Shown here: positions 1 to 26,105 of the stretch, in pieces
Layout of the letters: the number at the start of each line of letters is the position of its first letter
Numbering within the stretch: the first letter of the stretch is position 1
Virus record (IMG/VR): IMGVR_UViG_3300030012_000574
Location: 1 to 26,105 of that record
Length of the DNA: 26,105 nucleotides
Source: a virus
Strand: one strand, 5' to 3'
Notes under the pieces: generated by a model
Database searches by the model: none
What the model was told of the DNA's origin: nothing
What the model saw: the letters and a program-made list of their open reading frames with translations, nothing else
Program-made: the position numbers and the translations under genes

Positions 1-179
1 CTAACGATCTAAAAACAAAAACTTTTAGGGTTACTGTTTATCAGGAAAATACTTACTTTGTAGATGCTGATAACGGAGATGACGCTATCGAGATAGTTCA
101 AACTCAAGAACTATGGGTAGGTCATGACCAAGAAAATCATTACGAAGTAAATATGGAAGTGGAGGAGATACATGACTAG
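1..179 (+). CDS. C-terminal part of a hypothetical phage protein (5' end outside window)
   Basis: An open frame with no start enters from the left edge (first full codon at base 3) and ends at TAG 177-179, giving 58 residues from NDLKTKTFRVTVYQ to VNMEVEEIHD. The stretch KTFRVTVYQENTYFVDADNGDDAIEIV is a strand-rich, acidic pattern common in small phage early proteins of unknown role. The last codons overlap the start of the next gene (ATG at 172), and that gene's ribosome binding site GGAGGAG (161-167) lies inside this frame, so the two are probably translated from one message. I do not recognise a function. Confidence 0.6.
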   Translation, partial: NDLKTKTFRVTVYQENTYFVDADNGDDAIEIVQTQELWVGHDQENHYEVNMEVEEIHD

Positions 180-372
180 CGATCCATTAAAAAATCATAT
201 TGATGATTGGTTTGACCAAGGCGAAAAAATTAAAAAGCTTTTGGAAAATAAAGCCAGGAAAAAAGCAATCATTGTTGATGCTTACATGAATGGCGAAATA
301 GAAGACAAGCAATATATAGAAGAGATGAATGCAATTTCTGATATTTACAAGGATATTTACAAGGAAGATTAA
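172..372 (+). CDS. Hypothetical 66-residue phage protein
   Basis: A small, highly charged, probably helical protein. The ATG follows a strong Shine-Dalgarno run (GGAGGAG at 161-167) at short spacing and overlaps the preceding frame by 8 bases, which supports a real, coupled gene. There is no membrane segment, cysteine cluster or signal peptide. Lysine and glutamate are spread along the chain (DQGEKIKKLLENKARKKA), so a coiled or helical hairpin structure is likely. Function unknown. Confidence 0.6.
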   Translation: MTSDPLKNHIDDWFDQGEKIKKLLENKARKKAIIVDAYMNGEIEDKQYIEEMNAISDIYKDIYKED

Positions 373-449
373 TTACGAGGGATAACAGTGCGGAGTCTCT
401 TTTAGAGCAGGCGTGTCAACCCTTGACTACAAACAAACAACACAAAACA
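373..449 (+). promoter_or_regulatory. Leader of the RAMP-like gene with small hairpin and one GCAGGC motif
   Basis: This short gap contains CTCT-TTT-AGAG (397-407), a possible 4-bp hairpin, immediately followed by GCAGGC (407-412). The same hexamer recurs as an anchor in the G-rich array downstream (1100, 1177, 1226, 1289, 1352, 1416). The last 25 bases before the ATG are almost only A and C, with no Shine-Dalgarno sequence. I see no convincing -35/-10 pair. The shared hexamer may be chance. Confidence 0.3.
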
Positions 450-1091
450 ATGGCTACTAAAACAAAAACAAAACCAACAACAACAGCAGTTGCTATCACT
501 CCACCAGATTTCAGATTTCTTTCAATCAATTTAAAAGGAACATCCCCTCTAGTGATTAATCGCTTTAGTGCTAAAGCAATGGAAGAGATGAGAGCAACTC
601 AAGAAGCAGGTAGTACCTCTAGGAGTAAAAAAATCCGTGAGGCAAAAGACTTTGATGCTTTATATGAAGGAGCAAAGCATACTTCCGAACAAGGCTGGGA
701 AGGTATTCATGCTGCTGCATTTAGAAATGCTGCAATTAGTGCTTGTCGTGCAGTTGGCTTCAAAATGACTCATGCAAAATTAGCCTTTATGGTTTTGGCT
801 GATGGGTTTGACAAAGTTGATGGTGCTCCTTTAGTCAAATTGACAGAAGGTAAAGCAGAAAAATGGGTTGCCCCTACTCGTAACGCTACTGGTGTTATTG
901 ATTTAAGAAGTAGACCTATGTATCGCAAATGGGGAACTACTTTAAAAATCCGTTATGACGCAGGGATGCTAAGTGAAACTGACATCGTGAATTTAATTGC
1001 ACGAGTTGGGATGCAGGTAGGAATTGGAGAGGGAAGACCTGATTCAAAACAATCTGCGGGACTAGGTTTCGGATTATTTGAAATCGTTTGA
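450..1091 (+). CDS. RAMP/Cas7-like phage protein of unknown function
   Basis: A 213-residue protein. I chose ATG 450 over the in-frame TTG at 423 because ATG follows an A/C leader (ACACAAAACA) like that of 4155. Three features in order recall RAMP-superfamily proteins (Cas7, Csm3, Cmr4 type): an N-terminal strand then G-x-S-P-L (FRFLSINLKGTSPLVIN, 21-37); a helix after a small-residue turn (GIHAAAFRNAAISACR, 85-100) at the place of the RAMP 'IPGSSLKGALR' motif; and a C-terminal glycine-rich loop (190-209, G191, G193, G195, R196, G204, G206, G208) before the last strand FEIV. The array at 1100-1426 starts 9 bases after its stop. The RAMP assignment is motif-level inference; it could be an unrelated ferredoxin-like protein. 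Some phages carry homologues that I remember only as hypothetical. Confidence 0.75.
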   Translation: MATKTKTKPTTTAVAITPPDFRFLSINLKGTSPLVINRFSAKAMEEMRATQEAGSTSRSKKIREAKDFDALYEGAKHTSEQGWEGIHAAAFRNAAISACRAVGFKMTHAKLAFMVLADGFDKVDGAPLVKLTEGKAEKWVAPTRNATGVIDLRSRPMYRKWGTTLKIRYDAGMLSETDIVNLIARVGMQVGIGEGRPDSKQSAGLGFGLFEIV

Positions 1092-1099
1092 TATATAAA

Positions 1100-1426
1100 G
1101 CAGGCACGGCAGGCGGGGCGTGTACCGACGAGGTATGGAGTGATGCGGGATGGTCAGGTGAGTAAGGTAAGGAAACGCAGGCATGGCTAGAAAAGGTGGT
1201 GAAAGGTAAGGTCTGGCTTGGAAACGCAGGCGAGGAATGAAGAGTAGCGGTATGGTCGGGTAGGGTCGGGACTGGATGGCAAGGTAACGCAGGCTCGGTA
1301 TGGTATCGAAACGAAGGCGAGGCGGGGCAAGGACAGGTGAGGCACGGTTTAGCAGGCAAGGACGGGAGAGGAAGGGTGCGTCGAGGAGAGGATTGGCAAG
1401 GACGGGAGAGGAAATGCAGGCAAGGT
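1100..1426 (+). repeat. G-rich non-coding array with GG every 5 bases (GGNNN) and GCAGGC anchors
   Basis: This fills the only gene-free gap over 300 bases (1092-1458). On the plus strand G dominates and C and T are scarce, unlike the AT-rich surroundings. GG dinucleotides fall on a 5-base grid in long blocks: 1249-1275 (six in a row), 1316-1347 (seven in a row) and 1355-1411 (11 of 12). Blocks are separated by 1-4 base phase slips, several at an anchor (A)CGCAGGC or variant (1100, 1177, 1226, 1289, 1313 as GAAGGC, 1352, 1416). The three N positions vary, so this is not a simple satellite. Nothing in it looks coding: the long minus-strand frames are low-complexity Pro/Ser/Leu/His/Cys and exist only because TTA, CTA and TCA are rare here. 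Likely transcribed with the flanking genes. Function unknown. Confidence 0.85.
1355..1413 (+). repeat. 19-base direct repeat inside the GGNNN array
   Basis: GGCAAGGACGGGAGAGGAA occurs perfectly at 1355-1373 and again at 1395-1413. The offset is 40 bases, exactly eight pentamers, so both copies keep the same 5-base register. It is the only long exact repeat I see in the array and suggests growth by short in-register duplications. Confidence 0.85.
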
Positions 1427-1458
1427 TTAATTTCACTTATTCATTTACTATTTTTCTT

Positions 1459-1935
1459 ATGAACAACTACGTTTACAAAAAAACTGCTTACGTCCAAGGT
1501 GGCGTTAAAGCTCAAGATGCTGGCGAAGAGCTAGAACGGATTCAACAATCTCATGGCAAAATTACACCAGATATTGTTGTTGATGAAGCTAGACCTATTG
1601 ATTCACCATTACATAACGTCTTTGAATGGGATGATGAAAAGGCAGCGGAAAATTATCGACACTCTCAAGCTAGAGTTTTAATTCGTTCTATTGAAGTTGT
1701 GAAACCTGGAGGGAATACGGAACCTGTATTCATTCACGTTCAAACTGAGAAAGCCTATTTACCTTCTCAAATCGTTGTCCAAGATTTTGATCTTTTTGAA
1801 TCTGCAAAAAGGGCTGCGGAAAAACGACTAGATGAAGCGACTCATTCTTTGCAACAATTAAAACTTATGGCAAAGAAAAAGACGAAGATAACAAAGGCTA
1901 TTGATTTGGTTCACAAAGCTAAAGAACAACTTTAA
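1459..1935 (+). CDS. Conserved phage protein with ARPxxSPLHxxFEWDD core, paired with the GGNNN array
   Basis: A 158-residue protein. The frame is open back to 1300, but those extra codons are array translated into Arg/Gly-rich low complexity; ATG 1459 is the first start after the array and begins the ordinary sequence MNNYVYKK. The conserved part is residues 35-72: ITPDIVVDEARPIDSPLH, then FEWDD and KAAENYRHSQARVLIRSI. I recall this pattern in proteins from many unrelated phages, always of unknown function. A strand-rich middle (74-110) is followed by a basic, probably coiled-coil tail (113-158, KKKTKITKAIDLVHKAKEQL). There is no clear Shine-Dalgarno. Its position directly after the array and the RAMP-like gene suggests all three work together. 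That is inference; no enzyme motif is visible. Confidence 0.75.
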   Translation: MNNYVYKKTAYVQGGVKAQDAGEELERIQQSHGKITPDIVVDEARPIDSPLHNVFEWDDEKAAENYRHSQARVLIRSIEVVKPGGNTEPVFIHVQTEKAYLPSQIVVQDFDLFESAKRAAEKRLDEATHSLQQLKLMAKKKTKITKAIDLVHKAKEQL

Positions 1936-1997
1936 AAAATGTAAAAAAATAATTACATTTTATTAAGTTACCATGAATAGCAAAATATAAAATGTAA
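1936..1997 (+). promoter_or_regulatory. Operator-like cluster: three copies of AAAATGTAA
   Basis: AAAATGTAA lies at 1936-1944, its exact reverse complement TTACATTTT at 1953-1961 (a 9-bp inverted repeat with an 8-base gap), and a third direct copy at 1989-1997. The cluster sits in the 86-base gap between the array module and the replication/recombination operon. This suits an operator for a dimeric repressor near the promoter of 2022. The inverted pair could also be a weak AT-only terminator for the upstream unit. I cannot place -35/-10 boxes convincingly. Confidence 0.5.
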
Positions 1998-2021
1998 ACA
2001 TAGAGTTAACGCACAGTACAC

Positions 2022-2630
2022 ATGGAACAAACAGAAACACCACAAAAAGATTCAAAAGCTCTAAGAATTGATGTTGACCTGTATGAATGGGCTGCTGAAA
2101 TTAAACCGAGATACTTTACTATAACTACGTTTATCAATCATATGTTGGAAAGCAGTCTTAGAATTTATAATAGAGGCTTGACTACATATGATAAAATGGG
2201 AAAACCGACTGACAAAGAAAGAGAAAAAGAAAAAGAAAGGAAGGAGGTTTTACCTAATAGTTATATAATAGATAATAATAATAAGGAAAAAAATAAAAAA
2301 TCAAAAAAAGGCATACATCTTCCAAAAACAGTTCCAGAAGATCTAATTTTTTGTGAAGATCTTTTAAAAGATTTTTGGGTTGAAAAATCTGGTGAAAAAA
2401 CTCAACACGCTTGGAAGTATCTTTGCAATCAACTTTTAAGAATAAAAGAACTTTACGGATCAGATTCAGTTTGCAATCAACTCAAAGCAGGCACAGCTAA
2501 TCGTTGGAAGAGTATTACCCTTGTCAACTACGAGAAGCTTGGTAAACCTCAACAGAAGGGCTTACAGGAGCCAATGACGAGTCATCCTGCACAGAAGGTG
2601 TTCACAGCAGAAGGAGGCTTTGAATCGTAA
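2022..2630 (+). CDS. Replication-associated / ribbon-helix-helix-like DNA-binding protein (putative)
   Basis: A 202-residue protein in three parts. The N-terminus (about 13-50, LRIDVDLYEWAAEIKPRYFTITTFINHMLESSL) has the strand-helix-helix spacing of ribbon-helix-helix DNA-binding domains. Residues 60-100 are a charged low-complexity linker (KEREKEKERKE, NNNKEKNKKSKKG). The C-terminus (about 105-185, DFWVEKSGEKTQHAWKYLCNQLLRIKELYG) is helical and resembles a module I recall in small phage replication proteins. It heads the operon of nuclease, resolvase and annealing protein, so a role in origin recognition or operon control is plausible. The stop overlaps the next start as TAATG at 2630. Function is inferred from position and fold impression only. 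Confidence 0.55.
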   Translation: MEQTETPQKDSKALRIDVDLYEWAAEIKPRYFTITTFINHMLESSLRIYNRGLTTYDKMGKPTDKEREKEKERKEVLPNSYIIDNNNKEKNKKSKKGIHLPKTVPEDLIFCEDLLKDFWVEKSGEKTQHAWKYLCNQLLRIKELYGSDSVCNQLKAGTANRWKSITLVNYEKLGKPQQKGLQEPMTSHPAQKVFTAEGGFES

Positions 2631-2971
2631 TGGAAAGGGCTTTTAATTCAGCAGCAGCTAGAAAACTTTTAATTGAAGGTTTATTGAAAAAAAATCCTGC
2701 CAATGAAGATATCAGAATGTGGACTGTTGAAGATTTTGATGAAGAGCCAGTTAATTTAAAATATTCAAAAGAATCTTGGCTAAAAAATCCTTTAAATAAA
2801 AAATTAAGTTTAAATAATAATTTTATGTATAAAAATCCATTAGAAGAATTTCGTAATTTAACAGATGAACAAATTGCTGAAAAATTGTATCCTCCAGTAG
2901 TTGAGAGTGATGAAAAAGTAGAAATTATAGATCCAAAAGATTTACAAATTAAACAAGATGATGTTTTCTAA
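2630..2971 (+). CDS. Hypothetical 113-residue protein with acidic C-terminal tip
   Basis: It starts inside a TAATG overlap with the upstream gene and ends in another TAATG overlap with the nuclease gene, so all three are translationally linked. There are no cysteines, membrane segment or known motif. The chain is acidic and Asn/Lys-rich in the middle and ends KQDDVF, an acidic run closed by a terminal phenylalanine. The nuclease downstream ends almost identically (KQADVF). Such tips resemble the protein-docking tail of SSB (DDIPF) without its proline. A partner or adaptor of the adjacent nuclease is a reasonable guess but not shown. Confidence 0.6.
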   Translation: MERAFNSAAARKLLIEGLLKKNPANEDIRMWTVEDFDEEPVNLKYSKESWLKNPLNKKLSLNNNFMYKNPLEEFRNLTDEQIAEKLYPPVVESDEKVEIIDPKDLQIKQDDVF

Positions 2972-3600
2972 TGAATAGATTAACTGCCTTACCTATATTC
3001 AGAGATGAAGAATCTCATAAGTATTGTTGGGAACCAACTAATGAATGGCTTTATTATTCAACAACTCAAGTTTGTAATAATAAAACACCCGAAGCTCTTG
3101 CAAATATTGAACGCTATAGATATGGAATAAATGGATGGGAAGCTAGAGGTAATCACACTCATTGGTGTTTAGAGCAAAAAATGTTAGGTGATGATTCTCC
3201 TGATCCTTGTATGTATGGTGAATGGGTAAATCCATTATTAAATCATGAATATTGGGATGATTTTGAACCAATAGCAGTTGAACATATGTTATGTGATTTA
3301 CAAAAATCAGTTGGAGGAACTTTAGATTTATTGGGATACAAAAAATCTACAAAACAAATAACATTAATTGATTTAAAAACTCAAAGTAAAAGTGGAAAGT
3401 GTTATTCAACAAATGCACAAATAGGAAGTTATATTGAATCATTAAAAATACATCATAATTTAGAAGTTGATATATGTAGAACAGTATGGGCTAGACCTGG
3501 AAAAACAATAATTGGCAAAGATCAAGAAATAAATGAATGTGTAGAAGAATGGAATAAGGCATGGGAAATTTTCAAAGAAAAACAAGCAGATGTTTTCTGA
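2971..3600 (+). CDS. PD-(D/E)XK nuclease, RecB/Cas4-like family
   Basis: A 209-residue protein with the full RecB-family motif set: G60-x3-H64-x3-E68 (motif I), E104, G116-T-L-D119, D134-L-K136 in LIDLKTQ, and Q150-x3-Y154 (QIGSYIESL). In this family the Asp/Glu and Lys residues bind the metal and cut phosphodiester bonds, usually in 5'-3' or ssDNA exonuclease reactions. There are several cysteines (C19, C35, C66, C80, C108, C144, C169, C190), but I do not see the ordered four-Cys iron-sulphur arrangement of Cas4. With the annealing protein at 4155 it would form a two-component phage recombinase, the nuclease making the single-stranded DNA that the annealer pairs. The gene overlaps its upstream neighbour and ends ADVF. 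Confidence 0.8.
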   Translation: MNRLTALPIFRDEESHKYCWEPTNEWLYYSTTQVCNNKTPEALANIERYRYGINGWEARGNHTHWCLEQKMLGDDSPDPCMYGEWVNPLLNHEYWDDFEPIAVEHMLCDLQKSVGGTLDLLGYKKSTKQITLIDLKTQSKSGKCYSTNAQIGSYIESLKIHHNLEVDICRTVWARPGKTIIGKDQEINECVEEWNKAWEIFKEKQADVF

Positions 3601-3657
3601 TGGGGTTTCTTTCTGATGGATCAAAAAACTGACGTTATGCTAAAGAGGAAACAGTTA

Positions 3658-4107
3658 ATGAATGACATTTTTATTTCTGTTGTAGGGATTCCTGCTGCTC
3701 AAGGTAGTAAAAAACATGTAGGTCGAGGAATCTTAATTGAATCTTCTAAGAAGGTTGCACCTTGGAGGCAAGATGTTCGAGAAGCTTCAATGAAAGCTTT
3801 TAACGGAAATCCAATTTCTGAACCAGTAAAAATAAAAGTAATTTTTAAATTTATTAGACCTAAAGGACATTTTGGAACTGGTAAAAATCTAGAAAAATTA
3901 AAACCCTCTGCTCCTAAATATGCAACAGGTCATAATCTTGGAGATTTAGATAAATTATTAAGATCAACTTTTGATGGTTTATCTGTATCGGCTGGTGGAA
4001 CAGTAATTAAAGATGATTCATTAATTGTGCAAGTAGAAGCAGAAAAAAGATTTGCTATGAATGGCGAATATGCAGGAGCAGAAATATGGGTATCAACATT
4101 ATCTTGA
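3658..4107 (+). CDS. rusA: RusA-family Holliday junction resolvase
   Basis: About 149 residues from ATG 3658, which has GAGG (3645-3648) nine bases upstream. An in-frame ATG at 3616 would add 14 residues but has no ribosome site. The fold signature of RusA is present: N-terminal strand and GxP-x-x-x-GS-K (ISVVGIPAAQGSKKH), then W-R-x-x-V, then the catalytic region GDLDKLLRSTFDGL with conserved acidic residues, then VIKDDSLIVQVEAEKRF, where the DD and the basic KR match the family's active site. RusA enzymes are dimeric, cut four-way junctions and act late in phage recombination and DNA debranching before packaging. It sits between the nuclease and the annealing protein. Confidence 0.85.
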   Translation: MNDIFISVVGIPAAQGSKKHVGRGILIESSKKVAPWRQDVREASMKAFNGNPISEPVKIKVIFKFIRPKGHFGTGKNLEKLKPSAPKYATGHNLGDLDKLLRSTFDGLSVSAGGTVIKDDSLIVQVEAEKRFAMNGEYAGAEIWVSTLS

Positions 4108-4154
4108 CCTTTCTACAATAATAGTTTACACTTTAAAGGTGCAATAACAAAACA

Positions 4155-4904
4155 ATGCCAAACCAGTCAAAACCTAAAACAAATTCACTTCCTGATTTAT
4201 CAGGACTTATTACAAAAGAAGACATCCATCAAAAAGGTGGTGGCTCTTTTAAAGCTGATTATGTTAACTGGGCTAAAACAACTCAATACCTTAGAGAACA
4301 TGCACCAGGCTGGGACTTCCATTTAGAACCTAAAAACGAAGAATACGTTTGGGCTGCACCAGATAACACTGGGTATTTGATGTGTTATTTCCAGAATGGA
4401 GAAAGGAAAACACCTTTATTTCCTTTTCCAATAATGGATAACAGAAATAATCCATTACCACTTGAAAGAATTAATTCAAGGCATTTAACAGACTCACATC
4501 GGCGAGGTTTATGTGCTTGTTCAGCCTTTACCTTTGGTCTGGCATATGAATTATGGGCAAGAATTGAAATTGAAGAAGCTAATCAACCTGATTTACCTTC
4601 TAATAAACAAAACATTTCAAGAACTCCAAATAAACCAGCAAAAGATTTACCTCCTCAACAAAAAAATATTATTGAAAAAGCAACAAGTTTTTCTGTTCCT
4701 ACTTTGATTGGGAGTGATGCTGCTTCAGTATTAACCAATCATTTAACGAATATCATGAAAACTGATAAAAAGAAACTTGAAGCTATTAAAGAAAAATTTT
4801 TCAAACAAAATAAAATGAGTACAACAGAACTTCATGTTTCAAAACTTACTGCTGAACAAGGATCATCACTTACTCAAATTATTCAGGAGTTTACTACTCC
4901 TTAA
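4155..4904 (+). CDS. Single-strand annealing protein, DUF1071/Sak3-like
   Basis: A 249-residue protein. The N-terminal 145 residues fit the DUF1071 pattern: YVNWAKTTQYLREHAPGW (helix with the YxxWa motif), the strand YLMCYFQNGERKTPLFPFPI, then MDNRNNPLPL, a T/S-rich linker, and the helix HRRGLCACSAFTFGLAYELW leading to an acidic end. DUF1071 proteins (Sak3 group) are phage recombinases thought to coat single strands and pair complementary DNA. Residues 150-180 are a Pro/Asn/Lys linker. The C-terminal 70 residues (SVPTLIGSDAASVLTNH and on) form a second helical domain of unknown role. The ATG follows ATAACAAAACA with no Shine-Dalgarno. The stop overlaps the next small gene as TAATG. Confidence 0.8.
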   Translation: MPNQSKPKTNSLPDLSGLITKEDIHQKGGGSFKADYVNWAKTTQYLREHAPGWDFHLEPKNEEYVWAAPDNTGYLMCYFQNGERKTPLFPFPIMDNRNNPLPLERINSRHLTDSHRRGLCACSAFTFGLAYELWARIEIEEANQPDLPSNKQNISRTPNKPAKDLPPQQKNIIEKATSFSVPTLIGSDAASVLTNHLTNIMKTDKKKLEAIKEKFFKQNKMSTTELHVSKLTAEQGSSLTQIIQEFTTP

Positions 4905-5014
4905 TGGATGCAAAAGCAATCGAACAGGCTGCTGAACAAGTTTTAAATCAACTTAAACAAAGAAATTTATCACGCATTCATCAAAAACAACATCAACAAA
5001 ACTCAAACAAATGA
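4904..5014 (+). CDS. 36-residue hypothetical peptide between annealing protein and SSB-like gene
   Basis: The ATG is shared with the upstream stop (TAATG at 4902-4906) and the stop TGA is shared with the downstream start (ATGA at 5011-5014), so it is locked into the operon on both sides. The peptide MDAKAIEQAAEQVLNQLKQR is an amphipathic helix with a Gln/His/Asn-rich tail. No motif is recognised. It may be a real small protein or mainly a translational coupler between two abundant DNA-binding proteins. Confidence 0.55.
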   Translation: MDAKAIEQAAEQVLNQLKQRNLSRIHQKQHQQNSNK

Positions 5015-5376
5015 ATCAATTTAATTCAAACAAAAAATTTACTCCTGCTTTTACCTATCCCGTTAATTGGTCAACTGGCGACAATCAGTTTGATGATAAA
5101 GATATAAATCCAAAAACATTAAGTTTAAAAATACCTGTAAAATCTATTCCTGAATTTTGTGCTTTTCTAATGGCACTTGAAGCTGATAAGTCAAAACATA
5201 AAAAAACCAAAGGTGGTATTTACAATTCAAATACAAAACAAAAGGAAAATAATGATGATGATCTTGTTGTTTACATTAATGCAAAAGGTAGAGAGTCAGA
5301 TGATGGCTATGGAATGTATGGCAATATAAATCCAGCAAAAATAAATTACATAGATTCAAACGAAATTCCTTTTTAA
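5011..5376 (+). CDS. Possible phage single-stranded DNA-binding protein (SSB-like)
   Basis: A 121-residue protein next to the annealing protein. It lacks a clear OB-fold signature that I can call by eye. It has a strand-rich middle (LSLKIPVKSIPEFCAFLMAL, 37-56), a basic patch (DKSKHKKTKGG), a strand LVVYINAKGRE, a Gly/Tyr/Asn-rich stretch and a C-terminus DSNEIPF. That end matches the acidic, Pro-Phe tip (DDIPF) used by bacterial SSBs to recruit nucleases and helicases. Size, place in the operon and tip together suggest an SSB analogue. An accessory recombination protein that only mimics the tip is the alternative. Confidence 0.5.
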   Translation: MNQFNSNKKFTPAFTYPVNWSTGDNQFDDKDINPKTLSLKIPVKSIPEFCAFLMALEADKSKHKKTKGGIYNSNTKQKENNDDDLVVYINAKGRESDDGYGMYGNINPAKINYIDSNEIPF

Positions 5377-5379
5377 AAT

Positions 5380-5568
5380 ATGACTGAAAAAGAAATTTTT
5401 GACACTTTTTATAGTGTCATAGAATCTTCTGCTACTCCTTTTTATAAGCGATTGGCTCAAGCAGCACTGGTAGCAACTGCTAATAATAAAATGTTGATTT
5501 TAAAAACATGGCCGGAAATTTTTGAACAATACGGCCCTTTATCTTCTCAACATAAAAATGAATTATAA
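5380..5568 (+). CDS. Hypothetical 62-residue protein
   Basis: It starts 3 bases after the SSB-like gene (TAAAATATG) and its last codons overlap the start of the small gene at 5558. The protein is helical, MTEKEIFDTFYSVIESSATP followed by an alanine-rich helix (RLAQAALVATANNKMLIL). There are no cysteines, signal peptide or clear membrane segment. It is probably a small early protein of the same message. Function unknown. Confidence 0.55.
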   Translation: MTEKEIFDTFYSVIESSATPFYKRLAQAALVATANNKMLILKTWPEIFEQYGPLSSQHKNEL

Positions 5569-5677
5569 GCAGGAGCAAATTAAAAGAATTGAAAAGCGTA
5601 TTAAAGAGCTTTTATTTATCCGTAAACAATTAAAAAACGACTCAAACAACAACAATGAACAAACTAACACCCATTGA
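5558..5677 (+). CDS. 39-residue basic coiled-coil peptide
   Basis: The ATG lies within the end of the previous gene (ATGAATTATAA) and the frame runs 23 bases into the next gene, ending at TGA 5675-5677. The sequence MNYKQEQIKRIEKRIKELLF is a regular basic amphipathic helix with heptad-like Ile/Leu spacing, then an Asn-rich tail. The composition looks protein-like and the overlaps match the neighbours, so I think it is real. Its role is unknown. Confidence 0.5.
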   Translation: MNYKQEQIKRIEKRIKELLFIRKQLKNDSNNNNEQTNTH

Positions 5678-5927
5678 ACTTCTTGATCTTTACAAAGCTT
5701 TTAATCAAATTCTTGCTTTAATTATTGGAAGACGCTTTGCAAGGCAATCTGAACATCTTCACAATAAAACTATAGAACGTCTTGATTATTGCCAAGATCT
5801 AATTAAACAAGAATTAAAAGAAGCTTGCGATCTTCAAGATACAATTCGAGTGAAACAAGCCACTAGAAAATTAGATAGTTTAGATTCTCTTGTTACTATC
5901 TTTTCTTTCCTACGAAGACTTGATTAA
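5655..5927 (+). CDS. Hypothetical 90-residue helical protein
   Basis: It begins at an ATG after the A/C leader CAAACAACAACA and inside the end of the 39-residue gene. The protein is all-helical by composition: LTPIELLDLYKAFNQILALIIGRR, then a His-rich turn, then LIKQELKEACDLQDTIRVKQ. There is no enzyme motif. It closes the early operon: 44 bases follow before the next gene, with a promoter-like element. Possibly a small DNA-binding or regulatory protein; not recognised. Confidence 0.55.
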   Translation: MNKLTPIELLDLYKAFNQILALIIGRRFARQSEHLHNKTIERLDYCQDLIKQELKEACDLQDTIRVKQATRKLDSLDSLVTIFSFLRRLD

Positions 5928-5934
5928 TTTATTC

Positions 5935-5944
5935 TATACTAATA
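5935..5944 (+). promoter_or_regulatory. Promoter-like element TATACTAATA before the 5972 gene
   Basis: TATACT (5935-5940) is one base from the -10 consensus TATAAT, and the first ATG of the next unit follows about 30 bases later. No good -35 is seen at 16-18 bases. The identical 10-mer occurs on the minus strand at 23642-23651, also in an intergenic gap before a gene, and a related ATACTAATAT lies on the minus strand at 7265-7274. That recurrence is the main support. Confidence 0.35.
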
Positions 5945-5971
5945 TCCTAGTAATGAATTAATGGTTCATGA

Positions 5972-6250
5972 ATGGCTACTGTTAAAAAAAGAGAAGATGG
6001 CAAGTATATGATTCAAGTATTACTACCTCCCAATAGAGGAAAATTATATGCTGACTACATTGAATCAAATGATCTACAAGCAAGTAGTCATTTAAAAGAA
6101 TTAGTGTTTCAATTTCTTGAAACTATTCACACAGCAGAGGAATGTGAAGCTGTAAAATTAGAAGACCAAAAAAATTGGAGACAAATTGTTGAACGAAGAG
6201 TACAAGGCAAAGAAAATGCCAGGAAACAACGAGAATCAAAAAAACTTTGA
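5972..6250 (+). CDS. Hypothetical 92-residue basic protein, possible regulator
   Basis: It starts a new plus-strand unit after the promoter-like element. Residues 1-25 (MATVKKREDGKYMIQVLLPP) look like a strand hairpin. Residues 33-60 (DLQASSHLKELVFQFLETI) form helices whose spacing could suit a ribbon-helix-helix domain. The C-terminal third is a long Arg/Lys/Glu helix (WRQIVERRVQGKENARKQRE). Size, charge and position suggest a small DNA- or RNA-binding regulator, but no family is certain. It overlaps the next small gene by 35 bases. Confidence 0.5.
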   Translation: MATVKKREDGKYMIQVLLPPNRGKLYADYIESNDLQASSHLKELVFQFLETIHTAEECEAVKLEDQKNWRQIVERRVQGKENARKQRESKKL

Positions 6251-6365
6251 TTATGTTAGTTGTAATGGAACTTTATTTCGTATTTTTGATGGCAGACGTA
6301 TCTGGTTAGAAAATCCACCGGAAGATTATCAATGTATAGATGGTTCAAGTTGGATCAGTAATTAA
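6216..6365 (+). CDS. 49-residue hypothetical protein
   Basis: The frame from ATG 6216 to TAA 6365 overlaps the previous gene by 35 bases in another frame, then fills the gap to the zinc-ribbon gene. The peptide after residue 10 reads like a folded mini-protein: FDYVSCNGTLFRIFDGRRIW, then LENPPEDYQCIDGSSWISN. It has aromatic residues, two cysteines and a strand-turn-strand pattern. Composition is far from random for this AT-rich DNA. Function unknown. Confidence 0.5.
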   Translation: MPGNNENQKNFDYVSCNGTLFRIFDGRRIWLENPPEDYQCIDGSSWISN

Positions 6366-6384
6366 TTTTTTAAAAAAAATAAGT

Positions 6385-6585
6385 ATGAATTTAAAGGTTA
6401 GCCATACCCCATGTCCTTGCTGTCACTTTTTTTCCTCTCAAGTAGTTGTTCACACTCAGAGAGATCGTAAAGGTGTTATTTTACGCAGAAGGCATTGTAA
6501 AGATTGTGATCATAGATGGTACACAATTCAATATCCAGAAGTTGTATTTACAAACTCTAATCCTTATAAAGCAATCAAGGCTTAG
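6385..6585 (+). CDS. NrdR-like zinc-ribbon protein
   Basis: A 66-residue protein from ATG 6385 (MNLKVSHTPCPCC); longer in-frame starts at 6340 add only an unlikely leader. Two Cys pairs, CPCC near residues 10-13 and CKDC near 38-41, flank the basic stretch VVVHTQRDRKGVILRRRH. This matches the zinc-ribbon of NrdR (CPxC, R-rich loop, RRRxC-x-x-C-x-x-R-[WF]-x-T). NrdR represses ribonucleotide reductase genes but also has an ATP-cone, which is absent here, so this is the DNA-binding half alone. It could be a phage transcription factor. Its 3' end overlaps the convergent gene at 6575 by 11 bases. Confidence 0.65.
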   Translation: MNLKVSHTPCPCCHFFSSQVVVHTQRDRKGVILRRRHCKDCDHRWYTIQYPEVVFTNSNPYKAIKA

Positions 6586-6868
6586 ATTTTTGCCACCATT
6601 TTTTATCGTTTTTTTCCTTTTTTGTCTTTTCTTCTTCAATTAATTTTAAAGAATGTAAATATGCTAATTTTTCTAAACAATTAGCAATAAAAGTTGTTTG
6701 AGAATGATTTTGTCTAATTAATTCTATACATAAATTTTTTATATAAGTTGCATTTTCACACTGTCTTATTGCATGAATTTGTTTTTCTCTTGCCAATTCT
6801 TCTTCCAAAGTGGGTTCTATATCGAACTCTTCATCTAGCAATAACTCGATCAATAATTCTGGGTTCAT
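6575..6868 (-). CDS. Hypothetical 97-residue acidic helical protein
   Basis: The N-terminus is strongly acidic (LLLDEEFDIEPTLEEELARE), the middle is helical (YIKNLCIELIRQNHSQTTFIANCLEKLAYLHSL) and the tail is lysine-rich (EEEKTKKEKNDKKWWQKSKP). The middle helix pattern LCIELIRQNHSQ recalls small hypothetical proteins of marine cyanophages. It converges on the zinc-ribbon gene with an 11-base overlap of coding ends, and its start lies inside the 43-residue gene upstream. Function unknown. Confidence 0.6.
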   Translation of the reverse strand: MNPELLIELLLDEEFDIEPTLEEELAREKQIHAIRQCENATYIKNLCIELIRQNHSQTTFIANCLEKLAYLHSLKLIEEEKTKKEKNDKKWWQKSKP

Positions 6869-6962
6869 TTTTAATTTTTTGCCATTCCTTACTTCTATTT
6901 TGCTGTTCTCTTACAGCTTGACAATGACTACAATTACACAAATTTATGTTTGATTCAACCAT
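6831..6962 (-). CDS. 43-residue putative zinc-binding peptide
   Basis: From ATG 6960-6962 to TGA 6831-6833. The cluster C9-x-C11-x2-H13-C14 (LCNCSHCQAVREQQ) is a compact Cys/His knuckle, followed by a basic helix (NRSKEWQKIKN). It overlaps the start of the 97-residue gene by 38 bases in another frame, as do other neighbours here. With only about four ligands in a row a stable zinc site is plausible but not certain. Confidence 0.45.
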   Translation of the reverse strand: MVESNINLCNCSHCQAVREQQNRSKEWQKIKNEPRIIDRVIAR

Positions 6963-7030
6963 AGCTTTCTGTGAAAGAATTGTTAATCTTAGGTTGACTT
7001 GTAAAAGTCCAGCAAAACCTCTTGTGCAAT

Positions 7031-7050
7031 CCCCATCACCCAGGGGTTTT
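7031..7050 (+). terminator. Weak terminator-like hairpin CCCC-N8-GGGG-TTTT
   Basis: CCCC (7031-7034), an 8-base loop, GGGG (7043-7046), then TTTTGTTGTTT reads like a short intrinsic terminator for plus-strand transcripts running past the early genes. The stem is only 4 bp, so it may be chance. On the minus strand it lies just after the stop of the 7056-7253 gene but lacks a U-tract. Confidence 0.3.
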
Positions 7051-7055
7051 GTTGT

Positions 7056-7253
7056 TTATGGATTAGGTCTATTTCTCCAGTTTCTATTTGGAGGTTGTGA
7101 TTGAGATAATGACTGTTCTAATGATGCCACTGATTTATCTAATTGGTTCAATCTTTTAAAAATTTCTCTGATATCCGCATCTCTTCTGTTACTGATATTT
7201 GCCAACATCATTAAAACAGCAGTTGCAGCAGCCCCTATTGCAGCCTCTAACAT
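7056..7253 (-). CDS. Small membrane protein with coiled coil (holin/spanin-like candidate)
   Basis: A 65-residue protein. The first 18 residues (MLEAAIGAAATAVLMMLA) form one membrane-spanning helix, followed by a basic turn (NRRDADIREIF), a coiled-coil heptad stretch (IFKRLNQLDKSVASLEQSLS) and a Pro/Asn/Arg tail. Many small phage membrane proteins of this shape belong to lysis systems. A divergent membrane protein lies 42 bases away. No lysis enzyme is visible in the window except the peptidase domains of the K-like protein, so the lysis role is a guess. Confidence 0.55.
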   Translation of the reverse strand: MLEAAIGAAATAVLMMLANISNRRDADIREIFKRLNQLDKSVASLEQSLSQSQPPNRNWRNRPNP

Positions 7254-7264
7254 AGTTTTTACCT

Positions 7265-7274
7265 ATATTAGTAT
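7265..7274. promoter_or_regulatory. AT-rich divergent control region with ATATTAGTAT element
   Basis: Only 41 bases separate the divergent genes starting at 7253 (minus) and 7295 (plus). They contain ATATTAGTAT followed by TAATAT, partly palindromic. Its reverse complement ATACTAATAT matches 5936-5945 exactly. It probably holds both promoters or a shared operator; boxes cannot be assigned by eye. Confidence 0.35.
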
Positions 7275-7294
7275 TAATATTGCATTTATTTTTT

Positions 7295-7747
7295 ATGGAT
7301 GAAACAAAACCAAAGAACTTTTTAGAAAAATTAAAAGATAAAGTTCCTGATCGTGAAGAGCAATTTGAATACGTCAGTATTGCTGTGCGTTTGCTTGTAG
7401 TTTTTTGGAGTGGTGCTCTTGTTACATTAAATTATTTACCTAAGATTCCTGGACTTACAAGTGGAGAAAAGCAGGATATAACTTTTCCGGCATCTTTATT
7501 GGCTTCAAGTTTGGCTAGTTTTGGACTAGAGAAGTCAGCTAAGAAGAAAGGTGATGGCACGTATGAAGTACCTCCACAAGATAAGCCAATGACAAAAAAA
7601 GAGATGGAAACAATGATTACTAGTTCACAAGGTAATTATCAAACAATTAGAGTTGAAACACCCATTAAAATTGAAGGTGCTCAAGTAGTCAAAACTGATC
7701 CTTTAACAGGAAAAGAAATTGACCCACAAACAGGAAAACTAAAATGA
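7295..7747 (+). CDS. Membrane protein found in marine cyanophages (function unknown)
   Basis: A 150-residue protein from ATG 7295 (MDETKPKNFLEKLKDKVPD); an in-frame TTG at 7280 adds five unlikely residues. A hydrophilic N-terminus with DREEQFEYV is followed by two hydrophobic segments, VSIAVRLLVVFWSGALVTLN (about 33-52) and FPASLLASSLASFGLE (about 68-83). A soluble tail then carries YEVPPQDKPMTKKEMETMI and a Lys/Pro-rich end with the DPLTGKEIDPQTGK repeat. The two-helix topology could fit a holin, but the long C-terminal tail is unusual. I recall relatives in T4-like cyanophages annotated only as hypothetical. The stop overlaps the next start (ATGA at 7744). Confidence 0.6.
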   Translation: MDETKPKNFLEKLKDKVPDREEQFEYVSIAVRLLVVFWSGALVTLNYLPKIPGLTSGEKQDITFPASLLASSLASFGLEKSAKKKGDGTYEVPPQDKPMTKKEMETMITSSQGNYQTIRVETPIKIEGAQVVKTDPLTGKEIDPQTGKLK

Positions 7748-8265
7748 AAAAATTTCTTCCTCTTTTATTTCTTCTTTCATCTCCAGTATTTGCAGATATG
7801 AGGCACTCTATAAAAACGAGTGCATCTATAAGTATTGACCAGGCTTATACACAGACTTCAAGAGCAGCCACTATTTATAGTTTATCTGGATCTAACATAA
7901 CTCCCTCCGTGACCGCAGATTCAACCACGACTTCTGGAAAGATCGGAGGTTTGTCATTGAGCAGCGTTTCTTCTGGCGTTCCTGCTCTAATTCATACAGA
8001 TACCTCTGTAACGACAAGCGGTTCAGCGTTCTCCAAGACCGAAAGCCTTTTTCTTGGTGATAGTTCAACTCAGAGTGCGACTGTGAGTTCTGGTGTTGTT
8101 GGTACATTGCCTGTTCTTGGTGGAAGTACAGTTGTTGGAAGTGGTGGAGTACAAGGCAGTTTGGCAATAACGAGTCTCAGTTCTGGAGTGCATACCTGTT
8201 CTGGAACAGGAGGGGCTGGTTCAAATTGCACAACATCATCCATTATTGAAACTTTGGTTGATTGA
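7744..8265 (+). CDS. Exported Ser/Thr/Gly-rich protein of cyanophage type
   Basis: A 173-residue protein. A clean signal peptide MKKFLPLLFLLSSPVFA is followed by DMRHSIKTSASISIDQAYTQ. The rest is low-complexity Ser/Thr/Gly/Val with strand-forming repeats (GSTVVGSGGVQGSLAI, SLSSGVHTC) and a C-terminal Cys pair. Similar secreted proteins sit next to one another in T4-like cyanophages, so a role at the cell surface or as an exported virion component is likely. There is no enzyme signature. It is coupled to both neighbours: ATGA at 7744 and TTGA at 8262. Confidence 0.6.
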   Translation: MKKFLPLLFLLSSPVFADMRHSIKTSASISIDQAYTQTSRAATIYSLSGSNITPSVTADSTTTSGKIGGLSLSSVSSGVPALIHTDTSVTTSGSAFSKTESLFLGDSSTQSATVSSGVVGTLPVLGGSTVVGSGGVQGSLAITSLSSGVHTCSGTGGAGSNCTTSSIIETLVD

Positions 8266-8684
8266 AGAAATTATTTCTGCTACTTGTTTTAATACCTTTG
8301 CCTTGTAAAGCAGTTCCCGTTGTGCCAAATTTTACTCAGGGCAGTATGACGGCAGTGACACGCACCACAAGCACTGTCACTGAAAATATAGTAAGCCATG
8401 ATTACAATACAGGCCATACATATTCTTTAAATGGTACAAATCTTTCTATTGATGGTTCTATATCCCCCAACCCTACCTCTATACAACAAACAGTAAATGG
8501 TACTTCTTATCAATGGACGGGAGCAGATTTAACAAACAAACCGAATGTCACAATTACAAATACTGGTCAACCATTCCAATATGTAGAAACTTATGTAGCT
8601 CCTGGGCTTTCAAATTACACAACAATACAAAGAACAACATCTATAGAAAGTGTTACAGAAACTACCTCAGTATTTTCACAATAA
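8262..8684 (+). CDS. Exported protein of cyanophage type (second of three)
   Basis: A 140-residue protein with a TTG start sharing the TTGA overlap with the upstream stop; no nearby ATG gives the signal peptide. Signal sequence MKKLFLLLVLIPLPCKA is probably cut before VPVVPNF. The mature chain is Thr/Ser/Asn-rich and strand-forming. It contains NPTSIQQTVNGTSYQWTGAD, TNTGQPFQYVETYVAPGLSN and the ending TTSIESVTETTSVFSQ, which I recall almost word for word in T4-like cyanophage hypothetical proteins. The Cys in PLPC is not in a good lipobox. Function unknown. Confidence 0.6.
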   Translation: MKKLFLLLVLIPLPCKAVPVVPNFTQGSMTAVTRTTSTVTENIVSHDYNTGHTYSLNGTNLSIDGSISPNPTSIQQTVNGTSYQWTGADLTNKPNVTITNTGQPFQYVETYVAPGLSNYTTIQRTTSIESVTETTSVFSQ

Positions 8685-9277
8685 TAAGCTGCATATTTAC
8701 ACCTAAAGTATTATCAAATACCTCTCAAACAGCAGCTCCCGTAGCTAATTCCAGTGGTTCGGTTACAAATATGGCAATACAATCTTTGCAAGGTAATTTA
8801 ATACAAAATCAATATGGAGGTAATATTTTATGTCAAGGCCCGATGTTAACTTTTAGTCCTTTTGTTACTGATTCTCATCAATATTCTTTACCTAGAGAAT
8901 ATTACTACCAACAGCCACAATACAATGATGATGGATCTATAAGTCACCACACTTTAAATAGAACTGGACAGAAGGACAACCACGCTTTGAACCTCGGTTT
9001 TTCTATGACATTTTCCGTTCCATTAGATAATTCACTTCAAAGAAGGTGCAAGCAAAGTGTTGACACTCAAAATTCTAGAACAAAACAACTGCTCATGGAT
9101 TCACAACTCAATTACCACATCGCTCGTCTCAAGAACTGTGGCGAGCTTAAGTTGAAGGGTATTGAGTTTGCTCCAAATTCTCCTTATTTTGATCTTTGTA
9201 AAGACGTTATAATAAAACCCAAGATGGGACAAGTCTTACCGCATAGACATCGTATTACTTTACCTAACAAAAAATAG
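8513..9277 (+). CDS. Exported protein of cyanophage type (third of three), start codon uncertain
   Basis: The frame ends at TAG 9277. The only canonical in-frame start before the conserved part is ATG 8513, which would overlap the previous gene by 172 bases and give an unnatural Cys/Asn-rich leader. The natural start should be near 8639-8690: YLSIFTIISCIF then TPKVLS looks like a signal peptide, but only ATC, ATT or ATA codons are available (8639, 8672, 8681). The conserved part SQTAAPVANSSGSVTNMAIQ begins near 8720; a later ATG at 8771 would cut it. Then come ILCQGPMLTFSPFVT, a Tyr/Gln-rich stretch and a C-terminal helical, Cys-containing domain (QLNYHIARLKNCGELKLKGI). A non-standard start, a sequencing error or frameshifted fusion with the upstream gene are all possible. 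Confidence 0.55.
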   Translation: MDGSRFNKQTECHNYKYWSTIPICRNLCSSWAFKLHNNTKNNIYRKCYRNYLSIFTIISCIFTPKVLSNTSQTAAPVANSSGSVTNMAIQSLQGNLIQNQYGGNILCQGPMLTFSPFVTDSHQYSLPREYYYQQPQYNDDGSISHHTLNRTGQKDNHALNLGFSMTFSVPLDNSLQRRCKQSVDTQNSRTKQLLMDSQLNYHIARLKNCGELKLKGIEFAPNSPYFDLCKDVIIKPKMGQVLPHRHRITLPNKK

Positions 9278-9329
9278 GAGGAGAAATAACTGACGTTCCA
9301 AAAGAGCGGTGGCTAATTTAATAGCTCGG

Positions 9330-9355
9330 TAATGGGTCTGGTCTTTTCTCCATTA
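9330..9355. terminator. Hairpin between convergent genes, possible terminator
   Basis: TAATGG (9330-9335) pairs with CCATTA (9350-9355) across a 14-base loop, ending right at the stop of the minus-strand gene. On the plus strand it is followed by TTACTTTAACTTATTTTTT, a T-rich tail, so it could stop plus-strand transcripts. It has no U-tract on the minus strand. The stem is short and AT-rich. Confidence 0.35.
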
Positions 9356-10081
9356 TTACTTTAACTTATTTTTTAACGGTGGTAAACCCCTCTTCTCCCG
9401 ATAAAAATTAGTTCTTTTTTCTGATAAGTTTGGTCGTTTTACTTTTTTACCTAATATCTTTTTAATCTTCTTAATAACCTGCTGGAGTATCGGTTTCACA
9501 GCCTTTAATAAAATTGGCGAACTTAATGCAACGCTAGTCGCCACCAAAGTTATCGACCCTGTTTTTATTACCTGCGGAACTGTAGGTATTGCATCTACTA
9601 TCTGTTGTTTTACTGTTAATTCTTTATATCTAGTGACACATCTATTTCCTACTAATTCATATTTAATTATTTCTCTTTTCCCGTCTTCTACTTTTGTACC
9701 TACCTTTGGTGCTCCGTCTGGTGGACATTGTTCTGTTTTCTTTGGTGGTTTTGCGTCCGAGGCTGGTATCTCTGGCTCTTCGTATCTTTGGGGTTGATCT
9801 TCCTGTGCATATGTAAATTCATTGGGCGTGAACTCCATTGCGTTATACGTTGGATACCCACTGGGACATAAGACCACATTTCCTTTTGGATCATTTGTAA
9901 TCAATGCACTATTCTCATACTCGGCCTTTCTTGTCACAACGCAAGGCATCTCAACAATTGGAAATCCTAAAGGAACATCAACAGGAAGATTAGGTGTGGT
10001 TAATGCTGGTAGACTTATTTGACGACTATTGATTGCAGGTATATTTATAGGCTGTATTTGTATATCTTTTATATTAGGCAT
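9356..10081 (-). CDS. Pro-rich structural-type protein shared with T4-like cyanophages
   Basis: A 241-residue protein. The N-terminus is a Pro/Ile-rich repeat-like tract (PINIPAINSRQISLPALTTP, then LPVDVPLGFPIVEMP). The middle holds ITNDPKGNVVLCPSGYPTYN followed by MEFTPNEFTYAQ, a pattern I recall in cyanophage proteins, then a Pro/Lys linker (ASDAKPPKKTEQCPPDGAP). One hydrophobic segment follows (IKTGSITLVATSVALSSPIL, about 175-194) before a very basic tail (KKIKKILGKKVKRP). It has no N-terminal signal peptide. It may be a membrane-anchored or virion protein. Its start overlaps the zinc-ribbon gene by 8 bases. Confidence 0.6.
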   Translation of the reverse strand: MPNIKDIQIQPINIPAINSRQISLPALTTPNLPVDVPLGFPIVEMPCVVTRKAEYENSALITNDPKGNVVLCPSGYPTYNAMEFTPNEFTYAQEDQPQRYEEPEIPASDAKPPKKTEQCPPDGAPKVGTKVEDGKREIIKYELVGNRCVTRYKELTVKQQIVDAIPTVPQVIKTGSITLVATSVALSSPILLKAVKPILQQVIKKIKKILGKKVKRPNLSEKRTNFYREKRGLPPLKNKLK

Positions 10082-10244
10082 TTCTAGGTAAATACATTTC
10101 TACATAAGCATTACATTTAGGACATGTAAAATTAGAAACCATGCAGAACTCTTCGGATAAAGTTGTATTACCCAATGGATGACTCTCATCTAAACTGTCA
10201 TCTCCTCCCCAAATAAGTTCAGTTTTGCAGTGCCAACAGTTCAT
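10074..10244 (-). CDS. 56-residue zinc-ribbon protein
   Basis: Two CxxC pairs, C3-W-H-C6 and C41-P-K-C44, bracket the chain MNCWHCKTELIWGGDD to NFTCPKCNAYVEMYLPRNA, a standard zinc ribbon. I recall near-identical short proteins (MNCWHCxTELIWGGD) in marine cyanophages. ATG 10242-10244 directly abuts the stop of the upstream gene (TAA 10245-10247), and its stop overlaps the downstream gene, so it is embedded in the operon. Binding partner unknown. Confidence 0.75.
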   Translation of the reverse strand: MNCWHCKTELIWGGDDSLDESHPLGNTTLSEEFCMVSNFTCPKCNAYVEMYLPRNA

Positions 10245-10469
10245 TTAAAATTTTGGAAGTTGTATGTTTTTTCCTACTGGTGCTGTAGGTAATGCAGGGC
10301 TTGTTAAATTAGGTAATTTTATCTGACTCATAATTTGTTTTACAAGTTTTTCTTGAATCGTGTCTCTATTTGCTTTAAACCAAAAGTAACCAAACGTTCC
10401 AGTACCGATTATTGATACTGACAAAACAAAGCTAATTACTGATAATAAATTAGCTATTTTACTGAACAT
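10245..10469 (-). CDS. Small single-span membrane protein
   Basis: A 74-residue protein. MFSKIANLLSVISFVLSVSI continuing to GTGTFGYFWF is one long membrane helix. It is followed by a charged helix (KANRDTIQEKLVKQIMSQI) and a Pro/Leu-rich tail (LPNLTSPALPTAPVGKNIQL). The tail's short proline repeats resemble the N-terminus of the 9356-10081 protein, so the two may interact. Similar short membrane proteins occur at this place in cyanophage clusters as I remember them. Not assigned. Confidence 0.6.
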   Translation of the reverse strand: MFSKIANLLSVISFVLSVSIIGTGTFGYFWFKANRDTIQEKLVKQIMSQIKLPNLTSPALPTAPVGKNIQLPKF

Positions 10470-10617
10470 GATAAAAAAGGTGCTAGTGAATTTAACAATG
10501 CCAGCCTTAACAATGACTATGCTCTTGTTATTAATAGGTCTAGCACCTATTTATGTATTTGTAAGTTATATGGTACGAAACTTAGAACCTAAAATGACCA
10601 CTTCAAGCCAACTTTAG
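10468..10617 (+). CDS. Possible 49-residue membrane peptide on the opposite strand
   Basis: A plus-strand frame from ATG 10468 to TAG 10615-10617 fills the gap between two minus-strand genes. It reads MIKKVLVNLTMPALTMTMLL then LLIGLAPIYVFVSYMVRNLE: a basic start and one strong membrane helix. Its ATG overlaps the start codon of the minus gene at 10469 and its end overlaps the 3' end of the barrel gene. There is no Shine-Dalgarno. It may be real, but the strand context is against it. Confidence 0.35.
   Translation: MIKKVLVNLTMPALTMTMLLLLIGLAPIYVFVSYMVRNLEPKMTTSSQL
10479..10556. repeat. Nested inverted repeats between two minus-strand genes
   Basis: GGTGCTAG (10479-10486) is complementary to CTAGCACC (10540-10547). 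A second hairpin AATAGGT-CTAGC-ACCTATT covers about 10533-10551 and shares bases with the first, so the two are mutually exclusive structures. The region separates the barrel gene from the membrane-protein gene downstream. It may be a processing or attenuation site. There is no U-tract. Confidence 0.4.
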
Positions 10618-10945
10618 TGCCATAAGTATTGGTTGTATCTGTTAATAATGAGAACTCACCATAGATGTTTACTTTTTCAGTGACATCAAACCCACCACCA
10701 ACTTTTGCAGAAAGTTCAGTTGAACTGTCTCCACCATCAGGAGTAATAAAAGCAGGACCACCTTGTAAATACCATGAACCTGAGTTACCTAAACTATTTT
10801 CATAACCTAAATGTAAATCTGTTGTTGTTGAAGAATAATTTGATCCAGTAAATGAAGAATTAGCTTCTACATTTGTATAAAAGCCAGCAAAACAAGGAGC
10901 TGAAAATGTTGCTAAAACAGCAACAGGAGCTAATGCACGAAACAT
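10589..10945 (-). CDS. Small outer-membrane beta-barrel-like protein
   Basis: A 118-residue protein. Signal peptide MFRALAPVAVLATFSAPCFA is cut before GFYTNVEANS. The mature part alternates polar and apolar residues in strands (DLHLGYENSL, SWYLQGGPAF, LSAKVGGGFDV, VNIYGEFSLL) and ends in VGLKWSF. The terminal aromatic residue after an amphipathic strand is the typical beta-signal read by the BAM machinery. At about 98 mature residues it can form only some eight short strands. I recall such mini-porins in marine cyanophages. It could alter the host surface, for instance against superinfection; that is speculation. Confidence 0.65.
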   Translation of the reverse strand: MFRALAPVAVLATFSAPCFAGFYTNVEANSSFTGSNYSSTTTDLHLGYENSLGNSGSWYLQGGPAFITPDGGDSSTELSAKVGGGFDVTEKVNIYGEFSLLTDTTNTYGTKVGLKWSF

Positions 10946-10979
10946 TTTATTTGTTATAAAGTCTGATAATAGCTAGTTT

Positions 10980-11171
10980 TTAACTTTTTTCAGCTTCAAC
11001 TGGTACAGGATTAGTATTGTTTATTAATTCACTACATAGTTCAATTTGACCAAGTATTTGTGCATGATTTTGTCTTAATTGATTTTGATATTTATTTGTA
11101 TTTTCAAATTCCTCCTCAATTCTTGATTTCTCAAGCTGAAGGGCTGCAAGTTTTTGTTTTAAGTCAATCAT
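10980..11171 (-). CDS. 63-residue coiled-coil protein
   Basis: A single continuous amphipathic helix with heptad Leu/Ile spacing (LKQKLAALQLEKSRIEEEFE, then NQLRQNHAQILGQIELCSEL), then a short Pro/Val tail. No membrane segment. Short proteins with the ending 'QILGxIxLCxxL' occur in marine cyanophages by my memory. The start ATGA overlaps the stop of the chaperone-like gene, so it is the promoter-distal end of the fibre operon. Possible fibre trimerisation or assembly helper. Confidence 0.55.
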   Translation of the reverse strand: MIDLKQKLAALQLEKSRIEEEFENTNKYQNQLRQNHAQILGQIELCSELINNTNPVPVEAEKS

Positions 11172-11461
11172 GGCTTCGGATTGTCAGATTTTACTTTTTC
11201 ACAAGCTGCGTAATAGGCGGTAAGTTTACTAGCATCTCCCTTTGAGTTCCAGTACATAGCATCTGCAAACTCTCTTATATCGGGATACAGTACCTTTCTT
11301 GTTTTCTTATATTGTTCTGCATTAATATTTGCTATTTCAGCATCTATTTTTGATTGTTCTACGGTTACGTTGTTTCCATCTTTGTCATAACAATCTTTTT
11401 CACCTCTTATAACCTTGACATTTGGGTAAGCTTTGTAAATTGCTTCAGTTAATGTATCCAT
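11168..11461 (-). CDS. Tail fibre-associated chaperone-like protein (copy 2)
   Basis: A 97-residue protein following a fibre gene with a 1-base overlap. An N-terminal small domain (LTEAIYKAYPNVKVIRGEKD) leads to a central helix and the motif REFADAMYWNSKGD, ending in CEKVKSDNPKP. The 'L-x-x-[LM]YW' plus 'KxxNPKP' ending is the pattern of small proteins next to phage fibre genes (XkdW-like). The 12024-12332 protein ends with the same KVKSDNPKP, so the two are paralogues. Probably acts in fibre folding or assembly. Confidence 0.55.
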   Translation of the reverse strand: MDTLTEAIYKAYPNVKVIRGEKDCYDKDGNNVTVEQSKIDAEIANINAEQYKKTRKVLYPDIREFADAMYWNSKGDASKLTAYYAACEKVKSDNPKP

Positions 11462-12027
11462 TACTCTAACTCCAATAAAGTCATCATAGACAGATTGTTG
11501 CCTGTTTGCATATTTAGAACATGACCAGTTGATTGCGTTTTTGGTCTACCTTGAATCTTGTAAGTTACTGCTGTACTGCCATTTGCTCCATGCGTATCTA
11601 AATAAGAAAAATTTTGATTAGGATAATAACCTGTATTGCCATGCTGAAGGCTAATACCTAAACCTGCTGTAATATTACCATAAATATTAGTTGAGTCTCT
11701 TACAAGTCTTAATCCAAAACGTCCATCAGAATCATTGTTTTGCGTATACATTTCAACCCTCATCATTACCAAAACTAAAATTTTAGTACCACTTGCAGGT
11801 GTAATGGCTGCTGATAATCCAGAGTCAGTCCAGTCAGCACCATTTACTTGTACCGATGTTGAATAAGTTGCGTTGACATATTGAAGAACTTTACCTCCGC
11901 CAAAACCAGTAGCCGTTCCAGAACAAGTTACATTTGCTGGAAATGTGGCGTTACCAGAACTATCTAAAGTTATGGCATCTGCTGATGCTCCCGTATTACG
12001 AAAGCTATTTGCAATAATTCTGCTCAT
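11461..12027 (-). CDS. Tail fibre / receptor-binding type protein (copy 2)
   Basis: A 188-residue protein. An N-terminal SRIIANSFRNTGASADAITL plus DSSGNATFPANVTCSGTATG segment is typical of phage fibre shafts. A compact C-terminal head follows, starting GGGKVLQYVNATYSTSVQVN, with strands LVMMRVEMYTQN and FGLRLVRDSTNIYG. The same head type (GGGKLLKHDVHTYTTT, then SSKLIVVATTNVYS) appears in the 12329-12946 gene. It is very likely a distal fibre subunit and a candidate receptor binder. Start overlaps the upstream chaperone-like gene by 4 bases. Confidence 0.65.
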   Translation of the reverse strand: MSRIIANSFRNTGASADAITLDSSGNATFPANVTCSGTATGFGGGKVLQYVNATYSTSVQVNGADWTDSGLSAAITPASGTKILVLVMMRVEMYTQNNDSDGRFGLRLVRDSTNIYGNITAGLGISLQHGNTGYYPNQNFSYLDTHGANGSTAVTYKIQGRPKTQSTGHVLNMQTGNNLSMMTLLELE

Positions 12028-12332
12028 GGTTTTGGATTGTCAGATTTAACTTTATCAATGGCCTCAACCCATTTATTTGTGCCATTCTTTTTGTCCCAGT
12101 AGAGTTGATCTAATTGTTCTGTAATTAGATCGTAAGCAACGGCTCTATCTCTCTGGTATTTTTTGTTATTGTAAGCAGTCTTTAATTCATCAAGTTTAGT
12201 TGTAATTTGAGAGTCAGTGGGCTTTGTATCTCCATTAGCTATTAGCCAATTTAAAGTTGAGTTATCAATAACTTGAAACTCTGCATTTGGAGCAAGAGCT
12301 TTAACAGCATCGTAAAAAGTAGGTTCCATCAT
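12024..12332 (-). CDS. Tail fibre-associated chaperone-like protein (copy 1)
   Basis: A 102-residue protein of the same type as 11168-11461: MEPTFYDAVKALAPNAEFQV, a middle helix (ITTKLDELKTAYNNKKYQRD), then EQLDQLYWDKKNGTNKWVEA and the ending KVKSDNPKP. LDQLYWD followed by a W-x-x-A-I-D-x-VK helix is common in small phage proteins beside fibres. It overlaps both fibre neighbours by 4 bases. The likely role is a fibre assembly chaperone; it is not proven to be in the virion. Confidence 0.6.
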   Translation of the reverse strand: MMEPTFYDAVKALAPNAEFQVIDNSTLNWLIANGDTKPTDSQITTKLDELKTAYNNKKYQRDRAVAYDLITEQLDQLYWDKKNGTNKWVEAIDKVKSDNPKP

Positions 12333-12946
12333 GTTGCAATCTCCAATACTAAAATACTTGATTGCTTACCGTTGACATTGATCTGACAATAAGCTGTGCC
12401 GTTATTTTCTCTCTTACTCTTCATTTTAATGTTTACTGCACTTGTTCCGGGGCTAGCAAATTCTCTTATAAAAGTTTCAGGTGAACTGTTATAGGTTTCA
12501 TAATTACCAGTGGAGTTTCTACCACGATAAACCATTATCTCTCCTGCCTCTGAACCATCTACATCTATATAAAGTCGGAAATCTGCATAATAATTATTAT
12601 CAGCAGCCATGCTGTAAACGTTTGTAGTAGCTACAACGATTAATTTGCTGCTTGCAGAAACAGGGGTATAAGAAAATGAACTGCCTGGAATATCTGTTTT
12701 TGCGTAAGTACTGCTTATATTTGTTGTTGTTGTATAAGTATGAACATCATGTTTTAAAAGTTTTCCTCCACCAGCAGCAGCCCAAGTTAGTACACCCGAT
12801 CCATTTGTTTGAAGATACTGTGAAGCATCTCCATCATTTTGCGGAAGAGTAAGTTGTACCGCTGCATTACTTGTTGTAGTAGCTGGAGCTTTCCAACTAA
12901 CAGTACCTCCTCCAGAATCAGCAGTAAGTTTAATTTCTCCACTCAT
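12329..12946 (-). CDS. Tail fibre / receptor-binding type protein (copy 1)
   Basis: A 205-residue protein. The shaft-like start MSGEIKLTADSGGGTVSWKA continues with LPQNDGDASQYLQTNGSGVL-TW, a motif of marine phage fibres. The head begins GGGKLLKHDVHTYTTTTNIS and contains SSKLIVVATTNVYSMAADNN and YADFRLYIDVDGSEAGEIMV, a jelly-roll-like strand pattern. It ends LVLEIAT, parallel to MMTLLELE in copy 2. It lies 3 bases after the cupredoxin-bearing fibre gene. Likely a distal fibre protein contacting the host. Confidence 0.65.
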   Translation of the reverse strand: MSGEIKLTADSGGGTVSWKAPATTTSNAAVQLTLPQNDGDASQYLQTNGSGVLTWAAAGGGKLLKHDVHTYTTTTNISSTYAKTDIPGSSFSYTPVSASSKLIVVATTNVYSMAADNNYYADFRLYIDVDGSEAGEIMVYRGRNSTGNYETYNSSPETFIREFASPGTSAVNIKMKSKRENNGTAYCQINVNGKQSSILVLEIAT

Positions 12947-12949
12947 AAT

Positions 12950-14608
12950 TTAAACAACCGTAAAGACAGACCCACTTGGCACAGTTAAAGTATAGCTTCC
13001 AACAGAAAATGGGCCTGCTGCCAACCCATTATTGTTGGAATTTATTGTATGATTTCCAGTTAAAACTTTTGGGTTTTCAAATACAGAAGTTGTAGAACCA
13101 GCAGCAATTCCAGTTAAGTTAGAACCATCTCCCACAAATGATGTAGCCGTTAAAGCTCCTGTTGCACTATTAAAAGCTAAATTACTGCCAGATTTAGGAG
13201 GTAAATCCCCTGTTGCCGCAGTTACAAACAGGGGAAAACAAGTTGTGTCGGAGGATTCATCAGCAACAGTTACATTTGTAGAAGTTGTTGATGTTCCTGT
13301 TACATTCCCTGTCAGTGCCCCTACAAAGGATGTTGCTGTTAAGGCTCCAGTACTTGAATTAAAAGCTAAATTTGATCCGCTTTTTGCTGCTAACGATCCA
13401 GTGGCTGCTGTTACAAATAATGGAAAACAAGTAGTATCTGAACTTTCGTCTGCAACTGTAATTGTAGTTGCATTTCCGTCTGATCCTGCTCCACTATTAG
13501 TTTGAACAGCGTTACCCATGTGAGCATGAGAACTACATTGATAATGGAGAACAATAGGAGTTGAATCTGTAATTACTATTTGTGTATATGCACCACCAGA
13601 GCCTGGTGTGCCCGAAGTCGTTACATTTGTTGTATATGCGGTTGTCTTATCTGCCTCTTCATAAAAAAGTAAAGGATGACCACTGTTACTTGCATCTGCT
13701 TGGTCAAATTTATATGTTCTGCCTGGAGTAAGTGTTATAAATGGTGCAAATTTGCCATCTATTTTATAACCATTTGACGATCCAGTTCCGTTGTATCGAT
13801 GAGTAGCGTCTTTGCTGGCAACGGTAACAGTAAAAGTTTTGACTGATCCTGTATAAAGAGCATGAATAGAAGCTGGTCCAACAATATTACCGTCATTTGT
13901 AAGACTTACATTCCCTGTGAAACTAGGTGAAGCTGTGCTCCCTGGATCGACCCAACTTAAAACTCCAGAAGCATTACTAGATAAAACATAACCACTAACT
14001 GAAGCATCAACAGCAGGCAATGTCCAAACTAAATTAGATGAAACTGTTGCTGGTGCTTTAAAACCGACATAATGACTTGAATCTGCATCTAAATATCTAA
14101 ATTCTTTTTGACCAGAAACAGAAATATGTTCAGAACTCGTCCAAGAATCTGTTGAGTTTACCCAGTTAAAAGTTTTATCTGAAGCACCTTTTAACGTTAA
14201 ACCTCCTCCATCCGCCGTGGTATCACTTGGACTAGAAACTTTGCCGAGGGTAATGTTTTTATCTTCTACATCAAGATTGGTAGTATTTATGGTGGTTGTT
14301 GTACCACTTACTGTTAAATTTGCACTTAAGGTAACATTCTGAGAACTGTCCACAGATAGAGCAGCCGTTCCACCTGTACTTAAGACAAGGGTGTCTGAAC
14401 CTCCACTAATTCCTGAATTTGTGTCTGAATTAAAGGAAAAAGATGGACTACTTGCTGACCCATCAGGTGCTTTTCCTAAAATATTTGCATAACTGATTTT
14501 TTTATTTTTATCAGAAGCTGTTGATTCGCTTGCATCAAGAACAGCAAAAATATCACTAGATGCTGGTGCTGTTAATTCTGTAAAATCACTAATCTTTTTG
14601 TTAGCCAT
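12950..14608 (-). CDS. Long tail fibre protein with cupredoxin-like domain
   Basis: A 552-residue protein. Residues 1-60 (KKISDFTELTAPASSDIFAV, ASDKNKKISYANIL) form a virion-attachment type head seen in marine phage fibres. Residues 60-245 are shaft repeats (LSVDSSQNVTLSANLTVSGT; LVWTLPAVDASVSGYVLSSN). Residues 255-372 look like a cupredoxin: TVTVASKDATHRYNG, FAPFITLTPGRTYKFDQAD, H311-P, then YTQIVITDST, HYQC358-SS-H361-AH-M364. His, Cys, His and Met in this order are the ligands of type-1 copper. Residues 383-493 hold two near-identical 48-residue repeats. Related domains occur in T4-like cyanophage structural proteins as I remember. Copper binding is inferred, not shown; the Cys and His could instead be structural. 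Confidence 0.75.
   Translation of the reverse strand: MANKKISDFTELTAPASSDIFAVLDASESTASDKNKKISYANILGKAPDGSASSPSFSFNSDTNSGISGGSDTLVLSTGGTAALSVDSSQNVTLSANLTVSGTTTTINTTNLDVEDKNITLGKVSSPSDTTADGGGLTLKGASDKTFNWVNSTDSWTSSEHISVSGQKEFRYLDADSSHYVGFKAPATVSSNLVWTLPAVDASVSGYVLSSNASGVLSWVDPGSTASPSFTGNVSLTNDGNIVGPASIHALYTGSVKTFTVTVASKDATHRYNGTGSSNGYKIDGKFAPFITLTPGRTYKFDQADASNSGHPLLFYEEADKTTAYTTNVTTSGTPGSGGAYTQIVITDSTPIVLHYQCSSHAHMGNAVQTNSGAGSDGNATTITVADESSDTTCFPLFVTAATGSLAAKSGSNLAFNSSTGALTATSFVGALTGNVTGTSTTSTNVTVADESSDTTCFPLFVTAATGDLPPKSGSNLAFNSATGALTATSFVGDGSNLTGIAAGSTTSVFENPKVLTGNHTINSNNNGLAAGPFSVGSYTLTVPSGSVFTVV
13130..13462 (-). repeat. Two 48-residue fibre repeats, nearly identical as protein, diverged as DNA
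   Basis: Copy A is encoded by 13319-13462 and copy B by 13130-13273, 189 bases (63 codons) apart. Both read VADESSDTTCFPLFVTAATG, then (S/D)L(A/P)(A/P)KSGSNLAFNS(S/A)TG and ALTATSFVG. In the first 19-codon shared block (ADESS to AATG) 13 codons differ between copies and none changes an amino acid, including a serine AGT/TCC switch. Confidence 0.85.
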
Positions 14609-14610
14609 AA

Positions 14611-15531
14611 TTAAAATTTAATGATGTAAATCATAGCGATGTTTCTAACTCTAACCTCAGTTCCACCCTGACTTGCGTTGCTTACACTTACTCCAGTTGT
14701 TGCACTTTGAACTATTGCTGTACTTGTTCCAACGTGATCGCTTCTAAATGTTTGTGTCCCAGAACTACCCCCAAAGTTACCTCCAAAATTATTAACAGTG
14801 TGACTATGACCTGGATCTGTTACTGACGCACTGTGAGTGTGACCCTTGTTTTGATCTGATTGAGCACTTGCATGTGTTCTTCCATTATCAACTCCTCTAC
14901 CATTATCAAAACCTCTAATAAACTCACCTCTTAAATCAGGCAAATTAAAAGTGGACGACCCATCACCGCTTCCATAAATAGAAGCTATTGCACTAAATAG
15001 ACTTGCATAAGTTGATCTTGAAACAGCAGCCCCATTGCATTCAAGAAAACCAGTTGGAACACTTGCAGCAGCAGTACAAAATACAGCACCAACAGGAGCA
15101 CCAGCACCAAATTGCGTCCAGCTACTTCCGTCATATCCCTCAAACTGTGTAAGGCTACTATTGAATCTCATATCACCTGTCGCTGCTGTAGGTCTTTGGG
15201 CTGTAGTACCTACTGGTAGTTTTATTTTTCCCGTTCCAGATAAAGATATATCGCCAGCACTTGTTACAGTTCCCGTAAAACTAGGCGATGCCTTTGTTGC
15301 AAGACCTAGATTTGCTTGTGTTACATCTCCTATTTCAATATTTGCTGAGTTTGCACCATTTCTAATATTTAATTTATTTGTTGAGGTATTAACGAATTGT
15401 TGATAAGCAACCAAAGTTGATGGATCACTTGACCCGCTATTTGATGACTGAATAGCACCTAGAGCATTATTTAAATCTGCTCTAAATGTTGCTCCAACAG
15501 CATTAGCTATGTTGAAATCGTGTTGACTCAT
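14611..15531 (-). CDS. Tail fibre with phage tail collar domain
   Basis: A 306-residue protein. N-terminus MSQHDFNIANAVGATFRADL plus NNALGAIQSSNSGSS is the attachment head of many marine phage fibres. A shaft follows (about 40-140). The collar domain spans residues 147-207: VGAVFCTAAASVPTGFLECN, the helix TYASLFSAIASIYGSGDGSS, and FNLPDLRGEFIRG, which is the PF07484 signature. Then come HxH motifs (HTH 231-233, HSH 242-244) like the metal-binding repeats of T4-type fibre tips, and the conserved ending RNIAMIYIIKF. It follows J by 1 base. Probably trimeric and at the tail tip. Confidence 0.8.
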   Translation of the reverse strand: MSQHDFNIANAVGATFRADLNNALGAIQSSNSGSSDPSTLVAYQQFVNTSTNKLNIRNGANSANIEIGDVTQANLGLATKASPSFTGTVTSAGDISLSGTGKIKLPVGTTAQRPTAATGDMRFNSSLTQFEGYDGSSWTQFGAGAPVGAVFCTAAASVPTGFLECNGAAVSRSTYASLFSAIASIYGSGDGSSTFNLPDLRGEFIRGFDNGRGVDNGRTHASAQSDQNKGHTHSASVTDPGHSHTVNNFGGNFGGSSGTQTFRSDHVGTSTAIVQSATTGVSVSNASQGGTEVRVRNIAMIYIIKF

Positions 15532-18500
15532 TTAGATTTCCTTTCCAAAACCAACGGCTGCATAAACAAAAGACCTCGCTACAGCAGAACCACCCTGCTT
15601 GAATGTTACCTCAAAACCACTTCTTGTGACATTAGCTAATTCAAAAAAGTCACCAGATTGTTGTCCATTACTTGTTTGAGTGATTTGAACACTTGGAGCT
15701 TCCTTGAAAGCATTTGTGAATGTAACTGATTTAGTCGATGAACCTGTTGTAATTGGTGTTGCAATGCTTTCAACTCTTGATTGCAACTCAACTTTTACAC
15801 CTAGTTCAGTAACATTAATATTTTGGTTTGTGTCTGTACTTGTAAGTTTTGCTTTAAATTGAAAATGTCTGCCTCTTAATAAAACATTACTAAACTCTTT
15901 GTAATCAGAATAAGTCGGAGAACCAGATGGATTATCATTTGTTGATCTTACAAATAAAGCAACATTACATTTAGTAGCCTCTGATGTCCCAGAACCAACG
16001 GAATCTATATCACCCCAATCATCTACCAAGTCTGTCCTGTCATCCCACAAGCTATTAATAAAGAAAGAACTAGAAGCAACATTTCTTTGTAAATTCACGT
16101 CAAAAACTTGACCTAAATCAACGCTATTTGCAAACTCATATTCACCACTGGTTGCTGTTGCATTACTGGATGTTGTCAAACGCAAAGCATCTGACCCAGA
16201 GTTATAAACAGTATTTGTTTTTGATCCAGTGAAATTAGCTGTATGCTCATCAACATTACTTACCAAAAGACGTTCAGTCGGAGTAGGCAATGTAGCTGTG
16301 ACTCTAGTGTTATTCCAATCTGAATCAGAACTACCAGGAGCAGGAGACTCACGCCCACCATCATCCTCAAATTTTATTAGGTACGTTCCAGTTAAAAGAG
16401 GTACAATTTTTTGTGTTTGAGAACCAGCAGCTTTTGTAATAATTTCTTGTGCTGTATGCCATTGAGCACCACTTGTTAATTTTGAATGACGTATTAAAAC
16501 AGCACCACCTAATAAAACGTCAAGTTCTGTGGCACGATTCCAACTTAATATGCCACTTGTTTCATCTATAGGTAAAAGGGAAACACCGCTTACATTTAAA
16601 GGTAAATCAGTTTTACCTCTAGCAATAAATGTTTGAGTTGATGGTGTAGATGATCGCAGACCAGATGCACTTACACCATACGCTTCAATTTCATAACTAC
16701 CAGCAACAGTGTCAAGTATTTCATAACCTTTTGCACTGTCTATTGTTCGTGATTCCCAGTTACCATCTTCAAATCTCCATCTAACAAATACTGAATCTGT
16801 TACTGAAGTCCAACTTACAATTAATTTAACTCTTGCAATTCCTGTATTCTCATAAATAATTTCTTCTATTGTTAAGTTTGTTGGAGCTAAAGGTGGTATA
16901 TCTAAATTAGTTATATCTCTAGTTGTTAATGCTAAATTATTTTCAACATGATTATATTTAGAACTATTATATTGTAAAGCAACTATTTCGTAATTTACTC
17001 TATCTTGCTCTGCAACGCTTACAACTCTCCATTGTGTTGTTTGTATAGTTGTTGTCTGATATACCCAAACACTATTAACATTAGGTGTTGTAGATAAAGC
17101 ACTACTTAAAGTAAATACACCCCCACCAAGACCTGTTACAGTCTTAGTTTCTACAGTATTATCAGGCATTAAAATAGATAAGGTTGGGGAGCCTATTATT
17201 GATAATCCCGTAATATCATCAGGCTCAATTTCAGTTGTAGAATTAACTGCTTTAATTCTTCCTCCTCTTCTTTCTCCAGATTTAACTGGATCCGCAATTT
17301 CGATTGTTTGTCCAGGTCTTACTGTTACTCCAGCATCTATTGATGTTTTAAATGTAACCAATTCTCTTTCTACATTTTCCATATAAGCTGTCCATTTTGC
17401 TAATCGCAAAGCTTGGCCTCTTGAAGTCGTTGCAAAAGCATCTATATTTCGAACAATCGTGCCATATCTAGCCTGATTTTCTGTATCAATAAATTGTTCG
17501 TATGAAACATCCCTTTTTTCAAGATCTAAATATTTAGCAACTACAACAGTTGGTCTTACTCTTTGACTACTAGATGAATAAGTAAAACCAGGTTCTAATA
17601 CATTAGCGAGTGTAAATAAAAAACTAGCATCTCTAGGCTTATCACAACTTACTGTTATAGAACCAGCCTGATAAATTGGCATAGCTCTCATAACAGAAGA
17701 AAGTTGATTAATGACGTTAAAGGCTTCCTGCCTTGTCTGTAATGAAACGTTTGTGGAAAATCTAGGTTCTGTATTACCAGTACCCGTTCCATCATCTATT
17801 AATTCTGAGGCATAAGCTGATGCTGCTTGAAAAGCAAACTTGTCGATACTTGTTTCGGCTAAATTACATCCATATCTTTCACTAGTTAAAAGATCGAAAA
17901 GTACCCACGCTGGATCATTCGTATATTGTGCAGCCCCTAATGTTCCATTAAAGACACCAGAATAAGAAAGACTCCCGTCTGCTCTTGGTGTTGCGTTATG
18001 AGGAATTTTTACTTTGATGCCTCTTACTAAATATTTACGAGATGGAATACTTGTAAATTGTTCAGCATCTACTCTTAAACCAACTAAAGCAGTATTTGGA
18101 TAAGCAAGTTTTTGATATTTTACTTCAACATAATTATTCCATTGGAACGCATTAACAACTTTTGAATCGCTACTGTCTGCTGTTACTCTTGTAACTTTTA
18201 TATTTACTGGAAAGTTACCACTTAAATTTATTAAATATTCTCTTTGATATAAATCAGCAGTTCTACCTCTAATTTCTCCGTTATTTCCACTAACAACTGC
18301 TTGATAACTTCCACCTTGATATTGCACAGCAATTTGAAGTTCAAAATGTGATCCATAAATATCACCTTCATCAGTAATTCGTTGTAATACGGGAACACTA
18401 ATTATTACTTTTACAGCATCTACTTCTGAATCTGTTATTTGAACAACACCTGGAGTTGCTTGAACAATAGTTGATAACCCTGTTGCTTTTGTGGTTTCAA

Positions 18501-18774
18501 TATCAGAAGTTATTGGAATAAAAGTTTGACTTGAAGTACCTGTTCTTTCAACGAAACTAACATCTTTAAAATTAAAAGCACCATTTGAATCTTGTAAAGG
18601 CGTGTTGTTTAAAAATATGGATTTAGCACCATCTTTTAATCCTGATATTTCACCTTCGCCAATTAAATCTAATACTTTTGCAAATTGTTTACTATCTAAA
18701 TTGTCTTTTGTTTCATGGCGTTTACCACCACGATCATCACCCTTACCTCCTCCTGAACCAATAATTAATGTCAT
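15532..18774 (-). CDS. J: Tip attachment / host specificity protein J-like (central tail fibre)
   Basis: A 1080-residue protein, against about 1130 in lambda gpJ. The N-terminal half aligns by eye with gpJ: DSKQFAKVLDLIGEGEISGL, IFLNNTPLQDSNGAFNFKDV, ALVGLRVDAEQFTSIPSRKY, AWVLFDLLTSERYGCNL, then EARYGTIVRN-type text (NQARYGTIVRNIDAFATTSR, GQALRLAKWTAYMENVERE). Around residues 620-720 are fibronectin type III-like strands (LAPTNLTIEEIIYENTGIAR). The C-terminal third, with the Thr/Ser-rich end, should carry host binding. J forms the trimeric tip of the tail tube. Start ATGA overlaps the I-like gene by 4 bases. Confidence 0.9.
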   Translation of the reverse strand: MTLIIGSGGGKGDDRGGKRHETKDNLDSKQFAKVLDLIGEGEISGLKDGAKSIFLNNTPLQDSNGAFNFKDVSFVERTGTSSQTFIPITSDIETTKATGLSTIVQATPGVVQITDSEVDAVKVIISVPVLQRITDEGDIYGSHFELQIAVQYQGGSYQAVVSGNNGEIRGRTADLYQREYLINLSGNFPVNIKVTRVTADSSDSKVVNAFQWNNYVEVKYQKLAYPNTALVGLRVDAEQFTSIPSRKYLVRGIKVKIPHNATPRADGSLSYSGVFNGTLGAAQYTNDPAWVLFDLLTSERYGCNLAETSIDKFAFQAASAYASELIDDGTGTGNTEPRFSTNVSLQTRQEAFNVINQLSSVMRAMPIYQAGSITVSCDKPRDASFLFTLANVLEPGFTYSSSSQRVRPTVVVAKYLDLEKRDVSYEQFIDTENQARYGTIVRNIDAFATTSRGQALRLAKWTAYMENVERELVTFKTSIDAGVTVRPGQTIEIADPVKSGERRGGRIKAVNSTTEIEPDDITGLSIIGSPTLSILMPDNTVETKTVTGLGGGVFTLSSALSTTPNVNSVWVYQTTTIQTTQWRVVSVAEQDRVNYEIVALQYNSSKYNHVENNLALTTRDITNLDIPPLAPTNLTIEEIIYENTGIARVKLIVSWTSVTDSVFVRWRFEDGNWESRTIDSAKGYEILDTVAGSYEIEAYGVSASGLRSSTPSTQTFIARGKTDLPLNVSGVSLLPIDETSGILSWNRATELDVLLGGAVLIRHSKLTSGAQWHTAQEIITKAAGSQTQKIVPLLTGTYLIKFEDDGGRESPAPGSSDSDWNNTRVTATLPTPTERLLVSNVDEHTANFTGSKTNTVYNSGSDALRLTTSSNATATSGEYEFANSVDLGQVFDVNLQRNVASSSFFINSLWDDRTDLVDDWGDIDSVGSGTSEATKCNVALFVRSTNDNPSGSPTYSDYKEFSNVLLRGRHFQFKAKLTSTDTNQNINVTELGVKVELQSRVESIATPITTGSSTKSVTFTNAFKEAPSVQITQTSNGQQSGDFFELANVTRSGFEVTFKQGGSAVARSFVYAAVGFGKEI

Positions 18775-19400
18775 GCTTCCACCTGAACTGTGTCTATTCC
18801 AGCAGAAATAACTACTGAACCTGTTAATACTTCACCATAGATTACCGGAACAGCAACACCAGCCCTACTTGTGTTTTGAATACCGCTAAAACTAAATGAT
18901 CTACGAGGGTCTTGTTCTGACTCTTCTATAGATTCTTCTGGACTTAACAAACCTGAAATTCCGTAAAGAGTTAATGCTAGTCCTATATTGCCTGCAAAAG
19001 CAGCAAGACCGCCCATACTTATACCTGTAAGAGTTGATGTTCCAAATTGTAGACCTCCTCCTGCCGTACCTAAACCAAATCCTGCTGCTGGTGCAACGAT
19101 GGCAACACCTATGAGTGCAACTCCAAGAATTATTCTTGTTGCGTTATCTCCTCCAGCACCAGCAATTACTGGAATAATTTTTACAGTTCCTTGCCCTGCT
19201 GGATGAGTTAATTCTTTTTCATCTACGTTCCAATCATCAATAAACACTGTGTACTCATTAGCTGCAATATGGGATTCAGCTTGCGGGAAATTATGTATTA
19301 AAAAACTAATTGTTTGTGCAATGTTATTTACTTCTGCCTCTAAGGTTTTAAAACCAATGCAATCCGCTAATTCTCCGTAAAGTTTTATTTTACGCAACAT
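18771..19400 (-). CDS. I: Tail assembly protein I-like
   Basis: A 209-residue protein, like lambda gpI (223). N-terminus: beta-grasp (ubiquitin-like) pattern MLRKIKLYGELADCIGFKTL, then FPQAESHIAANEYTVFIDD and the G-Q-G-T-V-K-I-I-P-V-I-A-G-A-G-G segment. The centre has glycine/alanine-rich hydrophobic stretches (IILGVALIGVAIVAPAAGFG; GGLAAFAGNIGLALTLYGIS). The end RAGVAVPVIYGEVLTGSVVI is the typical gpI tail. gpI is needed for tail tip assembly and is absent from mature lambda tails. Its gene lies between K and J, with an 11-base overlap with K. Confidence 0.85.
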   Translation of the reverse strand: MLRKIKLYGELADCIGFKTLEAEVNNIAQTISFLIHNFPQAESHIAANEYTVFIDDWNVDEKELTHPAGQGTVKIIPVIAGAGGDNATRIILGVALIGVAIVAPAAGFGLGTAGGGLQFGTSTLTGISMGGLAAFAGNIGLALTLYGISGLLSPEESIEESEQDPRRSFSFSGIQNTSRAGVAVPVIYGEVLTGSVVISAGIDTVQVEA

Positions 19401-20094
19401 AACGAATCCTTTTACCTATACATTTTAATAGCCATTCGTCTAATTGGTCACGACTACTTAATCTATTAGCAAGATGATGAAGGATTAAATTATCTCCTAA
19501 ATAAACAGCAATATGATTTAAACCTTTGCTTTTTACTGACATAAGTAATAAATCACCCTCCTGCAATTCTTCTGTTTCTGTTAGCTCTCGAAAGCCAGTA
19601 GCAAAATAACAACCCTCGAACATTGGATTCCTAATAAAATCAGCAGCACTATTAGGGCGATCCCAATCCTTGAGAATGATATCTTTTTCTTCAGCATACC
19701 AATCACGGACAACACTCCAACAATCGCATACTTTCCAACAATATTTTCGTCCTATTAATGGAGCTTTATAACCACATGGTTTGAAACTTACCCATTGTTC
19801 TAAATCTGGTTGAACAATATACCAAGGCAACTTGCTTTTTTCACATGCAACTTTATCAGCTTGACTTGGTTCAGGACTTGTTTTTGGGTGACTATGTACT
19901 ACAGCAACTATTTCACCGGAATCATCAGCTTTTGCATAATCAACAGGATCAATAATAAATAAGTCTTCTGCTTCAACAGCTAAATTATTACAAGGATAAT
20001 AAACTTCTATCCCTTTTTTTATAATTAATAGACCACAAGACTCCTTTGGTGACTCTTGTTTTGCATGTTCTAACGCTACTTGTTTCCATGTCAT
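19390..20094 (-). CDS. K: Tail tip protein K-like: JAMM plus NlpC/P60 peptidase
   Basis: A 234-residue protein with two domains, as in lambda gpK. The N-terminal JAB/JAMM metalloprotease domain has E18, then H67-S-H69-P with S77 and D80 (H-x-H-P-x6-S-x2-D), the full zinc-binding and catalytic set. The C-terminal NlpC/P60 domain has the nucleophile C125 (VCDCWSVVRDWY), H194 (NHIAVYLG) and a third polar residue at H206 or H207 (LILHHLANR). Such proteins help form the tail tip and can cut peptidoglycan cross-bridges during entry. It overlaps L by 4 bases (ATGA). Both active sites look intact. Confidence 0.9.
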   Translation of the reverse strand: MTWKQVALEHAKQESPKESCGLLIIKKGIEVYYPCNNLAVEAEDLFIIDPVDYAKADDSGEIVAVVHSHPKTSPEPSQADKVACEKSKLPWYIVQPDLEQWVSFKPCGYKAPLIGRKYCWKVCDCWSVVRDWYAEEKDIILKDWDRPNSAADFIRNPMFEGCYFATGFRELTETEELQEGDLLLMSVKSKGLNHIAVYLGDNLILHHLANRLSSRDQLDEWLLKCIGKRIRYVA

Positions 20095-20732
20095 GAGAAG
20101 AATGTCCCAACACCAGGAAAATCATTTGGAATTATTTGTCTTTTTGGTATTTTAAGACCTTGAAAATCAACAATCGCAGCAAGTTCAAAAATTACTGCTT
20201 CTCTATTTTCTTGTGTTTTTCTGTCAACTAAATAAATTTCTCTTGGAAATTCTTGAGTTGGATCTGGTGTGCCATGTGGTGAAGCACTAACTTCCAATCC
20301 AATACTATCTCCATCTTCTTGCGTAATTAAATCAGATAAAGTTGTTTCTTGGGCAATGAAATCAGTAAGAGTTTGTGTTGGAAAATTTTCTGAATCAATA
20401 TATTTTTCAAGTGTTCTAATTCTTGTGACTTTTGCACCCTCTAAACCTTGGGGCAACGTCAAAAGAATTGTTGTTATCGTTCCAAATATATTTGATATTG
20501 TTATTGTTGGTCTTGGTAATTGAGTAGATTTAAAATCAAAACCTGCTGCTTGAATAGGCATTTTCTGGTATTCATTACCATTAAAAATCAAATTACTATT
20601 ATTTTCATTTACACCATTATGAAATCTATAAACAGTTGTAGCCCCGTGCATTGCCGTATTTAATTCAAGTTCAAATAACTCAATAATGTTACTTATATTA
20701 GGTTGTTGTAAATCTGTTACTGGAACTGGCAT
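20091..20732 (-). CDS. L: Minor tail protein L-like, without the C-terminal cysteine domain
   Basis: A 213-residue protein. The first 190 residues match gpL: IIELFELELNTAMHGATTVY, a YRFHNG strand, NEYQKMPIQAAGFDFKSTQL, PRPTITISN, then EFPREIYLVDRKTQENREAV and FELAAIVDFQGLKIPKRQII. In lambda-type gpL the text after RQI continues into a cysteine-rich end that binds an iron-sulphur cluster. Here the chain stops after PNDFPGVGTFFS and has no cysteine at all. The stop overlaps the K start, so there is no room for a lost domain. gpL sits at the tail tip between M and the hub. Confidence 0.85.
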   Translation of the reverse strand: MPVPVTDLQQPNISNIIELFELELNTAMHGATTVYRFHNGVNENNSNLIFNGNEYQKMPIQAAGFDFKSTQLPRPTITISNIFGTITTILLTLPQGLEGAKVTRIRTLEKYIDSENFPTQTLTDFIAQETTLSDLITQEDGDSIGLEVSASPHGTPDPTQEFPREIYLVDRKTQENREAVIFELAAIVDFQGLKIPKRQIIPNDFPGVGTFFS

Positions 20733-21073
20733 TATGGTTCAAATACTTGTTGAAATGTTGTTTGAATTGTAGCCCTATTTACATAAGGAATTGTTTTAGT
20801 CCAAGATAAACAAATCCATTTTAAAGCCGCTGGTTCTGCTGGTGGCTGCCAATCAAAAGAAGCTCCATCATCTGCTCTTGCTTCTAAAAAAGCCTCAATA
20901 GTATCTGAGTCAGATTCAGATACATTAAAAGTAAGACTCCAGACTTTTGGATCAATATTTTGACCAAATTTTATTCTGTTTTGATAACCATCATTAAATT
21001 GAGTGATACGCAACTTTGGCTGACTGCGTTTTTGTGAATTGTAAGTAGGGTCTATTGATGGAAAAGTAGCCAT
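20732..21073 (-). CDS. M: Minor tail protein M-like
   Basis: A 113-residue protein, close to lambda gpM (109). It shows the family features: P-x-Y-x-S-x-x-x-x-x-P-K-(L/V) near the start (DPTYNSQKRSQPKLRITQFN), DGYQNRIKFGQNIDPKVWSL, a helix DSDTIEAFLEARADDGASFD, then W-x-P-P (WQPPAEPAALKWICLSW) and VNRATIQTTFQQVFEP. gpM is one of the distal tail proteins that cap the tape measure. It shares a base with both H and L genes. Confidence 0.85.
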   Translation of the reverse strand: MATFPSIDPTYNSQKRSQPKLRITQFNDGYQNRIKFGQNIDPKVWSLTFNVSESDSDTIEAFLEARADDGASFDWQPPAEPAALKWICLSWTKTIPYVNRATIQTTFQQVFEP

Positions 21074-23058
21074 TAGCGAGCAAGAATACCTCCAGGTCTT
21101 TGTTGTCTTATCATTTCTGCTTGAACAGCAGCTCCTACTAATCTACCAAGTTCTGCGGAATTATCTTCATCACCTTGAACAGATGTTCCAGAAGCATCTA
21201 CATTTACAACTACATTTGTTGAACCACCAAGAGCATGATTTGGTGTAACCATACCTGATACTCCAGGTGTAAATAATTCTGGGCCACGTTCTCCAACTAA
21301 ATGAGTACGACCTGCTTTTGCCATACCTCCACCAGCCAATTTTTGCCGTTTAGGTATAGAAAATTCAACAAATTCCCCAGGAGCAGCCTTAAAGGGATCA
21401 AAATTTATAGGACCAAAGGGATCAATACTTTTTTTATTCTTATCTCCACCAAATAATGATTTTCCAAACATTCCTAAAAGACTTCTTTGAAGTCGATTTG
21501 CTGCCATTTTTGCAGCATTAGCAATAAAGAAATCAGCTATTTTATTTAACATATTTCTAAACGCATCTTGTACTGTCATAGTTCCTTTGATAATTCCTGC
21601 AAATGAACTTTCAAAAGATTGAGCCATAGCTTGAGATAGATTTAAAACTTGAAAAATAGGATTTTGTAATTTCAACATTTCATCTTGTAAATCTTTAACT
21701 TTATCGTTAATAGCAGTAAAAGCTAAAACTCCTGATTGTCCAAACTGACCTTGAGCTTCATTTGTCAGACCAAGTAATTCTCTATATTTTTCTAATGCGT
21801 TTGTAAAGTTTTCAAGTCTTTTTTTTCTATTATCTTCAAATTCTTTATTTAATTTATCTGCTCTACCTTGCGAATATCTTGAAGCATCCATTCCTCCTGT
21901 ACCTAAAAGATATTCTTCAAAAAATGCTGCAGCTCTATCCGAAAACTTTATTTGTTTTGCTTGAGCTACGGCAATATCATTTTCTGCTTGTGCTCTAGCT
22001 TCAGCCAAAGCTAATTCAACAACACCAGCTTTATTAGATAAATTTTGTTGTTGTAATTCAATGGCTCTTTCAACACCAATTTTTTGACGAGCTTCAAAAA
22101 TTTGATTAGCTAATTGAGATTGTCTTGATGCACCTGCTATGCCTCCAAAAGCACCTGCATCTGAACCAAAAATTTCTGTTAAAGATTTAGCAATACTTCC
22201 AGAGCCAAATTCTTTAAAAGCACCTAAAGTTGCTATTGCTTCTTCTTTTGTTATAGAAAGTCTTTTTGCTAATTTATCAACATCAGCAGCTAATACTTGA
22301 GTACCTCCGCTTGTAGTTGAAAATTGAACATTTAAAGCAGCTAGAGATTGATTAAACTTTTCATTTTTATCGATAGCAGAACCTATTGCAGTACCGAGAA
22401 TAGATAAAGCAAAACCAAATTGACCACCTAATAATCCACCTGCTGCACCACCAAGTCCACCACCAACTGCTGCTGCACCTGTCTGTCCAAAAAGCAAAGG
22501 AAACGCACCACCAATAATTGCACTACTGGCTGCATTTCCAGCCGTTTGTCTTTTCCTTCTTTTATTTTCTGCTGCTGCTAATTCTCTTTCTTTTTTTGCT
22601 CTTAATTCTCTTAATTTTATTGCTCTTCTTTGTATTTGTGCATCCCGTTGTTCAACAGTTTGCATACCTTTCATTCTACGAATAACATTTTCAGCAGCTT
22701 TTTCACTTGCTTTCAAACCTTCACTTTGTTTAAAAGCAGCTTTTGTGAATTCTTCAAAAGTAAAAGATCCTACTTTTGCATTATCAGCTACTTCTTTAAA
22801 AGAGTCTGCAGCAGCCTGTTGTTGTGATGGTGTCTTTCCAATCGTCTTACCTAGCTTATTTACTTGTTGAGCATATCCTCTTAATTGTCCTAACGCTTCA
22901 GCAATTCGATCACCCTTTGGACCAGGTACCGCTTTACTTAAATCAATTGATCTTATTCGACTTAGGCTTTTTTCTAATTTCTTTGCAGAAGTTATTGCTC
23001 TGTCAACTCGACTCTGACCAACTACCTTAAAATTTATATTTACACCGTAGTTAGCCAC
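21073..23058 (-). CDS. H: Tail tape measure protein (H-like)
   Basis: A 661-residue protein with GTG start (MANYGVNINFKVVGQSRVDR). Long charged helices cover residues 20-165. Residues about 175-225 are a Gly/Ala-rich hydrophobic stretch (IIGGAFPLLFGQTGAAAVGG, LLGGQFGFALSILGTAIGSA) likely to enter the membrane. Further coiled regions follow (LALAEARAQAENDIAVAQAK). Residues 480-515 (LSQAMAQSFESSFAGIIKGT) and the C-terminal HLVGERGPELFTPG (586-599) are hallmarks of lambda-type tape measures. At the usual rule of about 0.15 nm per residue the tail would be near 100 nm; that is an estimate. Confidence 0.95.
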   Translation of the reverse strand: MANYGVNINFKVVGQSRVDRAITSAKKLEKSLSRIRSIDLSKAVPGPKGDRIAEALGQLRGYAQQVNKLGKTIGKTPSQQQAAADSFKEVADNAKVGSFTFEEFTKAAFKQSEGLKASEKAAENVIRRMKGMQTVEQRDAQIQRRAIKLRELRAKKERELAAAENKRRKRQTAGNAASSAIIGGAFPLLFGQTGAAAVGGGLGGAAGGLLGGQFGFALSILGTAIGSAIDKNEKFNQSLAALNVQFSTTSGGTQVLAADVDKLAKRLSITKEEAIATLGAFKEFGSGSIAKSLTEIFGSDAGAFGGIAGASRQSQLANQIFEARQKIGVERAIELQQQNLSNKAGVVELALAEARAQAENDIAVAQAKQIKFSDRAAAFFEEYLLGTGGMDASRYSQGRADKLNKEFEDNRKKRLENFTNALEKYRELLGLTNEAQGQFGQSGVLAFTAINDKVKDLQDEMLKLQNPIFQVLNLSQAMAQSFESSFAGIIKGTMTVQDAFRNMLNKIADFFIANAAKMAANRLQRSLLGMFGKSLFGGDKNKKSIDPFGPINFDPFKAAPGEFVEFSIPKRQKLAGGGMAKAGRTHLVGERGPELFTPGVSGMVTPNHALGGSTNVVVNVDASGTSVQGDEDNSAELGRLVGAAVQAEMIRQQRPGGILAR

Positions 23059-23083
23059 AAAAAAATTAAATATTTCTCTTATC

Positions 23084-23621
23084 TTACCTTCTTTTGCTTC
23101 TTAAAACATTAGTTTTTTGTGCTTGTTCTTGTTGTTTTTTATATTCTTCAGTTTCAATTTCTGAATAAGCAACCCAACCTATCATTTCTTCAATAGTTAA
23201 AATTTCACAAAGTTCAGCTACAGTTTTACCTAATTCTTTAGCTAGAGAAAAAATAAACTGCCAATCTTGATTAGCTTTTTAAGTCGGCTTTAGCCTCTTC
23301 AACCTCCTTATCAGTACCAGAATTAATCATTGCCAATTGAATCTCTTCCAAAATATTTACATTAACTTCTCTTCTTAAAGATGCTTTATCTCCGTCTTCA
23401 AAAATACGTTTGCCATCCACATCTAAAGATTTTTCAATCATCATTTGTAAAGCATAATCGTTAAGATCTTGTGATGATTTTTTTTGTATTGCCTCTCTTT
23501 CAGCAATAGTTAAAGGATGCCAATAAATAGTTAAAATAATTTCACCATTTTCTTTAACATTATGTTTGTAAAGTTGTGAAACACCAAACTTATTTTTAAG
23601 AAGATCAACTGCTCTTGTCAT
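23084..23621 (-). CDS. Tail assembly chaperone GT-like fusion made by +1 frameshift (inferred)
   Basis: The G frame (23621 to 23271) and a second frame (23275 to 23084) are joined if the ribosome slips +1 at AAAAAG (23275-23280). The second frame encodes 63 residues, ANQDWQFIFSLAKELGKTVA, ELCEILTIEEMIGWVAYSEI, then a charged tail to RSKRR. It has no start codon at its N-terminus and is blocked by TAA just upstream of the slip. W-x-A-Y in a short helical protein between G and the tape measure is the T-domain pattern. The fusion would be about 178 residues. In lambda the ratio of G to GT controls tail assembly around the tape measure. Confidence 0.7.
23271..23281 (-). promoter_or_regulatory. 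Candidate +1 programmed frameshift site
   Basis: On the minus strand the G frame reads TTA AAA AGC TAA. The T frame is +1, reading AAA GCT AAT. Because the T frame has TAA overlapping the TTA codon, the slip can only happen in the few bases AAAAAGC (23280-23274). A lysine tRNA on AAA can move forward by one onto AAA before GCT. The following slow TAA in frame 0 would favour it. Confidence 0.6.
23271..23621 (-). CDS. G: Tail assembly chaperone G-like
   Basis: A 116-residue protein in the slot before the tape measure. MTRAVDLLKNKFGVSQLYKH, then IILTIYWHPLTIAEREAIQK with the helix DLNDYALQMMIEKSLDVDGK and RIFEDGDKASLRREVNVNIL, fits the G-type chaperone fold seen in many siphoviruses. The W-x-P-L-T-x-x-E segment is characteristic. 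It ends KADLKS* exactly at the slip site described for the fusion. It is preceded by the promoter-like TATACTAATA. Acts in the cytoplasm as a tape measure chaperone and is not in the finished tail. Confidence 0.8.
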   Translation of the reverse strand: MTRAVDLLKNKFGVSQLYKHNVKENGEIILTIYWHPLTIAEREAIQKKSSQDLNDYALQMMIEKSLDVDGKRIFEDGDKASLRREVNVNILEEIQLAMINSGTDKEVEEAKADLKS

Positions 23622-23641
23622 AACATAATAAATTAATACAC

Positions 23642-23651
23642 TATTAGTATA
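23642..23651 (-). promoter_or_regulatory. Promoter-like element TATACTAATA upstream of G
   Basis: The 30-base gap between the tail terminator gene and G contains TATACTAATA on the minus strand, identical to 5935-5944. A gap is unusual in this tightly packed operon, so an internal late promoter is plausible. I see no -35. The coding sequence of the upstream gene covers the -35 region. Confidence 0.35.
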
Positions 23652-24080
23652 CTAAGCATTTGCTGAAAACTGACATGATATTACGGCTATAAAGTGACTT
23701 CTATCTTCAATATTTAAAGGAGTTGGGCCAGTAATATCTAAAACTCTAGGTTTACAACTAAAAGTATCAGTGTAATCAGAAGCATTAACAGAAGTTAATC
23801 CATCAATTACAGCCTCGCCTATCGCTGATAAAACTGAAGTTCCTCTATCTTTAGGACAATAAACATTACATTGAATAACTCCAGAATAATAATCTGAAGA
23901 TACTCCCTGATTTTGCACAGTTGATTGACCAAAATCAACTGTCATAATTATATATTTTTTGGTTTTGCCAGGTGTTGTATAATTTACATTGTCATAAACC
24001 ATCAAAATAGTATTATCTACTGCTGCAACTGCATCTGTTACTGCCTTTTCAAAGGCTGCTCTTGTGTTAACTAAAGTCAT
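23652..24080 (-). CDS. Tail terminator protein (DUF4128/gpU-like)
   Basis: A 142-residue protein. MTLVNTRAAFEKAVTDAVAA leads into strands ILMVYDNVNYTTPGKTKKYI, IMTVDFGQSTVQNQ, SDYYSGVIQCNVYCPKDRGT, a helix SVLSAIGEAVIDGL and the end FIAVISCQFSANA. This is the alpha/beta layout and the 'G-x-x-Q-x-x-v-y-x-P-x-x-x-G' signature of phage tail terminators of the DUF4128 group, which form a hexameric ring closing the tail tube. It lies between gp10-like and G genes. In most phages the tube protein would come next, but it is not here. Confidence 0.75.
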   Translation of the reverse strand: MTLVNTRAAFEKAVTDAVAAVDNTILMVYDNVNYTTPGKTKKYIIMTVDFGQSTVQNQGVSSDYYSGVIQCNVYCPKDRGTSVLSAIGEAVIDGLTSVNASDYTDTFSCKPRVLDITGPTPLNIEDRSHFIAVISCQFSANA

Positions 24081-24082
24081 AA

Positions 24083-24604
24083 TTAGATTTCAGAAGTACC
24101 AGTATATTTTCTACCTTTTTTACTTCCTTTACCAAAATAAACTGTTTTCTGAACAGAACCAATTTTAATAGCACCAGGTTTTTTCTCTTGAAAGTTTTTA
24201 TTAATAACATTTTTAATATCATTTTTTACATATTTTGCTATTCTTGGGTCTTCTATAACATAACTTGAATACTCAGCTTGATTGCCAACAAAACATCCTT
24301 TTTTGTAATTAAAAGTTGGAGAAGAGAATCTGGGTTCTATAACTGGATTAGATGGCTTATCGCCTTTTTTTTTCCATACAAAATTAGCTTTTATTCCAGC
24401 CCAAGGTTGGTAATCTTCTACTCTATCTTTTTGCTTTACCTGACTTTTTTGTGCTCTCCAACTTGATGCTAAAAATCCTGTATAAACTGGACTATTAGCT
24501 TTAGTTGCAAGGTCAGCTAAAACACCTCCAATCATTGAATTAAATGCTTCATTAAATTGAGCATCTAAATCAGCTTCTAAGTTTTTTATATCTCTATTTG
24601 CCAT
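24083..24604 (-). CDS. HK97 gp10-like neck / tail completion protein
   Basis: A 173-residue protein. Helix 8-35 (LEADLDAQFNEAFNSMIGGV) is followed by SPVYTGFLASSWR, the classic gp10 motif 'sPvdTGxLrxSw', then a lysine-rich stretch and CFVGNQAEYSSYVIEDPRIA, equal to the 'xNxxxYaxyxE' segment. The basic C-terminus (FQEKKPGAIKIGSVQKTVYF and KGSKKGRK) may bind DNA at the neck. It shares one base with the next upstream gene. Family members sit between the connector and the tail terminator. Confidence 0.8.
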   Translation of the reverse strand: MANRDIKNLEADLDAQFNEAFNSMIGGVLADLATKANSPVYTGFLASSWRAQKSQVKQKDRVEDYQPWAGIKANFVWKKKGDKPSNPVIEPRFSSPTFNYKKGCFVGNQAEYSSYVIEDPRIAKYVKNDIKNVINKNFQEKKPGAIKIGSVQKTVYFGKGSKKGRKYTGTSEI

Positions 24605-24990
24605 TAAAATCTCACTAATAAAGTAAATAAATAAGTTTGTCCACCTTGTTTCGTATCAATACTTGTTATTTGTGCGACTCTTGTAGATCCAGCATAAGTT
24701 AATGTAACTTCATCATCTAAATCAGGTTGATTATCTCCAATAAGATCAGGTGTTATATAAATTCTTGCTTCTCTCATTTCCTGACCAGATTCTTCTTCGG
24801 ATCTTACAAATTCTATTGGAACTTTAATATTTGCAAAGCTTGTATCAGTTGTCGCTAAAGAACCAGTAGCAGTGTTATAAGTTCCAGCTACTTTTCTTGT
24901 ATAAGTAATAGTTGAATCAAAAGAACTTCCTAAGTCAGCTACAACCTGCTTGGCAATTGCTTTAAATGCTGTGTCTAATGCTCCTGCCAT
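24604..24990 (-). CDS. Head closure / stopper protein-like
   Basis: A 128-residue strand-rich protein: STITYTRKVAGTYNTATGSL, IKVPIEFVRSEEESGQEMRE, ARIYITPDLIGDNQPDLDDE, VTLTYAGSTRVAQITSIDTK, LFTLLVRF. The 'Y-x-T-G-x' start with 'P-x-x-x-D-x-v' in the middle and a strand pair at the end is the usual pattern of phage head closure proteins, which seal the portal after packaging. Position between the adaptor and the gp10-like gene supports it. Identification rests on pattern and order. Confidence 0.65.
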   Translation of the reverse strand: MAGALDTAFKAIAKQVVADLGSSFDSTITYTRKVAGTYNTATGSLATTDTSFANIKVPIEFVRSEEESGQEMREARIYITPDLIGDNQPDLDDEVTLTYAGSTRVAQITSIDTKQGGQTYLFTLLVRF

Positions 24991-24992
24991 AA

Positions 24993-25523
24993 TTAACCTC
25001 TTACAACCCTAACTTGATAGCTGGCAGAACCACCTAAAGCATACGCTCCTAAATAACTTTGCAGCCAAGGATATACATCAAATACATTGTTGACCGTTCC
25101 AGTTCCTTGGCTATTTGTGTTGTATTTAACTTGTATATCTCCTAATTTAACTTCCTCAAAGTTACCATCTGTTCCTACAGAACCAGTTATAGCATCAGTA
25201 TCATTTGCTAATGCTCTTGCTAATTCATATTGTGCATATTTAATATTATTTGGAATTTTAGAACAAGCTAATTCAACATCATCGACATCATAATTATTTC
25301 TAGGCCATTTTAAAGCTTGACCTTCATCACATCTATCACCAAGAAAATTTAAAGTATCTATCCATCGTGTAGCAGATATCAACGCTCTGTTTTTTGCATC
25401 ATCGCTTTTATCATCCCATGTTGTTGAACTTGGAACTGTTTCAAAGTAAGTATTTGCTTCAGCTAATGTCACATAACTATTAGCAGTCTCACTTTTTAAA
25501 GTTGCGTTTATGGTCGCTGCCAC
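24993..25523 (-). CDS. Head-tail adaptor, DnaT-like family
   Basis: A 176-residue protein with a GTG start (GTGGCAGCGACC) and no clear Shine-Dalgarno. The conserved core is SYVTLAEANTYFETVPSSTT, W-x-x-x-S-D-D-A-K-N-R-A-L-I-S-A-T-R-W-I-D, then ALKWPRNNYDVDDVE and helix YAQYELARALANDT. Databases often call this family 'putative DnaT-like ssDNA-binding protein', but its gene position is always just after the capsid, so I take it as the head-tail adaptor. It is the first gene after the capsid terminator. The C-terminal third is a Gly/Asn-rich tail ending RVVRG. Confidence 0.75.
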   Translation of the reverse strand: MAATINATLKSETANSYVTLAEANTYFETVPSSTTWDDKSDDAKNRALISATRWIDTLNFLGDRCDEGQALKWPRNNYDVDDVELACSKIPNNIKYAQYELARALANDTDAITGSVGTDGNFEEVKLGDIQVKYNTNSQGTGTVNNVFDVYPWLQSYLGAYALGGSASYQVRVVRG

Positions 25524-25548
25524 AGTAATTAAAAATTAATTTATCTAT

Positions 25549-25554
25549 AGTATA
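25549..25554 (-). promoter_or_regulatory. Possible -10 box TATACT for the connector-tail operon
   Basis: On the minus strand TATACTATAG lies between the terminator and the GTG start at 25523. It shares TATACTA with 5935 and 23642. No -35 match is visible at normal spacing because the terminator stem covers that place. Suggestive only. Confidence 0.3.
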
Positions 25555-25561
25555 GCGTCAT

Positions 25562-25592
25562 AAAAAAGCCCCACCAAAATTGATGGAGCTTT
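25562..25592 (-). terminator. Intrinsic terminator after the major capsid gene
   Basis: On the minus strand AAAGCTCCATCA (25592-25581), a 4-base loop and TGGTGGGGCTTT (25576-25565) form a 12-bp stem with two G-U pairs, followed by TTTTTA. It lies 26 bases after the capsid stop codon. A strong terminator here would lower tail gene expression relative to the capsid protein, which is needed in many more copies. Confidence 0.8.
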
Positions 25593-25618
25593 CTTATTGC
25601 CTCTATATATAAAACTAC

Positions 25619-26105
25619 TTAAGAAATAGTAGATGTATCTAAAGGTGTGTTAACGATTAACTCAACAACAGGAACTAGATCCACATCATAAGTGGCAGCC
25701 CAATTGCTAGAACTCATTAAATTTGCATTTGTTGGGTTATCAGAAGCAGAGTTCCACTTAGTACCCATAATGTGATAAGTGGTGTGATAATCAACAGACA
25801 TAACATCTTGCTTGGAAAGAATGTTCCTTTCAGCTTCAATGTTTAGATCTTGTTGAACTCCCTCAAGAATTGTTCCTGACTTAATTAAGTAACAACGGAA
25901 CTCTTTTTGATGACCAGATGCACCTGGAGCAGATGTATTAACTTGAGAGTCAATAACAACATTCATGCCAGCAAATTGACCGATGCTTCTTTCGTCAACA
26001 CCGACACCGCCGCCACCCCAAGTTACAGCACCACCAGAAACAAATGAGCTTGTAGAGAATGTAAGCATACCAACCTGATATAGGTAGTAAGCAACAGATG
26101 GGTGA
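25619..26105 (-). CDS. Major capsid protein, C-terminal part (5' end outside window)
   Basis: The frame stays open beyond the internal ATG at 26068 to the window edge (HPSVAYYLYQVG before MLTFSTS), so the gene is partial, with about 161 residues visible. Features of marine phage capsid proteins: IGQFAGMNVVIDSQ (the 'fxGxxVvvDdx' segment), EFRCYLIKSGTILEG, the helix IEAERNILSKQDVMSVDYHT, then HIMGTKWNSASDNPTNANLM-SSSNWAATYD and a closing strand VPVVELIVNTP. It sits upstream of the adaptor with its own terminator. A tail tube protein is less likely given this order and the YHxMGTKW ending. Confidence 0.75.
   Translation of the reverse strand, partial: HPSVAYYLYQVGMLTFSTSSFVSGGAVTWGGGGVGVDERSIGQFAGMNVVIDSQVNTSAPGASGHQKEFRCYLIKSGTILEGVQQDLNIEAERNILSKQDVMSVDYHTTYHIMGTKWNSASDNPTNANLMSSSNWAATYDVDLVPVVELIVNTPLDTSTIS

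Follow-up and report, generated by a model that had tools for sequence, protein, structure and literature searches.

The closest described relative of the locus analysed here is Viral Interference Programmable Repeat (VIPR), published in 2026 (bioRxiv 2026.04.26.720920, PMC13142463). VIPR has three components: a RAMP protein named Vipr, vrRNAs built of 9-16 YNNGG repeats, and an accessory gene, vap. The published systems are numbered as types I-VII, and their accessory genes as vap1-6. Vipr is defined as a RAMP with an RRM core, a G-loop and a thumb, the second RRM being absent, and the founder of the family, Vipr of Escherichia phage SUSP1, has been found experimentally to be RNA-guided. The NN bases of the repeats read double-stranded DNA, one target base being skipped between NN pairs, and the published targets are mostly rival phages or competing mobile elements (PMC13142463). 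We inspected the SUSP1 genome and located Vipr and its arrays. This type II system has separate vrRNAs with conserved structured 3' tails and GGY units.

The window, the whole stretch of 26,105 nucleotides that we analysed, is an IMG/VR record representing a 26-kb fragment. On its plus strand, gene 1 (450-1091), a GG-period-5 array (1100-1428) and gene 2 (1459-1935) follow one another. We are highly confident that this module is a VIPR locus, RNA-guided and most likely acting against a competing phage or prophage; the module, the RAMP fold, the family membership, and the array grammar with its conservation are what we observe here. An earlier note on this DNA had taken the module to be undescribed, but its kind had already been published as VIPR (PMC13142463). 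The resemblance to the type II system of SUSP1 lies in a phage-borne phrog_4652 RAMP with a small accessory gene, and in intergenic GG-period-5 arrays on the same strand. The features of the locus are as follows.

450..1091, plus strand: vipr-like gene (gene 1), a single-domain RAMP of 213 aa, from its phrog_4652 match, profile alignment with SUSP1 Vipr, and AlphaFold2/Foldseek
1100..1428, plus strand: vrRNA array of GGH-NN pentanucleotide units with NGCA resets, from the lag-5 GG count against shuffles and unit segmentation
1112..1176, plus strand: guide module S1 (unit segmentation), NN = GG GT CC GA AT GT GC AT CA GA, then 4-nt GTAA, AA AA
1180..1225, plus strand: guide module S2 (unit segmentation), NN = AT TA AA GG AA AA CT TT AA
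1229..1288, plus strand: guide module S3 (unit segmentation), NN = GA AT GA GC AT CG AG CG CT, then 4-nt GGAT, AA AA
1292..1351, plus strand: guide module S4 (unit segmentation), NN = TC AT AT, irregular CGAAACGAA, GA GG AA CA GA AC TT
1355..1415, plus strand: guide module S5 (unit segmentation), NN = AA CG GA AG GC GA GA TT AA CG GA AA
1459..1935, plus strand: accessory (vap-like) gene 2, 158 aa, of the SPLH...FEWDD family phrog_15946, from its PHROG match, neighbourhood conservation and model

Gene 1 runs from an ATG at 450 to a TGA at 1091 and encodes a C-terminal glycine-rich loop, GMQVGIGEGRPDSKQSAGLGFG. Eight bases (TATATAAA) separate its stop codon from the array, which opens with GCAGG at 1100 and ends at about 1427; the ATG of gene 2 follows at 1459. 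These coordinates confirm the adjacency of the three parts on one strand and the spacings given in the earlier note, which had also correctly placed the module just ahead of recombination genes: exonuclease, RusA and Sak genes come next. Two minus-strand ORFs (937-1359 and 1074-1436) were rejected as genes, as they are by-products of the repeat (CCNNN is the complement of the array). A longer form of gene 2, starting within the array at 1300, was rejected as another repeat by-product, the start at 1459 being conserved in the relative L003. A promoter scan of the window gave background level, and an Rfam search returned no match. An isolated GCAGGCG at 407-413, upstream of gene 1, resembles the NGCA-GGC reset of the array; it may be an array remnant, since the array lies upstream of gene 1 in 12 of the 71 IMG/VR loci with a gene-1 homologue.

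PHROG searches placed gene 1 in phrog_4652 (E 1.1e-16), the family that also contains SUSP1 Vipr (E 1.4e-96). When the window-family profile was aligned to SUSP1 Vipr with hhalign, the match had a probability of 96 and an E value of 2e-9 over 174 columns, and included a G-loop common to both (GIGEGRP in gene 1, GVGDWRP in SUSP1 Vipr) that is invariant in the gene-1 family. Pfam yielded nothing for gene 1 or gene 2. The AlphaFold2 model of gene 1 (pLDDT 86) gave 14 Foldseek matches at E <0.001, all of them Csm/Cmr RAMP complexes, and a second structural comparison gave a Z score of 10.6 to Csm3, the best PDB matches being Csm3/Cas7. The predicted fold and the PHROG family bear out the earlier description of gene 1 as RAMP-like, and the protein combines a family match to SUSP1 Vipr with the RAMP fold and the invariant G-loop. 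It shares this fold and the glycine-rich loop with the backbone RAMPs of Class 1 CRISPR-Cas (Csm3/Cas7) and, judging from the model, would be expected to form an RNA-binding filament. Unlike Class 1 CRISPR-Cas, the window lacks CRISPR repeats and spacers and other cas genes, its period is five bases rather than six, and its guide is non-contiguous. A tandem-repeat scan of the window found no CRISPR-like repeats, and a CRISPR-Cas identity was rejected for a locus of only two genes and a 5-nt array.

The array contains 37 lag-5 GG pairs, compared with a mean of 11.6 (sd 3.0, maximum 23) in 2000 dinucleotide-preserving shuffles; elsewhere in the window, 331-nt stretches of either strand have at most 4. 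Base identity at lag 5 is 0.48 in the array, whereas the two flanking genes have about 0.26 and 0.23. Across all arrays (3901 units), GG is followed by C in 70%, T in 13% and A in 11% of units, so that C or T makes up 83% of third bases, and then by near-random NN. The window array is looser than most: its third base avoids G (8%) and is A in 24%, several units have no GG, and some 4-nt units are off phase. Roughly every 10 units, a 4-nt unit, usually NGCA, resets its phase. The 4-nt unit is also the commonest exception in the 92 array stretches, where it reads NGCA in 549 of 671 instances; successive NGCA units most often lie 8-12 units apart (mode 10), a spacing that falls partly within the 9-16 repeats published for vrRNAs. 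We read NGCA as a guide boundary or phase-setter, and the layout may correspond to the staggered arrays with overlapping vrRNAs of PMC13142463. Of the pattern GGNNN proposed earlier, the five-base period of GG stands, but the formula is slightly too loose, given a third base that avoids G and the 4-nt resets. As a VIPR array, the element consists of GGH/NN units in modules of mostly 8-12 units between NGCA resets.

The claim that the three parts form one conserved module held up in the survey of the 71 loci, in which homologues might have turned out to lie apart and without arrays. A same-strand GG array was found within about 1.5-1.9 kb of the gene-1 homologue in 67 of the 71, compared with an opposite-strand array in 3 and a frequency of 2/100 in control stretches elsewhere in the loci. 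Among the four homologues without a detected array, two lie on contigs (L063 and L071) that end within gene 1 or immediately next to it; L005 has an irregular array visible by eye. In 66/71 loci a gene-2 homologue neighbours gene 1 in the same orientation; it mostly follows gene 1 directly, and sometimes precedes it. Searches of annotated phages with gene 1 and with gene 2 matched an identical set of 33 records: 27 from Mycobacterium phages, five from Gordonia phages, and cyanophage Cy-LDV1. Both families match inside a single annotated gene of Mycobacterium phage Gorge, gene 54 (L193 1066-2283, 1218 nt), which from its sequence is an apparent fusion of gene 1 and gene 2. Listed until now as unknown, phrog_4652 and phrog_15946 together become markers of a VIPR clade that is widespread and whose arrays follow a clear grammar.

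Gene 2 belongs to phrog_15946 (E 2.3e-21 in the PHROG search). The N-terminal half of its model (pLDDT 92.6) has secondary structure elements in the order H-H-H-E-E and weak winged-helix matches (Z ~3.4-4.0), a modelled resemblance that by itself would be no evidence of function; Foldseek with the model gave no match at E <1. We found no sequence similarity to SUSP1 Vap1, and the two accessory proteins fall into unrelated families (phrog_5926 in SUSP1). Gene 2 is kept beside gene 1 as a vap gene would be, in agreement with the earlier suggestion that it acts as a partner.

The window differs from SUSP1 in array layout as well: its array is continuous, is built of GGH units and has its phase reset by NGCA, and unit segmentation found no tails between its guide modules. 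Judged by sequence, the window VIPR is outside type II on account of its accessory gene and array layout. Tentatively, the clade could represent a VIPR variant of its own, where several guides would be carried on a single continuous RNA, NGCA would serve as a processing or phase-setting signal, and GGH would tolerate A, although we think this rather less likely than not to hold; if true, overlapping guides could be read from one transcript. The VIPR loci of Mycobacterium (Cheoctovirus) and Gordonia phages, whose proteins are annotated only as hypothetical, share both protein families and NGCA-reset arrays with the window. Their arrays have cleaner GGC units and in mycobacteriophages often lie upstream of vipr, and one of their guides matches Che8 (see below).

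The published work and the homology suggest the following mechanism. The array would be transcribed together with gene 1, and Vipr subunits would form a coat on the RNA, each subunit gripping the GGH of one five-base unit and leaving its two variable NN bases free. A guide would span about ten units, with NGCA at its bounds. The NN pairs would recognise double-stranded DNA, passing over one target base between one pair and the next, as published for SUSP1 and suggested by our data, and the skipped base would usually be a codon wobble position. Binding would silence the target gene, as published elsewhere; that gene would most likely belong to a competitor in the same host, either another phage or a prophage. 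Gene 2 would be the accessory protein and probably helps with DNA, a DNA-side role to which the evidence points weakly. The earlier idea that the RAMP protein binds array RNA in five-base steps is, by model and analogy, most likely nearly right. The uses then proposed fare less well: there is no need to invoke an RNA decoy, genome marking or control of recombination when the published NN bases are guides to target DNA, and anti-defence has the wrong direction, the published VIPR targets being competing mobile elements.

When the NN composition (4494 units) was compared with six registers, codon positions 1-2 came nearest (r 0.54), in line with a skip that sits on the wobble base; RNA constraints could also cause such a bias. 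Exact scans of IMG/VR with the window's own guides S1, S3 and S5 (8 units) and S2 (9 units) returned chance-like matches only. Extension of these matches past the scanned units was at chance level, and the one S3 match that fits a ninth unit too (L135) is about as expected. At 3 mismatches, S5 had no match in 21 related phage records. Two guides from the VIPR of a probable Bradyrhizobium lablabi prophage (L156) behaved like the reversed-pattern control in 265 Bradyrhizobium genomes; their sole 1-mismatch match (L158) was rejected as a target, as the gene was not convincing.

Two guides of Mycobacterium phage Quico were also scanned. One of them (AA TT AT TT TT AT GC CC TC AT, from the array at about 5545-5786 of L077) was picked before any IMG/VR scan with it, and its first nine units matched 15 IMG/VR contigs. 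Three of these are Cheoctovirus-like mycobacteriophages: Che8 itself (L197), Wachhund, and a third phage. In all three the guide fits 19/20 NN bases with a 1-nt skip in the tape-measure gene, in antisense orientation and with the skips on wobble positions. The remaining 12 contigs were matched in unrelated genes, in a chance-like manner. The phages in which a gene-1 homologue was recorded do not include Che8. In the 19 VIPR-bearing phages tested, the site does not occur even with up to 3 mismatches allowed; among them is Quico, whose own tape-measure gene has a best antisense site of 14/20. The other Quico guide gave chance matches in IMG/VR. We roughly estimate the chance of a match of the Quico-Che8 type in mycobacteriophages at <1 in 100, and regard this sequence match as suggestive rather than as proof. 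In a pooled test of 435 guides against 4.6 Mb on both strands, skip 1 gave two independent 19/20 matches, one of which was known in advance, and skip 0 gave one; an all-against-all comparison of guides with phage loci at skips 0-3 showed no clear excess except for Quico2. Because skip 0 also matched once and one skip-1 match was foreknown, the pooled result is suggestive of the 1-nt skip rule in the present clade and does not prove it. Quico versus Che8 on M. smegmatis offers a concrete laboratory test with a well-stocked phage collection.

Since the third base of the units is GGH and not GGY, the same RNP might follow another DNA-reading rule in this clade, with three variable bases per unit or a different skip length. 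The frequent third-base A of the window and its guides without a 1-nt-skip target would fit such a rule, but the preponderance of C or T at this position over all arrays would not, and the sole strong natural match, Quico to Che8, follows the 1-nt skip; we consider another rule unlikely.

Considerably less probable still is a coat or decoy, in which the RAMP protein and array RNA would titrate host factors or protect phage DNA or RNA and the variable bases would guide nothing. GG is indeed the strictly regular part, the window array is loose, and its own targets were not found. However, close relatives have hypervariable NN bases but retain GG and the NGCA spacing, a decoy needs neither ten-unit modules nor a codon-like NN composition, and the family founder is RNA-guided by experiment (PMC13142463). 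Between the window and L003, DNA identity is 83% in gene 1 and 95% in gene 2, and the arrays align only piecewise; mycobacteriophage arrays vary by whole units and whole modules. A DNA element, either a recombination hot spot for the adjacent exonuclease and Sak genes or a Chi-like array, would suit the recombination genes downstream in the window but is highly improbable, as the array tracks the RAMP gene, strand included, in phages where the surroundings are different: tail genes in Gordonia phage Ecliptus, for example, and the lysogeny region in mycobacteriophages.

We thus favour an RNA-guided VIPR locus, by which the newly found kind of system gains a member in a relative of the Prochlorococcus siphophages. 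The tail genes of the window are closest to those of Prochlorococcus siphophages MED4-117 and P-HS2 and marine virus AG-345-A17; a picocyanobacterial host is therefore likely, though not proven by such sequence likeness.

VIPR-like loci of the same clade also occur in bacterial contigs of Bradyrhizobium lablabi (L156) and Roseococcus (L151), probably as prophages. In three phages the array is overlaid by an annotated protein gene or an extended gene start.

L076 6581-6850: Gordonia phage Pipp gene 43, annotated over or into the array
L195 1895-2218: UmaThurman gp40, annotated over or into the array
L181 1103-1849: Saal 51, annotated over or into the array

The close window relatives L001 and L002 have an additional small ORF between gene 1 and the array (5631-5930 in L001). 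In L069, gene 2 lies upstream of gene 1, and the GG array (3906-5550) is very long, at ~1.6 kb.

Follow-up and report, generated by a model that had tools for sequence, protein, structure and literature searches.

What kind of element fills the G-rich gap between two genes of an uncultivated phage, and what might it do there? The stretch of DNA analysed here, called the window below, comprises 26,105 nucleotides of the IMG/VR virus record IMGVR_UViG_3300030012_000574. An initial annotation, made from the letters of the window, described a strand-asymmetric, non-coding array of phased GGNNN units in this gap. This element is real, functional and strongly conserved: it is the guide array of a VIPR (Viral Interference Programmable Repeat) system. 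We assign a probability of about 0.94 to the reading in which the whole locus 450–1935 is the VIPR system of a siphovirus-like phage, composed of a vipr gene, an array of several guide RNAs (vrRNAs) and a vap gene encoding a VIPR accessory protein, and works in the manner proposed below.

The array is built on a five-base grid

The GG dinucleotides fall where they were first reported, in a block of six (1249, 1254, 1259, 1264, 1269 and 1274), a block of seven (1316–1346) and a block with 11 of 12 grid positions filled (1355–1410, with 1380 missing). The autocorrelation at a lag of five bases, which the initial annotation had put forward as a check, bears out the period: 37 GG pairs are counted versus 11.0 in 1,000 dinucleotide shuffles (z value of 8.7), none of which reaches as high. 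Counts are elevated at lags of 10, 15 and 20 as well (27, 24 and 22, respectively, versus about 11) and depleted at lags of 2, 3, 7 and 8. A five-base grid model that permits 4-base steps gives the array a score of 113 versus 10.0±2.8 for 300 shuffles, with a shuffle maximum of 19.7. The array extends over 1103–1428 of the plus strand, as against the 1100–1426 given at first.

As initially described, the signal lies in the space separating two genes, is confined to a single strand and shows a strong G bias. The unit was thought to hold three variable positions; variability is confirmed, with two free positions and not three, the base after GG being A, C or T. At this position, G is found in 1 of 58 units of the window and in 2% of those across the arrays of the family (C 68%, T 16% and A 15%), and about a third of the window units begin with GGA. 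Protein coding, which the initial annotation had denied for the array, is not supported here either, as a period of five is not that of codons and the interior cannot be aligned among close relatives; a minus-strand ORF (1074–1436) overlaps the array, and nothing supports its status as a gene.

GG tracts separated by three-base loops formally constitute a two-layer quadruplex motif (GGNNNGGNNNGGNNNGG), and the strong G bias of one strand would suit G-quadruplexes, formed in DNA or RNA, that block a polymerase or serve as a structural signal. This alternative, already raised in the initial annotation, is very improbable. Units with a broken GG (GTACC, GACGA, GATGC and GAAGA) still hold the register, so that phase rather than tetrads is kept, and G is avoided at the third base. 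Quadruplexes would also leave unexplained the linkage to a RAMP gene, the hypervariable NN pairs and the target matches described below. RNA folding of the whole array gives a z value of +0.73, no more structured than shuffles, and a scan for promoters and terminators returns no more than shuffles do. The array matches no Rfam family at gathering thresholds and no tRNA was found by a tRNA search.

The array adjoins a RAMP gene and a candidate accessory gene

The supposition that the period is under selection, for example for a protein filament reading five bases per step, proves right in kind: the period suits a protein that oligomerises along RNA in steps of five bases. The array adjoins a RAMP gene. 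This plus-strand gene, vipr (450–1091), encodes a protein of 213 residues (P0001, phrog_4652) that alignment, fold and profile comparisons identify as Cas7/Csm3-like and predicted to bind guide RNA. No Pfam family matches it. An invariant G-loop, GMQVGxGEGR, runs through the 51-member family alignment, and the best PDB folds for the AlphaFold2 model (pLDDT of 86) are Csm3/Cas7 chains (best E value of 1.7e-5; VIA Z value of 11.5, 148 residues at 3.7 Å); all 44 Foldseek matches at E≤0.001 are CRISPR RAMPs. Compared with PDB sequences, the family profile has a single match at E≤0.01, chain 36pp_D, the ‘SUSP1 Vipr protein' (E value of 6.3e-5), and this match spans the G-loop, placing P0001 as a homologue of SUSP1 Vipr. 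PADLOC finds no CRISPR matches for vipr or vap.

The gene on the other side of the array (1459–1935, plus strand) encodes a protein of 158 residues (P0002, phrog_15946) present at 65 of 76 vipr loci. Among isolate phages, vipr is found in 33 and P0002 in 33, with the same split over Mycobacterium, Gordonia and one cyanophage. Since P0002 accompanies vipr and is equally frequent in isolates, it is the candidate vap. It has no Pfam family; its AlphaFold2 model is confident (pLDDT of 94.5), the N-terminal fold giving weak winged-helix-like matches (Z value below 7) and Foldseek no significant fold.

Arrays accompany vipr at nearly all loci of the family

The window and 71 IMG/VR relatives of P0001 make up a set of 72 loci, and a strong array lies on the vipr strand at 67 of them, on the other strand at 2. 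The enrichment beside homologues of the 450–1091 gene that had been predicted is thus overwhelming. The five loci below threshold comprise one contig that ends inside an array (L022), one weaker array (L063) and three loci with none (L042, L064 and L072), of which L064 and L072 are cut within vipr. At L042, more than 3 kb of sequence downstream of the vipr homologue hold no array, which was lost or lies upstream beyond the contig. In 46 phage contigs fetched otherwise (437 kb) no array is present, the best score being 15 versus a median of 151. In whole VIPR-phage records, no array lies elsewhere than at the vipr locus or beside it at the end of a contig.

TRAP binds (G/U)AG repeats every five bases, the same period as that of the array. 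Binding of the transcript by such a ring, distinct from Vipr, in order to regulate a downstream gene is nevertheless hardly credible. The proteins scanned in the vicinity of the array include none from a TRAP-like gene, and some arrays, such as that of L070 (3935–5546), reach hundreds of units and exceed an 11-mer ring. Moreover, arrays are located upstream of vipr, between vipr and the accessory gene, or after the accessory gene.

Comparison of the window with its nearest relative, L004, supports the reading as a guide array. DNA identity is 83% over the vipr stretch and 95% over the vap stretch, and both array edges align, with an unalignable interior between them. In a set of 71 distinct arrays, NN positions hold 3.94 of 4 bits, and modules mostly count 8–11 pentamers. 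Together with the punctuation shared by the family, described below, these features suggest guides that can be exchanged between constant punctuation marks. The variable bases, considered at first as filler, are rather targeting information.

This branch of VIPR is present in dozens of uncultivated phages as well as in cultured mycobacteriophages, Gordonia phages and a cyanophage. A direct BLASTN search of the locus against isolate phages returns nothing. Four accessions of cultured Mycobacterium or Gordonia phages and a cyanophage (NC_023580.1, MW534375.1, MN234179.1 and BK059895.1) contain vipr and vap together with an array; their records label the proteins hypothetical or leave the place empty. 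The phages Saal (Mycobacterium smegmatis mc2 155) and ODay (Gordonia terrae) possess all three components. One module, GGCAG GGCGA GGATC GTTTA GGCGA TCAAT, recurs in different phages with its imperfect GG units included, near-identical in L011 (1365–1946), L012 (5181–5665) and L016 (5154–5589) and as variants in L008, L014 and L017; it could act as a guide against a target that these phages have in common, or else be structural, as GATCG...CGATC could pair.

Register slips divide the array into modules

The grid-model parse of 1103–1428 shows GGHNN pentamers broken by 4-base units, most of which belong to punctuation such as GGAAACGCA. One-base slips of the grid coincide with recurring punctuation (GGAAACGCA, GGTAACGCA, GGTTTAGCA and GGAAATGCA) at 1171–1179, 1220–1228, 1283–1291, 1346–1354 and 1410–1418, the last being GGAAATGCA, and with a further element, CGAAACGAA, at 1307–1315. 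These recurring one-base slips make the array a series of modules, six in number and all on the plus strand.

Parsing gives the NN code of each. Module M1 (1112–1170) reads GG GT CC GA AT GT GC AT CA (GA) and contains one internal 4-mer slip. M2 (1180–1219) reads AT TA AA GG AA AA CT TT, and M3 (1229–1282) reads GA AT GA GC AT CG AG CG CT, followed by a 4-mer slip and AA. M4 (1292–1306), with the code TC AT AT, is probably too short to guide alone. M5 (1316–1345) reads GA GG AA CA GA AC, and M6 (1355–1409) reads AA CG GA AG GC GA GA TT AA CG GA. An 18-base near-direct repeat (GGCAAGGACGGGAGAGGA) occurs in M6 at 1355–1372 and 1395–1412, 40 bases apart, and is perhaps a trace of array growth via duplication.

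The punctuation is shared by the family. In the 71 distinct arrays, the last unit before a slip mostly carries CAA, CAC or CAT and is followed by NGCA, with family-wide counts of 397 for GGCA, 140 for CGCA, 43 for TGCA and 27 for AGCA. The module end is thus a short, conserved pattern, GGHAH plus NGCA, with no structured tail seen.

Relation to VIPR and other guide systems

The initial annotation knew of no named element of this kind, yet the name VIPR is already in place (PMC13142463), and the present analysis arrived independently, starting from raw sequence, at a guide system whose sole description is this 2026 preprint, which is not peer reviewed. The VIPR terms occur in no other paper of the literature collection searched. 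The preprint describes systems of phage SUSP1 and of a P. fulva prophage, in which a RAMP protein and RNAs of alternating GGY and NN serve to repress competing phages, double-stranded DNA being read with one base skipped at each step (PMC13142463). The Vipr protein there is a RAMP homologue with an RRM core, a G-loop and a thumb, and each vrRNA consists of 9–16 tandem pentamers, GGY plus hypervariable NN, with an invariable 3′ tail (PMC13142463). The array is intergenic, beside vipr and on the same strand, vap has a DNA-related function, the skipped base of targets lies at the codon wobble, and staggered arrays and related consensus forms are mentioned (PMC13142463).

The locus of the window resembles this system in its G-loop RAMP protein, single candidate accessory gene, flanking array of GG plus NN pentamers, phage origin and putative one-base-skip reading. 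It differs in its third base, A, C or T (GGH) versus the GGY of the main consensus in the preprint, and in its modules, some of which are shorter and which are joined by a slip (GGHAH plus NGCA) with no structured tail seen. Such slip-punctuated arrays may correspond to the staggered type that the preprint mentions.

By analogy with the preprint system (PMC13142463), the array of the window would be transcribed with its operon from the plus strand, and each GGHNN pentamer of the RNA would be bound via its conserved GG by one Vipr subunit. Its two variable bases would then pair with double-stranded DNA, one target base being skipped per step (NNxNNx...), usually the wobble base of a codon. The bound complex is expected to repress a gene in some competitor phage, perhaps with the aid of Vap, and a one-base register slip with its punctuation would form the end of each guide.

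With the Cas7/Csm3 proteins that form the backbones of class 1 CRISPR–Cas types III and VII, Vipr shares the RAMP fold, the G-loop, assembly as an oligomer on guide RNA and a periodic disruption of pairing. The locus differs from these systems in having no nearby cas gene or palindromic repeat-spacer array, a single small protein and a guide read two bases in five. Membership in CRISPR–Cas, defined by identical repeats and cas1/cas2, was considered and rejected: the array contains no long identical repeats and none of the ten proteins scanned over 172–6585 is encoded by a cas gene. TIGR-Tas (PMC12045711) likewise combines a tandem array of guides, borne by phages, with a single adjacent protein gene, and targets DNA. 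It is set apart in that Tas is not known to be a RAMP and that the guides consist of contiguous spacers.

Predicted targets of the guides

The NN pairs best fit codon positions 1 and 2 in the sense orientation, which leads the second-best of six phases by 136 lnL units (3,948 pairs), and a purine preference of the scaffold could contribute to this fit. When 351 guides are searched against array-masked DNA of VIPR phages (about 1.66 Mb), a one-base skip gives 2 perfect targets and, in all, 9 guides with no more than one mismatch, versus 0.2 and 4.2±2.1 for shuffled guides; the excess is modest, the highest of 20 shuffles likewise attaining 9. Skips of 0, 2 and 3 bases give 1, 3 and 4 guides, with no excess. 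The skipped base is the wobble base of the longest frame in 5 of the 9 targets (23 of 99 in shuffles), and in a sixth, targeted in L034 by L033, the wobble-skipped frame holds an identified AAA gene. These matches lend modest support to a one-base-skip code in the relatives. The two perfect targets match up to, and excluding, the last unit, which supports the slip as the putative mark of the guide end.

Most telling is a pair of relatives that seem to target one another. A guide of L034, from its module 5386, matches L033 at 18 of 18 NN positions (2911–2937) and a guide of L033 matches L034 at 15 of 16 (5824–5847), in homologous AAA_24 (RecA-like) genes and at nearby motifs; the targeted genes, which we take to be Sak4-like, sit just downstream of each other's VIPR locus. 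In addition, L062 carries a guide with a full match (16 of 16) to a terminase gene. Such matches are predictions, and they supply testable targets, including two phages aiming at each other. The GGH instead of GGY consensus, the slips at module ends and the reciprocal pair are possibly new details. It is conceivable, though we hold it only tentatively and think it somewhat less probable than the contrary, that slip-punctuated GGH arrays constitute a distinct VIPR design, in which what ends a guide is a shift of register, and not a structured tail or a processing site, with reciprocal use against recombination genes (L033 and L034).

For the guides of the window itself no convincing target is found, matches being about as many as chance gives, and the exact full codes of M1 and M6 are absent from IMG/VR. 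The nine units of M3 have one match (18 of 18, in frame), in a contig of 55% GC (L157), set aside because an estimated 1–2 such matches are expected by chance and the GC content does not fit. A 20 of 20 match of M1 in a gene of a Gemmatimonas MAG (66% GC) from a genome collection, presumably of the Fic family, was set aside in the same way. Eight-unit patterns of M6 and M1 match 20 and 19 stretches, respectively, near the estimated chance level; about half of the M1 stretches belong to one virion-protein family (RDVPEIVAIQAIRNA), a targeting that is suggestive only. The tail protein of the window is nearest to those of Prochlorococcus siphoviruses, so that a cyanobacterial host is likely, and the competitor phage may be absent from collections.

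The lack of targets, the degenerate GG of several window units and the short M4 and M5 could also indicate a decayed VIPR locus whose array is a functionless relic. This is improbable, if less so than quadruplexes or a TRAP-like ring: the vipr and vap frames are intact and highly conserved, the array has turned over relative to L004 with conserved edges, and degenerate GG is a family-wide trait, the two G positions being kept at 91% and 85%. A functional guide array remains the preferred reading.

Near the VIPR locus, the window encodes an exonuclease, a RusA resolvase and a Sak-type annealing protein (2971–4904); RecA-like genes adjoin VIPR also in L033 and L034, the two relatives that target each other.
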